From: Nitrospira sp. CG24E | GTDB lineage: Bacteria > Nitrospirota > Nitrospiria > Nitrospirales > Nitrospiraceae | DNA length: 59,591 nucleotides | Direction of reading: 5' to 3' | Assembly (NCBI GenBank): GCA_002869895.2 | Contig: NEWP02000027.1 | Coordinates: 192,656 to 252,246 of the forward strand | Part shown: positions 1 to 59,591 of the stretch, piece after piece | How the letters are laid out: every line of letters starts with the position of its first letter | Numbering within the stretch: position 1 is the first letter of the stretch | Notes under the pieces: generated by a model | Databases searched by the model: none | What the model was told of the DNA's origin: nothing | What the model saw: only the letters and a program-made list of their open reading frames with translations | Made by a program: the position numbers and the translations under genes

Positions 1-42
1 GCTTGCTGCGGCCTTGCTGGGCGGCCTTTCTGAACAGCCTGC
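1..42. repeat. Right-end fragment of the GCAGGATGCTGAAAAAG repeat family
   Basis: The first 42 bases carry the CGCTGCGGCCTTGCTGG-like core and a degenerate end (CTTTCTGAACAGCCTGC) of the element family seen intact at 3284-3409. The left part lies outside the window or is lost. Confidence 0.6.
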
Positions 43-440
43 GATGGCTTCTGAATAAGTCAGTGGGTATCAAAGTCTTGCGTTTCTGTATGTTCAATAG
101 TTTGTCAACGCCCTGCTAAGGGAGCGGTCGAGGTTGCCCTTGACTGCGCGCATCGAACACTCCTCATTCTGCGAATGATCCTTCCGAGCTCGCTCGTTAT
201 CGCTTCAGGGATGGGGGTTGATTGGTCTTCCACTGCGCGCGTCCATTCGAATTCTCCTCTCCATTTCAATGACCGCTAAGTAAGGGCGTGAGGAGCTTTT
301 GACTGCGGCCGTCGAGCGAGGCTCTTCTGAGGGCGCGCGCTCGGGGAGCAAGAGATCCGGATGGGTACCATTCAGCCTCTTTCATCGTGCGATCTACTCA
401 AACAGGGGGGAAGAGCCAGACTCCCCCCTCTTTTCACTTG
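43..440. other. Gene-free region with degenerate GCGCGC-type repeat remnants
   Basis: I see no convincing gene here. The stretch carries several degenerate copies of the motif around CTGCGCGCGTCCA and GACTGCGCGCATCGA. The same motif forms the core of the long repeat variants at 23090, 24652 and 58903. The region therefore looks like decayed repeat DNA. Confidence 0.45.
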
Positions 441-760
441 ATCCTCCCACGTCATCTGTATAGAATGGCCCACATTTTCAGGCAGTTAACTGCACGGATC
501 GAATCTGCACTACCTCGCGTTTCATCCTTCTGACTCATGTACTTTTGATGGGTTGAAGCCTCGGGGAGTTGTGTGACATACATCATGGGGTTGGCAGTTT
601 CGCGCAGAGCTGAGATTGGCGCATGTGCATGATGGTCAAGAGGGATCTCCCGTGTGACCACCTGTCTGCGTGCGGGCAGGCCTGCAAGGTTGCAGGCAAA
701 CACCAAGACAGGAACAAATCCGGAGCTTTTTTACCATTCTGAATACGGGAGGAGCCTACA
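441..760 (+). other. Leader region of the H+-pyrophosphatase gene
   Basis: No gene is supported in these roughly 320 bases. Nested inverted repeats occur near 660-715, including a GCCTGCAA/TTGCAGGC stem, so a structured leader is possible. A strong ribosome-binding site (GGGAGGAG) lies just before the GTG start of hppA. No known riboswitch is recognised. Confidence 0.35.
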
Positions 761-2815
761 GTGAGTGACTCGGTGATCATTACGTTTGCGTTGATAGCGG
801 CGGTGACCGGCATTGCCTACGGCCTGTATCTGGCCATGTGGGTATTCAAACTCGACTCCGGGAACCAGAAGATGCAGGACATTGCGAAGGCCATTCAGGA
901 AGGCGCGGCTGCCTATTTGAACCGCCAGTATCGGACCGTCGGTGTTGTCGCAGCAGTGTTATTCGTCGTGTTGTGGGGAGCGGGGGCTTTCTCCGATAAA
1001 TTCGGCCTATTGACCGCGATTGGATTCTTGATCGGCGCCGGTGCTTCGTCGCTGGCCGGGTATGTCGGCATGGTCATCGCCGTGCGGGCCAACGTTCGGA
1101 CGGCCCAGGCTGCCCATAAGGGGATGAATTCGGCGTTGACTGTGGCATTCCGTGGCGGCGCGGTGACGGGGCTCCTGTTGATCGGTTTGGGCTTGCTGGC
1201 TATCACCACATTCTATGCGTTGGCATCGCAATTTGCGGGGCAGGAGCATGCGATCCACGCCTTGTTGAGTCTTGGGTTCGGCGGAAGTTTGATTTCGGTG
1301 TTTGCCCGTGTCGGCGGGGGTATCTATACGAAAGCGGCGGACGTCGGAGCAGACCTTGTCGGAAAAGTCGAGGCAGGGATTCCAGAGGATGACCCTCGTA
1401 ACCCGGCGGTCATTGCGGATAATGTGGGAGACAATGTCGGCGACTGCGCCGGTATGGCCGCAGATCTCTTCGAGACCTACGCAGTGACAACGGTGGCTGC
1501 CATGGTCTTGGCTTTCACGCTGTTTAAGGGAGTCAGCGCTCCGATTCTCTATCCACTCGCTCTCGGAGGCGTGACGATCTTCGCCACGATCATCGGTATT
1601 TTCTTCGTGAGGGTGGGCGAGGGCGGCGAGATCATGACGGCGCTCTACAAGGGCCTGTTTGTAGCGGGTGGCATTGCCGCGGTGGCGTTCTATCCTGTCA
1701 CGAGCACGATCATGGACGGTGTGGGTGGTGTGAGCGGGGTGAGCTACTTCATCGCAGCATTGATCGGCTTGGCTGTGACCCTCGGACTCGTCTTTATCAC
1801 AGACTACTACACGTCCAAGAGCTATAAGCCTGTGAAGGCTATTGCCAAGGCCAGTGAAACGGGTCATGCCACAAACATCATTGCCGGGCTAGCAGTCGGC
1901 ATGGAGGCGACGGCCTGGCCGGTGGTGGTGATCGGGGCAGCAATCCTTTCGAGCTACTGGGTCTGCGGTGGCGCGGCCTCTGGTGGTTTGTACGGTGTCG
2001 CCGTTGCAGCTGTGTCGATGTTGTCGATGGCCGGTATTGTGGTGGCGATCGATGCTTTCGGCCCGATCACGGACAATGCAGGCGGTATTGCGGAGATGGC
2101 CCACCTTGGCAAAGAGGTGCGTGACATTACCGATCCATTGGACGCGGTCGGTAACACGACGAAGGCTGTGACCAAGGGCTATGCGATCGGATCGGCTGGT
2201 CTCGCGGCTGTGGTGCTGTTTGCCGAATATGCGCGTGAAGTGGCAAAGGGGAGCGGGGCCAGCACGTTCGATCTTTCCAATCCTTCCGTCCTGGTCGGAC
2301 TCTTCTTGGGTGGAATGTTGCCCTTTATCTTCGGGGCTCTCTGCATGAAAGCGGTGGGAGAGGCAGCCGGTCTCATTTTGGAAGAGGTGCGGAGGCAGTT
2401 CCGGACGATTAAAGGGATCATGGAGGGGACCGGTAAGCCGGAATACGGAACTTGCGTGGATATCGTGACGCAGGCGGCGATTAAGAAGATGATGGTGTCG
2501 GGTTTGATTCCGGTCATCTCGCCGATTATCGTCGGCGTGATCCTGGGGCCGCAGGCGTTGGGCGGCATGCTCGTCGGCAGTATTGTCACCGGTCTATTCG
2601 TGGCCATCTCGATGACAAGCGGCGGCGGCGCCTGGGACAATGCTAAGAAGTATATTGAAGAGCAGGGCCTGAAGGGGACGGATACTCACAAGGCGGCGGT
2701 GACGGGCGATACGGTCGGTGATCCCTATAAGGATACGGCTGGTCCGGCGATCAATCCGATGATCAAGGTCATCAACATTGTGGCCTTGCTGATTGTGTCG
2801 CTGATCATCAAGTAG
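761..2815 (+). CDS. hppA: Membrane-bound proton-pumping pyrophosphatase (K+-independent type)
   Basis: Integral membrane enzyme that couples hydrolysis of inorganic pyrophosphate to proton export. It has 684 residues, the usual family length, with many hydrophobic helices throughout. The substrate-binding segments are present: a D-x7-K-x-E motif near residue 194, [12 protein letters not shown] near 219, and a third acidic segment ([10 protein letters not shown]) near 649. In GNTTKA (about 464-469) a lysine occupies the position known to distinguish K+-independent enzymes from K+-dependent ones, which have alanine. I therefore infer a K+-independent H+ pump rather than the K+-stimulated form. 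Start is GTG with GGGAGGAG upstream. It is monocistronic and followed by a hairpin element. Confidence 0.96.
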
Positions 2816-2860
2816 CCAGACGCGCGGTTCTCGTCGTTCGTCTCTCGTTCGAAGAACAGA

Positions 2861-2945
2861 GCATATGGCTTCTAGCCAATAGCGTATGGTCTGGAATGAT
2901 GAGTGGACGTGTTTGCCGTCAGCTATAAGCCATTAGCCATACGCT
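2861..2945. repeat. Word-repeat hairpin (ATGGCT/AGCCAT type)
   Basis: Two arms separated by about 30 bases can fold together: GCATATGGCTTCTAGCC at the left and AAGCCATTAGCCATACGCT at the right. Within each arm the short word AGCCAT/AGCCAA recurs. It follows hppA by 45 bases and could end its transcript, though there is no T-run. Confidence 0.6.
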
Positions 2946-3080
2946 CTCACCCTTGCGAGATACGCTTCACGTTTCTCGACTCGGCTTGACGGTTAAAAGA
3001 GTCATAGAGTAAGGTGATCATACGGGATCATGCTGGTGGCTGGTCCACGAGGGTTTCCCAGAATCACGGGAGGTGCTCGG

Positions 3081-3278
3081 ATGGAGAAACAAGAACGTAA
3101 ACAGGAACCCAGGCGAGAGCCTCAGGGGAAGGAAGAGGTCAAGGCTAATCCCAAGGTCGTCGAAGCAGGTAAAAAGTTAAAAGAAGACATCGATAAGCTG
3201 GTAGATGAAATCGACGACGTCCTCGAAACGAACGCAGAAGAATTCGTGAAGAATTATGTGCAAAAGGGGGGGGAGTAG
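3081..3278 (+). CDS. Prokaryotic ubiquitin-like protein (Pup/UBact family)
   Basis: A 65-residue, highly charged protein rich in Lys, Glu and Arg and probably disordered. Its C-terminal half is a heptad-like helix ending in Val-Gln-Lys-Gly-Gly-Glu. The Gly-Gly-Glu end is the feature of Pup-like tags, which a PafA-type ligase attaches to target lysines through the terminal glutamate for delivery to a proteasome. The same fold and end are known from Nitrospirota, where the family has been called UBact. ATG 3081 is preferred to an upstream in-frame ATG at 3030 because GGGAGG lies about seven bases ahead of it. Ligase, proteasome ATPase and proteasome genes are not in this window, so the partners must be encoded elsewhere. 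Confidence 0.85.
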   Translation: MEKQERKQEPRREPQGKEEVKANPKVVEAGKKLKEDIDKLVDEIDDVLETNAEEFVKNYVQKGGE

Positions 3279-3283
3279 CCCTA

Positions 3284-3409
3284 GCAGGATGCTGAAAAAG
3301 ACCGCCAGCGGCGTTCTCGCATCGTTCAGGCCCTCAACGTACCCAGAGGGTACGCCTCGGGACCTTCACTCGCTGCGGCCTTGCTGGACGGCCTTTTTGA
3401 GCATCCTGC
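3284..3409. repeat. Intact short-form GCAGGATGCTGAAAAAG element
   Basis: A 126-base element with 17-base terminal inverted repeats (GCAGGATGCTGAAAAAG against CTTTTTGAGCATCCTGC, one mismatch) and an internal palindrome around AACGTACC/GGTACGCC. It follows pup by six bases. Related copies lie at 15306, 17838, 45141, 52810 and 57146. It has no coding capacity and resembles a MITE or REP-type element. Confidence 0.85.
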
Positions 3410-3592
3410 AGCGCTGTTCTCCGCTAGTGTCACTAGGTGAACCATTGAAATGTTTGCGTACTGAAATAGTTTTCCGCAGCCTGCTAGTAGCCGGGTGGAT
3501 CTACTCCCTCCTTTTCCCTTCTCTTCATCACACTCTGCTGCTCAGGGGCTAACCTCCGTCCGTCACCGCCGCGCGATTCCACGTTCTTCAGT

Positions 3593-3621
3593 TTGACAAC
3601 GCAGGGCTGAGCGGCTAGTAT
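3593..3621 (+). promoter_or_regulatory. Sigma70-type promoter of recJ
   Basis: TTGACA at 3593-3598 and TAGTAT at 3616-3621 are separated by exactly 17 bases, about 60 bases before the recJ ATG. The -35 box matches consensus perfectly and the -10 matches four of six positions. Confidence 0.6.
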
Positions 3622-3679
3622 CCCTTTAATTCTCAGATAGTTAGCTTCTCTTTAGCTCAAGATATTTGACGAGGCTTTC

Positions 3680-5377
3680 ATGAAGTCCAAGCTCTGGGTT
3701 TTTCGCGATATCAATCTGTCCCAGCGGGCTTCGTTGGCTCAGGCTCTTTCGATTTCTCCGGTCACCGCGTCGCTATTTCTGGCTCGTGGTGTGACCACGC
3801 CGGATGAAGCCACGACATGGATGTCGCTGCAGACACCACACGATCCGTTTTTGATCCCCGACATGGAGCAGGCGATCGAACGATTGCACCGTGCCGTGAC
3901 CACTCGGGAGCCGATCTGTTTCTACGGCGATTACGATGTCGATGGGATTACCGCAACCAGTCTCTACATGTCGTTCTTTGGCGGGTTGGGCGCGCAGGTT
4001 CGAGCCTATGTCCCGCATCGTCTGCGCGAGGGCTATGGACTCAATCTAGGAGCCGTTCAGCGCCTGCATGACGAAGGGATCTCCCTCCTGGTGACCTCCG
4101 ATTGCGGTACGACCTCGCATAAAGAAATTGCGTTAGCCGCACAGCTTGGCATGGATGTCGTGGTCACAGACCATCACCAGACAGACGAGGACATGCCGCA
4201 GGCTGTGGCGGTGCTCAACCCCCATCGAGCCGGCGCCCTCTATCCTTTTCGCGGTCTCTGTTCCGCAGCCTTGGCCTATAAGGTAGCGCAGGCCTATCAG
4301 ATGCGCTACGGAGTCGTTGGGGTGCCGTTGGAGTCGTTGCTCGATCTTGTGGCCTTGGCGACGGTCGCGGATGTCGTCCCCTTGCACGATGAGAATCGAA
4401 ACTTTGTGCGAGAAGGACTGGTCCAGCTGTCGTGTGGCTCTCGTTGTGGCGTTCGGGCGTTGAAGCAGGTTGCGGGGGTGACGCGGGACTGCACGGCGGA
4501 GGCGATCGCGTTCAAGCTGGCGCCGCGTATCAATGCCGCCGGACGATTGGATGATGCCATGTTGGGTGTACGGTTGTTGACGACCGACAACCCGGCCGAG
4601 GCGCAGCAGTTGGCAGACAGGCTTGAACAGCTGAATCGGGAGCGGCAGCGCATCGAAGTGGACATCATGGCGGAAGCGCTGGCTTCGCTGAAGGATCGAG
4701 AATTACCGCCTGCGCTCGTACTGGCTTCCCGACATTGGCACCTGGGGGTGGTCGGTATCGTGGCGGCGCGCCTGGTCGATCGGTTTCAGCGCCCGGCCAT
4801 TGTCATGGCTATCAACGAGCAGGGCATGGCCAAGGGTTCGGCCAGGACGACCGGCGGGTTTGACCTCTATCAAGGGTTGGCTGCCTGTCGAGAGATGCTG
4901 GAATCGTTCGGCGGGCATCCGAGCGCCGCAGGGGTGACTATTCGCGAATCTCGGATCGATGAGTTTCGCGCCAGATTTTCCGAGGTGGCGGCAGGATGGA
5001 CCGACGACGGAGCCAAAGTTCCAACGTTAACGGTCGATGCCGAGGTGCGTCTGGATGAAGTGAATTTGCAGTTGATCCAGGAAATCGGTTCGCTGTATCC
5101 CTTCGGCGCAGGTAATCCAGAGCCGACGTTTGCAGTGACCCGTCTCGACGTCATGGATTCGCGCACCGTCGGTGAGAAACATCTGAAGATGACTGTGCGG
5201 CAAGGGACATCGCTGCCGTTCGATAGTATCGGATTCGGCATGAAGTCGTTGCTGGAACGGGGTATTCCATCACGCACTCCGGTCGATCTGGCCTTCACGC
5301 CGGAACTGAATCACTGGAACGGACGAGATCGAATCCAGCTCCGTATTCGCGACGTTCGCCCCAGTGTAGGTGAGTAA
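3680..5377 (+). CDS. recJ: Single-stranded-DNA-specific 5'-3' exonuclease RecJ
   Basis: 565 residues, typical for RecJ. The DHH-family phosphoesterase motifs are visible: DYDVDG near residue 84, SDCGT near 140 and TDHHQ near 163. The DHHA1 motif GGHPSAAG occurs near 411, and a C-terminal OB-fold region follows. The enzyme degrades single-stranded DNA with Mn2+/Mg2+ during RecF-pathway recombination, base excision and mismatch repair. It has its own promoter at 3593 and lies 15 bases ahead of the rel gene, so the two are probably co-transcribed. Confidence 0.95.
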   Translation: MKSKLWVFRDINLSQRASLAQALSISPVTASLFLARGVTTPDEATTWMSLQTPHDPFLIPDMEQAIERLHRAVTTREPICFYGDYDVDGITATSLYMSFFGGLGAQVRAYVPHRLREGYGLNLGAVQRLHDEGISLLVTSDCGTTSHKEIALAAQLGMDVVVTDHHQTDEDMPQAVAVLNPHRAGALYPFRGLCSAALAYKVAQAYQMRYGVVGVPLESLLDLVALATVADVVPLHDENRNFVREGLVQLSCGSRCGVRALKQVAGVTRDCTAEAIAFKLAPRINAAGRLDDAMLGVRLLTTDNPAEAQQLADRLEQLNRERQRIEVDIMAEALASLKDRELPPALVLASRHWHLGVVGIVAARLVDRFQRPAIVMAINEQGMAKGSARTTGGFDLYQGLAACREMLESFGGHPSAAGVTIRESRIDEFRARFSEVAAGWTDDGAKVPTLTVDAEVRLDEVNLQLIQEIGSLYPFGAGNPEPTFAVTRLDVMDSRTVGEKHLKMTVRQGTSLPFDSIGFGMKSLLERGIPSRTPVDLAFTPELNHWNGRDRIQLRIRDVRPSVGE

Positions 5378-5392
5378 ATCAGTGAGTGAACC

Positions 5393-7579
5393 ATGGTATA
5401 TGAAACCGTTACAGGTCTCGATCAGCTGCTGGATCGGATCAAGAGCTATCACGCCGATGCGGACGTCGGTCTCGTTCGCAAGGCCTACGAGTTTTCTGCA
5501 AAAGCTCATGTAGGCCAGCGTCGTCTGTCCGGAGAGCCCTACGTCCAACATCCCATCGCTGTCGCCGGAGTCCTCACCTCGCTCAAAACCGATGTCACCG
5601 CCATCGTCGCAGCGCTGCTGCACGATACCCTTGAAGATACGGTCGCGACGTCTGATGAACTCGAAAGGGAGTTCGGAAAGGATGTCGTGCATCTGGTGGA
5701 TGGGGTCACCAAGATCGGCAAGATCACATTTCGGAGTTATGAGGAAAAGCAGGCAGAGAATTTCCGCAAAATGGTGCTGTCGATGGCGGACGACATTCGA
5801 GTCGTCCTTATTAAGCTTGCCGACCGGCTGCACAACATGCGCACGCTGGAACATCTTCGCCCGGCCAAGCGGCAGGAGATCGCTCAGGAGACGCTGGAGA
5901 TCTACGCGCCGTTGGCGAATCGTCTTGGAATCGGGTGGATCAAAAATGAGTTGGAAGATCTCTGTCTCAAACATCTCAAGCCGGATGTCTACGAAACGTT
6001 ACTTGTCCGTGTAGCGAAACGGGACGAAGACCGGCAGCAGTATATCGATGAAGTCAGGAGGCTGGTGCAGAAGGCTATGGAAGAGAACGGCTTGGTCGGA
6101 CAGGTCTACGGCCGGCCCAAGCATCTCTACGGCATTTACCAAAAGATGAACAAACAGTCGATTACGTTCGAAGAGGTCTATGACCTCACTGCGCTACGGA
6201 TCGTGACCGATACGAAGATGAATTGCTACGCCGTGCTTGGAGTGATTCATTCAGCCTGGCGGCCCGTGCCAGGGCGTTTTAAGGACTACATTGCGATTCC
6301 AAAGTCCAACCTCTATCAATCGCTGCATACGACGGTGGTGGGTCCAAAGGGGGAGCATGTCGAATTCCAAATCCGTACGGAGGATATGCATCGTATTGCC
6401 GAGCACGGAATCGCCGCGCACTGGAAGTATAAAGAGCAGGGCCACGTGGCAGATCGTGACAGTAAGGCCTTCGGTTGGCTGCACCAGTTCGTTGAATGGC
6501 ATGAGGATATGACGGATAACCGGCAGTTCATGGACTCGGTGAAGCTCGACCTCTTTCACGATGTAGTCTATGTGTTTACGCCCAAAGGGATTGTGAAAGA
6601 GTTGCCGCGAGGATCGACACCGGTCGATTTTGCCTTTGCGATTCATACCGAAGTCGGGGACCATTGTGTCGGGGCCAAAGTAGACGGAAAGATTGTGCCG
6701 CTGAAGTATCAACTGGCCAGTGGAGATACGGTTGAAATTCTGACGTCTCCCACGCAGTCGCCACACAAAGACTGGTTAAAATTTGTCCGTACTTCTCGTG
6801 CGAAGACCAAGATCAAACATTGGATCAAGCTTGAAGAACAGAAACGGAGTATCGAAATCGGTCGGCGCTTGCTGGAGTCGGAGTTTCGCCGTCAGGGGAT
6901 GGCGCCGGCCAAGATGTTCAAATCGGCAGAGCTCTTAGAGGCTGCTCGTCAATCCGGGTTCGACAGCACCGACGAATTGGCTGCGGCGGTAGGCTTCGGC
7001 CGCGTGGCAACCTCGCAGGTCATAGGCAAACTCACGGCTCCATTGGCCGGAGCATCGGCGCCGGCTTCGGCTCAAGAGCGTCCCGCCGCGAATAAAGCGA
7101 TAGGCGGGAAGAGCGACAGCACCGGCGTACAGGTCAAGGGGTCTCGAGATCTGTTGATGCAACTGTCACGCTGCTGTCATCCCGTGCCGGGAGACCGGAT
7201 TCTCGGATATATCACTCGTGGCCGTGGGCTGACGATCCATGCTGTCGATTGCCCGAATCTTGAGGCGCTGGACTACGATAAGGAGCGGCTGGTGGAAGTG
7301 GAGTGGGACTCTGCCACACCCAGCACCCACTCGGTCAAGATGTCTATTGTGGCTGTCGATAAGACCGGGGTATTGGCCAACGTGTCTTCCGCGATTGCGG
7401 AATGCCATGCCAACATCAGCCGTGCTGAAATTACGACAAGGGAGGATCAGAAGGCGCTGCTGGATTTTGTCGTGGAAGTTTCAGACACTCGCCATCTGGC
7501 ACAGGTGCTCAAGGCCGTTGAGCGCGTGGATGGGGTGATTACGGCGAGACGGATGAGGGCTTGGCAGGAACGCTCCTAA
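5393..7579 (+). CDS. Bifunctional (p)ppGpp synthetase/hydrolase
   Basis: A 728-residue RelA/SpoT homologue. Visible domains are an HD hydrolase (HDTLEDT near residue 77), a synthetase, a TGS domain (VYVFTPKG near 392) and a C-terminal ACT domain (about 655-725). A Cys-containing stretch precedes ACT. The synthetase loop reads RFKD (near 295), the RxKD form of bifunctional enzymes, rather than the ExDD form of synthetase-only RelA. The intact HD motif supports hydrolase activity too. It makes and destroys the stringent-response alarmone. It sits 15 bases after recJ and ends in an AACCAA-type hairpin. Confidence 0.95.
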   Translation: MVYETVTGLDQLLDRIKSYHADADVGLVRKAYEFSAKAHVGQRRLSGEPYVQHPIAVAGVLTSLKTDVTAIVAALLHDTLEDTVATSDELEREFGKDVVHLVDGVTKIGKITFRSYEEKQAENFRKMVLSMADDIRVVLIKLADRLHNMRTLEHLRPAKRQEIAQETLEIYAPLANRLGIGWIKNELEDLCLKHLKPDVYETLLVRVAKRDEDRQQYIDEVRRLVQKAMEENGLVGQVYGRPKHLYGIYQKMNKQSITFEEVYDLTALRIVTDTKMNCYAVLGVIHSAWRPVPGRFKDYIAIPKSNLYQSLHTTVVGPKGEHVEFQIRTEDMHRIAEHGIAAHWKYKEQGHVADRDSKAFGWLHQFVEWHEDMTDNRQFMDSVKLDLFHDVVYVFTPKGIVKELPRGSTPVDFAFAIHTEVGDHCVGAKVDGKIVPLKYQLASGDTVEILTSPTQSPHKDWLKFVRTSRAKTKIKHWIKLEEQKRSIEIGRRLLESEFRRQGMAPAKMFKSAELLEAARQSGFDSTDELAAAVGFGRVATSQVIGKLTAPLAGASAPASAQERPAANKAIGGKSDSTGVQVKGSRDLLMQLSRCCHPVPGDRILGYITRGRGLTIHAVDCPNLEALDYDKERLVEVEWDSATPSTHSVKMSIVAVDKTGVLANVSSAIAECHANISRAEITTREDQKALLDFVVEVSDTRHLAQVLKAVERVDGVITARRMRAWQERS

Positions 7580-7589
7580 AAAGCGGAAC

Positions 7590-7675
7590 GGGTTGCTCCG
7601 GTTCATCTGGTTTGTTTTGTTTATCTGGTTAGTCTCATTTAACCAAACAAACCAAACAGACCAAATAAACAAGGG
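7590..7675. repeat. AACCAA-type word-repeat hairpin
   Basis: The left arm consists of GGTTCATCTGGTTTG-like words and the right arm of their complements (AACCAAACAAACCAAACAGA). The two meet near 7640. It follows the rel stop codon by about ten bases and separates it from the convergent DUF192 gene. It probably acts as a bidirectional transcript end. Confidence 0.75.
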
Positions 7676-7685
7676 AACCAACTTC

Positions 7686-8153
7686 CTAGGGAATTCGGAA
7701 CTGAAGTTTCGATCCTCGCTGTAGTTTCAAACTCTCAGCGCGTCCTGCCGCGAGTTCCAAGACATAGAGTGCCTCCTCGTTGGGCCGGTATTGGGGGCAG
7801 CTATCGTCAGTTCTCGTGCAGATCGGGACGTTCTGTTCCATATGGATGATCTGCTTTTTCTCATTCATCCAGATGAGGTCGAGCGGAATCTTTGTGTTCT
7901 TCATCCAGAACACCCAGGCCTGTGCCTGAGTAAACATAAAGAGCATGCCCCGGTCGGCATCCAAATGTTCGCGGTACATCAATCCCGTTGCGCGCTTTTG
8001 CGGCGTATCGGCCAACTCCGCATGAATGATGGTCCCTCCAGGGAGGGTAATCGGGACCAGCCCAGTAAGGGACGGATCGGTCGTAGCCTGCACCCAGCAG
8101 GGGAAAGACAGGAGGAAGATGAAGAAAAACGTAAGTGTTTGGCGTCGTTGCAC
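7686..8153 (-). CDS. Exported DUF192-family protein
   Basis: A 155-residue protein with an N-terminal signal peptide (hydrophobic stretch about residues 7-22). A DUF192 domain follows, recognisable from the segments RATGLMYRE, MLFMF and WMKNTKIPLDLIW. The family's biochemical role is not established; members are mostly periplasmic. A GTG start at 8153 is used because an in-frame TAG lies four codons upstream; AGGA nine bases before it is a plausible ribosome-binding site. It is convergent with rel. Confidence 0.85.
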   Translation of the reverse strand: MQRRQTLTFFFIFLLSFPCWVQATTDPSLTGLVPITLPGGTIIHAELADTPQKRATGLMYREHLDADRGMLFMFTQAQAWVFWMKNTKIPLDLIWMNEKKQIIHMEQNVPICTRTDDSCPQYRPNEEALYVLELAAGRAESLKLQRGSKLQFRIP

Positions 8154-8298
8154 GGCGGCATCCTAATCGGCCCATCAGAGGCGAGTCAAGCAGGTGGCTT
8201 TGCATGAGCATGGAGGTATCGATAATTCTGGTTGAGGCTGTCTTGCAATCGCGCAGTGGCCTATGCCATCCTCGGCAAGGATCAGCAAGGAGGGACGG

Positions 8299-8484
8299 AT
8301 GAAAGAGACCCGGAAAGTACATTATGTCAAAGGCGTATTTGTCTGCCCAAAGTGCCGGCAGTCGTACGTGCAGGAAAAGTGGATCGAAGAATGGCGTGTT
8401 CGTTGCCACAAGTGCGATTACCGTGGAACGCTGACCGAGGTCTCCGTTGAAGAGCGGATGGAAGAAGAAATTGTCCGCCGCTGA
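8299..8484 (+). CDS. Small zinc-ribbon protein
   Basis: A 61-residue protein with two Cys-x2-Cys knuckles (CPKC and CHKC) about 20 residues apart, typical of a single zinc ribbon. An acidic tail follows. No enzymatic motif is visible; it could bind nucleic acid or a protein partner. ATG 8299 is chosen over an upstream in-frame start because AAGGAGG lies five bases before it. I do not recognise a named family. Confidence 0.7.
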   Translation: MKETRKVHYVKGVFVCPKCRQSYVQEKWIEEWRVRCHKCDYRGTLTEVSVEERMEEEIVRR

Positions 8485-8528
8485 ACCGACGCCAATTCTG
8501 TGCCCTGTCCAGGTCTCCCTCTGAGTCG

Positions 8529-9164
8529 ATGGTTCCCTCTCTCATTCATAGTTCATCATTCCGCCTCATAGGCCCCTTGGTTCTCTGTGCCCTTCTTCTG
8601 GCGCCGGGTATCGGCGTCGGAGAATCGTGCGCCGACGAACCGGCTCCGTTGGTGAAGGTGCTTGTGGTCTACCATTCGGTTTTCGGCAATACGGAACGTA
8701 TGGCCGAAGCGGTTGTCGACGGTGTGAAGACTGTTTCCGGCGCCGAGGCGCTGCTCAAGCGAGTCGGCAAGGTGACGGCGGACGATTTGTTTTCCGCCGA
8801 TGCAGTTGTCGTCGGTTCGCCGGTCTATTGGTCGAACATGTCGGGCGAAGTGAAGACATTTTTCGACAATTGGCAATTCAAGTTCGGCGTTTTCCCCGAG
8901 TGGAAGATGAAAAATAAGATCGGCGCGGCCTTTGCCACAGGCGGTCAGCTGTCGAGCGGGAAGGAAGTGACGATGTTGACGATCCTTGCCGCGATGCTGG
9001 GGAATCAGATGATCGTCGTCAGCGGGGGCGGGGCCTTTGGCGCTTCCGCAACTACTGAAGGTGACAGTCTCGGCATTGACAACAAGGAGATGGCCGATGC
9101 CAAGGCATTGGGCCAGCGTGTAGCCGAAGTCGCGGTGAGATTCAAAACCGGTTCTGCCAAATAG
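8529..9164 (+). CDS. Exported flavodoxin-like (WrbA/NQO-type) protein
   Basis: 211 residues. A signal peptide (hydrophobic about residues 12-31, with a likely cleavage after CADEP-proximal alanines) precedes a flavodoxin-fold domain. The FMN phosphate loop HSVFGNTE is near residue 48, and the GSPVYWSNMSGEVKTFFD segment is typical of WrbA-like NAD(P)H:quinone oxidoreductases. Such proteins are normally cytoplasmic, so an export signal is unusual, because FMN is not normally available outside the cytoplasm except through Tat-type export or flavinylation. No twin-arginine is visible. The start codon is weakly supported. A later start would remove the signal, but the hydrophobic segment looks genuine. 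Confidence 0.8.
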   Translation: MVPSLIHSSSFRLIGPLVLCALLLAPGIGVGESCADEPAPLVKVLVVYHSVFGNTERMAEAVVDGVKTVSGAEALLKRVGKVTADDLFSADAVVVGSPVYWSNMSGEVKTFFDNWQFKFGVFPEWKMKNKIGAAFATGGQLSSGKEVTMLTILAAMLGNQMIVVSGGGAFGASATTEGDSLGIDNKEMADAKALGQRVAEVAVRFKTGSAK

Positions 9165-9263
9165 TGCTTCTCGCCCCGTCTCCGTGTCGTGTCTTGAACG
9201 GCGAGTATTCATCCTCACCGCACATTGATGAAGCTTGCCCTCTCCCTCTTATAGTGGTGCGCC

Positions 9264-12200
9264 ATGAAGAAAAAAATCTTGTCTCATCGCAGGCAAGAGG
9301 ATCGTTTCATTTCCGGGAAGGAAACGGTCACTCCGAGTCCTGTTCCCGAATCATTCGCGCTCCTCGCCGCATTTCGCGCCATCTCGGCGAACGCGGTCTA
9401 CACGATGGCCCCCAAGGCTTCAGTCGTCCGCGGATACGACTATTACCAGCAGCAACGGCTTCACCACTATGTCTGGAGCCAGAATCACGCGATGTTGACG
9501 GCGCAGGTTCACGGAACCAGGCTTTATGAAGTTGTCTTTTCTCTCGACGACGGGTTTCTGACTGCCTCCTGCGATTGCCCGGCCTGGGATCCCGGCTGGC
9601 TGTGCAAACATGTCCTGTGCGCCTATTTTACAACTAAGCATGTGCTCTCACCGGAACTGTTCAGATTGCCCGGCGGGCAACCACAAGAGTTACCTGGGCT
9701 TCGCGCTGAGCTGCTCGGTAGCATCTCGGAGCCGACGAGGGTATCAGGGAGGCTTTCTACTACCGGAGCGACTCGCAAGGGCGTAACCCGCAAGGGATCG
9801 GCCTATGAGATTGTCATCGATGCCAGTCACCTACATCCCCAGCTTCTGATCCATAAGAATGGCGTGCCGCTGTCCGGGGGATGGGGTGCAGGGATTCCAC
9901 CAGAGCTGCTTCCGCTTCTCAATTCGTCCTGGTTCATGTCCGGGTTCGGGGGGGACCCGTTGCTCCACTATCTCAGAGTTCACGACAGGCCCTACCCGAT
10001 CGTGCTGGTGTCCGGACGTGAATCCATTCCTCTTCAATGGGACCATGCGGTTAAGTGTAGGAGCAAGACAGAGATCGACCTTGTCGGCGGCCAGGTCAGG
10101 GTCCGCGCAATTTGCCTCGCCGACGAGGTACCGCTCGAACAGATCGTATGCTTCAGGACGTTTGTGGCAGATGTGAGCGGTAGGCGGCTCCTCCAGTTAA
10201 AAGACGAGTATGGATGGGGGTTGTTCCGTTCCCTGCTGCAACGATGCAAGGGGGGCGAGCCGTACTTTGATCCCTATAACAATTTCGATGAAGGATTCCT
10301 GGCAGTGCCGTTACTGGAAGTGTCAGGGGCTCGACGGTGGCAAGGCGTCAGCCAGGATATGGAGTTTACGATCTCGTTGGTCGAGTTCCAGTCCGCACAA
10401 ATCGAGGTGCCTCAAAGGCAGGCCAACCGGATTGTGCGTGATCTCCTTCTGAAGGTCAAAGGCCAGGACGTTTCAGTGGAACGCCCTACGCCGTCTTCGG
10501 CGGGTGAGATTCCATCGTGCGCTCTGATCTTGAAGCCTCCGTCCGGTTCCGGTGACCATCCGCCCGTTTCCTGGACGTTGCAGGCACAATGCCGATATGG
10601 CGATGTCCGGTTTGCTCCGAGCGTCTCGACATTTGGATTTATTTTGGCGTTGGAGCAAGGGCGTTCGGTTTCCGGCGCGTTGCGCGCGCAAAAACGAAAG
10701 GGCGTGCTCTACGACACATTTTTCAGCCTTCTTTCTGTGCCTGAGGCCAAGGAGCGAGACCAACGCATCAAAACGGCCCTCAGCCTGGATGGCTGGACCC
10801 GCGCCGTCAGCGACGAAGCTGCGCAGTGGCTCAAACAGCATCTGTCCGGCTACGCCAGGTCGGATGTGCGGCTACAAGCTCACGCAGGACGGTGGAAACT
10901 GCAACCGGTGGACAAGGTCCGAGAAGTCTTGATGTATAGGGCTCCATTCGATGTGTTCGGCCAAGAAATCTTTCGCGGCATGCGACGCTGCGACGAGATG
11001 ATGATTGACGCGCCGCGGCTATTCCAAGGATTGCCGGCTCTCTTGGACAGGCTCACGTCTGTCGGGATCGAATTGCTGTACGAGGGCAAGCCTATCGTGC
11101 CTTCTCGATGGGAGTGTTCTGCTCAGGTAGAGCGTGTCCATCAGAAAGGGAGCGGGATTGATTGGTTTGAAGTCCGTCCGGAGATCCGGTGCGACGGTAT
11201 GGCGCTGGATGAAGCGGAGTGGCGGGCCGCCCTTCAGCAGGGAGGGCTGATCGACGCCAACGGCGGGTTACGGATATTGGATCGCCAGACAATGGAGCGG
11301 CTGCGCGCGATTCTCGCCCTTACCGGCGAGGCGCAGACGGAGCGGGGTGCTGCCAAGATTGTGCGTGTGCCACGCTTGCAGATCCTTGATTGGCTGGGGC
11401 TGCGCGAACAGGGCATTACTGTCTCATTGCCCTCCGATGACGAGGCGGTGCTTGCTCGCCTCTTGGGATTCACGCGGATCGCCGTGCGGCCTTTGCCGAA
11501 TGGCTTACGCGCAACCCTCCGCCCATATCAGCGTGAGGGTTATGCCTGGTTAGCATTTCTCTACGAGCACCATTTCGGCGCCTGTTTAGCAGACGATATG
11601 GGACTGGGCAAGACCATTCAAGCCATCTGTCTGTTGTCCGCTATTCAGGACGGGCGCATTGAAACGGCGGTGGGCGTGAAGGGTCCTCATCTGGTCGTCG
11701 TGCCGACCAGTCTTCTCTTCAACTGGGAGCAGGAGTTGGCGCGTTTCGCGCCGAATTTGAAGGTCCATGCCTATAGCGGCAGCGAACGGACGTTCACTGC
11801 CAAAGATGGCGAAGTTGTTATCACGACGTATGGGCTGGTTCGCCGGGACATCGAACGATTGGAACGCCTGGCATTCCATGTCATCGTGTTTGACGAGGCG
11901 CAGGCGTTGAAGAACATTCAGGCTGAGACGACAGGCGCTGCCCGCCGTCTCACCGGGCGGTTTAAAATTTCGCTGACCGGCACCCCGCTCGAAAACCATC
12001 TCGGGGAGTACTTTTCCGTGATCGATCTCTGCCTGCCTGGATTACTCGGTGAGTACGACCGGTTCAAACCGCAGTTGAAACGGGTCGAGGGCCGCATGCT
12101 GGAGCGGCTGCTTCGGAGGACCAGACCTTTTGTCTTGCGGAGAACCAAGGCGGAGGTTCTCCATGACTTGCCTCCGAAAATCGAGAGCGAGGTGTTCCTC

Positions 12201-12914
12201 GATTTGACCGACCGGCAAAAGGCGCTGTACCAGCAGACGGTCGCCCAAGTCCGTTCCACGATCGACGAGGCCTACCGCACCAAGACCTCAGGTCAGGCGC
12301 AGGTCATCGCATTGACGGCCATCCTCAAGCTTCGGCAGGTTTGCCTGTCGCCTCGCCTTCTGACGAACCGAGCCGACGAGCCCTCACCCAAGCTCAGTTT
12401 CCTGATAGAGCGGCTGCAGGTCTTACTCGACGAGGGCCACAGCGCCCTGGTTTTTTCGCAGTTCACGAGTTTTCTGGATCTTGTGGAAGAATCGTGTGTC
12501 CGGCACTCGCTGCCGTATCACCGGTTGGACGGCTCCACTGGGGCGACCGCGCGCAAGGGCCGCGTGGCGGCGTTTCAGACCGGTAAACGGCCAGGCGTGT
12601 TTCTGCTGAGCCTCAAGGCAGGGGGCCAGGGGCTGAATCTCACCAAAGCAAGCTATGTCTTTCATCTGGACCCCTGGTGGAATCCGGCAGTAGAGAACCA
12701 GGCATCGGATCGAGCGCACCGTATCGGGCAACAGCAGGCGGTTTCGATCGTGCGGATTCTCATGCGCCACAGCATCGAGGAAAAGATGAAGGCGCTCAAA
12801 CAGCGGAAGCTTGATCTGTACGACGCGGTCATGGCTGGAGCGGTACGCGGCTCCGGGCAGGGCGTATTAACGAAAGCCGACTTCGAGTTTCTGATTGCGA
12901 CGAGCGTGTCGTGA
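9264..12914 (+). CDS. SWIM-domain SNF2-family helicase
   Basis: A 1216-residue protein. The N-terminus has a SWIM zinc finger (CDCPAWDPGWLCKH, about residues 103-116). A long central region without clear motifs follows. The C-terminal third is an SNF2 ATPase: Walker A DDMGLGKT near 777, DEAQ near 877, LTGTPLENH near 912, and helicase motifs V/VI ending in DRAHRIGQ. It is predicted to translocate on duplex DNA, and bacterial relatives have roles in transcription or repair that are poorly defined. It appears to be monocistronic. Start at ATG 9264 has only a weak ribosome-binding site. Confidence 0.9.
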   Translation: MKKKILSHRRQEDRFISGKETVTPSPVPESFALLAAFRAISANAVYTMAPKASVVRGYDYYQQQRLHHYVWSQNHAMLTAQVHGTRLYEVVFSLDDGFLTASCDCPAWDPGWLCKHVLCAYFTTKHVLSPELFRLPGGQPQELPGLRAELLGSISEPTRVSGRLSTTGATRKGVTRKGSAYEIVIDASHLHPQLLIHKNGVPLSGGWGAGIPPELLPLLNSSWFMSGFGGDPLLHYLRVHDRPYPIVLVSGRESIPLQWDHAVKCRSKTEIDLVGGQVRVRAICLADEVPLEQIVCFRTFVADVSGRRLLQLKDEYGWGLFRSLLQRCKGGEPYFDPYNNFDEGFLAVPLLEVSGARRWQGVSQDMEFTISLVEFQSAQIEVPQRQANRIVRDLLLKVKGQDVSVERPTPSSAGEIPSCALILKPPSGSGDHPPVSWTLQAQCRYGDVRFAPSVSTFGFILALEQGRSVSGALRAQKRKGVLYDTFFSLLSVPEAKERDQRIKTALSLDGWTRAVSDEAAQWLKQHLSGYARSDVRLQAHAGRWKLQPVDKVREVLMYRAPFDVFGQEIFRGMRRCDEMMIDAPRLFQGLPALLDRLTSVGIELLYEGKPIVPSRWECSAQVERVHQKGSGIDWFEVRPEIRCDGMALDEAEWRAALQQGGLIDANGGLRILDRQTMERLRAILALTGEAQTERGAAKIVRVPRLQILDWLGLREQGITVSLPSDDEAVLARLLGFTRIAVRPLPNGLRATLRPYQREGYAWLAFLYEHHFGACLADDMGLGKTIQAICLLSAIQDGRIETAVGVKGPHLVVVPTSLLFNWEQELARFAPNLKVHAYSGSERTFTAKDGEVVITTYGLVRRDIERLERLAFHVIVFDEAQALKNIQAETTGAARRLTGRFKISLTGTPLENHLGEYFSVIDLCLPGLLGEYDRFKPQLKRVEGRMLERLLRRTRPFVLRRTKAEVLHDLPPKIESEVFLDLTDRQKALYQQTVAQVRSTIDEAYRTKTSGQAQVIALTAILKLRQVCLSPRLLTNRADEPSPKLSFLIERLQVLLDEGHSALVFSQFTSFLDLVEESCVRHSLPYHRLDGSTGATARKGRVAAFQTGKRPGVFLLSLKAGGQGLNLTKASYVFHLDPWWNPAVENQASDRAHRIGQQQAVSIVRILMRHSIEEKMKALKQRKLDLYDAVMAGAVRGSGQGVLTKADFEFLIATSVS

Positions 12915-13066
12915 GGCTGTGTCCATTTCTAACCGGCGGACAGGATCAGGCTGGGTGGTTTTTGATCAAGACGTTCTGACCTGATGCAGCGGAATTGGAT
13001 CTGCGCTTTCTCAGATCGGCATTGCCGAATCTTGTAGGGGCATGAGGGGAGAAGGTGTGGTTCGGA

Positions 13067-13273
13067 TTAACTTCGTACGCTGTTGGAGGAAGGAAGGTGA
13101 TGGGTAGCCGTGGCGATCTCCACAAATTCGTGAATGTTTCTCGAGCAGCGACCGCAACATCCCGCGTCTTTCAGTCCGAACTTTGCGTTCAGTTGGCCTG
13201 GCATAACGATACCCTCCTGCCCTGCTTCCCGGACATCTGATTCTGTGATTCCTTTGCAGAGGCAGAGGTACAT
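13067..13273 (-). CDS. BFD-like [2Fe-2S] ferredoxin (bacterioferritin-associated type)
   Basis: A 68-residue protein with the BFD pattern: C4 and C6 at the N-terminus and C40/C43 in GCCGRC. These would ligate one [2Fe-2S] cluster. Bfd proteins pass electrons to bacterioferritin to release stored iron, and the same domain occurs in nitrite reductases and glycerol dehydrogenase regulators. Its iron link is supported by a near-perfect Fur box between promoter and start codon (13323-13341). No bacterioferritin gene is in the window. The C-terminal 20 residues beyond the domain are unremarkable. Confidence 0.85.
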   Translation of the reverse strand: MYLCLCKGITESDVREAGQEGIVMPGQLNAKFGLKDAGCCGRCSRNIHEFVEIATATHHLPSSNSVRS

Positions 13274-13322
13274 GGGTCGTATTCCTTTATCTGTCGCCGG
13301 GGTGCTGTTGTCCGCGAGAACA

Positions 13323-13341
13323 GATTATGATAACCATTATC
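13323..13341 (-). promoter_or_regulatory. Fur box upstream of the BFD-like gene
   Basis: The plus-strand sequence GATTATGATAACCATTATC matches the classical 19-base Fur consensus GATAATGATAATCATTATC at 17 positions. It lies about 50 bases before the start codon and immediately downstream of the predicted transcription start. Iron-loaded Fur should therefore block transcription. Confidence 0.8.
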
Positions 13342-13352
13342 AGCTTGTATTC

Positions 13353-13381
13353 AGGATACTCCCGTCTTGCCTGCCTGTCAA
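13353..13381 (-). promoter_or_regulatory. Sigma70-type promoter of the BFD-like gene
   Basis: On the minus strand TTGACA (13376-13381) and TATCCT (13353-13358) are separated by 17 bases. The Fur box begins about 12 bases downstream. Confidence 0.6.
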
Positions 13382-13453
13382 GAGGGGCGATAGCATCTGT
13401 GATGAGGGCGAGAAAGTTGAAATATCTCTCGTGTTTTTAATGTGTTGGAAGGC

Positions 13454-15277
13454 CTACAGCGTCTGTTCCAGTTGGTCCACCATCTCGCGGATCGTGTCGA
13501 ACCCCGATTGCCAAAAGTCTTCAGATGCCATATCGACTCCCACTTTAGCAAGAATCGCCTGCGGCGCCTCCGACCCACCGGTACTCAGCAGATCCAGATA
13601 TTTAGGCACGAACGTCGCCCCTTCTTTTTGATACATCCGATAGAGGGCGAGGACCAATAGATTGCCGAAACTGTAGGCGTAGCAGTAGAACGGGCTGGCA
13701 AAGATGTGTGGAATGGTCAGCCATTCCCATTGGAATTCTTCCGGGACTTTCATCCCCTTCCCAAACTGCTGCCGCACCTCGGCCAGATAGGTCTGAGCTA
13801 AATCCTTCACGGTGGCGCCCTGGGCGATCATCTCATGGGCCTGATTTTCAAATTGAACAAAGTAGGCTTGCCGGAGGACCGTGGCATAGATGTCGTCCAG
13901 TTGGTTAAGCAGGAGTCCCTGTTTTACTTTCGTATCCCGTTCCTGAGTCATGAGGGCATCAGATAGAATGCGTTCCCCGAATACCGACGCAGTTTCTGCC
14001 AGTGGGAGGGTGGAATGGAAGGTAAAGATGGAGTGCCGCGCCGCCTGCATGCCATGAACGGCATGGCCGAGTTCATGGGCCATCGTCGCGATATCGCGCG
14101 CCTCGCCGGTGAAATTCAGCAGCACGTAGGGCGTCATGCTTGGCACGATGCTGTAACAATAGGCGCCTCCGATCTTTCCGGGCCTCGTACGCGCGTCGAT
14201 ATGGCCTTCGCGCACGACTTGTTCTGCCATGTCGGCTAATTGTGGGGAGAATCCCCGATAGGCGTCCAGCACCATTCGGACGGCATCTTGATAGCGGTAA
14301 GATTTCTGTTCTGTTCGATGCGGCGCATAGATGTGGTAACGGCTCATCGGCTTGATCTTGCACAGGCGAGCCTTGATGCGGAAGTACTGTTGGAAGATGC
14401 CGGCGTTTTTCTGACAGACCCGCAATAGAGAGGTCACGGCTTTATCGGGAATATCGTTACCGAGGTTGCGGGTGGCAATCGGGGAGGAGAACCGGCGTAG
14501 TTGAAGGTTTTCTGCCTTCCAGTCGTTGACCAAGGCCTTGTAGATTTCGCCCAGCAGATCGTGCTGGTCGGCATAGACACGGTAGAGCTCTCGATAGGCT
14601 GCTTCACGAAGTCGTCCTTCCGCATGGCGGAGATAGGGCGTCAGTTCCTCACGAGACATGGTCTTTCGTTTGCCCTTGACGGTAAGGGTGAACGTGAAGG
14701 CGTTCGTCACGACGTCGTACAGAGAATGGACAGCGGTTCGACCCGTGATGTTCTTGATATTGACGATCTTCTCCTCCGGTTCAGACAAGGTATGAGGCTG
14801 AAACCGGCGGATGGTTTCGAGGTGATACTGGAGTGTACCCACTCCCGTCATGAGCCGCCGTGAGTTGTTGGCATCGACGCTCTGCCACCAGAGGTCGAAA
14901 AATACCAGGCGGTTTTGCAGTGCCGTGAGCCGCTCCTCGACCTTGGTCTTGAATGAACGGGCGGCGAGGTCCTTTGTATTTTCAGAGAACCAGAGATAGG
15001 CATAGGCGCTGAGCCGTGAGGAGGCGGCTGCGATGTCTTCGCTGAGTTTCAACAGTGAATGAAAGTGGGAGGCTTCCATGGTTGGGCTGAGTCGGGCGCG
15101 CGCAGATTCGAACCGCGAGACTTTGGCCTCGATTTCTCCTGCCAGGATCTCGAATCGCTGAACCGGATCTTCTGCCACATGTGTGAGATCCCAGCGCTCA
15201 GGATAGGTACGGTTCTGTTTTTTGAGTACAGAGGCTGTATGCGAGGCAGAGCCTCTTCGATTGGTCTTCACCGGCAT
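13454..15277 (-). CDS. pepF: M3-family oligoendopeptidase F
   Basis: About 607 residues; zinc metallopeptidase of family M3 that cleaves short peptides in the cytoplasm. The HExxH zinc motif reads HELGH near residue 402, with the typical upstream segment NFTGEARDIATM and a downstream glutamate (LAETASVFGE). The second in-frame ATG (15277) is preferred because GAGGAG lies nine bases before it; the first ATG (15286) directly abuts that site. A repeat element starts about 30 bases upstream, so the promoter must lie inside or beyond it. Confidence 0.92.
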   Translation of the reverse strand: MPVKTNRRGSASHTASVLKKQNRTYPERWDLTHVAEDPVQRFEILAGEIEAKVSRFESARARLSPTMEASHFHSLLKLSEDIAAASSRLSAYAYLWFSENTKDLAARSFKTKVEERLTALQNRLVFFDLWWQSVDANNSRRLMTGVGTLQYHLETIRRFQPHTLSEPEEKIVNIKNITGRTAVHSLYDVVTNAFTFTLTVKGKRKTMSREELTPYLRHAEGRLREAAYRELYRVYADQHDLLGEIYKALVNDWKAENLQLRRFSSPIATRNLGNDIPDKAVTSLLRVCQKNAGIFQQYFRIKARLCKIKPMSRYHIYAPHRTEQKSYRYQDAVRMVLDAYRGFSPQLADMAEQVVREGHIDARTRPGKIGGAYCYSIVPSMTPYVLLNFTGEARDIATMAHELGHAVHGMQAARHSIFTFHSTLPLAETASVFGERILSDALMTQERDTKVKQGLLLNQLDDIYATVLRQAYFVQFENQAHEMIAQGATVKDLAQTYLAEVRQQFGKGMKVPEEFQWEWLTIPHIFASPFYCYAYSFGNLLVLALYRMYQKEGATFVPKYLDLLSTGGSEAPQAILAKVGVDMASEDFWQSGFDTIREMVDQLEQTL

Positions 15278-15305
15278 AGATCTCATCTCCTCTGTCTCGT
15301 TTTTA

Positions 15306-15475
15306 GCAGGATGCTGAAAACGTCCGCCAGCGGCGTTCTCGTCTCATCGAAATCCTCAACGTACCCCACCTGGGAAAAGAGCTGTTCTGACAGCCCGGGG
15401 TTGGGCGGGTGAGAATGCTACGCCTCCGGTTTCGACTCGCCTGCGGTCTTGCTGGACGAACTTTTTGAGCATCCT
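15306..15475. repeat. GCAGGATGCTGAAAAAG-family element upstream of pepF
   Basis: Begins TAGCAGGATGCTGAAAACG and ends CTTTTTGAGCATCCTGG, with an interior that differs from the short form (an extra segment around CAGCCCGGGGTTGGG). It separates pepF from the divergent gene at 15696. Confidence 0.8.
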
Positions 15476-15695
15476 GGTGGATATTATGGCCCTATTTCTG
15501 CGTGTGTATCGCACGGGCATTGCGGAAAAGTTGAATGTCCTCGCAGCCTATAGCCGGTATATACGGGCAGGCTCGACCATGATCATACCATTCTTGCCGA
15601 CAAGGGCGGATAAGTTTTCTCGTGCTTAAGGCTGGTGGAATCTTCCATCTGCGGCGGCATTCTAGGTATGATGCCAAAGGATGACAGGAGATCTC

Positions 15696-16031
15696 ATGAC
15701 CGACCAAGAACTGAATCGGGCTGTCCAATATGTTACAGCCAGCACCTCCTATGGGCGCGACATGGTGGCCGAGATTCTTAAGACAGGCCTTGGCGAAATG
15801 ACGTCGTTGGCCATGCAATCGTCAGAACAGTTCGAACGGGAGGTGTTATTGGAATACGTTTTCCAGTGGACCATCAAGCGTACGGGTCAACCGGAACCAT
15901 TAGTCAGGGAGATTCTCGGCTGCGCGAACCGCTGGCTTGATGAAGTGTACGAGGAAATTTCCAAGCGACAGCCGGAAGCTCTCGGTCGTTCTTCTGGTGA
16001 TGATGACGACGAAGGGGCGGAACCGGTATAA
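15696..16031 (+). CDS. Uncharacterised acidic-tailed protein
   Basis: A 111-residue soluble protein that I do not recognise. The N-terminal 90 residues look mostly helical and the C-terminus ends in a run of Asp/Glu (GDDDDEGAEPV). ATG 15696 is chosen because AGGAG sits five bases upstream; an in-frame ATG five codons earlier overlaps that site. The insertion sequence starts nine bases after its stop codon. Confidence 0.65.
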   Translation: MTDQELNRAVQYVTASTSYGRDMVAEILKTGLGEMTSLAMQSSEQFEREVLLEYVFQWTIKRTGQPEPLVREILGCANRWLDEVYEEISKRQPEALGRSSGDDDDEGAEPV

Positions 16032-16039
16032 ATCAGTTG

Positions 16040-16062
16040 GTTAGGCCTCACGCAAAAATAAC
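16040..16062. repeat. Left terminal inverted repeat of the insertion sequence
   Basis: GTTAGGCCTCACGCAAAAA pairs with the complement of the right end at 17334-17356 (about four mismatches in 23). Confidence 0.8.
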
Positions 16063-16066
16063 ATGA

Positions 16067-17299
16067 CTAAGTTTTCTTCTGTGTCGGCAGCACCGCGTAG
16101 TTCCAGTCGCCATGAAACTTGTCCAACTTGAGATTGAGCGAGGCCAGCTCTGCGTCGGTGATCTTGATGCCGGTGGGGTACTTGCCCCGGTCCAGTTCGG
16201 CGCGAATCTTCAAGCCTGCCCGGGTCGTGGTGTTGGCGATCAGATTGACAATGACTTCATGACTCACCAACGGCCGACCGCGCCAGTTCTGGGTGATGTG
16301 ACAGAACATCCGATGCTCGATCTTGTTCCATTTGCTGGTTCCCGGCGGGAAGTGGCACACGTAGACAGGCAGCCCCAGGCGGATCGACAATTCCTGTAAT
16401 GCACCCTTCCACAAACGGCATCGGCTGCCATTGCTTCCACCACCATCGGCGGTGATCAATAACTCCTTGGCATGGGGATAGCGGTTGGCGCCCATTTTGT
16501 GCCACCACCGGCCGATGGCCTGCACCGCGAACTGCGCGGTGTCGTGATCGATGCCCACGCTCACCCAGCCTTCGTTGCGATTCATGTCGAACACGCCGTA
16601 GGGGATGACCTTGCCCAGTTCGGAGTCCGGGAAGTCGTGAATGTCCACGCGCTCGGGTTCGCCGTTGCACTGCCACTCTCGCCCGTTGTTCTTGTACGGG
16701 CCCACGAGTTCCTTCTTCTTCGTGTCCACCGAAATCACCGGCTGCCCGCGTTGCTGGAATCGCGTCACCTTCGCGTTGAGGTACTCGAACTGCGTGTTGC
16801 GATCCGGGTGCGCCGCGCCCTCCAAGGTCTTGCGGTTGCCCTGCAAACTGTAGCCGGCCGCATTCAGCAACTGCGCCACAGCCCTTGCACTGACCGGGTG
16901 CCCCTGCCGCGACAACTCTTGCGCGAGATGGCTCGTGCTCTTGCAAGTCCAGCGCAGGGGCGACTGCGGATCGCCACGTGTCACCGGCGCCACCAGACGA
17001 TCCAACGCGTCGCTCAACTGCGGGTCCGTCTCGGTCAGACGCTTGCGGCCACCGCCCGCCTTGCGCAACCGCGCAGTGACTTCCGCCTCGGGATCGGCCT
17101 CTCGGGTCGCCAACGCGGCCAACCCCTTGCGTATCGTATTCGGCGACATCCCAGTGGCGTCACTCACCGCACTCACGCCACCCCACCCGTAGGCTCGCGC
17201 TTCGGTCGCCGCCCAATGGCGGCGCGCCCGCTCATCCAACACCGATACGAGCGATCGGTACTTCGACTCGATCTGTTTTATCGCGGGCGCAATCGGCAT
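16067..17299 (-). CDS. ISAzo13-family DDE transposase
   Basis: 410 residues, full length for the family. An N-terminal helix-turn-helix region (about residues 30-75) precedes a DDE-type catalytic core. Visible family segments include VISVDTKKKE, GIDHDTAQFA and LITADGGGSNGSR, and HFPPGTSKWNKIEHRMF near the C-terminus carries the catalytic glutamate. It cuts and pastes the element between its inverted repeats. The reading frame is intact, so the copy may still be active. Its codon use is more GC-rich than that of its neighbours, which fits recent arrival. Confidence 0.92.
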   Translation of the reverse strand: MPIAPAIKQIESKYRSLVSVLDERARRHWAATEARAYGWGGVSAVSDATGMSPNTIRKGLAALATREADPEAEVTARLRKAGGGRKRLTETDPQLSDALDRLVAPVTRGDPQSPLRWTCKSTSHLAQELSRQGHPVSARAVAQLLNAAGYSLQGNRKTLEGAAHPDRNTQFEYLNAKVTRFQQRGQPVISVDTKKKELVGPYKNNGREWQCNGEPERVDIHDFPDSELGKVIPYGVFDMNRNEGWVSVGIDHDTAQFAVQAIGRWWHKMGANRYPHAKELLITADGGGSNGSRCRLWKGALQELSIRLGLPVYVCHFPPGTSKWNKIEHRMFCHITQNWRGRPLVSHEVIVNLIANTTTRAGLKIRAELDRGKYPTGIKITDAELASLNLKLDKFHGDWNYAVLPTQKKT

Positions 17300-17333
17300 C
17301 CCGCCTTAGAACACATCCCTCAATCTTTATCAA

Positions 17334-17356
17334 GTTATTTATGCGCGAGGCCTTAC
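17334..17356. repeat. Right terminal inverted repeat of the insertion sequence
   Basis: Reads GTTATTTATGCGCGAGGCC on the plus strand, the complement-partner of 16040-16062. Confidence 0.8.
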
Positions 17357-17452
17357 TCTGGTTTTTTGGTCTGTCTTGTTTATTTGGTTGAACGAAACTA
17401 ACCAGATGAACAAGATAAACCGGATCAACCAAATGAACCAGAGACAGGCAGC
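17357..17452. repeat. AACCAA-type word-repeat hairpin
   Basis: TCTGGTTTTTTGGTCTG-like words at the left and AACCAGATGAACAAGATAAA-like words at the right fold into a long imperfect hairpin. It touches the insertion sequence. Its right arm also encodes the last codons of the TPR protein on the minus strand. Confidence 0.75.
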
Positions 17453-17757
17453 GTGTCCTTGAGCAGCTCCAGATTCTTTGTCACCATCGCATCGCCGTTT
17501 TTCGTGGACACATCGATCCCTGTGAGGCAGACAGTTCGGCATTCGCCTGTTCGTCCTAGCTTGTGCAGCGATTGGGCCCAGGCATAGTAGGCGGCTGAAT
17601 AGGTGGGTTTGACTGCGACACATTGCTGAAGGGCCTTGGTCGCTTCTTCGAAGTTTGCATCTTCCATGTAGGCTTTCCCGAGACCGAACCAAGCCACTTC
17701 GTCATTCGGATCAATCATCAGGACTTTCTTGAGCGGTTCGATTCGTCGATTTGGCAT
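17425..17757 (-). CDS. Short TPR-repeat protein
   Basis: A 110-residue protein made of about two to three tetratricopeptide repeats: segments near WFGLGKAYMEDANFEEATKA and AYYAWAQSLHKLGRTGEC fit the TPR consensus. It is probably a protein-protein scaffold. The last residues (PVSGSFG) are encoded by an arm of the adjacent word-repeat hairpin, so the original C-terminus may have been replaced. No export signal is seen. Confidence 0.75.
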   Translation of the reverse strand: MPNRRIEPLKKVLMIDPNDEVAWFGLGKAYMEDANFEEATKALQQCVAVKPTYSAAYYAWAQSLHKLGRTGECRTVCLTGIDVSTKNGDAMVTKNLELLKDTLPVSGSFG

Positions 17758-17837
17758 CTCTTCCTCCAGTTCGATAGACGATAGCAGCGTAGGCGCTCGT
17801 TGTCTATGTACTTTCCTGCATGCTAATCTGACTTCGG

Positions 17838-17945
17838 CATGACGCTGAAAAAGTCTGCCAGCTTTGTTCTCGCGTCGCTCAACGCCTCAACGTACTAAAA
17901 AGTACGCCTCGGCATCTCGCTCGCTGCGGCCTCGCTGGGCAGCAA
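17838..17945. repeat. Degenerate GCAGGATGCTGAAAAAG-family element
   Basis: Left end CATGACGCTGAAAAAGTC, central palindrome AACGTACTAAAAAGTACGCC and a right core CGCTGCGGCCTCGCTGG. The right end is decayed. It occupies the leader of the following hydrolase gene. Confidence 0.65.
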
Positions 17946-17957
17946 GCTGGAACACTT

Positions 17958-18902
17958 ATGGGAAAAACAGGACTCGTCTACGATCCACGCTATCTCAACC
18001 ATGACATGGGGGCCGGACATCCTGAGTCGCCCAATCGGTTGCGGGCGATCATGCAGCAACTGGGGCAGAGCGGGACTGCGGCTCGGCTGATCAAGATTGA
18101 ACCGCTGGAAGCTGAGGACGAATGGATTACGCAGATCCACACGGCTTCGTATCTTGCAATGCTGAAGAGTCACGCACCGGCCGATGGCCGGGTCTCGCTC
18201 GACCCCGATACGTCCATGTCTCCCGGTTCATTGACCGCCGCCTATCTGGCAGCCGGTGGGGCCTTGGCTGCTGTCGATGCGATTATGGCTAAGAAAGTGG
18301 ATCATGTTTTCTGTGCAGTGCGGCCTCCCGGTCACCATGCCGAAGCCGGGCGGGCGATGGGCTTCTGTCTCTTCAATAACGTGGCGATTGCCGCGCGCTA
18401 TGTTCAGAAAAAGCATGGTCTCAAGCGCGTGTTGATTGTCGATTGGGATGTGCACCATGGCAATGGCACGCAGCACAGTTTTGAAGACGATCCCTCTGTG
18501 CTGTTCTTCAGCACGCACCAGTATCCTCATTACCCAGGCACAGGCCGCGGGACGGAGCGAGGGAAAGGCGCAGGCGAGGGGTTCACGATCAATGTGCCGA
18601 TGGAAGCGGGCGAGGGCGATGAGGAGTATCGCGCCGTTTTTCAAAAATCGTTGCTGCCTGCGGCGGATCTCTTCAAGCCGGATTTCGTGATCATTTCGGC
18701 CGGCTTCGACGCGCACAAAGACGATCCACTCGCAAGCATGGGGTTGACGGAAGAAGGCTATGCAGACCTCACAGGCATTGTGGCGGACATCGCCAAACGC
18801 CATGCGGGCGGGCGCATCGTCTCGTCGCTCGAAGGAGGGTATCATCTGCCGGCTTTGGCTGCCTCGGTCGATCGCCACATCCAGGCGCTCATAGCCATAT
18901 GA
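17958..18902 (+). CDS. Histone-deacetylase-family (AcuC-like) hydrolase
   Basis: 314 residues, single domain of the arginase/deacetylase superfamily. Zinc-site and catalytic motifs are intact: GHPESPNRL near residue 20, RPPGHHAE near 118, DWDVHHGNGTQ near 165 and SAGFDAHKDDP near 248. Such enzymes remove acetyl groups from acetyl-lysine, acetylpolyamines or related amides, and the substrate cannot be read from sequence. The stop overlaps the start of the following cytochrome gene (ATGA), so the two are translationally coupled. A repeat element occupies its immediate upstream region. Confidence 0.9.
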   Translation: MGKTGLVYDPRYLNHDMGAGHPESPNRLRAIMQQLGQSGTAARLIKIEPLEAEDEWITQIHTASYLAMLKSHAPADGRVSLDPDTSMSPGSLTAAYLAAGGALAAVDAIMAKKVDHVFCAVRPPGHHAEAGRAMGFCLFNNVAIAARYVQKKHGLKRVLIVDWDVHHGNGTQHSFEDDPSVLFFSTHQYPHYPGTGRGTERGKGAGEGFTINVPMEAGEGDEEYRAVFQKSLLPAADLFKPDFVIISAGFDAHKDDPLASMGLTEEGYADLTGIVADIAKRHAGGRIVSSLEGGYHLPALAASVDRHIQALIAI

Positions 18903-20185
18903 AGATCGTTGTCAAAGTTTTGCTCGGCTGTGTGCTGGCGGGGGTCTGTATCTACTTGTATTACACCGAGATCAAACCGGTCGTGATTTTCGGGTTGCGG
19001 CCTGAATATGCCCATGCGATTCCCTATCAAAAAATCCCGGAGGGCCTGACGAGTTTAAAAGCCGAGTCTTGCGGGGAATGCCATCGCGAGATCTACGACG
19101 AATGGAAGACGAGTATCCATGCCCATGCCTATGAAGACCCATTTTTTCAGGCCTATTGGAAAAAGGATAAGAACGTTTGGGTCTGTCTGAACTGTCACAC
19201 TCCGCTGGAAAATCAACAGCCGACCTTGGTGAAAGAGATCCCGCGAGGGAGGGTGGAGAAGGCGGTGCAGGAGCCCAATCCCCAGTACGATCCCGAGTAT
19301 CAGAAGGAATCGGTCACCTGCGCAGTTTGTCATGTGCGCGATGGAGCCATTTACGGACCGTTCGAGGATTCTGCCGCGCCTCATCCGACCAAGTTCGATC
19401 CGAATTTCAGGACGGCGCAGGTCTGTCAACGATGTCACAATGTCGTGTCCGGACCGGCTCAATTCTATAACGGAGGACCTTGCGGGACCTATGCAGAGTA
19501 CGAAGGCAAGTTCTTCATGCAGGAACGGGGTTTCATTTGCCAGAGTTGCCACATGCCTGAAATCGACCGGCCGGTCGCGTTGAATAGTCCGATCCGGCGT
19601 GGGCGTATGCACCTCTGGCGCGGTGGGCACGACCCGGATATGGTGAAGCGGGCGGTGGCGGTACAGGTAAAGGCCGACAACGTTTCGCCTAAGCCGGGCG
19701 AGCGGGTCGGATTCACGCTCACGTTGGTCAATGCAGGCGCCGGTCATAAGATTCCAACCGGCGATCCCGATCGATACTTTACGGTGGAATTTTCCGTGGA
19801 AGATCGGCAGGGGCGGGGGCTGGATCACCAGACCTCAACCATGGGACGCTGGATCATGTGGCAGCCGGCCATTGTCGAGTTGTATGATAATCGCTTATTG
19901 CCCTTGGCCAGCCGGGAGTACCAGTTTGCATACCAACTTCCGGCTCAGGCAGAGGGATTGAAAGTGAAGACCCGCGTGCAGTACCACATTCTGACCGATA
20001 AGCAACATGCGATGTTGCAGACCAAGTATGGGCTGACGGGAAACGATCCCTATCGATTCGTCGTATACGAGCGGGAGTTTCCGCTGTCCCCTGCGCTTGC
20101 CACGGTATTAAGTGAGAGCCTTCAGCCTTCAGCCTTCAGCCTTCAGTCTGAAGGATTAAGTTGCAAAGCTGGAGCTGAGGGCTGA
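18899..20185 (+). CDS. Membrane-anchored pentahaem cytochrome c
   Basis: 428 residues with an N-terminal membrane helix (about 5-24) followed by a periplasmic domain. Five CxxCH haem-binding motifs occur at about residues 58 (CGECH), 96 (CLNCH), 141 (CAVCH), 176 (CQRCH) and 214 (CQSCH), so five covalent haems are predicted. The arrangement recalls the cytochrome c-554 type of multihaem proteins, suggesting electron transfer. The second half has no haem motifs and looks beta-rich. The last 20 or so residues are encoded by a 7-base tandem repeat (AGCCTTC, four copies) and its flank, so the C-terminus is repeat-derived. It overlaps the preceding deacetylase by four bases. Confidence 0.88.
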   Translation: MKIVVKVLLGCVLAGVCIYLYYTEIKPVVIFGLRPEYAHAIPYQKIPEGLTSLKAESCGECHREIYDEWKTSIHAHAYEDPFFQAYWKKDKNVWVCLNCHTPLENQQPTLVKEIPRGRVEKAVQEPNPQYDPEYQKESVTCAVCHVRDGAIYGPFEDSAAPHPTKFDPNFRTAQVCQRCHNVVSGPAQFYNGGPCGTYAEYEGKFFMQERGFICQSCHMPEIDRPVALNSPIRRGRMHLWRGGHDPDMVKRAVAVQVKADNVSPKPGERVGFTLTLVNAGAGHKIPTGDPDRYFTVEFSVEDRQGRGLDHQTSTMGRWIMWQPAIVELYDNRLLPLASREYQFAYQLPAQAEGLKVKTRVQYHILTDKQHAMLQTKYGLTGNDPYRFVVYEREFPLSPALATVLSESLQPSAFSLQSEGLSCKAGAEG

Positions 20186-20190
20186 TCGAC
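20116..20190. repeat. AGCCTTC tandem repeat with weak hairpin partner
   Basis: Four direct copies of AGCCTTC at about 20117-20146 are followed by CTGAAGG and, further on, GGAGCTGAGGGCTGA. It lies inside the 3' end of the cytochrome reading frame. Confidence 0.75.
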
Positions 20191-20216
20191 GACAGCTCGT
20201 ATCGCAAGAGGAACAG

Positions 20217-21095
20217 ATGACACATGCGTTGCTGATCGACACCGACATGCTCCAGCAGAGTTTGGGGCAACCAGGTTTGGTCATTCTCGATGTGCGGGGG
20301 CGGGCAACCTACGAGTTCGGCGGCCATATTCCAGGGGCGGTGCATACGACCTGGCATGAGTACAGCGATCCGAATGCCGTGCCGAAGGGCTTGCTGGACC
20401 CAGATCGTGGGCGCATGGAGCAGAAGATTCGTGCCTTGGGTATCAGTGAAGACAGCGATGTGGTCATCTATTCCAATCCGTTCGACAACTGGGGCGACGA
20501 AGGCCGCATGTTCTGGATGTTGGAATATCTTGGGCACAGGCGCTTGCGTATTCTGGACGGGGGCTGGGTCAAGTGGATACAGGAAAAGCGGCCATTCGAA
20601 CATGGGTGCGTGACGCCCAAGCCCGGAACCTTCACAGTCAAACCGGTGGCTTCCGTGATCGCCGGCAAAGACGAATTGAAGCATCTTGTGAAGCAGCCGC
20701 ATCCCGGTACGGTGATCGTCGATGCTCGTAGCCTCGAAGAATATCTTGGAAAAGAGGTCTCGGGGATTCCGAGACCAGGCCATATTCCCTCCGCGATCCA
20801 TCTGGCTTGGACCGGATTTCTTCATGCGAACGCCACGGTGAAAGATCTACAGGTGATCACAGAGAGCCTTGCAGAAAAGGGTCTCACGCAGGACCAAGAG
20901 ATCATTTGCTATTGCACCGGCGGCGTTCGTGCAGCCTGGTTGTATTTTGTCCTCAAGCTCGCCGGGTATCGGAAGGTCCGTAACTATCCTGGATCCTGGT
21001 GGGAGTGGAGTCGGGACTTTGCCTGTCCGGTGGAGAAAGACGCTAAGGGCTTGAGCCATATCTTGAACGTCGATCCTCAGGTCAAGCCTTCTTGA
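20217..21095 (+). CDS. Two-domain thiosulfate/3-mercaptopyruvate sulfurtransferase (rhodanese)
   Basis: 292 residues with two rhodanese domains (about 8-130 and 160-285). Only the second carries the catalytic cysteine, in CTGGVR at about residue 233. The equivalent loop of the first domain lacks Cys, as in typical tandem rhodaneses. It transfers sulfane sulfur from thiosulfate or mercaptopyruvate to an acceptor. No signal peptide is seen, so it is cytoplasmic. GAGG lies a few bases before the ATG. It follows the multihaem cytochrome by 31 bases, so co-transcription is possible. Confidence 0.9.
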   Translation: MTHALLIDTDMLQQSLGQPGLVILDVRGRATYEFGGHIPGAVHTTWHEYSDPNAVPKGLLDPDRGRMEQKIRALGISEDSDVVIYSNPFDNWGDEGRMFWMLEYLGHRRLRILDGGWVKWIQEKRPFEHGCVTPKPGTFTVKPVASVIAGKDELKHLVKQPHPGTVIVDARSLEEYLGKEVSGIPRPGHIPSAIHLAWTGFLHANATVKDLQVITESLAEKGLTQDQEIICYCTGGVRAAWLYFVLKLAGYRKVRNYPGSWWEWSRDFACPVEKDAKGLSHILNVDPQVKPS

Positions 21096-21189
21096 CAGCA
21101 AAAATATGGGTGTGTAAGGTGAATGGAAATCAGACTCTGGCAGATACCGTTCTTCCGTCGAATAAACCTTAATCACTGAGGAGGGATCC

Positions 21190-21534
21190 ATGCAAATGAG
21201 AATCCATCGTGGAGCAATGGTCGTGGCGGCGGTTGCTGCGCTTGTTGGCTTCCCGCTGTTCAGCGGGCTCGCCCTTGCAGCAGACAAGCATCTGGGTGAA
21301 GCCTTGGAGCATGCCAAGGAAGCTGTGGCGCATGGCAAGGCCGGTCATGCCGATGCCATCGTGCAACATGCAGAGGAAGCGCTCAAGCATGCCGGAGCAG
21401 CCGGGAAAAATCCTCATGTGGATGAAGGGATCAAGCACCTCAAGGAGGCGGTTGAGCATGGCAAGGCCGGCCATGCCGATGTAGCCACACAACATGCTGA
21501 AGGCGCCGTGACCCATTTGTCCGAAGTAAAGTAA
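21190..21534 (+). CDS. Periplasmic small metal-binding protein (SmbP-like)
   Basis: 114 residues with a signal peptide (hydrophobic about 8-28, cleavage after ALAA). The mature part of about 85 residues is helical and rich in His, Ala, Lys and Glu, with recurring seven-residue units such as HAKEAVAHGKAGHAD and HLKEAVEHGKAGHAD. This layout matches SmbP of ammonia oxidisers, which binds copper and other divalent metals. It probably buffers metals in the periplasm of a copper-demanding organism. GAGGAGGG is placed for ATG 21190; an in-frame ATG two codons later is the alternative. Confidence 0.87.
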   Translation: MQMRIHRGAMVVAAVAALVGFPLFSGLALAADKHLGEALEHAKEAVAHGKAGHADAIVQHAEEALKHAGAAGKNPHVDEGIKHLKEAVEHGKAGHADVATQHAEGAVTHLSEVK

Positions 21535-21560
21535 GTCGATCGGTCTGGGATTGCTATCGA

Positions 21561-21584
21561 ACGGGCAGGGGTAACCCTGCCCGT
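21561..21584 (+). terminator. Hairpin terminator after the SmbP-like gene
   Basis: A perfect 10-base stem ACGGGCAGGG/CCCTGCCCGT with a four-base loop, followed by TGTGTTCT rather than a long T-run. Confidence 0.65.
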
Positions 21585-21607
21585 TGTGTTCTGGGGATAT
21601 GACGATC

Positions 21608-22396
21608 ATGCGCATCGGATATTTTCAGTTCGCTCCACGGTTTGGCGAGGTGTCGCAGAATTTGGATAGGGTGCTGGAAACACTCGCTCAGGCTGAGGCC
21701 GATCTGGTCGTCTTGCCCGAGTTGTTTGCGTCCGGTTATCAGTTTGTGTCGCAACAAGAGGCAATCGAGTTGTCGGAATCGGTGCCTGATGGACCAACCA
21801 CACAACGCCTGATAGACCTTGCCAGGCGGCGCAAGATGGTGATTGTCGCCGGTCTTCCGGAGCGCGCCGGGGCCGCCTGTTATAACTCCGCCGTGATCGT
21901 CGGTCTGTCCGGGTTTATCGGCTGTTATCGCAAGACCCATCTCTTCTTTGAAGAAACGCTCTTCTTTACACCAGGGGATACAGGTTTTCAGGTGTGGGAT
22001 ATCGGACCGGCCAAGATCGGTGTGATGATTTGTTTCGATTGGTATTATCCGGAGGCTGCTCGCACGCTGGCGCTTAAGGGAGCCGATATCATCTGCCATC
22101 CCTCCAATCTCATTTTGCCCAACTGCCCTGACTCCATGCCGGTTCGGTGTTTGGAAAATCGAGTATTCGCCGTGACAGCGAATCGCACAGGCAGCGAAGC
22201 GCGAAGCGGCAAAGATCAACTGACATTTATCGGGAATAGCGAAGTTGTCGCTCCACGTGGGACGATTCTGCATCGCGCGCCTCGAGACCAGGAAGAGCTC
22301 TATATCGTCGAGATCGATCCCGCCGATGCACGGAATAAAGCCCTCACTCCTTATAACGACCTGCTCCGCGATCGACGAGAATCCCTCTACCGATAA
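21608..22396 (+). CDS. Nitrilase-superfamily carbon-nitrogen hydrolase
   Basis: About 262 residues. The Glu-Lys-Cys catalytic triad of the superfamily is visible in PELFASG, YRKTHLF and MICFDWYYPEA. It hydrolyses an amide or nitrile; length and motifs resemble omega-amidase and other Nit-type amidases, but the substrate is uncertain. ATG 21608 is preferred over ATG 21599 because GGGGA lies a suitable distance before it. An AACCAA-type hairpin follows. Confidence 0.85.
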   Translation: MRIGYFQFAPRFGEVSQNLDRVLETLAQAEADLVVLPELFASGYQFVSQQEAIELSESVPDGPTTQRLIDLARRRKMVIVAGLPERAGAACYNSAVIVGLSGFIGCYRKTHLFFEETLFFTPGDTGFQVWDIGPAKIGVMICFDWYYPEAARTLALKGADIICHPSNLILPNCPDSMPVRCLENRVFAVTANRTGSEARSGKDQLTFIGNSEVVAPRGTILHRAPRDQEELYIVEIDPADARNKALTPYNDLLRDRRESLYR

Positions 22397-22412
22397 CGCA
22401 GGAGGTTGCTCT

Positions 22413-22486
22413 TGTGTGTGTGGTCTATTTGGTTTGTTTGGTTGAACGAAATAACCAAATGAACTAAACAAACCAGATCAACCAGC
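22413..22486. repeat. AACCAA-type word-repeat hairpin
   Basis: Left arm GGTCTATTTGGTTTGTTTGG and right arm AACCAAATGAACTAAACAAA, meeting near 22445. It lies between the amidase and AlgH-family genes. Confidence 0.75.
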
Positions 22487-22529
22487 CTCCCGCTTGCACG
22501 CTACCGGCCAGCGCGGTAGGATTAACACT

Positions 22530-23090
22530 ATGAAAGCTCCACTCGCAAAAGGTATTTTCCTGATTGCAGCGCCGTCCTTGCGCGATCCGAACTTTCGACA
22601 GACCGTCGTGTTGCTCTGCGAGCACGGGGCCGAAGGCGCGTTGGGTGTCGTCGTCAATCGCCCGACGGCGATGTCGGTTTCGGAGGCCTTGCCGCAAGTA
22701 CCGATCCTTGAAGGCCAAGGGCATGTCCTCTTCTCCGGAGGACCGGTACAAACAAACCAGGTGATGATGCTCTATCGCTTGGATCAATTGCCTGAGAATT
22801 CCCATCACGTCTTCGATGGAGTCTGCCTCGGCGGGGATACAGACCTCGTCGATCGTATTTTGATGTCTAGTGAGGGGCGCGAGGCCTTTCGTGCCTATAT
22901 CGGGTATTCCGGATGGGGTCCAGGGCAGCTGGAATCTGAAATGCAGACCGGATCATGGTTTACCATTCCCGCAGATCCCAGTGCGGTGTTCGACAAGGAT
23001 CCCACACGTATCTGGCCGGACATCGTGAGCGCCCTAGGCGACGACTATCGTCATTATGCGGATATGCCCATCGACCCTTCCCTGAATTAG
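22530..23090 (+). CDS. YqgE/AlgH family protein
   Basis: 186 residues, the usual family length. Recognisable segments include FLIAAPSLRDPNFRQTVVLL near the start, GALGVVVNRPT, LFSGGPV and GYSGWGPGQLE. The fold is known structurally, but the molecular role is not established. The likely start is ATG 22530, because the upstream in-frame TTG would add residues outside the family. Its TAG stop forms the first bases of the following repeat element. Confidence 0.88.
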   Translation: MKAPLAKGIFLIAAPSLRDPNFRQTVVLLCEHGAEGALGVVVNRPTAMSVSEALPQVPILEGQGHVLFSGGPVQTNQVMMLYRLDQLPENSHHVFDGVCLGGDTDLVDRILMSSEGREAFRAYIGYSGWGPGQLESEMQTGSWFTIPADPSAVFDKDPTRIWPDIVSALGDDYRHYADMPIDPSLN

Positions 23091-23258
23091 CAGGATGCTG
23101 AAAAAATAGGCGAGGTGGCTGGGACGACCCCCTTGCTCGCGCAACGCGCGGCCTGAGAAGGCCCTCGTTGGACGCGCGCAGTTGGGATCATCCCACCCAC
23201 CCCGTAGGGATGAGAGTTTTGCTGCGGCCTTGCTGAACGGCCATTTTGAGCATCCTGC
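23090..23258. repeat. Long-form GCAGGATGCTGAAAAA element
   Basis: Ends GCAGGATGCTGAAAAAA and ATTTTGAGCATCCTGC. Its core contains GCGCAACGCGCGGCC and TCGTTGGACGCGCGCAGT and the palindromic pair GGGACGACCC/GGGATCATCCC. The stop codon of the AlgH-family gene (TAG, 23088-23090) overlaps its first base. A near copy is at 24652. Confidence 0.85.
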
Positions 23259-23395
23259 GGGAAGCCTCTCCATCCGGGATTGCTCGTGGTCGAGATTCAG
23301 AGAGTGCCCACAGTTTTGCAAACAACTTGTAAGTCTCGTGCTCATTCCTTGCTCCGTTCGTTGCGGCTTTTACGCGTGGAGTGTTACGCTGAGGA

Positions 23396-24652
23396 ATGCT
23401 GCAGCCGCAGGCCCACACACGTCTCCCGTGGTCGCGTATCGCAATAGCCGTCATAGCCTTCTGTTTCTCCGGCTCACTCTCGGCTTGTGGGGTGGCTTAC
23501 ACCATCATCAAGTCGGAATCCAAGCTGGACCGTCTGTCCGTACCGATGACGAAGGCCGAGGTGATCGACCAGATCGGTCGGCCTGACCGTGTGCTGCGAG
23601 ACGATGGCCATCTGCTGGTCTGGGAATATTCCCTGACAGCCCGCAAACAGTGGCTCTATGAATTGGCACTCTGCCCTCTCTCGGTCTGGGTCGGCGGCTG
23701 CATTTTCTATCCCTTCACGAACATTGCCGTAGACCATCAACGTGAGTATCCACACCACATTGTGTTGGTAAACGAGGAACTCTGTGCCTGGGGCCCTCCT
23801 GCTGCCATCCTACAGCGACGCCGCACCTGTGCCTCGTCGGGCACTGCAGCTCTTGGGGCAGGAGGGATGCGTGGACGTCCTGAGCCGGTGGTGACCGGCA
23901 TTGGCCCGATCAATCGTGACACGATCGATCGCTATCGGACAATGGCAGTCATGTTGTTTGAGGATGCGCCGGATGCACAGGGATCCGGGTCGCGCGTCGC
24001 CGGAATTGTAACGACCCTGTTGCTGGACTTGGATCTCAATATGGTTGAGCGAGCCGAGCTCGATGAAGTGTTCAAAGAACAAGTTGTCCAATTACAGCAT
24101 GCTGACGATGCCGATGTGCTGAAAGTCGGACAACTCGTCGGTGCTCAGGCCATCGTGGTGGGCGAAGTGCAACAATGGGAGCGATCCGAAGGCGACCAGA
24201 CCAACCGCGTGTCGCTGGCCTTCCGGATGATCGATGTCGAGAGCGGCGTGGTGTTATTCAACGGGGGAGGATACGGTTCCGATCCCACGGTTGACGATCC
24301 AGAGGGCTTGGCGCGGGTGATCGTCAATCGCATCCTCTCCCGGTTCGGTTCACAGACAGGATTGCTCGGCTCCGGACGGATCGGAGTCAACTGGGAACTT
24401 CAAGAATCAGCAGGCGCGCGATACTATCTCGTGCGGGAACTTCGCAGCGGATTACCGGCCGAGAAGGCTGGTCTCAAGGCGGGCGATAGAGTCATCGCCT
24501 GTAACGGCGCAGTACTGTCCCTCGTATTATCCGAGCGGGAAGCAAAACGGCTCTGTCAGGTTGAAGCAGGACAGACACTCCAGTTAGATGTGCGTCGAGC
24601 GAATCAGCCAATTGAGGTACTGATCATCGCTGAAAAGCGCCCGGGGCTCTAG
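23396..24652 (+). CDS. Lipoprotein with CsgG-like and PDZ domains
   Basis: 418 residues. The signal peptide ends in a lipobox (LSAC, Cys31). Residues 38-145 include a segment resembling SmpA/OmlA-type small outer-membrane proteins (MTKAEVIDQIGRPDRV). Residues about 175-305 resemble CsgG/GNA1162-type domains (MAVMLFED, MVERAELDEVFKEQ, VGAQAIVVGEV). Residues about 345-415 form a PDZ domain (GLPAEKAGLKAGDRVIACNG). CsgG relatives form or assist outer-membrane pores, so a role at the outer membrane is plausible. The exact combination is unusual. Its TAG stop is shared with the start of a repeat element. Confidence 0.8.
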   Translation: MLQPQAHTRLPWSRIAIAVIAFCFSGSLSACGVAYTIIKSESKLDRLSVPMTKAEVIDQIGRPDRVLRDDGHLLVWEYSLTARKQWLYELALCPLSVWVGGCIFYPFTNIAVDHQREYPHHIVLVNEELCAWGPPAAILQRRRTCASSGTAALGAGGMRGRPEPVVTGIGPINRDTIDRYRTMAVMLFEDAPDAQGSGSRVAGIVTTLLLDLDLNMVERAELDEVFKEQVVQLQHADDADVLKVGQLVGAQAIVVGEVQQWERSEGDQTNRVSLAFRMIDVESGVVLFNGGGYGSDPTVDDPEGLARVIVNRILSRFGSQTGLLGSGRIGVNWELQESAGARYYLVRELRSGLPAEKAGLKAGDRVIACNGAVLSLVLSEREAKRLCQVEAGQTLQLDVRRANQPIEVLIIAEKRPGL

Positions 24653-24820
24653 CAGGATGCTGAAAAAAGAGACGGGATGGCTGGGACGACCCCCGTGCTC
24701 GCGCAACGCGCGGCTTAAGAAAGCCCTCGTTGGACGCGCGCAGTTGGGATCATCCTACCCACCCCTTGTAAAGCGATAGTTTGCCTGCGGCCTTGCTGAC
24801 AGCCTTTTTGAGCACCCTGC
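24652..24820. repeat. Long-form GCAGGATGCTGAAAAA element
   Basis: Near-identical in layout to 23090-23258: begins GCAGGATGCTGAAAAAAG and ends CCTTTTTGAGCACCCTGC, with the GCGCAACGCGCGGC core. The preceding gene's TAG stop provides its first base, as at 23090. The two copies bracket the CsgG-PDZ lipoprotein gene in direct orientation. Confidence 0.85.
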
Positions 24821-25048
24821 GTAACGTACTCCTGTCATCCCAGGCGTGCGGATCAGTGAAATTCCGGCGTGCCACCGAGTTGTTCCTCAGCCTGCTAGAT
24901 CGATAGTCCGGTCTGTTGACTTGATGCCGGCGCGATCCTATTCCCCACCACTGTATTGCCGCTGTTCATCAGCTTCTGCAGCTCCTAAGGAGTTTTGATA
25001 TTTTGACTACGCTTGTCGTCATGTTGGCTCAAGTACGGAGCCCTTCGG
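24821..25048. other. Non-coding stretch with a short uvrA-like remnant
   Basis: No gene is supported. Positions about 24948-24985 read CCACCACTGTATTGCCGCTG and then TTCATCAGCTTCTGCAGC. This closely matches the 3' part of uvrA at about 25970-26009 (about 35 of 39 bases). It looks like a relic of a partial uvrA duplication. Confidence 0.55.
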
Positions 25049-25423
25049 TTACTCCTTGAGCCAGAACCGCTTGAGGTCGAATGACAATTGCCGATGGTGT
25101 TTTATGGCGAGGAAGACTACTTGATGCCGGCGCACGAGATAGAGCACGAGATAGTCGTCCATTATGAACTCTCGCAGATCGTCTCCCTTGTTTAAGAGCT
25201 TGCTCAGTATCTTGGTTAGCGCCTTCGCTTTCGCGGACTTCACCCTGCAAGCTAAGAACGACCGGCCGGATTGCGGGAATTGGCAAAGCATGGGGATGAC
25301 TTCGTCGAAGAGGCGGTCGAGAAACCGATGAAATGCCGTTCGGCTGTGTGGGGCAACGAACTCTTCGATGGCGGTGAGGTTGTCGGAGAAGTTTTCAGTG
25401 AAACGCGGTCGCTTACCGGCCAT
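25049..25423 (-). CDS. RelE/ParE-family toxin
   Basis: 124 residues, slightly long for the family. The N-terminal two-helix part (FTENFSDNLTAIEEFV...AFHRFLDRLFDEVIPML) and the C-terminal strand pattern (REFIMDDYLVLYLVRRHQVVFLAIKHHRQ) fit ParE/RelE toxins. Members act as mRNA interferases or gyrase poisons, and which applies here is unclear. It overlaps the upstream antitoxin by 11 bases, typical of coupled toxin-antitoxin pairs. Confidence 0.8.
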   Translation of the reverse strand: MAGKRPRFTENFSDNLTAIEEFVAPHSRTAFHRFLDRLFDEVIPMLCQFPQSGRSFLACRVKSAKAKALTKILSKLLNKGDDLREFIMDDYLVLYLVRRHQVVFLAIKHHRQLSFDLKRFWLKE

Positions 25424-25694
25424 GACGGGATTTGAGTTGAGCGAGGCTGAGGGTCTTGCCTGCCTTGACGTCGGTGAGGCCCTTGATTGCTTCCTCTAGC
25501 AATCCGAGGTGAATGTGTTCCCGTTCAAGCCGGTGGTAGTAGTCCAAGCGGTCCGCGTCGATGAGCGCCGCGCAGCTGCCCCCGTTCTTTGTAATGAGCT
25601 TCTCGCTTCCTTTGGTCCGCACTTCCTCGCATAGCTCTGTGAGTTTTGCGCGCGCCTGACTCAGTGAGATGATGTCTTTGGAGGTAATGCTCAT
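25413..25694 (-). CDS. Phd/YefM-family antitoxin
   Basis: 93 residues. The N-terminal DNA-binding part (IISLSQARAKLTELCEEVRT) fits the Phd/YefM fold, and the C-terminal part should wrap the cognate toxin. It is first in the operon and should repress its own promoter. AGGAG precedes the ATG, and a good promoter lies at 25724-25752. Confidence 0.82.
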   Translation of the reverse strand: MSITSKDIISLSQARAKLTELCEEVRTKGSEKLITKNGGSCAALIDADRLDYYHRLEREHIHLGLLEEAIKGLTDVKAGKTLSLAQLKSRHGR

Positions 25695-25723
25695 CGGATT
25701 CTCCTGGTGAGAGTAGTCGTGGC

Positions 25724-25752
25724 AGTCTAAATACTGTACAGAATTATGTCAA
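25724..25752 (-). promoter_or_regulatory. Promoter of the toxin-antitoxin operon
   Basis: On the minus strand a perfect TTGACA (25747-25752) and TAGACT (25724-25729) are 17 bases apart. The spacer contains TGTACA, a small palindrome that could belong to an operator for the antitoxin. Confidence 0.65.
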
Positions 25753-25782
25753 GTTATGATGCGTAAGAGTGGAGCGCAGGCA

Positions 25783-28668
25783 TCAGAAACCACTCTTGTC
25801 CGTAGCCGGCCTGAGGGCCTCTGCCAAGAATCGTCCGGTGTAAGAAGCCGCTACCTTTGCCACCTGTTCCGGACGTCCTTCTGCCACGATTTGCCCGCCT
25901 GCCGAGCCGCCTTCCGGTCCTAGATCGATAATCCAATCAGACGATTTGATGACGTCGAGGTTATGTTCCACCACCACCACGGTATTGCCGCTGTTCACCA
26001 GTTTCTGCAGCATTGCCAGGAGTTTCTTGATGTCTTCGACGTGCAGCCCGGTGGTCGGTTCATCCATGATGTAGAGCATGCTTGGGGACTGGCTCCCCGA
26101 TCCTGTCGAGGGGTGCCTGTCCCCACTCGTCCGAGAGGGAAGGGGGGTAGGCCTTTGCCGGGACAGTCCCCCATTCGTCAGTTCTGCGGCAATTTTCAAC
26201 CGCTGGGCCTCGCCGCCTGAGAGGGTCGTTGCCGACTGGCCGAGCCGCAGATAGCCGAGGCCAATGGAGGAGAGGAGATGGAGCTTTTCGGTGAGCTTGG
26301 GTGAGCCGCTAAAAAAACCCAGCGCTTCCTCAGCCGTCATCTGCAACACGTCGTGGATGGTTTTCCCGCGGTACCGGATGGAGAGGATGTTTGGTTTGAA
26401 GCGCTTCCCGTCGCAGGCCTCGCAGGTGGCGTAGATATCTTCGAAAAAATACATCTCGATCTTTTCAACGCCGCTCCCTTCGCACCGGTCGCACCGGCCT
26501 CCGGTCGTATTGAAGGAGAAATGGCCTGGGGTCAGTCCGCCTCTGAGCGCCTCGCGTTCGGAAGCGAAGAGAGAGCGAACCTCATCGAACGCTTTTAGAT
26601 AGGTGATTGGATTTGAGCGAGGCGTGCGTCCAATCGGTTCCTGATCGATGAGCTTGATGCCGGTCAGATGTTCGATCCCCTTAATCGCGCGAAACGTGCC
26701 CATGGGCAGGGACTCGACACGGAAGGCGCGGGCGACGGCCCGGTAGAGCGTGTCCTCGACTAATGTGCTCTTGCCGGACCCTGAGACGCCGGTGACACAG
26801 ACCAACATGCCGAGCGGAATACGCACGAACAGATTCTTGAGGTTATGCTCGGAAGCTCCTGCTATTGCAATGAATTTACCGTTCACTCTCCGTCGTGATT
26901 GCGGGACAGATATTTCATCTTCACCACGCAGATAGCGTGCCGTAATTGACCGCCGGTCTGTAATGAATTCCTTTCGAGGCGCTGCGCAGATCACTTCGCC
27001 GCCTTTTTCTCCCGACAAAGGGCCCAGCTCGACGAGATAGTCTGCTGCCTGCATCATCTGGCGGTCATGTTCGACGACGACCACTGTGTTGCCCTGGACC
27101 GCCAGCTCTCGCAGGATGCCGGAGAGCGTCGCCGTGTCACGCGGGTGGAGACCGATGGTCGGTTCGTCGAGGACGTAGAGGGTACCGACCAGACGGGCGC
27201 CGAGTTGATTGGCCAAAGCAGCGCGCTGGGCCTCTCCTCCCGAGAGTGTGCGGGTCTGACGGGAGAGCGTCAGATAACTGAGGCCCACTCGCAAGAGAAA
27301 GCCAAGCTTGGCCGTCAGTTGTCGAAGAATGTCGCGGGCGATCTGTTCTTCATAGGGAGAGAGGGTGAGGGCTGCGATCCAAGCCGCAGCCTCTTCGATT
27401 GTAAGCGCAGAAAGTTCATGAATGTCTTTTCCCGCGATCTTCACGTAGCGGGCGTCTGGTCGAAGCCGGGATTCCTTACAGGTCGGGCAGGGGACCGGTG
27501 TCCGATAGCGGCTGAGCATCACGCGTACATGTAACTTGTAGCGCTTCCCCTCCAGGTATTCGAAGAATTGTTGCACTCCCTCCAGTTTGCCTTCCCCCTG
27601 CCAGAGGATCTGCTGGATAGGCTGCGGCAGCTCTTTGTAGGAGGTCGTGAGGTCGACCCCACGCCGTTTCATGGAGAGGAACATTTGTTTCTGCCACCAA
27701 TCGCCGCTGGGTTTGCTCCAGGGTTCGATGGCTCCCTGGGCCAGGGATTTACTGTGGTCGGGAATGACGAGGTCAGGATCGTAGCGGAGTATGTTGCCGA
27801 ACCCCTTGCATTCAGGGCAGGCGCCGAGTGGATGGTTGAAGGAAAAGAGGACCGGGCGAATCGGTTCGAATGTGCGCGCACATTGTTGGCAGCGAAAGTT
27901 CGTGCTGTAGGTTCTGGGACCCTGATCGATGACTTCCACCAGGCACAGGCCCTCTCCCTCGTGAAACGCGGTTTCGACCGCTTCGACAAGGCGGGATCGG
28001 TTGTTTTCCCGGATCACCAGCCGGTCGAGGACCACATGAAGATGGTCCGGCCTGGCCTTGGGAAGGTTCTGGGTCTCGTGAAGATCGAGGATTTCTGCGC
28101 CGCATCGCACCCTGCCAAAGCCACGGAGCAAGAGAGATTGGAGAAAGATGTGATCCTGTTTCGGCGCTGGCGCCGTGATCGGGAACAGGATCATCGCCCG
28201 GGCGCCGCTGCAATGGGTCAGAAGATCGTCGACGACGCTGCCAGGGTGAAAGCTGCGCGCATCGATGGAACAATCTGGACAGACTGGATGGCCCACTTTG
28301 GCGAATAGAAGCCGCAAGAGGTCGGCGATTTCGGTCGTGGTCCCGACCGTCGAACGGGCAGTGCGGATGGGATTTTTCTGCTCGATGGCAATGGCGGGGC
28401 GCACGTTGATCAGCCGGTCGACATCGGGCCGATTGACCTTGTCGAGAAACATGCGGGCATAGGTGGACAGCGATTCCACATAGCGCCATTGGCCTTCGGC
28501 GAACAGCGTATCGAAGGCGAGAGAGGATTTTCCCGATCCCGATATGCCGGTGATGGCCGTGACTTGATTGTGCGGGATGCGGAGCGAAATATTTTTCAGG
28601 TTATTTTGCCGTGCGCCCTCGACGATCAGGTCGCCGGGACTGTGAGAAGAGGGTACAGTATTGGGCAC
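25783..28668 (-). CDS. uvrA: Excinuclease ABC subunit A with an in-frame repeat insertion
   Basis: 961 residues. UvrA binds damaged DNA as a dimer and loads UvrB in nucleotide excision repair. Both ABC ATPase modules are present: Walker A GISGSGKSS near residue 41 and GVSGSGKST in the second half, two LSGGEAQR signatures, and MDEPTTGLH in the last 100 residues. Cys-x2-Cys zinc knuckles are present, including CDRCEG...CEACDG. Residues about 833-863 are a Gly/Ser/Pro/Arg-rich insert between the second signature and Walker B, encoded by palindromic repeat DNA at 26080-26172. The start is GTG at 28668. uvrB lies at 42620, not adjacent. Confidence 0.93.
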   Translation of the reverse strand: MPNTVPSSHSPGDLIVEGARQNNLKNISLRIPHNQVTAITGISGSGKSSLAFDTLFAEGQWRYVESLSTYARMFLDKVNRPDVDRLINVRPAIAIEQKNPIRTARSTVGTTTEIADLLRLLFAKVGHPVCPDCSIDARSFHPGSVVDDLLTHCSGARAMILFPITAPAPKQDHIFLQSLLLRGFGRVRCGAEILDLHETQNLPKARPDHLHVVLDRLVIRENNRSRLVEAVETAFHEGEGLCLVEVIDQGPRTYSTNFRCQQCARTFEPIRPVLFSFNHPLGACPECKGFGNILRYDPDLVIPDHSKSLAQGAIEPWSKPSGDWWQKQMFLSMKRRGVDLTTSYKELPQPIQQILWQGEGKLEGVQQFFEYLEGKRYKLHVRVMLSRYRTPVPCPTCKESRLRPDARYVKIAGKDIHELSALTIEEAAAWIAALTLSPYEEQIARDILRQLTAKLGFLLRVGLSYLTLSRQTRTLSGGEAQRAALANQLGARLVGTLYVLDEPTIGLHPRDTATLSGILRELAVQGNTVVVVEHDRQMMQAADYLVELGPLSGEKGGEVICAAPRKEFITDRRSITARYLRGEDEISVPQSRRRVNGKFIAIAGASEHNLKNLFVRIPLGMLVCVTGVSGSGKSTLVEDTLYRAVARAFRVESLPMGTFRAIKGIEHLTGIKLIDQEPIGRTPRSNPITYLKAFDEVRSLFASEREALRGGLTPGHFSFNTTGGRCDRCEGSGVEKIEMYFFEDIYATCEACDGKRFKPNILSIRYRGKTIHDVLQMTAEEALGFFSGSPKLTEKLHLLSSIGLGYLRLGQSATTLSGGEAQRLKIAAELTNGGLSRQRPTPLPSRTSGDRHPSTGSGSQSPSMLYIMDEPTTGLHVEDIKKLLAMLQKLVNSGNTVVVVEHNLDVIKSSDWIIDLGPEGGSAGGQIVAEGRPEQVAKVAASYTGRFLAEALRPATDKSGF
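26080..26172. repeat. Palindromic repeat inserted in frame within uvrA
   Basis: Contains GGGGACTGGCTCCCC (an imperfect palindrome), GGGGTGCCTGTCCCC and GGGACAGTCCCCC, all variants of one GGGGACnG-type word. It codes for 31 residues in uvrA that have no counterpart in ordinary UvrA at this site. It differs from the other repeat families of the window. Confidence 0.7.
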
Positions 28669-28779
28669 AAAGAGCCTTTGTCAGGAGGGGGAAAAGGCTC
28701 ATCGTAGCAAGCGGTTCTGTACGGGCGCAACCTGGGAGGAGTCACCGGCGAGGTGAGGGAGTCGGTCAGCGTAGTGGGC

Positions 28780-28857
28780 AGGTTAAGGTTGAGGCTAAGG
28801 CTGAGAAAATAGGAGCATGTCGACGACGCTTAACCTTAGCCTCAACCTCAACCTATT
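28780..28857. repeat. CCTCAACCTTAA-type word-repeat hairpin
   Basis: Left arm GGTTAAGGTTGAGGCTAAGG and right arm CTTAACCTTAGCCTCAACC followed by TCAACC, with a loop of roughly 35 bases. It separates uvrA from the msrB gene upstream on the same strand. It has the same word set as 38516-38605. Confidence 0.8.
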
Positions 28858-28862
28858 CGGAT

Positions 28863-29288
28863 TTACGCAGGGACAAACTTCAGCGCGACCCCATTGATAC
28901 AGTAGCGTAACCCTGTCGGCCTTGGGCCATCCTTGAAGATATGGCCTTGATGTCCCTCGCAACGGGCGCAGTGGACTTCGGTTCTTGGGAAAATCAGCTT
29001 GTAGTCGGTGGTGGATTCGACCACCTTGGGGTCGATCGGCTGCCAGAAACTGGGCCAGCCTGTGCCGCTGTCGAACTTATGGTCAGATGAATAGGCTGGA
29101 AGATCACAGCCGGCACAATAGTAGATCCCGGCCCTATGGTTATCGTGCATGTTGTCGGTAAAGGGGCGTTCTGTACTTTCGTGCCGCAGGACCTGGTAGG
29201 CTCCCGCTGAGAGCAGTTTCTTCCACTCATCGTCGGTCTTGACGACTTTGACAATCGGGCCGATTTCAACCTTTGGCGGCATAGCCAT
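28863..29288 (-). CDS. msrB: Peptide-methionine (R)-S-oxide reductase
   Basis: 141 residues. It reduces the R-epimer of methionine sulfoxide in oxidised proteins. Two CxxC zinc pairs (CAGC and CARC) and the catalytic cysteine motif RYCING are visible, with the conserved FDSGTGWPSF segment. No signal peptide, so it is cytoplasmic. AAAGGAG precedes ATG 29288. Confidence 0.95.
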   Translation of the reverse strand: MAMPPKVEIGPIVKVVKTDDEWKKLLSAGAYQVLRHESTERPFTDNMHDNHRAGIYYCAGCDLPAYSSDHKFDSGTGWPSFWQPIDPKVVESTTDYKLIFPRTEVHCARCEGHQGHIFKDGPRPTGLRYCINGVALKFVPA

Positions 29289-29409
29289 GGCGTTGCTCCT
29301 TTCTGTTCGGTCTTCCCCTAGATGGGTCGAGGATTCGACTTCATCCTTACATATGGATTACTTGAGGAGCAAGCCACAGAAATGGTTGAAAAGAAACGTG
29401 GAAAAAATT

Positions 29410-29482
29410 GATCTGGTTCATCTCGTTGCCTTGTTCATTCGGTTAGTCTGTTTCAACCAAACAAACCAAATAAACAAGCCGG
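29410..29482. repeat. AACCAA-type word-repeat hairpin
   Basis: Left arm GATCTGGTTCATCTCGTTGC with further GGTT words, right arm AACCAAACAAACCAAATAAA. It lies between msrB and the lon gene's 3' end. Confidence 0.75.
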
Positions 29483-29510
29483 TTCTCGGGCTTCACACAA
29501 CCCAGTCCAT

Positions 29511-31904
29511 TCACGCTGAGGCTTGGGCAATACTTGCTCCGAAGCGGAAGCTTCCGTGAGCCGCGACGTCGCAGTTGAAGACAGCGGGAAGCACCTCCTC
29601 GATTCGTTCTACCAGAATGAAGGTCAGAGCCTCGCGCACTTCTTGCGGCACCTCTTTCAAATCCTTCTCGTTGGACTTGGGCAGGATTATCCGTTTGATA
29701 CCGGCCCGGTGAGCGGCCAACACCTTCTCTTTGATCCCACCGACCGGCAGGACTAATCCGCTGAGACTGATCTCGCCGGTCATTGCCGTGTCGCTACGTA
29801 CCGCTTCTCCGATATACGAAGACGCCAGGGCTGTCGCCATTGCGATTCCGGCTGAGGGTCCGTCTTTCGGGATCGCTCCGGACGGCACATGAATGTGCAC
29901 CCCGTTCCGTTTGAACCGGGAAATGTCGAGTCCCATGCTCTCAGCATGGGACCAGAGGTAGCTTCGCGCAGCCCGGGCCGACTCCTGCATCACGTCTCCC
30001 AACTGACCGGTGATCGTCAGCTCGTGGCTGCCGGGGAGTAAGGTGGTTTCAATGTACAAAACATCGCCTCCCGCCGGAGTCCAGGCGAGCCCGGTGACGA
30101 CGCCGGCAGGCAATATCTTGCGCGCTTCCTCCGGCATGAAGCGTTCGGCGCCGAGCCATTCTCCGAGGATGTCGGCATGAATGATAATGGGTAGACGTTC
30201 CTGGCCTTCGGGAAGATCTGCGAAGGCCAGCGCGACCTTCCGGGTGAGACGACCGAGCATCTGCTCCAGCTGGCGAACACCTGCCTCTCTGGTGTAGCGG
30301 CTGATGACAAGGTTCAGCACCTCATCTGAGAGCGACACTTGGCCGGCCTCCAAGCCTGCTTCTTTGAGCCGTCGAGGCCAGAGGTAGCGGCGGGCGATCT
30401 CCGCTTTTTCCTGTTCGCTGTAACCCTGGAGCCGGATGATTTCCATCCGGTCGAGCAGCGGCTGGCTGATCGTATCCAGCGTGTTGGCAGTCGTGATGAA
30501 AAATACTTTCGAGAGATCGAACGGCAGATCCAGATAATGGTCCCGGAACGTGTGGTTCTGCGCCGGATCGAGAATTTCCAAAAGCGCGGATGCAGGATCG
30601 CCACGGAAGTCCCGGCCCAGCTTGTCGACTTCGTCCAGCATCAACACGGGATTATTGACGTTGGCGCGACGCATGGCTTGAATGATCCGTCCAGGCAGAG
30701 CGCCGACGTAGGTCCGGCGATGGCCGCGCAACTCCGCTTCATCGTGCACACCGCCCAGGCTGAACCGTTCGAAGTTCCGTCCCATGGCTCTGGCAATCGA
30801 CTGTCCGAGGCTGGTCTTCCCGACACCCGGCGGTCCGACCAGGCAGAGGATGGGCGCCTTGGCCGTGGGATTCAATTTCAACACGGCCAGATGTTCGACG
30901 ATCCGCTCCTTTACTTCTTTAATGCCATAGTGATCTTCTGCAAGCACCTGACGGACCGTGCTCAGCGCTAAACGATCTTCCGAGGCCTTCTTCCATGGAA
31001 GCTCAAGCACCAGATCGAGGTAGGCCCTGAGGACCTGATGGTCAGGCGACGAGGGAGGCACCTTGGCCAATCTGGCGATCTCCCGTTCCACGTCTTTCCG
31101 TACATGGTCGGGAAGATCCGCCTCCTGGATCTTCTTTTTGAGCTCGGTGATCTCGTTCCCTTCCTCTTCTCCCTCGCCGAGTTCCTGCTGAATCGCCTTC
31201 AATTGCTCACGCAGGATATATTCCCGCTGAGTCTTCCCGATCTTGGTTTGCGCATCGCTGGCGATCTTGTCCCGTAGCTGTAGTATTTGAATTTCTTTCG
31301 AGAGGGCTCCGTACAGCGATCGCAGCAGCTCGATCGTGGACGAACTTTCGAGCAGTTTTTGTTCGTCCTGCACGGTCAGACTAAGGAGCGAAGCCACGCG
31401 GTACGCCAATGCGACGGGATCGTCCTCGTTACTGAAAGCCACTGCCGCTTCCTGAATGCCGGGCGCCTGGATCAATCGTGGAAGATCTGTGACCAATTCC
31501 TGGATCGCCCGGTGGAGAGCCTGGATTTCAGTTCCCTGATCCGACAGGTGATCGAGTCGTCGGGCCTGGACGAGCAGAAACGGTTCGGTCTGTTCGACCT
31601 TGAGCAAGGCGACTCGTTCAAGTCCCTGCACGAGTACTTGGATGGTGCCTTCGTCTGACCGTCCGATCTGCTTCACGATGGCCTTGGTGCCAATGGTGTA
31701 GAGATCTTCGAGTCCGGGGGCATCCTTCTGGGGGTCGCGTTGTGCGACGACGAGAATCGTCTTCTCCTCTGTCTTTGTCGCCGCTTCTACGGCGGCGGTC
31801 GACCGTTCACGCCCGACCGTCAGAGGCATCATGATTCCCGGGAACAGCACTGTGCGTTTGATCGGGAGGACCGGTAACTTGACGGCGCGTGTCTCATTAT
31901 TCAT
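29511..31904 (-). CDS. lon: ATP-dependent protease Lon
   Basis: 797 residues, full length. An N-terminal substrate-binding domain ([14 protein letters not shown] at the start) is followed by an AAA+ module (Walker [10 protein letters not shown]; Walker B with LMLDEVDKL). The C-terminal Ser-Lys protease domain has the serine in PKDGPSAG and a downstream lysine in GIKEKVLAA. It degrades misfolded and regulatory proteins. No CIRCE or clear heat-shock promoter was recognised upstream. Confidence 0.96.
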
Positions 31905-32184
31905 CTGCTCACATCCCTTCGCTCGGCCGGTGAAGGATTACTCGGACAGGCTCCTACGTATAGTAAATCAGATAGATTCCTGCCAGCACAAGTCAAGGGG
32001 AGGGAAGAAGAAGCCTCGACCACTAGTGGGAATCGCGACGAGCGTTTGTGATCAGTTGCGGCGAGCGACGCGATGCCATTGTAGGCAGCAGGGGCCGGTG
32101 GCGGTTGGATTGGAAGGTGAAGCTCTTAGATCAGGTCATTGCCAGGGGTGGGGATGGAGTGCTGAAGAGTTGACGGAGTCACAT

Positions 32185-32514
32185 CTACTTTGTGCGGACC
32201 TTTATCATAATCGCAGCGACTTGATCGATCCGGACTGTTGCATCGAAGAATTCCATTCCGCTCAGTTCGGTGACGACAACCGCATGCGACCCCACCTTAG
32301 ACACGTTCCCTTCCAGATCCTGTCCGGACACCAGCTTAAGCTTCGCACGCTTTCCCACCTGCTGTTCAAGGGTATGGCGCATCGCCTCAGGACTGTTGAG
32401 ATCGATCACCTGCTCTTCAGCAAACGCCTGAGGTATCGTGCCGGCAAAACCGCCGATGGCACAGACGAAATATGCGACGAGAGCGAGGAGCAGAGGGTTG
32501 CGGTGACGTTTCAT
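32185..32514 (-). CDS. Exported small protein with an Sm-like strand pattern
   Basis: 109 residues with a signal peptide (hydrophobic about 8-24, cleavage near QAFA). The mature part (about 75 residues) has a pattern of five short strands (KRAKLKLVSGQDLEGNVSKV...AVVVTEL...VRIDQVAAIMI) like an Sm/LSm-type small barrel. I know no named family for an exported version. A ribosome-binding site (AGGAGG) lies before the start on the minus strand. Confidence 0.65.
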   Translation of the reverse strand: MKRHRNPLLLALVAYFVCAIGGFAGTIPQAFAEEQVIDLNSPEAMRHTLEQQVGKRAKLKLVSGQDLEGNVSKVGSHAVVVTELSGMEFFDATVRIDQVAAIMIKVRTK

Positions 32515-32667
32515 ACAGATCCTCCTATACGTGCAAAATTCTATGAATCTGAATGTCGGGCAGTATACTGCCCGGCGGGAGGGCTTGAAAGGGGCTGGTG
32601 TCGATCTTTACAGGCCTGCCAAGGATGCGCTATGAATGGGCATACCCTTTAATGGTGGTGGATCCTC

Positions 32668-32796
32668 ATGAGTTGTCTCTTTCAACTGCCTGCCTCAATT
32701 CTCGATCCCGAGTGCACCGGAACGTTACAGATTTTTGGCGTATTGATCGTCGCCGGCTATTTTGTCATAAAGCGTTTTAATCGCAAAGAGAAGTGA
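32668..32796 (+). CDS. Putative 42-residue single-pass membrane protein
   Basis: A small open frame starting at ATG 32668 and ending at TGA 32794-32796. It encodes a short polar N-terminus (with Pro-Glu-Cys), then a hydrophobic segment LQIFGVLIVAGYFVI and a basic tail KRFNRKEK. Hydrophobic helix plus positive C-terminus is typical of small membrane proteins with an outside N-terminus. GGTGGTGG upstream is a weak ribosome-binding site. No homologue is recognised, so this is tentative. Confidence 0.4.
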   Translation: MSCLFQLPASILDPECTGTLQIFGVLIVAGYFVIKRFNRKEK

Positions 32797-32903
32797 GCGC
32801 CGGGAGTTTGTGTGCCACCTGCCATGTGAGCGATCAGCGATGCGCGGTTCAGGGCTTTGCAATCCTAGGCTGATCCCGATTGTGACCGGTTTCTCCCCGC
32901 GAC

Positions 32904-33698
32904 CTAGGAGTCGTCCTTATGCCTGAAAAAGTATGTTTGGTAAAAGACATACTCCTTGTCGGTTTTCGGCCAGGGCAGAGTGGAAACTGCCGCGACCACC
33001 TCTCGCGACGGACTGCCGTCGATACGGCTGCCTAGATCCTTGACTCCGTCGGGACGTATCACCAGCATCAAAGAAATAACCTTGGTCGGCGGTTTATCTC
33101 GCACAACCGGATTTAACGCCGGCACGATTCGTCCGTGCATTTCCTGAGAGCCATCGAGCCAACCTCCGGGAGGAGCGCCTCGAATGGCCATGGCTCCTGG
33201 ATACACCACGATCGATGATTGCGTGAAGTCCAGGTTCTTCCCGGCTAAGGACACAATCAAGGGGACAGTGAATTCTGCCCACCAGCTACCAACGGCATGT
33301 TGGAGGGCGGTATCCATGGTCTTGCCGGTACCCACCACTCCGTAGGTCAACGATGGCTGCTTCGTTCCTTCCGCCGTGACCTCGAATCGCACGCCGCAGA
33401 TATGATCGGACTCAGTGTCGGTACATTGCTCGACATAGGGGAAGATCTCAAGCCGGTGGCTGCCGACGTCGATCTTTGGGCCCTCCACTTTGTAATCGAT
33501 GCCCCGTAATAAGCTGGACACTCCCTCGCCTTGAGGCGCCGCAATCATCGAGGCCACCTCTTTTGAAGAGGGATTGTCACAGCCGAACAGGCTCACGCTG
33601 CTCATGATCAACAACGAGACCATGACCATCGCCCAGCGTGATGGCATAGGCGAAAGGGCTGCATGGGGAGGGTATCGATCCAGAGAGTAAAGCTTCAT
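32904..33698 (-). CDS. Putative lipoprotein of unknown function
   Basis: About 264 residues. A signal segment (MVMVSLLIMSSVSLFGC) ends in a lipobox cysteine. The mature protein has no motif I recognise; two further cysteines (CTDTESDHIC) could form a disulfide. It probably faces the periplasm or outer membrane. Several starts are possible (33743, 33698, or a Met about 17 codons later); the lipobox would suit the shorter ones. Confidence 0.65.
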   Translation of the reverse strand: MKLYSLDRYPPHAALSPMPSRWAMVMVSLLIMSSVSLFGCDNPSSKEVASMIAAPQGEGVSSLLRGIDYKVEGPKIDVGSHRLEIFPYVEQCTDTESDHICGVRFEVTAEGTKQPSLTYGVVGTGKTMDTALQHAVGSWWAEFTVPLIVSLAGKNLDFTQSSIVVYPGAMAIRGAPPGGWLDGSQEMHGRIVPALNPVVRDKPPTKVISLMLVIRPDGVKDLGSRIDGSPSREVVAAVSTLPWPKTDKEYVFYQTYFFRHKDDS

Positions 33699-34019
33699 GG
33701 GCCTGGTAAATTGTTCAGCTGCGGGGTGTCCAAGTCGGTGCAAGGTAGTTCGTTCTGTTCAGTCTTCGTCGGAATTCCGGTAACGGCTTTGGGATAAGTT
33801 GAAAAATATGGAAATGAAATTATAAACGGAAAATGACTCTTTTAGATAGGAGCTGTCAACGCATGACGAGGAACGAGTTTGGAAGCGCGGGGGGACTGAC
33901 CGTCCAGAAAGGTCGCTCTGTCACGCCTGAATAAGAAGCGTGGCAGAGGGATACTTTTTCCTATACCTCGACAATAAACCCCTCGCCAGGAGCTTCGAAG
34001 CCTGTTAGCATGAGGGCCT

Positions 34020-34496
34020 ATGCTCTTTCTCTTCGCGATGCTGTTGACTCTGTGGTTTGCCCCATCCGCCCTGGCCGGCGAGTTCACGGGCCAAGTGGTC
34101 GCGGTCCTTGAGGGCGACAGGATTGAAGTCCTCCGCAACAAACGTCCTGAACGTATCCGCCTGAGCGGGATCGATTGCCCTGAACAACGCCAGCCTTTCG
34201 GGGAGGAGGCCAAGGAGGCAACGGCTGCCCTCGTCTTGGGGAAGGAGGTCACGCTCCAATTTCACAGCAAGGACAAAGATCGGCGCACGGTGGCCACGGT
34301 GGTTCTCTCCGATGGCACTAACGTGAATCATGAGTTGGTCAAAGAAGGCTGGTGTTGGTGGTATCCAAAGTCTGGTCCCATGGACAAGGCGATGAAGCGG
34401 TTCGAATCTGAGGCGAGAGCCGGCAAACGGGGTCTGTGGGCGGACCAATACCCTGTTCCCCCATGGGAGTGGCAGAAGTGGAGAGAGCGCCCGTGA
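34020..34496 (+). CDS. Secreted thermonuclease-family (SNase-like) nuclease
   Basis: 158 residues: a signal peptide (residues about 1-19, cleavage near ALAG) and a staphylococcal-nuclease domain. Catalytic-type residues are visible in RIRLSGIDCPE (Arg, Asp), in the GEEAKEA segment (Glu) and in DKDRRTVA (Arg). It should cleave DNA or RNA outside the cytoplasm with Ca2+. Its length matches the family. Confidence 0.88.
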   Translation: MLFLFAMLLTLWFAPSALAGEFTGQVVAVLEGDRIEVLRNKRPERIRLSGIDCPEQRQPFGEEAKEATAALVLGKEVTLQFHSKDKDRRTVATVVLSDGTNVNHELVKEGWCWWYPKSGPMDKAMKRFESEARAGKRGLWADQYPVPPWEWQKWRERP

Positions 34497-35127
34497 GAGA
34501 GAAGAAACAGGGGTATTCTGAGCTAGAGTGACTGTCAGCGCAGCGCACCAGGCGGCATCCGAAAGATGGGAGGGAGTGGCCAGGTGCACTTCGTGCTCGC
34601 AGATCGCGCACGCTCAGAAGGTGCTCGTTCGATGCGCGCAGTCGAAGTCGAACCACGTCTGCCCTCATGGAGTGGATAAGAGAGGATTGAATTCCTGGTG
34701 CTCGCGCAACGCGCGGCCTCCGAAGGCCCTCGTTGGACGCGCGCAGTGGAAGATCATTCAGCCCCCATCCCCGAGAAATAGCCTGCTAGCCTGGAAGGAT
34801 CGATTAAATTGATGCTGCTCGTTCTATGCGCGCAGTGAAGAACGATCTGCCTACTACCTCTGGGAAAAATGAGGAGTCAGATGGCGCTTGTGAGATGTGC
34901 GCGTGCAGGACAGTCCGGCAGATTGTTGTGTGATGCGATGCTCGGTGGGAAAGAGTATGGAAGCGACCTCGCAGCCCGCGATTGTTATTTCTATCCCTTT
35001 GCCGTGGCGGCACGCGCCGGCCGGTAAGGCCGACGTTTCTTCGTGGCAAGAAAGACTCCCGCTACATTTTCAGATTCGTGAAGGCTCCACTTGTGCCATT
35101 CCCATCAACCTCTATCCCTCCCGGAGG
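34497..35127. other. Gene-free region with degenerate GCGCAACGCGCGG repeats
   Basis: Contains at least two degenerate copies of the long-element core (GCTCGCGCAACGCGCGGCCT with GTTGGACGCGCGCAGT near 34700-34746, and a weaker one near 34598-34646). A third weak trace is near 34816-34838. I see no supported gene; small open frames here lack ribosome-binding sites and family features. Confidence 0.5.
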
Positions 35128-35190
35128 TAAGCATAACGCTGAGCTAAGCGGCGCGACGACAGGAGCGTTCGCTTGAGCGCCGTGCTAGAA
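35128..35190 (-). repeat. attC-like (integron cassette) recombination site
   Basis: On the minus strand the segment begins CTTCTAGCACGGCGCTCAAG and ends CGCCGCTTAGCTCAGCGTTATG. This gives the attC layout: a conserved right core GCGTTATGC, complementary inner arms (GGCGCTCAAGCG with CGCCGCTTAG) and a variable centre. The left core is diverged (CTAGCAC in place of CTAACnn). It lies directly downstream of the cassette-like gene at 35198. Confidence 0.5.
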
Positions 35191-35197
35191 GCCGTAC

Positions 35198-35707
35198 TTA
35201 CACTTTGAATTTGCTTGTGATAATTCTCCACTTATCAAGATGCTTCCCCATGTCTCGCTCCCAAATGGCGCAATGGAACGAATTGATATTCTTTGGTGGT
35301 CTTCTGCCTTTGTAGCGCTCGGCAAAATAGTCTTGTAGCCATCCCTGCTTGAAAATATAGAATTTGTTTTCTCCGAGTTGTGCACCTAGGGAGACAAAAA
35401 CACAGACTATTTTTCTGTCGAGATCTCGTTTTTTGCCTTTAACAATTTGTCCTTGCGTCGTTAGTTCGACGTCAAGAAACCTGCGAATATCGAATTGTCA
35501 AGAATCTAGGTTTATTGCTTTTACCTGAATATGCCCTGTTACTCCATTTGCATGAGCCAGGATGTCAATGTCCGGAACATTTCCGGAGAATGGAGTCGCT
35601 ATTATTTCCCTTCTTCCAAGCTCTGCCGTTACGAGATGCTCACCGATTTGCCCGGTTAATTTCGAACTCAAACCCGTTGCCATATTCGTTCCGAGGCTTC
35701 TAACCAT
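35198..35707 (-). pseudogene. Interrupted cassette-type gene with a PD-(D/E)xK-like nuclease pattern
   Basis: One 169-codon frame interrupted only by an in-frame TGA at 35498-35500, between SVKAINLDS-like and QFDIRRFLDVEL segments. A single TGG (Trp) to TGA change would explain it. The N-terminal part shows GEHLV, PDIDILA and QVKA, the spacing of an Asp/Glu-Lys nuclease core. The C-terminal part continues to a TAA at 35198. Placed beside an attC-like site, it looks like a decayed integron cassette. Readthrough cannot be excluded. Confidence 0.6.
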
Positions 35708-36059
35708 TAAGTCTGTTGCAGCCTACTCGTGCAACATAGCAAGGTAGTTTCAGTAGTCCGTTAAGGACAAGTCTACTGCAACATCTTGCACTTATCCATC
35801 GCACAGTCTAATGCCATCAGTGGGATAAACTGAGAATCCCGCAGCCTATCAAGCTGTCATCGCGCTGTATATTCCGGATGACCGCTTTGAACGATGAGCT
35901 TTTAACAGTCGCAAAGAAAAAGAATATGGAGCTGGTTGACGGAATAGCCTCAGCACGCGGGACAGTTTCCGCTCTCTTTCTTTCCATGTCTTGCGTTTCA
36001 CGCTTCACGTTTCACGGTTTCTGAGGGCGAGGCGAAAGCAACAGTTGACGGGATCTATC
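35708..36059. other. Gene-free region with TTTCACG direct repeats
   Basis: No gene is supported in these 350 bases. At 35993-36018 the word TTTCACG/TTCACGC recurs three times (GCGTTTCACGCTTCACGTTTC). The same word set occurs at 56460 and 56715, so this is one arm of that repeat type. Confidence 0.5.
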
Positions 36060-37148
36060 TCAGCGCTGCTGGGGCTGCTCGTGCATGGTGCGGCAGAAGA
36101 GTTCGGTCAGGGTGGGATCGAAGGCTGTGCCTGCCTGCTGCTCGATCTGTTGGAGGGCTTCATCGATGGGGAGGGCTGTTCGATTCGGTTGCTCGGCGGT
36201 CAGTTGGTCGAATGCTTGGGCAATGGCGACAGTGCGGGCGAGCAGGGGTATGCGTTCCTCTTGTAAGCCAAAGGGATAGCCGGTTCCGTCCCATCGCTCG
36301 TGATGGAGGGCGATGATCTGTACGGCGTCGGCGGATAATCCCATCGCTCGGCCCATCTTCGCACCGAGTTCGGGACGATGGATCTGTTGGTCGGATTCCA
36401 GGTTCAGCACATGACCGTCCGGGATGCTGATCAAGTCGAGATCGTGTATGAGTGCGCCGAGTGCGAGCGATTGCTGTTCGGCGATGGGAAGGTTGAGTCG
36501 ATTGGCGACCAGCGTCGCATAAAAACTGACGCGGCTTCCATGATTGAGCAGGTGGCGATCCTTGGCTTCTAAGAGGTCGGAGATGAGAGGAACCAAGGGC
36601 GACGTCTCATCGTTCTGCGACGCAGACAGTGATCGCGCGCGGTTCATGGAGCAGTAATCGGAGAGGAGCGTCTCCCAGGCCTTCGTACAGGCCGGCTCAG
36701 GCCCCCAGAGGGCTGTCGAGCCGGCGAGGATCGGGCGCAGCTGATCGAGCCGGTGCTTTTTTTGCGCGGTCTGTAAAGAAATCGCCAACAGTTCTGAGGC
36801 ATTGAAGGGTTTCAAGAGGAAGCCGGCTGCGCCGTGGCGAATACAGTCCATCGCCGACTGCAGGCTGCCGTAGGCCGTGACCATGATGACCTCGATCTCG
36901 GCGTGCGCGCGCTTGATTTCATGCAAGAGGTCCGATCCTGAGCGATCCGGCAATTTCAAATCCAGGGTGACGAGATCGACGCCGTGGTTGTCGAGGACGG
37001 CCAGAGCTGCTCGTGCATTCTCTGCGGTGAGTATGTGGAAATCCTGCACGAGGATCTGCGTGAGGGCCGCGCGGGGGGCCGTCTCATCGTCGACGATCAA
37101 GACGGTCGGCTTTTGGTCGGCTGTGTCGGGGGCGAGTGTCGGAGGCAT
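36060..37148 (-). CDS. Response regulator with HD-GYP output domain
   Basis: 362 residues. The receiver domain (about 13-130) has the acidic pair in VDDE and the phospho-acceptor Asp in TLDLKLPD, and ends with the conserved Lys in LLKPF. A linker leads to an HD-GYP domain (about 190-350) with the HD pair in LIHDLD and the diagnostic HHERWDGTGYP. HD-GYP proteins usually degrade cyclic di-GMP. No partner kinase is adjacent. Confidence 0.9.
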   Translation of the reverse strand: MPPTLAPDTADQKPTVLIVDDETAPRAALTQILVQDFHILTAENARAALAVLDNHGVDLVTLDLKLPDRSGSDLLHEIKRAHAEIEVIMVTAYGSLQSAMDCIRHGAAGFLLKPFNASELLAISLQTAQKKHRLDQLRPILAGSTALWGPEPACTKAWETLLSDYCSMNRARSLSASQNDETSPLVPLISDLLEAKDRHLLNHGSRVSFYATLVANRLNLPIAEQQSLALGALIHDLDLISIPDGHVLNLESDQQIHRPELGAKMGRAMGLSADAVQIIALHHERWDGTGYPFGLQEERIPLLARTVAIAQAFDQLTAEQPNRTALPIDEALQQIEQQAGTAFDPTLTELFCRTMHEQPQQR

Positions 37149-37214
37149 ATAGCGTTACTTGTATCGGTATGCCCGCGACCGGTCAAGGAAATCTCGCAAA
37201 TACGAGGGCTTAGG

Positions 37215-37325
37215 ACATATCTGAGTTCTGCGTGCTGAGTTCTGAGTTTCAAATGAGCGAGAAAAGCGAGATAGGGGAGAGTTCAACGTTCAAGGTTTCA
37301 GTTCCAACAACCCAGAACTTCAAAT
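37215..37325. repeat. GAGTTCT-type word-repeat arms upstream of recA
   Basis: CTGAGTTCTGCGTGCTGAG and TTCTGAGTTTCAAA at the left, with a possible partner CCCAGAACTTCAAATCC at about 37310. Similar in architecture to the other word-repeat hairpins but weaker. Confidence 0.45.
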
Positions 37326-37380
37326 CCCGTCTGTTTCGCTTGGCCATTCTGCGGGCTAGGCTTTTTTCTCTCAACTTGGG

Positions 37381-37386
37381 TATAAT
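37381..37386 (+). promoter_or_regulatory. Possible -10 box of the recA operon
   Basis: A perfect TATAAT lies 35 bases before the recA ATG. The -35 region is weak (around TAGGCT), and no canonical LexA box was found. Confidence 0.4.
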
Positions 37387-37420
37387 CGCCCCCGATCTCG
37401 CTATCACAAGAGGAGCACCC

Positions 37421-38515
37421 ATGACTGAAAAAGACGATAAGAAACGCGCGCTGGATCTGGCCCTGTCCCAAATTGAGAAGCAATATGGGAAGGGGGCCAT
37501 TATGAAGCTGGGAGGAGCCGATGCTCCTGTGGATATCCCGGCGATTTCGACCGGTTCTTTGGGACTCGATATTGCGCTGGGCGTCGGCGGGCTTCCCCGC
37601 GGCCGTGTAATCGAGATCTTCGGTCCCGAGTCCTCAGGCAAGACGACCTTGACGCTTCATGTCATCGCAGAATCGCAGAAGGCCGGCGGCACCGCTGCCT
37701 TTATCGATGCGGAGCATGCGCTGGATTTGACCTATGCCAAGAAGCTGGGTGTGCAGGTGGACGATCTGCTGGTGTCGCAGCCTGATACAGGCGAACAGGC
37801 GTTGGAGATTGCCGAGACGCTCGTCCGGAGCGGGGCGATCGATGTCATTGTGGTGGACTCTGTGGCAGCGCTCGTGCCACGAGCCGAAATCGAAGGCGAA
37901 ATGGGCGATGCGCATATGGGGCTGCAAGCGAGGCTTATGTCGCAGGCCCTGCGCAAATTGACGGCGGCCATTTCCAAGTCGCAGACGACCCTGATTTTCA
38001 TCAATCAGATCAGGATGAAGATCGGTGTGATGTTCGGCAATCCGGAAACGACGACCGGCGGCAACGCGCTCAAGTTCTATTCGTCCGTGCGTCTGGATAT
38101 CCGTCGCATCGAGTCGATCAAGGAAGGGCAAGAAGTCACCGGCAGCCGTGTGCGTGTGAAGGTGGTGAAGAATAAGATGGCGCCTCCTTTCAAGCAGGCG
38201 GAGTTCGACATCATGTTTGCCCAGGGCATTTCGAAATCAGGCGAATTGGTCGACCTCGGGGTCGAGAAGAAGGTGGTGGAGAAGTCCGGGGCCTGGTACT
38301 CCTATCAGGGCGATCGGCTTGGGCAGGGGCGCGATGCAGTCAGAGACTTTCTGTTGAGTAATCAGCCGTTGGCTCGTGAGATTGAAGGGAAGCTGCGAGA
38401 CCTGGCCGGTCTGCCGGGACGCACGCCTGAGAAACCGGCTCTCGCGCCGGTGAAAGACGAAAGAAAACCCGATGAGAAGCGCGAGGAGCGGCGGCCGCAC
38501 AAGGTCGGTGTTTGA
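37421..38515 (+). CDS. recA: Recombinase RecA
   Basis: 364 residues. The ATPase that forms filaments on single-stranded DNA and triggers the SOS response. Walker [10 protein letters not shown], the IDAEHALD segment, loop residues around [23 protein letters not shown] and Walker B VVDSVAAL are all present. ATG 37421 is chosen from AGAGGAG upstream and the family start ([20 protein letters not shown]). It is followed by recX 105 bases later, with a word-repeat hairpin between. Confidence 0.98.
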
Positions 38516-38605
38516 AGAAGGCTGAGGTCGAGGTTGAGGTTGAGCGAAGATCATCATCAGACTCTCTTGGCCTTAACCTTAACCTTAACCTAAGCCTCAA
38601 CCTTC
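38516..38605. repeat. CCTCAACCTTAA-type word-repeat hairpin between recA and recX
   Basis: Left arm GCTGAGGTCGAGGTTGAGG and right arm CCTTAACCTTAACCTTAACC, then TAAGCCTCAACCTT. It could attenuate readthrough from recA into recX. Confidence 0.8.
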
Positions 38606-38620
38606 CATGAGAGCTGGCGA

Positions 38621-39088
38621 GTGACAGGCAAGACGGCGCCATCTCCCAATCGGTGGTTGCAACTTGCGCTGCGAGCGCTGGCCCGCAGTGATCGCACGAC
38701 GGCCCAGATAGAACGGTTGCTCACGGCGAAGGGGGCCACTCCCGCGCAGGTCCGTACGGCAGTTCGACGGTTGACTTCGTTGAACTACCTCGACGATGTC
38801 GCGTTTGCTTCTCGCTGGGCCGATCGGCGGCTTGCACGTATGCCGATGGGGCGAGCGCGTCTGCAGGAAGAGCTGCTCGCCACCGGTTGTCCGGAACCCA
38901 TCGTACAGGCGACGTTACGGGCCACCTACCGGAAGGTCAGTGAACGGGACCTGGCCATGCTGGTGGTTACGACGGCTGGAAAAGTCGCCTCGCCCCAGAT
39001 GCTTGGCCGCGTCACAAGGCTCTTGAGCCAACGTGGGTTCGATGAAGATACCATTGAGACGGCATTGGGAATGTTGAATGATCAATGA
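38621..39088 (+). CDS. recX: Regulatory protein RecX
   Basis: 155 residues, mostly helical, with the RecX three-helix repeats (ALARSDRTTAQIERLLTAKG, ADRRLARMPMGRARLQEELL, VTRLLSQRGFDEDTIETAL). RecX binds RecA filaments and limits their activity. GTG start at 38621, since the nearby ATG leads to an immediate stop. The last codons lie within an ATTCAACATT-type word repeat. It sits between recA and alaS, the usual bacterial order. Confidence 0.9.
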   Translation: MTGKTAPSPNRWLQLALRALARSDRTTAQIERLLTAKGATPAQVRTAVRRLTSLNYLDDVAFASRWADRRLARMPMGRARLQEELLATGCPEPIVQATLRATYRKVSERDLAMLVVTTAGKVASPQMLGRVTRLLSQRGFDEDTIETALGMLNDQ

Positions 39089-39178
39089 TGAATTTTGAAT
39101 TGTCGGAGTCGGAGTCGGACTCGATCTGATGATTTTCAAACATTGAACATTCAAAATTCAACATTTAACATTCGACAG
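39071..39178. repeat. ATTCAACATT-type word-repeat hairpin
   Basis: Left arm ATGTTGAATGATCAATGATG and TTTTGAATTGTCGG, right arm CATTGAACATTCAAAATTC and AACATTTAACATTCGAC, with a GGAGTC triplet in the loop. It covers the recX stop codon. Confidence 0.75.
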
Positions 39179-39214
39179 AAGAAGCGTTTATGAATAATGC
39201 GGGCTAAGGCTGGA

Positions 39215-40084
<870 letters not shown>

Positions 40085-40085
<1 letters not shown>

Positions 40086-40387
40086 GGATTGTTGCTTTTT
40101 ATGAACACCGATTGAAATTGAATGACTGCTTTGATGACACGATTTGCTTTGGGAGTGCCTTCGGGTGGAAGCACATCGGCATCTTGCAACATCGCGAGGA
40201 TGGCCATCGAGGCTCCGACAAATCCGGATGGGGTGGCAGCAGGGCCAGGCACTTGGGCCAGGATGGGACTGCCGGACCCCATCATCAGGCTACCCAGAAG
40301 AAAATAGAATGGCACGTGTCTGGGCAAGATGGTGTGGGAGGCACGTTTGAGTAGACTCGATGGGAGGCAGAGGGAAGAGGCAGGCAT
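40085..40387 (-). pseudogene. Head of a secreted-protein gene cut at the alaS junction
   Basis: On the minus strand about 100 residues can be read from ATG 40387: a basic N-terminus, a hydrophobic signal segment ([18 protein letters not shown]) and a mature start ([24 protein letters not shown]...). The reading frame runs into reversed alaS sequence at about 40085, so the rest of the gene is lost. I do not recognise the family. Confidence 0.55.
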
Positions 40388-40689
40388 GGAGCGGGATTAT
40401 ACAGTAGGGTAGGAGAGGGCGCTAGCGTTCAAACTGGCTAGCCCCTCCGGTATTATCGCTTGCATTTGAGGAGGCTAAGGAGTAGAGTGCAGATCGTGTA
40501 TCATCGCGAGGGGCCTGGTGATGGTACCAGGGAGAGTGACAAGGCCTGAGACCGATGTTGTTTTGGTTCTGCACGGGAATTTGATCGGAAGCCAGTCTTG
40601 AGCCGCCATGGTGTTTGCGTCTTCGGCCCACTCCTTCCTTACTTTGTTCTCGAGTCCAAGACAACACATACTTTCAAAGGAGGAGCCCA
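40388..40689 (+). other. Long leader of the RNA-binding protein gene
   Basis: About 300 bases without a gene. A hairpin (GAGGGCGCTAGC paired with GGCTAGCCCCTC) sits at 40414-40445. A second, GCGAGGGGCCTGGTGATGG with ACCAGGG partners, is near 40507-40533. A long structured 5' leader is common for cold-induced RNA-binding proteins, but I cannot prove the transcript start. Confidence 0.4.
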
Positions 40690-41001
40690 ATGGGTTCTAA
40701 GATCTATGTTGGTGGTTTGCCGTATTCCACAACCGAACAGGAATTGAGCGGTTTGTTTTCTGTTCATGGAGCGGTGACATCATCCAGAATCATCACGGAT
40801 AAGTTCACTGGCCAATCCCGCGGGTTTGGCTTTGTAGAAATGTCCTCGGATGCGGAAGCACAGGCCGCAATCACCGCATTAAATGGCACTGAGTTGGGTG
40901 GTCGCACGTTGACCGTCAACGAAGCGCGTCCTCAAGAGCCACGCACTGGTGGCGGGGGCGGAGGCCGTGGCGGTCGTGGGGGTGGTGGCGACCGGTACTA
41001 A
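40690..41001 (+). CDS. Glycine-rich RRM RNA-binding protein
   Basis: 103 residues. One RNA recognition motif (about 3-80) with RNP2 KIYVGGLP and RNP1 RGFGFVEM, then a Gly/Arg-rich tail ending GGGGDRY. It should bind single-stranded RNA; similar bacterial proteins are induced by cold. A strong AAAGGAGGAG precedes the ATG. It is followed by a terminator and then a DEAD-box helicase gene, a pairing seen in cold adaptation. Confidence 0.92.
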   Translation: MGSKIYVGGLPYSTTEQELSGLFSVHGAVTSSRIITDKFTGQSRGFGFVEMSSDAEAQAAITALNGTELGGRTLTVNEARPQEPRTGGGGGGRGGRGGGGDRY

Positions 41002-41023
41002 GCAGTAAAGAGTATTTACACGT

Positions 41024-41060
41024 CGGGGCTGCCTATCCGGCAGCCCCGCTATTTCCTTCC
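41024..41060 (+). terminator. Terminator after the RRM protein gene
   Basis: Ten-base GC-rich stem CGGGGCTGCC/GGCAGCCCCG with a five-base loop, followed by CTATTTCCTTCC. Confidence 0.75.
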
Positions 41061-41151
41061 TAGAATTGCCCATCAACGCGATGTGTTTCTCGGACCTCTG
41101 ACCAGGCCCGACCGTGCAGTCCCAGGAAGTGTGTTCCACACAAGGAGTTTT

Positions 41152-42489
41152 ATGTCTACGTTTGCTGATATGAATTTGCCCCAGTCCCTTGTTCAGCGCC
41201 TGACACAGGCAGGACTGACGATACCGACACCGGTGCAACAGGCGGCTATTCCGCTGGCGCTGAAGGGCCGGGACATTATGGCGCAAGCCAAAACCGGGAG
41301 CGGAAAAACACTGGCATTTTTGCTGCCGATTATCGAGCAGGTTCTGCGAGGGGAGACCTCTGCGCCCGCGCCTGGACCCTATAGTAGGTCCGGACCGAGC
41401 CATGCTTCTGGGCCGAGGTTCTTGGTCTTGGCGCCCACGCGGGAATTAGCGCTTCAGATTGAACTGGAGTTGCGTAAGTATGCGCCGATATCCGTGACCT
41501 CTTTGTCGGTGTACGGCGGGACCCCGATAGAACGCCATTACCGCGCCTTGCAGCGGCCGCCGATGGTCGTGGTCGGTACGCCTGGTCGGTTGCTTGACTT
41601 GGCCGGTTCCGGTCACTTGAAGCTGGGTGGTGTGAAGTTTCTGGTGATGGACGAGGCCGATCAGATGTTGGACCGAGGGTTCCTGCGGGATATTCAACGG
41701 ATCATTCGTCTTCTTCCGGCTGAACGCCAGACGTTGCTGTTTTCCGCGACATTTTCGGGAGACATTCAGACGCTTGCACAGAGCATGCAGCGGGATCCCG
41801 CAAAAATCTCCGTTGATCCGGGAATCAGCACTCCGACCACGATCGTCCATGCCTACTACGTTGTGCCGGGGGATCATGCGCGCACGCAACTTGTGCATAC
41901 GCTGCTCCAGGCCGTGACCGGTGGTGAACGGTCGATGGTATTCTGCGATCAAAAGTATAAGGTGCGGCGCTTGGCGTCCCATTTGGGTGGAGAGCAAGCA
42001 TCGGTCGGTGCGCTGACCGGCAACCATAGCCAAGCACAGCGGGAACGGACACTCGGCGCCTTTCGGGCCGGCCGTCTCCGCTCACTTGTCGCGACCGATG
42101 TGGCGGCCAGGGGTCTCGATATTCAAGATGTGACACAGGTCATCCACTATGAATTGCCGACCAATCCGAACTCGTATGTTCACCGGACAGGGCGGACTGG
42201 ACGGGCGGAGAAGGAAGGGGCGACCTACTTAATTTTGTCTCAGTCCGAAGAGCGGGAGTATCTTCGAATGGTGAGGCAATTAAAAATCGAAACGAAGAGG
42301 CTTGCCCTTCCCGTGTTGGCCGCTCTCCCGTCTCCGGCCCCCATGCCGGTCATTGAACGGCAGGCTCCGCACCAGCGGCCCCGTCGAAGTGCCGAGCCGT
42401 CAGGTCGGCGATTCCGCGAGGGTGAAAACAGGGGACCAGTCCATAGGTCTGGAGCCTCAACCGGTGGATCCAGGCACTCACGGTACTGA
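41152..42489 (+). CDS. DEAD-box RNA helicase
   Basis: 445 residues. Q-motif (IPTPVQQAAIP), motif I AKTGSGKT, PTRELA, GTPGRLLD, DEAD in VMDEADQML, SAT, and motif VI HRTGRTGRA are all present. A basic, low-complexity C-terminal tail (about 395-445) probably binds RNA. It unwinds short RNA duplexes in ribosome assembly or mRNA decay. AAGGAG lies before ATG 41152, so the longer frame from 41083 is not used. Confidence 0.94.
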   Translation: MSTFADMNLPQSLVQRLTQAGLTIPTPVQQAAIPLALKGRDIMAQAKTGSGKTLAFLLPIIEQVLRGETSAPAPGPYSRSGPSHASGPRFLVLAPTRELALQIELELRKYAPISVTSLSVYGGTPIERHYRALQRPPMVVVGTPGRLLDLAGSGHLKLGGVKFLVMDEADQMLDRGFLRDIQRIIRLLPAERQTLLFSATFSGDIQTLAQSMQRDPAKISVDPGISTPTTIVHAYYVVPGDHARTQLVHTLLQAVTGGERSMVFCDQKYKVRRLASHLGGEQASVGALTGNHSQAQRERTLGAFRAGRLRSLVATDVAARGLDIQDVTQVIHYELPTNPNSYVHRTGRTGRAEKEGATYLILSQSEEREYLRMVRQLKIETKRLALPVLAALPSPAPMPVIERQAPHQRPRRSAEPSGRRFREGENRGPVHRSGASTGGSRHSRY

Positions 42490-42619
42490 TAGAGCCGTCA
42501 TGCCACCGGACTGGGAATCGTCCGGTGGTACGTGGCGAGTTGTTGATGTTTGGTTTGCATTCTATCTGTTGTGTCTGGTGCCGCTTCCAATGGTAAGATA
42601 ACGACCGAAAGGTCGTCCG

Positions 42620-44626
42620 ATGCCGCCGTTTCAACTCGAAGCCCCATTCAAGCCCTGCGGAGATCAAGGTCAAGCCATCGGCAAGTTGGTCGCCGGGATT
42701 GTAGCCGGCCGCAAGCACCAAGCGCTGCTCGGTGTGACCGGATCGGGCAAGACCTTTACCATGGCCAATGTGGTTGCGCAGGTGCAGAAACCCACCTTGG
42801 TTCTGGTCCATAACAAGACGTTGGCCGGCCAGCTCTATCAAGAATTCAAACAGTTCTTCCCCCACAACGCCGTCGAGTATTTCGTCAGTTATTACGATTA
42901 CTACCAGCCGGAAGCCTATATTCCCCAAAGCAACACGTACATTGCCAAGGATGCATCCGTCAACGATGCGATCGATCAGATGCGGCATGCGGCAACATCC
43001 GCGCTGCTCCAGCGGAACGACGTGCTGATCGTCTCGTCTGTGTCCTGTATTTATGGCTTGGGCTCGCCGGAGGTCTATCTTGAGATGGTGATCTTCCTCG
43101 AAGAGGGCATGGAGATCAGGCGGGAAAAGATTCTGGCCAAACTCGTCGAGATCCAATATGCCCGCAACGATATGGATTTTCACCGCGGGACTTTCCGAGC
43201 CCGGGGCGACGTCATCGAGATTTTCCCTGCTTCGAACGAGGCGGTGTCCGTGCGGATTGAATTGTTCGGCGACCTGGTCGATGCGATCCATGAAATCGAT
43301 CCGCTGACGGGAAAGTCGATTAGAAAGCTTCCGAAGGTCACGATCTATCCGAACACGCACTATCTCATTGCCCCGGATCGGTATGAGCGGGCGATTACGG
43401 GCATCGAAGAAGAGCTGGACGAACGGGTCGCCTATTTCAAGAAGCAGAATCAGCCTGCGGAGGCCCAGCGGATCGCGCAGCGCACCAAGTTCGATCTGGA
43501 AATGATTCGGGCGATGGGGTACTGCCATGGCATCGAAAACTACTCGCGGCATCTGAGTGGCCGCGCGCCCGGTGAGCAGCCTCCGACGCTCCTCGACTAT
43601 TTCCCCAAAGACTTTTTGATGATCGTCGATGAATCCCATGCCACGATTCCCCAAGTAGGAGGAATGTACGAGGGCGACTATTCGCGGAAGCGTACATTGG
43701 TCGAGTACGGGTTTCGGTTGCCGTCGGCGATCGATAACCGGCCGCTCACATTCGCCGAATTTGAGCGCTGTCTCACGCAAGCGGTATACGTCTCCGCGAC
43801 GCCTGGCTCCTATGAACTAGGGCATTCGGCGGGGGAGATTGTCGAACAGATCCTTCGCCCGACCGGTCTGATGGATCCCCCTATCGATGTGCGCCCGGCC
43901 AAAGGACAGGTAGACCATCTTCTCGGCGAAGTACGCACTGAAGTAGCGCAGGGGGGACGTGTGCTGATCACCACCTTGACCAAACGTATGGCGGAGGATT
44001 TGAGCGAGTACTATCACGACCTGGGTATCAAAGTGCGGTATCTGCACTCCGATATCAAGACATTGGAGCGGGCTGAGATCATACAAGATTTACGGCGTGG
44101 AGGGTTCGACGTGCTGGTGGGAATCAATCTCCTGCGCGAAGGGCTGGATCTTCCGGAGGTCACCTTGGTCGCAATTCTCGATGCAGATAAGGAAGGGTAT
44201 CTTCGGTCCTACCGGTCGTTGATTCAGACGGCTGGGCGGGCAGCGAGGAACGTGCGGGGCCATGTGATTCTGTACGGTGATACCGTGACCGACTCCATGC
44301 AAATGGCGCTCGCCGAGACAGGGCGTCGGCGTGCGATCCAGTCCGATTATAATGCGCGGCACGGTATCGTGCCGACGAGTATCAAGAAGGATGTTCAATC
44401 GCTCCAATATGCGACGGCAGAAGCCATGGATCACGTGCAGTTGGATTTGGTTGCGGAATCGCAGGCTGCCTACGGAACAGAAGGCGCGACCGAACAGATC
44501 ATTAAACGGCTGGAAACAGAAATGAGAGCCGCCGCCAAGGAGTTGGAATTCGAACGGGCTGCGTCTCTCCGAAACCGGATTCGAGCCTTGAAGCTGAAAG
44601 AATTAGAATTGAAGCCGGAAGTCTAA
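42620..44626 (+). CDS. uvrB: Excinuclease ABC subunit B
   Basis: 668 residues. Helicase-fold protein that verifies DNA damage after loading by UvrA. Walker A GVTGSGKT, the beta-hairpin segment [21 protein letters not shown], helicase motifs near the C-terminus and a final UVR motif (about 620-655) that contacts UvrC are present. It appears monocistronic and ends in an AACCAA-type hairpin. Confidence 0.97.
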
Positions 44627-44710
44627 CCCGGTCTGTTTGGTTCATTTGGTTTGTTTAGTTTATCTGGTTGGTCTGGTTCAACCAAATAGACAAGACAAAC
44701 CATACAAACC
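44627..44710. repeat. AACCAA-type word-repeat hairpin
   Basis: Left arm GTCTGTTTGGTTCATTTGG and further GTTTAGTTTATCTGG words; right arm CAACCAAATAGACAAGACAA followed by ACCATACAAACC. It starts at the uvrB stop codon. Confidence 0.8.
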
Positions 44711-44791
44711 CGCCCTCACACTGACCACCGCGCGGATTGACTTTGTCCTTGGGTCGGGTTGAAACTGAGCACAACTCACAGCGGAGTTGCC

Positions 44792-45004
44792 ATGCCGGTT
44801 AATATGGATCCTGCCAATAAGCGAAGAAAACAGCCGTCGCCGCCACAGGCAGACCCTCCCGCTTCCGAGACGGAACAGACGCTGCCGAGGCAACCGACTC
44901 ATTTTGGCGAAGAAACGGAAGAAGACCGAGTGAAGGAACTTGCGGATGCGGAGTCAAAGAATCTGTGGGAGGCCACAGAAGTCATCGACATGGATAAATT
45001 CTGA
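44792..45004 (+). CDS. Small disordered acidic protein
   Basis: 70 residues, rich in Pro, Gln, Glu and Asp with a basic patch at the start (NKRRKQ). No domain or membrane segment is visible, and it is probably unstructured. GCGGAG precedes ATG 44792. I do not recognise a family; the gene is accepted mainly because it has a good start and sits alone between two repeat elements. Confidence 0.45.
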   Translation: MPVNMDPANKRRKQPSPPQADPPASETEQTLPRQPTHFGEETEEDRVKELADAESKNLWEATEVIDMDKF

Positions 45005-45140
45005 GGATCATATCTGCGCGAGAAAAGCGAGACTGGCGGGAAAGGCGAGACGTTCGGAAGCGCAACTTTCAAGTCGAGCAAAACTTCCGTAGGGCAGCCG
45101 AAGCCTCATTGGTTTGTACATTAGGGACAACGAGAACACC

Positions 45141-45357
45141 GCAGCGGGATGCTCAAAAAAGTCGTCCAGCAAGGCCGCAGCGAGTGAAGGGCCGAGGAGG
45201 TACAAACCGCACTTCGTGTGGGCCGTTCGCCCTTATAATAGATCTTGGCGGACGGAAAAACTCCTCAGTGATTCCCACGTCCGAACGGCGCTCGTTGGTA
45301 CGTTGAGGGTCTGAACGATGCGAGAACGAAGCTGGCGACCTTTTTCAGCATCCTGTT
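45141..45357. repeat. GCAGGATGCTGAAAAAG-family element (reverse orientation)
   Basis: Begins GCAGCGGGATGCTCAAAAAAG and ends CTTTTTCAGCATCCTG. It is about 217 bases long, with an extra internal segment (around 45196-45276) not found in the short form. The TAA stop of the exchanger gene on the minus strand lies at its edge (45356-45358). Confidence 0.8.
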
Positions 45358-46435
45358 AGGCAGGTAAGAAGAAAAAGGCAATCGCCAGCATCAAGTAGAC
45401 CCCTACCAACATGACGCCTTCCATCCAGTTCGATTCCCCGTCCATTGCCACAAATCCTACAACCAAGACCGACATCGTCACAGCGGCCACCTCGAACGGG
45501 GTGAAGATCAGATCCAAGGGCGCCCCGAACAGATAACTGGCAAAGACCAGCAACGGTGCAACGAGCAACGCAATCTGCAGACTGGACCCGACGGCAATAC
45601 CATAGGCGAGGTCCATCTTGTTCTTAACCGCCACCATCACAGCCGTGGAATGTTCCGCCGCATTACCGATAAGGGCAACGAGAATGACCCCGACAAAGAC
45701 CTGTGTGAGCCCAAGTTGCTGCGCAGCAGGCTCCAGCGCCCCAATTAACATTTCGCTCATCAGGGCCACGAGACAGGTCACTACGGTGAGCACTATAATT
45801 GATGAGCGGCGAGCCCAGGGTTGCTCTCCAAGGTCAGAGGCATTATGGGCTTCTCCGGCAAATAGATGGCGATGCGTCTTCAAGGTAAACAAGAGACTTG
45901 CAGCATAAATCATGAATAATATGAAAGATATTACGAGGCTTAAATTTCGCTCGACCGCGACGCCGCGATCTGGAACAGTGAAATGAAACAGCGCGGGAAT
46001 GATGAGTCCCACGGCGGCGAGAAGTAGGAGACTGGCACCCATTCCGGCTGCGGTCTGATTAAATCTTTGCCGCTCGTACTTGATCCCGCCGGCAAACATG
46101 GAGACCCCAAGCACGAGCAAGATGTTGCCGAGGATCGAGCCTGTAAGTGACGCTTTTACGACATCGTGAAGCCCTTCGCGTAGAGCCACGAGCGCGATAA
46201 TCAATTCCGCAGCGTTGCCGAGCGAGGCATTGAGTAGCGCACCGATGCCGGCGCCGACATGGGTAGTCAAATGTTCAGTCGCCCGCCCCAACAGGCCCGC
46301 CAGCGGAATAATGGCAAGACCGGCCGACACAAACACCAGTAATGGATCGGCTCGAAGGACTTCGAGCGCAATCGTCACCGGGACAAAGATGAGCAGGAAA
46401 TCGAGCCAGGACGTGAAGAGATATCGCACGCGCAA
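45356..46435 (-). CDS. Ca2+/cation:proton antiporter (CaCA family)
   Basis: 359 residues with about ten to eleven membrane helices. The two alpha-repeat motifs of CaCA exchangers are visible: [16 protein letters not shown] in the first half and [17 protein letters not shown] in the second, with opposite topology. It exports Ca2+ (or Na+/K+) in exchange for protons across the inner membrane. It is divergent from the gene at 46464 with a very short gap. Its stop codon lies in a repeat element. Confidence 0.92.
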
Positions 46436-46463
46436 ACCCTAACATGACCGTAAAACTTTGTCG

Positions 46464-47144
46464 ATGAATCAACCCAGACTACCTCACGCGCTCTTCTACC
46501 CCTTTCATCTCTGCCATCCAGAGACCCTGGCACGGCTCCTGACTCGCTTTGCCTCCATCCATTTTCGCGACTTCATGGCACTGCAACTGACCCCTATGTC
46601 GGGAATGACGGCGTTCCAAGACCGAATGGGCATGAACTTCCCGGGCCTCATCGAATCGGGACGCCTCGTACAGGGCTATGGTGTGAGCGGCCCCATTCCA
46701 CCTACTGTGGCAGCCGCCATCGATCGCGACCTTCACGATCCCCATTGGCGCTCGCTCTTTCATCACGCGCTATGCCGGGACCGTCGCTTCCAACGCGGAC
46801 TCTTCGAGCCATCCCACAGTCTTCGTATCGGCGGCAGTCTTGTACCAGGCCCTGCAGCGTTCTTACGCCTCATGGACGACTCATTCAGACAGCAGACCTA
46901 CGACCTCCGTCTGGTGAGGGCTCTGTCGAAAAGTTGCATCACCCTTGACGAGGGATACCTCTTTGAATATGGACTCGCCCTTGTGAAGACATCTGCGTCA
47001 CTCATCTATACACAGACCCTGGCTCGCACATACCAAATCCAACCAGCCACAGACTCTCTCGTTCATTTTGCGCTCTATGCGCGATCCTGCCTCCGTGAGA
47101 ATTGGCCAAAAACCAACCATCTGCTTCTCAGGACAGGCTATTAA
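46464..47144 (+). CDS. Uncharacterised soluble protein
   Basis: 226 residues; no signal peptide, membrane helix or motif I can assign. His, Arg and Phe are frequent. ATG 46464 is used instead of the in-frame TTG two codons earlier. It is divergent from the exchanger and directly upstream of the ClpS-like gene, possibly in one transcript. Confidence 0.6.
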   Translation: MNQPRLPHALFYPFHLCHPETLARLLTRFASIHFRDFMALQLTPMSGMTAFQDRMGMNFPGLIESGRLVQGYGVSGPIPPTVAAAIDRDLHDPHWRSLFHHALCRDRRFQRGLFEPSHSLRIGGSLVPGPAAFLRLMDDSFRQQTYDLRLVRALSKSCITLDEGYLFEYGLALVKTSASLIYTQTLARTYQIQPATDSLVHFALYARSCLRENWPKTNHLLLRTGY

Positions 47145-47177
47145 AAATTGAGTTCAAGTCTGCTAGAATTCGCCCCC

Positions 47178-47474
47178 ATGGCCGGCACAAGCACTCCCTT
47201 CGCACCCCCCATCACGACAGAGACCACCAGCACCGACACAGGTGCTAATCTCGACGCACGGGTGCTCGTGTTCAACTGCGAGTGTCATACCTATGACCAG
47301 GTCATTGCGCTCTTTTGCCAGTTCATTCCAGGTATGAGCACCACCAAGGCCTTTGAGCTCGCATGGAAGATCGACCATGACGGGGAAGCCATCGTGTTCG
47401 CGGGGGCACTGGCCCAGGCGGAAGAGATCGCGGAAAAACTGGCGGGAGGAGGGCTACGAGTTGCCGTGCAGTAA
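47178..47474 (+). CDS. ClpS-like adaptor protein
   Basis: 98 residues. The last 75 follow the ClpS fold (RVLVFNCECHTYDQVIALFCQF ... KAFELAWKIDHDGEAIVFAG ... AEEIAEKL). ClpS hands N-degron substrates to ClpAP. The usual Asp-Asp after Asn in the substrate pocket is Cys-Glu here, so specificity may differ. A Thr/Pro-rich N-terminal extension of about 25 residues precedes it. The upstream TTG 47148 is less likely than ATG 47178. No clpA is nearby. Confidence 0.7.
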   Translation: MAGTSTPFAPPITTETTSTDTGANLDARVLVFNCECHTYDQVIALFCQFIPGMSTTKAFELAWKIDHDGEAIVFAGALAQAEEIAEKLAGGGLRVAVQ

Positions 47475-47484
47475 TCGTCGATCG

Positions 47485-47895
47485 CTACTTTTTGTGTTTC
47501 TTCTTGGGCTTTTTTGCTGCGGCTTTCGCCGGTCGTGCCCTTACTTTTGGTTTCGCTTTCGGCGCCGGCTTAGCTTTTTCTTTCGAGACGGCTGGACGTG
47601 CTGCGGCTTTCACCGGTGCGTGTTTTGCCGGAGCGGGCTTCGCAGGGGCAGACTTCTTGCCGTGACTCCCTGACCCGCCTTTCACTGGCTTCCCTTCCGC
47701 GAGCTGAGCCTGAAGTTTGTGCGTCGCGGATGTTTTATTCATCTTCGTCACCATATCACCGCTATAGATCCGCACTTGATAGAGCTCCAAGAGCTTGCCG
47801 ATGGCTTTTTGATCGCCTTTTTTCGCGGCATTCAGCAGCCGGCGGCGGTGGTTCATCTCTTCTTCTTCTGTATGGGATGCAGCCCGTCGTTCCAT
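47485..47895 (-). CDS. Histone-H1-like Lys/Ala/Pro-rich protein
   Basis: 136 residues. The N-terminal half is a soluble helical region (NHRRRLLNAAKKGDQKAIGKL). The C-terminal 65 residues are a Lys-Ala-Pro repeat tail (about APAKPAPAKHAPVKAAARPA and onwards) ending KKPKKKHKK, like eukaryotic H1 tails and bacterial AlgP/Hc-type proteins. It probably binds DNA or RNA nonspecifically. AAAGGA precedes ATG 47895, so the longer frame is not used. It is convergent with the ClpS-like gene ten bases away. Confidence 0.75.
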   Translation of the reverse strand: MERRAASHTEEEEMNHRRRLLNAAKKGDQKAIGKLLELYQVRIYSGDMVTKMNKTSATHKLQAQLAEGKPVKGGSGSHGKKSAPAKPAPAKHAPVKAAARPAVSKEKAKPAPKAKPKVRARPAKAAAKKPKKKHKK

Positions 47896-48086
47896 GTCCG
47901 TCCTTTCTTTCTGCGCAGGCATACCAAGCCCCGCGCGGCGCAGCATACCCGAAATCTTCAATTTCTTCTAGCGCCTATTTACAAACGCGAGCCAGGAGGT
48001 CGTCGTTTCCGTTACCTTGACAATGGAGAAGTTGCTTTGATAACGTGTTGAAATTGTTTAATCTCTTGGCCATCTTAGGAGCCGTC

Positions 48087-48287
48087 ATGCAGGTCAAAAT
48101 CAATGGCAAGGCAGAAGAGATTTCAGGGGGAACGGTCCTCGATCTGCTCCAAGCCAAAAAGATTGAGCCGCAAATGGTCGCGGTTGAGGTCAACGATACC
48201 ATAGTAGACCGGGATCATCTCGCCACGACCCACCTGAACGACGGCGACCGAGTCGAGTTCCTGTTTTATATGGGAGGTGGTCGGTGA
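48087..48287 (+). CDS. thiS: ThiS-like sulfur-carrier protein with a C-terminal extra Arg
   Basis: 66 residues with a ubiquitin-like beta-grasp fold (MQVKINGKAEEI ... GDRVEFLFYMGGG). ThiS carries sulfur as a C-terminal thiocarboxylate on a final Gly-Gly. Here the protein ends Gly-Gly-Gly-Arg, so the last residue blocks thiocarboxylate formation unless it is removed. A JAMM peptidase at 52943 in the same cluster is a candidate. Its stop overlaps a possible GTG start of cysK. TTAGGAG precedes ATG 48087. Confidence 0.88.
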   Translation: MQVKINGKAEEISGGTVLDLLQAKKIEPQMVAVEVNDTIVDRDHLATTHLNDGDRVEFLFYMGGGR

Positions 48288-48289
48288 CA

Positions 48290-49213
48290 ATGACCCGGCA
48301 CAACGACATCACAGAACTCATTGGACGGACTCCCCTCGTCCGCCTGAACCGGCTGTCCCCTACCGGCGGCGCGACAATCTACGGGAAAGTCGAGTTCTTC
48401 AATCCCGGCGGAAGCGTCAAGGATCGAATCTGTCTCAATATGATCAATGAGGCAGAACGATTGGGGATGTTAAAACCAGGCGGCACGATCGTCGAACCGA
48501 CCAGCGGAAACACCGGAATCGGACTGGCACTAGTGGCCGCAGTTCGTGGCTATAAGCTGATCCTCGTCATGCCGGAGAGTATGAGTATGGAGCGGGCCAG
48601 CCTTTTGTCATCTTATGGGGCACAACTTGTCCTGACACCGGCCTGGGAAGGGATGAAGGGTTCGATTCGCGAGGCGGAAAGCCTCATCGCGCAAAATCCG
48701 TCGTACTTTATGCCGGATCAGTTTTCAAACCCGGCCAACCCGGCCATGCACAAACAAACCACGGCGCGTGAGATCCTCGAAGCACTCGACGGAAAAATCG
48801 ATGCCTTTGTGGCAGCTGTCGGCACGGGCGGAACCATTACCGGATGCGGAGAATTGTTCAAAGAGAAGAATCCTGACGTGAAAGTGATTGCGGTGGAACC
48901 GGCCGGCTCGCCGGTCCTATCAGGTGGAGACCCAGGGCCCCACAAGATTCAGGGCATCGGCGCAGGATTCATTCCGAAAGTGTTGAACCGAACCATTCTC
49001 GATCGTGTCATGACCGTGACCGACGACGAGGCCTATCAAACGGCCAAACAACTCTCGAAGAAGGAAGGCCTCCTGGTGGGGATTTCTGCCGGAGCCAACG
49101 TGTTCGCCGCGCAAAAAGTAGCCCAAGAACTTGGCCCAGGCAAAAACGTAGTCACGATCCTCTGCGACACTGGAGAGCGATACATCAGCATCGAGAAGTA
49201 TTTTAATATTTAG
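48290..49213 (+). CDS. cysK: Cysteine synthase (O-acetylserine sulfhydrylase)
   Basis: About 307 residues. PLP enzyme: Lys in PGGSVKDR binds the cofactor, TSGNTG binds substrate, GTGGT grips the phosphate, and GPHKIQGIGAGFIP is a CysK-type segment. It forms cysteine from O-acetylserine with sulfide, or possibly with a protein thiocarboxylate given its neighbours. A GTG (48284) overlapping the thiS stop or ATG 48290 are both possible starts, so it is coupled to thiS. Confidence 0.94.
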   Translation: MTRHNDITELIGRTPLVRLNRLSPTGGATIYGKVEFFNPGGSVKDRICLNMINEAERLGMLKPGGTIVEPTSGNTGIGLALVAAVRGYKLILVMPESMSMERASLLSSYGAQLVLTPAWEGMKGSIREAESLIAQNPSYFMPDQFSNPANPAMHKQTTAREILEALDGKIDAFVAAVGTGGTITGCGELFKEKNPDVKVIAVEPAGSPVLSGGDPGPHKIQGIGAGFIPKVLNRTILDRVMTVTDDEAYQTAKQLSKKEGLLVGISAGANVFAAQKVAQELGPGKNVVTILCDTGERYISIEKYFNI

Positions 49214-49301
49214 GCGCGAGGCGAGGGGCACGTGGCGAGAGGGGTTGGAGGAAGAGCTAATCTGGTTTACCCCTAGCCCCGTGCCTCTAGCCCCTAGCCT
49301 G
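49211..49301. repeat. TAGCCCC-type word-repeat hairpin
   Basis: Left arm AGGCGCGAGGCGAGGGGCACG and GGCGAGAGGGG, right arm CCCCTAGCCCCGTGCCTC and TAGCCCCTAGCCT. It starts at the cysK stop and occupies the leader of moeB1. Confidence 0.75.
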
Positions 49302-49310
49302 GACGTAGAC

Positions 49311-50123
49311 ATGGAATTTACTGAAGATCAAATTAGTCGCTACAGCCGGCATATTCTTTTGCCTGAGGTCGGGGGCAAGGGGCAGAAGAAGATTGCCAAA
49401 GCCAAAATTCTCCTGGTCGGCGCGGGAGGCCTCGGTTCGCCGGTGGCGCTCTATTTGGCAGCAGCCGGCATCGGCAGGATCGGTCTCATCGATAGCGATG
49501 TGGTGGACCTGACCAATCTTCATCGGCAAATTCTTCACCATACGTCCGATGTGGGACGGCCCAAGGTCCTGTCCGGTAAAGAAAAGATTCAATCGTTGAA
49601 TCCCGACGTGCAAGTCACGATGTACGAAGAGCGGCTGACCGCCGGCAATGCCCTGAAGATCATCAGCGAGTACGATGTCGTCATCGACGGGGTCGATAAC
49701 TTCACGGCCAAGTTTTTGATCAACGATGCCTGTTTCTTTTCCGGGAAACCGTTAGTCCACGGCGGCATTCTCCGCTTCGACGGGCGTGTGACTACCATTG
49801 TGCCGAAACAATCCGCCTGTTATCGTTGCATCTTCAAGACTCCGCCGCCGGCCGGACTGGTCGCCTCCTGCCAAGAGGCGGGCGTGATCGGCGTGTTAGC
49901 CGGCATCATTGGAACGATCCAAGCGACGGAGGCCTTGAAACTCATTCTAGGTATCGGTCATCCTCTCACGAACCGGTTCTTGGATTTCGATGCGCGCAAA
50001 ACGCAGTTCAGAGAAATCAAAGTGAAACGCAATCCCGACTGCGCGCTCTGCGGAGCGCACCCGACGATTACCGAACTGTTCGATGACGGCGACCCCTTTG
50101 CCGGCTGTGCCGTCCGGCCGTAA
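49311..50123 (+). CDS. MoeB/ThiF-type E1-like sulfur-carrier adenylyltransferase (copy 1)
   Basis: 270 residues. Nucleotide-binding loop GAGGLGSPVAL near residue 40, NLHRQILH, and a conserved acidic segment VIDGVDNFTAKFL. Two zinc Cys pairs (CYRC and CALC) are present. It activates the C-terminal glycine of a ThiS/MoaD-like carrier by adenylation before sulfur transfer. A close paralogue lies at 52003; the two may serve different carriers. The start is ATG 49311, just after the hairpin. Confidence 0.92.
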   Translation: MEFTEDQISRYSRHILLPEVGGKGQKKIAKAKILLVGAGGLGSPVALYLAAAGIGRIGLIDSDVVDLTNLHRQILHHTSDVGRPKVLSGKEKIQSLNPDVQVTMYEERLTAGNALKIISEYDVVIDGVDNFTAKFLINDACFFSGKPLVHGGILRFDGRVTTIVPKQSACYRCIFKTPPPAGLVASCQEAGVIGVLAGIIGTIQATEALKLILGIGHPLTNRFLDFDARKTQFREIKVKRNPDCALCGAHPTITELFDDGDPFAGCAVRP

Positions 50124-50149
50124 CTATTGACGAACGAGGTGACATCACC

Positions 50150-51400
50150 ATGGCGACGATGAAAGCGCTAGTCTGCCGCGAATGCGGGAAAGAATATCCG
50201 ACAAAGGCGATCCATGTCTGCGAGATGTGCTTCGGCCCCCTCGAGGTCAAGTACAACTATGAGGAGATCAAGAGAAACATTTCCCGCAAGAAGATCCAGG
50301 ACGGACCGGACAGTATCTGGCGCTATGCCGACCTCCTGCCGGTGCAAGGCCCGACGTATCTCGGCCCCCATGCCGGAATGACGCCGCTGGTGCGCGCCAA
50401 GAATCTCGGCGCTTTCCTGGGATTGGACGAACTCTACATTAAGAACGATACGGTCAACCATCCGACGCTCTCGTTCAAAGATCGGGTCGTAGCAGTTGCC
50501 ATCACCAGAGCCCGCGAATTGGGATTTGAGACCATCGCCTGCGCTTCAACCGGCAATCTGGCCAATTCCGTCGCGGCCCATGCGGCTGCCGCCGGCATGC
50601 GCGCCTATGTCTTCATTCCCGGAGATTTGGAAGCAGCCAAGGTCCTTGGGAACTTAATCTACAAACCGAACGTGGTCGAGGTTGAAGGTAATTACGACGA
50701 CGTCAATCGCCTCTGCAGCGAAATAGCCGGCGAACATGGCTGGGCCTTTGTGAATATCAACATTCGCCCCTACTATGCAGAGGGCTCGAAGACGCTGGCA
50801 TACGAAACGGTTGAGCAGCTCGGCTGGCGCACTCCCGATCAAGTGGTCATCCCGATGGCCTCGGGATCGCTCCTGACAAAGATCTGGAAGGGACTCCACG
50901 AAATGAAAACCGTGGGCCTCATCGATGATGTGAAAACGAAGATCAATGGCGCACAGGCCGAAGGCTGTTCTCCCATTTCCACAGCCTTCAAGTCAGGGCG
51001 TGACTTCTTCAAGCCGGTGAAGCCCAAGACGATCGCGAAGTCCCTGGCTATCGGCAATCCCGCTGACGGGTACTACGCTCTCAAAGCGACCGCCGAGAGC
51101 AAGGGCTCCATGGACATGGTGTCTGACGACGAAGTCGTAGAAGGAATCAAACTGCTCGCGCAGACCGAAGGGATCTTCGCAGAGACGGCTGGCGGTGTGA
51201 CGATCGGCGTACTCCAGAAGCTGGTGAAACAAGGCACGATCAAGAAAAGCGACGTGACGGTCGCCTATATCACCGGCAATGGCTTAAAGACGCAGGAAGC
51301 CGTGATCGATGCGGTCGGTCGGCCCCACCGCATTCAACCGAGCCTCGTCAGCTTTGAACAGACCTTTAAAGTAGGGAAACATGGGGGTGGTGACGCATGA
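50150..51400 (+). CDS. thrC: Threonine-synthase-like PLP enzyme
   Basis: 416 residues. An N-terminal zinc ribbon (CRECGKEYP...CEMC) precedes a PLP fold-type II domain with the cofactor lysine in LSFKDR and a phosphate loop in the GSLLTK region. Threonine synthase converts O-phosphohomoserine to threonine. Because it overlaps a CysO-like carrier gene by four bases (ATGA), a role in sulfur-amino-acid synthesis from O-phosphohomoserine is a possible alternative. The sequence alone does not decide. Confidence 0.88.
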   Translation: MATMKALVCRECGKEYPTKAIHVCEMCFGPLEVKYNYEEIKRNISRKKIQDGPDSIWRYADLLPVQGPTYLGPHAGMTPLVRAKNLGAFLGLDELYIKNDTVNHPTLSFKDRVVAVAITRARELGFETIACASTGNLANSVAAHAAAAGMRAYVFIPGDLEAAKVLGNLIYKPNVVEVEGNYDDVNRLCSEIAGEHGWAFVNINIRPYYAEGSKTLAYETVEQLGWRTPDQVVIPMASGSLLTKIWKGLHEMKTVGLIDDVKTKINGAQAEGCSPISTAFKSGRDFFKPVKPKTIAKSLAIGNPADGYYALKATAESKGSMDMVSDDEVVEGIKLLAQTEGIFAETAGGVTIGVLQKLVKQGTIKKSDVTVAYITGNGLKTQEAVIDAVGRPHRIQPSLVSFEQTFKVGKHGGGDA

Positions 51401-51669
51401 TTAAGGTTCGTATTCCAACCCCGCTCCGTCCCCTGACAAAGGGACAGGGAGAGGTCGAGGCACAGGCCAAGAGTATCGCCGACATGATCGAGACCTTGAA
51501 TGGCTCCTATCCTGGGATCAAGGATCGCCTCTGCGACGAGACAGGGGAGCTTCGCCGGTTCGTGAATATGTACGTCAACGAGGAAGATATTCGATTCCTC
51601 AAGGGCAAAGAGACTTCGCTCAAAGACGGAGACGAAGTCTCCATCGTGCCGGCCATTGCGGGAGGCTGA
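51397..51669 (+). CDS. cysO: CysO/MoaD-like sulfur-carrier protein
   Basis: 90 residues; ubiquitin-like fold ending in the classic Ala-Gly-Gly. Segments RIPTPLRPLTKGQ, LRRFVNMYVNEEDIRF and VSIVPAIAGG closely resemble mycobacterial CysO, which carries sulfur as thiocarboxylate for cysteine synthesis. Unlike the ThiS-like protein at 48087, its end is already Gly-Gly. It overlaps thrC, and a NIL-domain gene follows three bases later. Confidence 0.9.
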   Translation: MIKVRIPTPLRPLTKGQGEVEAQAKSIADMIETLNGSYPGIKDRLCDETGELRRFVNMYVNEEDIRFLKGKETSLKDGDEVSIVPAIAGG

Positions 51670-51671
51670 TT

Positions 51672-51911
51672 ATGCCGAACATGAAATTTCACATTCGATT
51701 CCCGGAGGACAAGATCAAAGAGCCGATCATTTACCAGATCGGTCACGAATTCAAAATCGTCACGAATGTCCGTCGCGCCGATGTGCGTGAAACCACCGGG
51801 TGGATGGATCTCGAGCTTACCGGGGACAGCACGGAAATCGAACGGGCCGTCGCCGGCCTTCGTAAGAAGGGCGTCATTGTCGACCCGATCGAATTGAATG
51901 TCGTGGAATAA
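51672..51911 (+). CDS. Stand-alone NIL-domain protein
   Basis: 79 residues consisting only of a NIL domain (IRFPEDKIKEPIIYQIGHEF ... RADVRETTGWMDLELTG). NIL domains are found on methionine transporters and in proteins of sulfide-based homocysteine synthesis; their ligand is uncertain. Its tight coupling to cysO suggests a sulfur or methionine-related sensor or partner. Confidence 0.85.
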   Translation: MPNMKFHIRFPEDKIKEPIIYQIGHEFKIVTNVRRADVRETTGWMDLELTGDSTEIERAVAGLRKKGVIVDPIELNVVE

Positions 51912-51990
51912 GGATAGGCAAGAGGGGCGAGGCAAGGGGCTAGGGGCAATGTTTCTCAAACCTCTCGCCACTAGCCTCTAGCCATAAGCC
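51912..51990. repeat. TAGCCCC-type word-repeat hairpin
   Basis: Left arm GGATAGGCAAGAGGGGCGAGG and GGGGCTAGGGG, right arm CCTCTCGCCACTAGCCTC and TAGCCATAAGCC. It sits between the NIL gene and moeB2. Confidence 0.75.
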
Positions 51991-52002
51991 GAAAGCGAAG
52001 CG

Positions 52003-52806
52003 ATGGAACTCACTGAACCGCAGATTCAACGATACAGCCGCCAGATTATTCTGAGCGAGGTAGGCGGCAAGGGCCAGATAAAGCTGAGCAAGGCAAAGGT
52101 CTTGCTCATCGGCGCCGGTGGGCTCGGCTCACCTGCCGGACTCTATCTCGCCGCCGCCGGTGTCGGCACCATCGGCCTAGTCGATGGCGATGTTGTCGAT
52201 CTCTCGAATTTGCAGCGGCAAATTTTACACTCCACCGCCACGGTCGGCATGCCGAAAGTGGAGTCAGGCAGGAAGACCCTCACGGCCATCAATCCGGAGA
52301 TCACGGTCAATGCCTATCATCAGCTCGTGGATGCAGACAATATCCTTCCGCTCTTCAAAGAATACGACATGGTGCTGGACGGATCAGACAACTTTTCGAC
52401 GCGTTTTCTCGTGAACGACGCCTGTTTCTTTGCCAAGAAGACGCTCATTTCCGCCAGCATGTTCCGCTTCGAGGGTCAGCTCACGACAATCAAGCCCCAT
52501 GCAGGCTATCCCTGCTACCGCTGCCTCTACCCAGAGCCACCGCCGGCGGGACTGGTTCCCAATTGCCAAGAAGCCGGCGTCTTAGGAGCCCTCGCTGGAA
52601 CCATGGGCATTCTTCAAGCATCGGAAGCGATCAAAGAAATACTCGGGATCGGCGAGACCATGGCCGACCGCCTGCTCATTTACGACGCCCTGGAGATGAA
52701 ATTCAGAAAAGTCCGACGCCCCAAAGACCCGGCCTGCCGCCTCTGCGGACCAGCACCGACGATCACTAACTTGAACAGTGACTATACCGTCACCTGCACC
52801 ATTTAG
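52003..52806 (+). CDS. MoeB/ThiF-type E1-like adenylyltransferase (copy 2)
   Basis: 267 residues, similar to the copy at 49311 (GAGGLGSPAGL, NLQRQILH, VLDGSDNFSTRFL, and Cys pairs CYRC and CRLC). It should adenylate a carrier protein. Keeping two E1-like genes in one cluster, next to two carriers, suggests division of labour. It is followed by a repeat element whose edge is close to its TAG stop. Confidence 0.92.
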   Translation: MELTEPQIQRYSRQIILSEVGGKGQIKLSKAKVLLIGAGGLGSPAGLYLAAAGVGTIGLVDGDVVDLSNLQRQILHSTATVGMPKVESGRKTLTAINPEITVNAYHQLVDADNILPLFKEYDMVLDGSDNFSTRFLVNDACFFAKKTLISASMFRFEGQLTTIKPHAGYPCYRCLYPEPPPAGLVPNCQEAGVLGALAGTMGILQASEAIKEILGIGETMADRLLIYDALEMKFRKVRRPKDPACRLCGPAPTITNLNSDYTVTCTI

Positions 52807-52809
52807 CCC

Positions 52810-52935
52810 ACAGGAGACTGAAAACGCCTGCCAGCTGCGTTCTCGCATCGTTCAGACCCTCAACGTACCTCCAGAGAGTACGCCTCGGGCCTTCACTCGC
52901 TGCGGCCTTGCTGAACAGGCATTTTGAGTCTCCTG
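52810..52935. repeat. Short-form GCAGGATGCTGAAAAAG-family element
   Basis: Begins CACAGGAGACTGAAAACG and ends ATTTTGAGTCTCCTGCC, with the palindrome AACGTACC/GTACGCC. It ends about seven bases before the ATG of the JAMM gene, leaving no room for a normal ribosome-binding site. Confidence 0.75.
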
Positions 52936-52942
52936 CCTAACA

Positions 52943-53467
52943 ATGGAATTAAATAGAGTGTCGGACCTCGTCATTCCCCAACAGATTCTCGATGACATAG
53001 TGGCCCACGCCAGGGAGCTCGATCCCTACGAATGTTGTGGACTCCTGGCCGGAAGCAACGGAACCGTTACGCATGTCTATCGAATCACCAATATCGTGGC
53101 GCTCGAAGGAGCCGAAAAATTGTCTTCTTTCGATCCGGCAAAGGCCGCGCATCTGGAACGCCTCTCGCCAGCCGAACGTGCCGAAATCGCCTTCGTAATG
53201 GATATGCAGGACTTTTCCGCTGCGAAGAAGGACATTCGGAACAAAGGGCTCGATCTGCAAGTGGTCTATCACTCCCATCCTCACGACCCGGCGCGCCCCT
53301 CCACCACCGATATCAAGATTGCCACCGACTACGAAGAGATCTGGCCCAAGATCAACCTGCCCATCCCAGCCTATCTGCTCATCTCCCTCATGGATAAGTC
53401 GACGCCCGACATCCGCCTATACAAAATCAAGGGTGGGGCAGTCACGCCAGCGCACATCTCAACTTAA
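52943..53467 (+). CDS. mec: JAMM/MPN+ metallopeptidase (Mec-like)
   Basis: 174 residues. The zinc motif HSHPHDPARPSTTDI fits H-x-H-x(n)-S-x2-D of JAMM peptidases. In Mycobacterium, Mec releases cysteine from CysO; in Wolinella a related peptidase trims a C-terminal residue after Gly-Gly of a sulfur carrier. Both roles fit this cluster, which contains a CysO-like protein and a ThiS-like protein ending in Arg. ATG 52943 has a repeat element directly upstream; a GTG five codons later is possible. Confidence 0.88.
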   Translation: MELNRVSDLVIPQQILDDIVAHARELDPYECCGLLAGSNGTVTHVYRITNIVALEGAEKLSSFDPAKAAHLERLSPAERAEIAFVMDMQDFSAAKKDIRNKGLDLQVVYHSHPHDPARPSTTDIKIATDYEEIWPKINLPIPAYLLISLMDKSTPDIRLYKIKGGAVTPAHIST

Positions 53468-53479
53468 CGGGATGCTGGA

Positions 53480-53563
53480 ATAGTTTATTTGGTTTATTTA
53501 GTTTGTCTCGTTTCTTTGGTTGAACCAGAGAAACCAGATGAACCAAACAAACCAGATCAACCT
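53480..53563. repeat. AACCAA-type word-repeat hairpin
   Basis: Left arm TAGTTTATTTGGTTTATTTAG, right arm GAACCAGAGAAACCAGATGA and AACCAAACAAACCAGATC. Just before it, GGGATGCTGGAA at about 53468 resembles one end of the other repeat family. Confidence 0.75.
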
Positions 53564-53653
53564 GGCACCCCCTCACCACTTTCCAGTTTGTTTCTATTTG
53601 GCCTGAATGTAATAATGGCCTTCTAATCGACCTCATACGCAGGAGCGCTTGGT

Positions 53654-53992
53654 ATGTCACACATGCGTACAATTCTTCTCACCCTCCTTTCTAGTCTCTT
53701 CCTCCTCTGCCTAACCCTGTCCACTAGCTCTGCCGAAGAGAAAAGCTTCTACAGCCCTGTCATTCATGTCGATAAAGAAAACACTCGCATCATGATCTCT
53801 ACCTTCGGATCCGTATTCTGGATCGACGTTCCAGACGCGGCCAAGCCGCACATCGAGAAACTTCCGATCTCAGGCCTGGCGGATTTCGTCGTCGAGATGA
53901 GAGGAGAGGGGCAAGCGCCTCTCCTCAAGACCTGGAAAGTAAAATCTGGAGAGACAAGCTGCACCTACTTCGATGGAAAAACCTGCCGGTAG
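53654..53992 (+). CDS. Exported protein of unknown function
   Basis: 112 residues with a signal peptide (hydrophobic about 6-23, cleavage near SSA-EE). The mature part has two cysteines near the C-terminus (CTYFDGKTC) that may form a disulfide. No family is recognised. Confidence 0.6.
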   Translation: MSHMRTILLTLLSSLFLLCLTLSTSSAEEKSFYSPVIHVDKENTRIMISTFGSVFWIDVPDAAKPHIEKLPISGLADFVVEMRGEGQAPLLKTWKVKSGETSCTYFDGKTCR

Positions 53993-54317
53993 CAGTGAGG
54001 CGTGAAGCGCCTAAAAGCCGTTAGGGGTGAGAGGTAAGGGGTGAGGCGTTTCTGGAACTGAGGACTGACTGCCTACAACTTACGTTTCACCGAGGAACAT
54101 GTTACATTTCAGCCTACCAACAGAGAGTACTCACGTTGCGCTATGCGGCATGTCGCCGTTTAGCACCTCCACCGGAATGCGTTGTCAGGCGTGAAGATCC
54201 CTCCTTGAACCAATCTGCGGGAAGCTGATGCAGCAGATTGATAATGAGTGTTCGTTAAGGCATGCCCTTCCTCGACTACACGAACAATCAATAGCTCCTG
54301 GAACATTTTTCAGCTCG
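53993..54317. other. Gene-free region with a GGGGTGAGG word repeat
   Basis: At 53995-54049 the words GTGAGGCGTGAAG, AGGGGTGAGAGG and AAGGGGTGAGGCG recur, forming one arm of a word-repeat element. The remainder carries no gene I can support. Confidence 0.45.
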
Positions 54318-54818
54318 TTAGGTTAATAGCGCACGAACAAAAGCTTCCGGTTGTTCCGGTGTCACTAACCATGGCCGGCCATCAGCACGTTCGATCCACA
54401 CGAAACAATCGGTGCGCGAGATGTACATCTGCACGATGCCTCGCCGCTTCGTCCACAGCCAGCCGAATCCTCCCCAAAGTCCCCCAGCCCCAACTCGCAT
54501 GCCCCATCCAATTTCATTTTGCAATTCCTGCCCGTCGATAAGCCTCACATTCGAGATGTCTTGGCGGGAAATTTCGCACCGCTTAAGTGGCCAGACCACT
54601 TCGAGTACTCGCTGATGCACGACAAATTTGCTTGGCCTAAACCGGAACCATACCCAGGCATAGATCGCGACGACAAACAGGGCTGGAACGATAAGCAAGC
54701 GGCTCCCAAACAGCATTCCTATAAAAAATGCGAGCGGTAGCGCTAACAGAACAAGCGTTATCGTCAGGATCAGTGGGGACATTCGCGCGAGGCGGAAACT
54801 CTTCACCATAAGTGGCAT
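54318..54818 (-). CDS. Membrane protein with bacterial PH-like domain
   Basis: 166 residues. Two membrane helices near the N-terminus (about 10-60), then a region resembling bacterial PH domains (KFVVHQRVLEVVWPLKRCEISRQDISNVRLI). GGAGGAGAG is placed for ATG 54818, so the longer frame to 54923 is not used. The function is unknown; such proteins often sense or bind at the membrane surface. Confidence 0.7.
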   Translation of the reverse strand: MPLMVKSFRLARMSPLILTITLVLLALPLAFFIGMLFGSRLLIVPALFVVAIYAWVWFRFRPSKFVVHQRVLEVVWPLKRCEISRQDISNVRLIDGQELQNEIGWGMRVGAGGLWGGFGWLWTKRRGIVQMYISRTDCFVWIERADGRPWLVTPEQPEAFVRALLT

Positions 54819-54954
54819 CTCTCCTCCAACTGTCCAAGGCTCGGGCCAGGAAGGAACGGGGAGATTCTGATCTCTGAGTAGTGTCCTGCCCAGCGTGGCA
54901 AGAACACCAGAATGACCCCGCACTTATCCACAAAATTGGGAGGAAGAAACGGGG

Positions 54955-55029
54955 ACATTCTGAATTTCTAGCAGTAGTGGCTTGCGTGACGTGTCAAGAA
55001 AACCAGAAGTCTATTATTTTGTCACGACT
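54955..55029. repeat. Direct repeat A bounding the hicB/AP2 accessory segment
   Basis: About 75 bases (GGCAGTAGTGGCTTG-like core, then TGTCAAGAAAACCAGAAG and TTTTGTCAC) related to a copy at 55940-56013. A third, weaker copy of TGGCAAGAACACCAGAATG is near 54895. Minus-strand genes lie between the copies. Confidence 0.55.
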
Positions 55030-55060
55030 CAGGCGCCCTTGCGAACGATATCGAGACAGA

Positions 55061-55346
55061 TCAAGCCCCATTTTTCATCCGACTACTATGCAACATGCTG
55101 CATCTTATTGGCGAAATCACGGCCTGAGGTGGCAGGCGGTAACACCTTGCCATCTGCGAGATAAAGCGTGATGGCTTCTTCGACGATCTGACATAGCTCG
55201 TGAATACTGTCTTTTCGTCTTGGCCGTGACATCCACCGAGCAGGAAGCCCGGCGCGCTTCCAACATAGCATTGGTCCTGATCGGACCATTCCACAATCTT
55301 TGCGTATCTGGCACTCTCTTTCATTGGTGAACCTAATCGGGGTCAA
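55061..55346 (-). pseudogene. Frameshifted HicB-type antitoxin
   Basis: Two overlapping frames together give a HicB-like protein: ARYAKIVEWSDQDQCYVG...LLGGCHGQDEKTVF in one, then ELCQIVEEAITLYLADGKVLPPAT in the other. The switch is near 55208-55216 and is explained by loss of one base. No intact hicA toxin is adjacent. It is probably non-functional. Confidence 0.65.
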
Positions 55347-55440
55347 AGTCCTATTTCAGCACTTCGTTTCTATTTCAACCGCAGCAGCCATCAGTAATCC
55401 AGCCAGTCCCTATTTTCTTCTCCGACCGCCTGGGTTGGCC

Positions 55441-55914
55441 TCAGGGTTGAGCACTCTTGATGGTACATACCCGCTTTAACTGACTCTTACGCTCGATGAC
55501 TGCAAGTCGTTTGGCTTGGCGCTCACCGTAGTGTGAGACATAGAATTTTCGCTTACGGCTGGCACCATGCTCATTGACCCAACTAGCCAACCAGAATGTA
55601 CTCCGACGACCAGTATTGGGGTTAGCAAGAACTTCATAACGGCCGACACCGGGAATGCCGGAAGTATTGTTTCTGCGAAGGCGGGTGCGGACCCAGAGTT
55701 GATGGTCAAGTGTGGAGTGTTGACTGAGTAACATGCTTCTGCAGTCAACGGCAACATTCAGTGCCTTTCGCTTCCCACCGTAGACGCCATCGGAGAATGT
55801 TTTTGCGACAATCTCACCCTTGCGTTGCAGCGTAACACGCCATCCGTAAGTGCGGCTTCGATCGTGGTCGATGCGGATAATGTTGCGAGGAGGCTTCACT
55901 ATGAGAAGGCCCAA
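55441..55914 (-). CDS. AP2-domain-like protein
   Basis: 157 residues. An N-terminal segment (GWRVTLQRKGEIVAKTFSDGVYGG) and a C-terminal one (GVGRYEV...WLASWVNEHGASRKRKFYVSHYGERQAKRLAV) each resemble the AP2 DNA-binding fold found in plant factors and in bacterial homing or mobile elements. It is likely a DNA-binding protein of mobile origin, in keeping with its accessory surroundings. Confidence 0.65.
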   Translation of the reverse strand: MGLLIVKPPRNIIRIDHDRSRTYGWRVTLQRKGEIVAKTFSDGVYGGKRKALNVAVDCRSMLLSQHSTLDHQLWVRTRLRRNNTSGIPGVGRYEVLANPNTGRRSTFWLASWVNEHGASRKRKFYVSHYGERQAKRLAVIERKSQLKRVCTIKSAQP

Positions 55915-55939
55915 CTATATGAGTATAGATGGAGAAAAT

Positions 55940-56013
55940 GAGGACGCTCAGAATTCATGCCAGTACTGGCTTATATCATGTGTCAAAAACCAGAATGCCT
56001 CTTTAATTTGTCA
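55940..56013. repeat. Direct repeat B bounding the hicB/AP2 accessory segment
   Basis: Core GCCAGTACTGGCTTATATCA, then TGTGTCAAAAACCAGAATG and AATTTGTCAC, related to the copy at 54955-55029 in the same orientation. Confidence 0.55.
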
Positions 56014-56022
56014 CATTCCTGA

Positions 56023-56319
56023 TTAGGTCGCCACTACTTCTTTCTCACGCAGGTGTTTGTCTAACACGAATGTCCCGAACGGAATGACAGACGCCACCAG
56101 TGCAGACAGTGAAAACATGACAGACCATCGCTGTCTCACATGCAGCATCGCCAACAAACCGACATAGAGCAGGAACAGGCCTCCATGGATTGCGCCCACG
56201 ACTCTCACCACCTCCGGTATCCCCATGAAATACTTCATCGGCATGGCAATAGATAACAAGGTGAGAAACGAAACGCCCTCGGCTAAACCTGTCATCCTAA
56301 AAGCTCTAATCTGGCTCAT
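56023..56319 (-). CDS. DUF3817-family membrane protein
   Basis: 98 residues with three membrane helices. The pattern RMTGLAEGVSFLTLL, GIPEVVRVVGAIHGGLFLLYV and a final basic loop matches the DUF3817 family, whose function is not established. Confidence 0.85.
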   Translation of the reverse strand: MSQIRAFRMTGLAEGVSFLTLLSIAMPMKYFMGIPEVVRVVGAIHGGLFLLYVGLLAMLHVRQRWSVMFSLSALVASVIPFGTFVLDKHLREKEVVAT

Positions 56320-56459
56320 ATGTGTTTTTCTTCCTTATCGCCGTCAACCATACAAGGTCATGTGATTGGATCAGTTTCAGTTAGTAGAAGACCAGTGCGT
56401 GGGAGGATGTTCAAAAAGTCTGTCCGCACGGCCGCAGCCGTGTGATCTTTTCGGCAGAC

Positions 56460-56500
56460 TCGTTTTTACGCTTCACGTTTCACGAATGACGCTTCACGGC
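56460..56500. repeat. TTCACG-type word-repeat arm
   Basis: TACGCTTCACGTTTCACG followed by AATGACGCTTCACGG: the words CTTCACG and TTTCACG recur. It also reads as the last bases before the small Cys-protein gene at 56500. Confidence 0.6.
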
Positions 56501-56661
56501 TATTCCCCGCTGCCAGCCATGTCGTCAATCAGCGGCCTATTGATATCAGTGCATCCGAAGCAGATGGTATCGAAGAGGAGATCGGCATTCGCGACAAAGT
56601 TCTTCTCGTCGGTAAGTTTGTCGGCGATGACCTGGGCGTAACAGGTCTCGCAGAGCATCAT
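56500..56661 (-). CDS. Small protein with two Cys pairs
   Basis: 53 residues with CETC near the N-terminus and CFGC near residue 37, which could bind zinc or iron. ATG 56661 is chosen; the frame extends to a GTG at 56709. I do not know a family. It has an analogue in the small Cys-containing gene at 56800. Confidence 0.5.
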   Translation of the reverse strand: MMLCETCYAQVIADKLTDEKNFVANADLLFDTICFGCTDINRPLIDDMAGSGE

Positions 56662-56714
56662 CAGCCCCCGGGAGACACCTACGGTTTTTCGTCCTGCACT
56701 CAAAGCCACGCAAA

Positions 56715-56815
56715 CCCCTTCGTGAAACGTTAAACGTGAAGCGTGAATTGATTCGTCTCGATTTGCCTCGCTGTCCCTACGTTTGACGTTTAACGTCTTC
56801 TATACGCTTCCCTTC
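56715..56815. repeat. TTCACG/GTGAAACG-type word-repeat hairpin
   Basis: Left arm TTCGTGAAACGTTAAACGTGAAGCGTG, right arm CGTTTGACGTTTAACGTC and ACGCTTCCCTTCAC, with a loop of about 35 bases. Confidence 0.7.
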
Positions 56816-56994
56816 ACTTGCGCGATAAAGAAATCTTCCGTCTCCAGTTCGACTCCGCAACGCTCGCACTCATGGGGCTTGTCAGGAGGAGGTACCGTAA
56901 GCTCATTGCTATCCACGCGTCCACGGCAGACATGATAAAACCGTCCCCGCGCGTCATCGGTATCCAGAGGATCGCTTTCATAAATCAGCACCAT
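56800..56994 (-). CDS. Small zinc-ribbon-like protein
   Basis: 64 residues. One C-x(n) and a CERC pair (YHVCRGRV and HECERCG) suggest a partial zinc site; the rest is polar. Its C-terminus lies in a word-repeat arm. The function is not known. Confidence 0.5.
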   Translation of the reverse strand: MVLIYESDPLDTDDARGRFYHVCRGRVDSNELTVPPPDKPHECERCGVELETEDFFIAQVKGSV

Positions 56995-57069
56995 CGGCGA
57001 CGCTCCTCAAACATGAGCTAGTATACTGATGGACCAGTTCTATCCGCAACGGTTCCATCCAACAGCAGG

Positions 57070-57128
57070 TCTATCTGGTTTGTTTGGTTTGTCTTGTTTG
57101 TTTGGTCAAAGAACGAAAAACCAGATCA
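57070..57128. repeat. AACCAA-type word-repeat arm
   Basis: CTATCTGGTTTGTTTGGTTTG and TTGTTTGGTCAAAGAACG, with a short partner AAAAACCAGATC. One arm is much shorter than in the other six copies. Confidence 0.6.
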
Positions 57129-57145
57129 GCGAAGCCACACCATTG

Positions 57146-57270
57146 GCAGGATGCTCAAAAAGCCTGTCCAGCAAGGCCGCAGCGAGTGAAGGCCTGAAGC
57201 GTACCCTTGCGGTACGTTGAAGGTCTGAACGATGCGAGAACGACGCTGGCGGGCTTTTTCAGCCTTCTGC
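57146..57270. repeat. Short-form GCAGGATGCTGAAAAAG-family element (reverse orientation)
   Basis: Begins GCAGGATGCTCAAAAAG and ends CTTTTTCAGCCTTCTGC. The TAG stop of the gene on the minus strand (57270-57272) shares its last base with the element. Confidence 0.85.
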
Positions 57271-57887
57271 TAGAAGATTTTTCGATAGTGCCTGGAGTGC
57301 ACCCCCGACTCGTCGGCAAAACCGAGTGAGGCGCTGTCAGGATTGCCGGTGTCGTTGAGGTCGATGCGATAATGCCCGCGGATAGCTTCCATGGCTGTTT
57401 CGAATGGAACGGCCTGAGGATAGAGGTTTCCCGGCGCATGCGCGCCGCGGGTTAGGATGCGAATCACGTCGGCCTGCGCAAACTTGACATCAGATACGAC
57501 ATAGATGTCGGCGACGGCATGGTCTCCCAACTTGTGGCCTGGTGTGGTGGCTGGCAGGAGTTCGGATAATGTGCCGGAAAGCCGGTCCTGCTTAAACCGT
57601 TTCAAGAGTCCGACAACTTGGCTGTCGGTCGCTTCCGGAGGAACGCTGAGACTGATCGCGTTCATGTCCAGGATGGTTGCCTGGACTTTGAAAAGCACCG
57701 GCGCTGCTTCGGGATCTTCGATGGTCGGTCCGGTTGGCCCTTCAGTCCCCGCAGCCTGTTTGTTCTTTGAGCTGGGCACAATGAGGAACACAAAAAGCCA
57801 CAGACCGAATAGCACGCCGAACACGACGATGAGGGGATGAATTCCAGCCCGCTTGCCTTCTTCGTAAGGGTGCTCTTTATCACTCAT
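57270..57887 (-). CDS. Membrane-anchored protein of unknown function
   Basis: 205 residues. A single N-terminal membrane helix (about 18-38, PLIVVFGVLFGLWLFVFLIV), then a soluble domain of about 150 residues without motifs I recognise. ATG 57887 overlaps the mazG stop (57880-57882), so the two genes are translationally coupled. The longer frame to 58055 runs into mazG and is rejected. Confidence 0.7.
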   Translation of the reverse strand: MSDKEHPYEEGKRAGIHPLIVVFGVLFGLWLFVFLIVPSSKNKQAAGTEGPTGPTIEDPEAAPVLFKVQATILDMNAISLSVPPEATDSQVVGLLKRFKQDRLSGTLSELLPATTPGHKLGDHAVADIYVVSDVKFAQADVIRILTRGAHAPGNLYPQAVPFETAMEAIRGHYRIDLNDTGNPDSASLGFADESGVHSRHYRKIF

Positions 57888-58758
57888 GACGGCGTTCCTC
57901 TGTCGGTATCGCCGGATTGCGCTTCTTCGCCTCTTCCCACAGTCGATCCATTTCCTCGAACGACAGGTCTCCGACCCCACGGCCCGACTCGGTTGCCCGG
58001 GCCTCAATGAATTGAAATCGCTCGACAAATCTGTTCGCGGCCTGACGCAGGGCATCCTCAGGGTTCACTTTGATGAAGCGGGCCAGATTTACTAGTGAAA
58101 ACACGACGTCGCCGAATTCCGCAATAATCTGCGCCTGCCGCTCGGCAGAAGCTGGCGCGTCGAGTTCCACCCGGTTTGATGCGGGAGATCGGATGGCAAT
58201 CCGGAGCTCCTGGATTTCTTCCTCGATCTTGCCGAGGACCTGATCGAAACCTTTCGCATCGTGGGTCCAATCGAAACCGACCCGTGAAGCGCGCGCTTGA
58301 AGTTGATAGGCTCTCAGGAGAGCCGGCAAGGTCTGCGGCACACCGTCGAGCACCGAATCCGGTCGGCCGGACGCCTGGCGCTCTGTCCGTTTGATATCTT
58401 CCCACCGCGCCACCACCTGGTCGGCATTCGTGGGAACCGAGTCTGCCGACCCATTTTTAAATACGTGGGGATGCCGGCGAATCAGTTTGTCAGCCAATTG
58501 CTCAAGCACATCCTCAATGGTAAAGCGACCGGCCTCTGAAGCGATTTGGCTGTGAAAGAGGACTTGGAGGAGCACATCGCCCAACTCCTCAGGCAATTTT
58601 GTCCGATCCTGCCGGTCAAGAATTTCTAAGACTTCGTAGGTTTCTTCGAGAAGATAGGGTTTGAGAGATTCATGTGTCTGCTTGCGATCCCAAGGGCATC
58701 CGTCCGGCGCACGCAACGAAGCCATCAAGTCGACCAGTTTATGAAATCGTTCCGACAT
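57880..58758 (-). CDS. mazG: Nucleoside triphosphate pyrophosphohydrolase MazG
   Basis: 292 residues. Two MazG domains; the first carries the metal-binding acidic motif EETYEVLE and EELGDVLLQVLFH. Segments around CPWDRKQTHESLKPYL are family-specific. It hydrolyses aberrant nucleotides and can lower (p)ppGpp. GGAGGAGGG is placed for ATG 58758. Confidence 0.92.
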   Translation of the reverse strand: MSERFHKLVDLMASLRAPDGCPWDRKQTHESLKPYLLEETYEVLEILDRQDRTKLPEELGDVLLQVLFHSQIASEAGRFTIEDVLEQLADKLIRRHPHVFKNGSADSVPTNADQVVARWEDIKRTERQASGRPDSVLDGVPQTLPALLRAYQLQARASRVGFDWTHDAKGFDQVLGKIEEEIQELRIAIRSPASNRVELDAPASAERQAQIIAEFGDVVFSLVNLARFIKVNPEDALRQAANRFVERFQFIEARATESGRGVGDLSFEEMDRLWEEAKKRNPAIPTEERRHE

Positions 58759-58902
58759 CGCCCTCCTCCACCGCCACACGAAATTGGCTGCCCATTATAC
58801 CCGGTTCTCGGCCGGCTTCAATCGGCTGTGCGGGCTGTAGAAAAACTATTGGGCACGGTGGACACTCAATTGCCCACACGTATAGCACATCAGAAGAACA
58901 CC

Positions 58903-59117
58903 GCACAGAATGCTCAAACAGGCCAGACTTCTCACCCACCCAACCCCGGCGCGCCAAGACACGCCGTTCCACAGGCAAGGCCGCAGCGAACTATCACTTC
59001 CATAAGGGGTGGCTGGGATGATCCCAACTGCGCGCGTCCAACGAGGGGAGTCCGCGACCGCGCGTTGCGCGAGCACGGGGATCGTCTCAGCCACCCCGCC
59101 CTCTTTTCAGCATCCTG
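58903..59117. repeat. Long-form GCAGGATGCTGAAAAA-family element (reverse orientation)
   Basis: Begins GCACAGAATGCTCAAACAGG and ends CTTTTCAGCATCCTG. It contains TGCGCGCGTCCAACGAGG and GCGTTGCGCGAGCAC, the complement of the cores at 23090 and 24652. Confidence 0.8.
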
Positions 59118-59189
59118 ATAGTGCAGCTTGCGCCGACTCAGGGCCTATGGTAGGGTACGGTCGCTGCATCTGGAGCGGGGGAAAGGCCT

Positions 59190-59591
59190 GTGGCCGCAGA
59201 ACAAGAAGAAGGATTTATCGTGCGGGATCGGCGGAGCGGAAGTAGCTCCGACCGCCCTTCCGCCGCTTCGCCAATCGAGCTTGGGATAGAACCCCACCAG
59301 CAGACCGCACCCTCCGATCCGCACCAGGGATCGGGAATTCCCGTCACCTTTTCATCCTTCGTCATTTCTCTGGGCAGCTCCTCGCTGATGCTGATGGGGG
59401 AACAGCTGGATCCCCAGCAGCCTCCGATGCCGGTAAATCTACCGCAGGCGAAAGAAATTATCGACTTGCTCTCGGTCTTGGAAGAGAAGACCACGGGCAA
59501 TCTCACGACGGAAGAACAAGCGGTGCTGCGGGATGCTCAGTTTCCAGAAGGGAGAATTCGTCGGGTGCCAAGCGCTCCTGGCGCAGAAACA
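59190..59591 (+). CDS. DUF1844-type protein, cut by the window end
   Basis: 134 codons are visible from GTG 59190 (GGGGAAAGG upstream), and the frame continues beyond the window. A polar N-terminal segment leads to FVISLGSSSLMLMGEQ and NLPQAKEIIDLLSVLEEKT, typical of DUF1844. The last 20 visible residues depart from the family pattern, so a frameshift or a divergent tail is possible. The function is not established. Confidence 0.65.
   Translation, partial: MAAEQEEGFIVRDRRSGSSSDRPSAASPIELGIEPHQQTAPSDPHQGSGIPVTFSSFVISLGSSSLMLMGEQLDPQQPPMPVNLPQAKEIIDLLSVLEEKTTGNLTTEEQAVLRDAQFPEGRIRRVPSAPGAET

Follow-up and report, generated by a model that had tools for sequence, protein, structure and literature searches.

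The window analysed here, a 59,591-nucleotide stretch of the draft genome of Nitrospira sp. CG24E (G000:C20:192656-252246), carries a gene for the prokaryotic tag Pup that stands apart from the ligase and proteasome genes of its pathway, a position shared by every locus compared from the order Nitrospirales. We consider it very probable that canonical pupylation is run here in trans, in parallel with a second system built on the tag UBact, and that pup moved away from its partner genes in the ancestor of the order. On the activities predicted for these proteins from their sequences, PafA would join the side chain of Pup's terminal Glu to lysines, Dop would remove Pup from conjugates, and the ATPase Mpa would thread the conjugates into the PrcBA proteasome. 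That ancestral move would have taken pup out of a thiG-thiE-Mpa-Dop-Pup-PrcB-PrcA-PafA cluster to a site between hppA and recJ, and tag and machinery would now act in trans. A separate UBact cluster, supplying a tag, a ligase, a Dop-like enzyme, an ATPase and proteasome subunits of its own, would run alongside in this and most other genomes of the order. An apparent deletion of ~5.3 kb in the present assembly would leave Pup, PrcA and PafA of the Pup pathway.

Identity and C-terminal residue of the window protein

The open reading frame at 3081..3278 on the forward strand encodes, as a sequence-only reading of the window had described and as we confirm, a 65-residue protein that lies between hppA and recJ and ends in Gly-Gly-Glu (...YVQKGGE). 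It matches the Pup family PF05639 with 77.7 bits (E 1.3e-21; Pfam cut-off 27 bits) and the NCBIfam model TIGR03687 with 63.2 bits (cut-off 41.45). The UBact models PF20513 and NF033388 did not match it in Pfam or NCBIfam even at E values as high as 1, and an assignment to UBact was dropped on this ground. Of the earlier label "Pup/UBact-like", the Pup half thus stands on these two models and the UBact half falls, UBact being encoded by a separate gene on contig C14. The accessible text of Iyer 2008 (PMC2588565) characterizes Pup by a length of 50-90 residues and a C-terminal G-[E/Q]; the window protein, with 65 residues and a GGE end, fits both, and at the level of sequence its identity as a true Pup is confirmed. 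A ribosome-binding site, GGGAGGTG, lies at 3068..3075 on the forward strand, 5 bases before the ATG, and is kept letter for letter in all six g1 loci compared (the window, L112, L113, L115, L037 and L041). Because of this conservation the start at 3081 is favoured over an upstream ATG at 3030, from which an 82-residue product would be made. The protein is identical in Nitrospira sp. CG24C (L172), and comparison of pup with that of G103, a genome of the same genus, gave a dN of 0 at a dS of 0.66 (dN/dS 0).

Since the tag ends in Glu, deamidation should be unneeded, as had been proposed from the sequence; the accompanying contrast with Gln-ending Pups was overstated, since 41 of 50 Pups from the order (49 loci and the window) end in GGE, eight in GGQ and one in GRG. 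Elsewhere in the phylum, 15 of 20 loci encode GGE and five GGQ. Among named loci, the 27 Nitrospira-like ones comprise 24 with GGE, two with GGQ and one cut by a contig end, and the 53 outside that group comprise 31 with GGE and 22 with GGQ. A Glu end is therefore the ordinary and commonest form of Pup. According to the accessible part of Barandun 2012 (PMC3511204), Dop can be retained alongside a Glu-ending tag, where it serves to take the tag off again. The single GRG end belongs to an eroded Pup in L136 (G012:C79), from a genome with one weak ligase match only (8.7e-5); this Pup may be a relic that illustrates what loss of the pathway can look like.

Displacement of pup throughout the order

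Upstream of pup lies a gene at 761..2815 that we take to be hppA, encoding a membrane pyrophosphatase, and downstream lie genes at 3680..5377 and 5393..7579, presumably recJ and a relA/spoT-like gene, all on the forward strand; the sequence-only reading had likewise named hppA and recJ. All 49 order loci examined (29 from the search and 20 from three further families) have recJ, relA or both close to pup, 39 show a homologue of hppA on the same side as in the window, and the relA/spoT-like gene after recJ forms part of this conserved landing site. The same hppA/recJ/relA setting recurs in all 27 named Nitrospira-like loci. Inspection by eye of the window's open reading frames revealed no ligase or proteasome gene, and whole-genome searches placed all of them outside it; within flanks of only about 1-3 kb, pup has no Dop, PrcB, Mpa or PafA gene as a neighbour in any of the 49 order loci, although a place next to PafA or Dop is usual, if not strictly defining, for Pup genes. 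The separation first noted for this one locus is thus common to the whole order. Outside the order, 19 of 20 loci of the phylum read Dop-Pup-PrcB, including those of G239, G246 and G251 from the same class, the sole exception being L161, where Pup adjoins PafA. Eight shorter loci (L137-L144), from genomes mostly already in the 20-locus set, were left out of this count; seven of them read Dop-Pup-PrcB, and the eighth is that Pup-PafA exception again. Among named loci, Dop adjoins pup in 50 of 53 outside the Nitrospira-like group versus 0 of 27 within it, and the three without it are two NC10/Methylomirabilota contigs and one Rokubacteria contig. Because all 49 order loci are displaced and 19 of the 20 other phylum loci are Dop-Pup-PrcB, the pattern looks like a single ancestral move of pup at the base of the order.

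In 41 of the 146 order genomes, those typed with both places on one contig, the distance from pup to the best-scoring ligase-family gene, confirmed as a Pup-type Dop in G034, G032, G103 and G141 only, ranges from 40.7 kb to 1.42 Mb with a median of 49.7 kb. This physical unlinking makes it plausible that pup and its machinery are regulated separately; a promoter and terminator scan returned nothing above chance. In their accessible portions, Iyer 2008 (PMC2588565) describes pup as "invariably" adjacent to a PafA gene and Barandun 2012 (PMC3511204) calls the gene order "rigidly conserved", and the Nitrospira-type order is an exception to both rules. Our literature search, with most subscription journals outside its reach, found no report of an order-wide displacement of pup. 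Loci L201, L202 and L208, from NC10/Methylomirabilota and Rokubacteria, also carry Pup with neither Dop nor PrcB nearby and are possibly other displacements of the gene.

Several further features were observed in the window and at its edge. Directly after pup, at 3284-3409, lies a palindromic repeat (GGCGGTCTTTTTCAGCATCCTGC and its inverse) with copies at 15306, 45334 and 57248; it has five window matches at up to three mismatches, versus 0.00 expected, and resembles a mobile or REP-type element of small size. A ubiquitin-related cluster at 48045-53467 encodes a ThiS-type beta-grasp protein, a PALP enzyme, two ThiF (E1-like) proteins and a JAB peptidase, and resembles, as we presume, clusters for sulfur-carrier cysteine synthesis. 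Just before it, at 47148-47474, is the gene for a ClpS-family adaptor of protein degradation, and an ISAzo13-type transposase (PF07592) is encoded at 16067-17299. A 100-base run of N, a scaffold gap, occupies G000:C20:252247-252346, directly past the last base of the window.

Pup-type and UBact machinery

The proposal that the tag is kept apart from its machinery survives a whole-genome search, which recovered ligase and proteasome genes in G000: three of the ligase family, three of the proteasome family and one for an Mpa-like ATPase. Proteasome-family counts were not used across genomes, the search that supplied them having given two for G000 where a direct search gave three. Pup-type prcA and pafA sit 67 kb downstream of pup on the same contig, with PrcA at G000:C20:263122-263808 (equivalog match of 302.9 bits, cut-off 139.05) and PafA at G000:C20:263964-265358 (TIGR03686, 564.9 bits, cut-off 551.3). 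This PafA retains the GxExE and YxD...HPEY..PEC blocks, whose residues we take to have active-site roles. Whole-genome searches found no Pup-type Dop or Mpa in the assembly, and PrcB only as its last codons; all three are present in the three relatives read. They are partners in the pathway and do not bear on whether the tag itself is a Pup. Other TIGR03689 matches in G000 are weak, and an ATPase fragment on contig C75, considered as the missing Mpa, was dropped because by its motifs it reads as FtsH. A GhExE motif is described in the accessible text of Iyer 2008 (PMC2588565).

Contig C14 carries a full UBact cluster in the order Mpa-Dop-UBact-PrcB-PrcA-PafA at about 185313-192072. Its tag ends in RTGE and scores 81.8 bits against NF033388 (versus 35) and 75.9 against PF20513 (versus 27.8); its ATPase reaches 429.9 bits with TIGR03689, below the cut-off of 504.75, and its Dop-, PrcB-, PrcA- and PafA-like proteins likewise score below the Pup-type cut-offs. 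UBact is reportedly the subject of work by Lehmann from 2017. Of 146 order genomes, 139 have Pup and 105 have UBact; 102 carry the two together, three UBact alone, 37 Pup alone and four neither. Genomes with both tags exist beyond the order too, G239, G246 and G154 among them. At least three ligase-family genes are present in 101 of the 105 genomes with UBact and at most two in 36 of the 41 without it, counts uncorrected for kinship. As ligase-family gene numbers track UBact in this way, each tag appears to be inherited together with an enzyme pair of its own. Among 51 ligase-family proteins, a tree separates the UBact-side pair from the Pup-side pair with a support of 99/96, on long branches. 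Separate duplications as the origin of the two Dop/PafA pairs were dropped on this split, with a clade of Dop and its UBact-side counterpart uDop not rejected by the AU test (p 0.073). Two further members of the phylum, G205 (C16, C135) and G232 (C87, C89), have two Pup matches each and may be strain mixtures.

The thiG-prcB junction and comparison with known systems

In the relatives G034, G032 and G103, the Pup-type cluster reads ctp, a short reverse gene, thiS, thiG, thiE, Mpa, Dop, prcB, prcA, pafA and an M23 peptidase gene, the names outside the pathway being ones we presume and the prcA and pafA part in G103 being taken from a separate reading. In G000, thiG is joined in frame to the last ~22 codons of prcB at G000:C20:262499-263119 (L009:10500-11120), and some 5277 bases present in G103 are missing, with them thiE, Mpa, Dop and the bulk of prcB. 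A move of thiE elsewhere was considered and dropped, the gene on contig C24 being only 34% identical to the cluster thiE. The remaining genes are conserved: dN/dS versus G103 is 0.057 for prcA and 0.026 for pafA, and 0.038-0.089 for the neighbours hppA, recJ, relA, ctpA and M23. Thus pup, prcA and pafA are under strong purifying selection and evolve as slowly as their neighbours, from which it follows that the loss is very recent, that it is an artefact, or that the remaining genes still work.

That a deletion occurred in the strain is suggested by the assembly, a 3.45-Mb draft in 99 contigs with scaffold gaps, listed as 98.24% complete; in a draft of this kind the deletion may be an artefact. 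We give a little under an even chance to the reading that it is an assembly artefact or a minority variant and that the living strain, like its relatives, still has Mpa, Dop and PrcB. Four ligase-family genes are present in nine of ten other genomes sampled from the genus, the low dN/dS values of pup, prcA and pafA look as if the pathway were intact, and the sole ThiG match found in the genome is cut short by the junction, at what would be a high cost to a living strain. Moreover, the exact 40-base junction pattern occurs in no other genome of genome_contigs, a collection that may omit G000 itself. Against an artefact, however, the junction is gap-free, without a run of N; the two breakpoints share no repeat longer than a few bases in G103 or G034; the fusion keeps the frame; and canonical Dop, Mpa and PrcB occur nowhere else in the assembly.

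If the deletion is real, ligation of Pup would still be possible, given its Glu end and the intact ligase motifs, in a strain without a Pup-specific remover and protease. That the strain pupylates without its own Dop, Mpa and PrcB, with Pup serving as a lasting modifier or being read by the UBact machinery, we regard as improbable; if true, it would link two tag systems in one cell. Less probable again is that the UBact-side Dop-like enzyme, ATPase and PrcB handle Pup conjugates here, perhaps through canonical PrcA paired with UBact-side PrcB. The assembly retains no other Dop, ATPase or beta subunit of the family, but the Dops (uDop versus Dop, 42-43% identical) and the ATPases (36-37%) of the two systems are far apart, the ligase pairs fall on separate sides of the 99/96 branch, and such a takeover hinges on a real deletion. 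Decay of the window gene as a remnant of a pathway now lost is very unlikely: three partner genes are missing from the assembly, yet the protein is identical to that of G103 despite a dS of 0.66, and a real relic looks different, as the eroded, GRG-ending Pup of G012 illustrates. Misassembly or bin contamination as the source of the lone position is refuted by its recurrence in all 49 order loci and all 27 named Nitrospira-like loci, and we give it practically no weight. Canonical pupylation in trans, alongside UBact, is the reading that we prefer.

Two parallel tag-and-proteasome systems in 102 of 146 order genomes offer a natural test of tags sharing one cell, in which it can be asked whether two degradation tags divide the proteome, engage in cross-talk or answer different signals. 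With the Actinobacterial Pup-proteasome system (PafA, Dop, Mpa/ARC and PrcBA), the system described here shares the tag family, the GG[EQ] end and PafA and PrcA equivalogs, and the relatives of G000 have the same order Mpa-Dop-PrcB-PrcA-PafA. In contrast to that system, pup lies apart, next to hppA and recJ, UBact is present as well in most of the order, and the G000 assembly has Mpa, Dop and most of PrcB deleted. The Pup clusters of the rest of the phylum encode homologous proteins, arranged alike and in many cases preceded by thiG-thiE, but there pup remains between Dop and PrcB (19 of 20 loci). The UBact system (PF20513, NF033388), complete on C14 of G000, differs in its RTGE tag and its own diverged enzymes. 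To the sequence-only reading, the analysis adds the order-wide relocation of pup, the common co-occurrence of two tags, and the possibility that this strain has naturally lost Dop, Mpa and PrcB.
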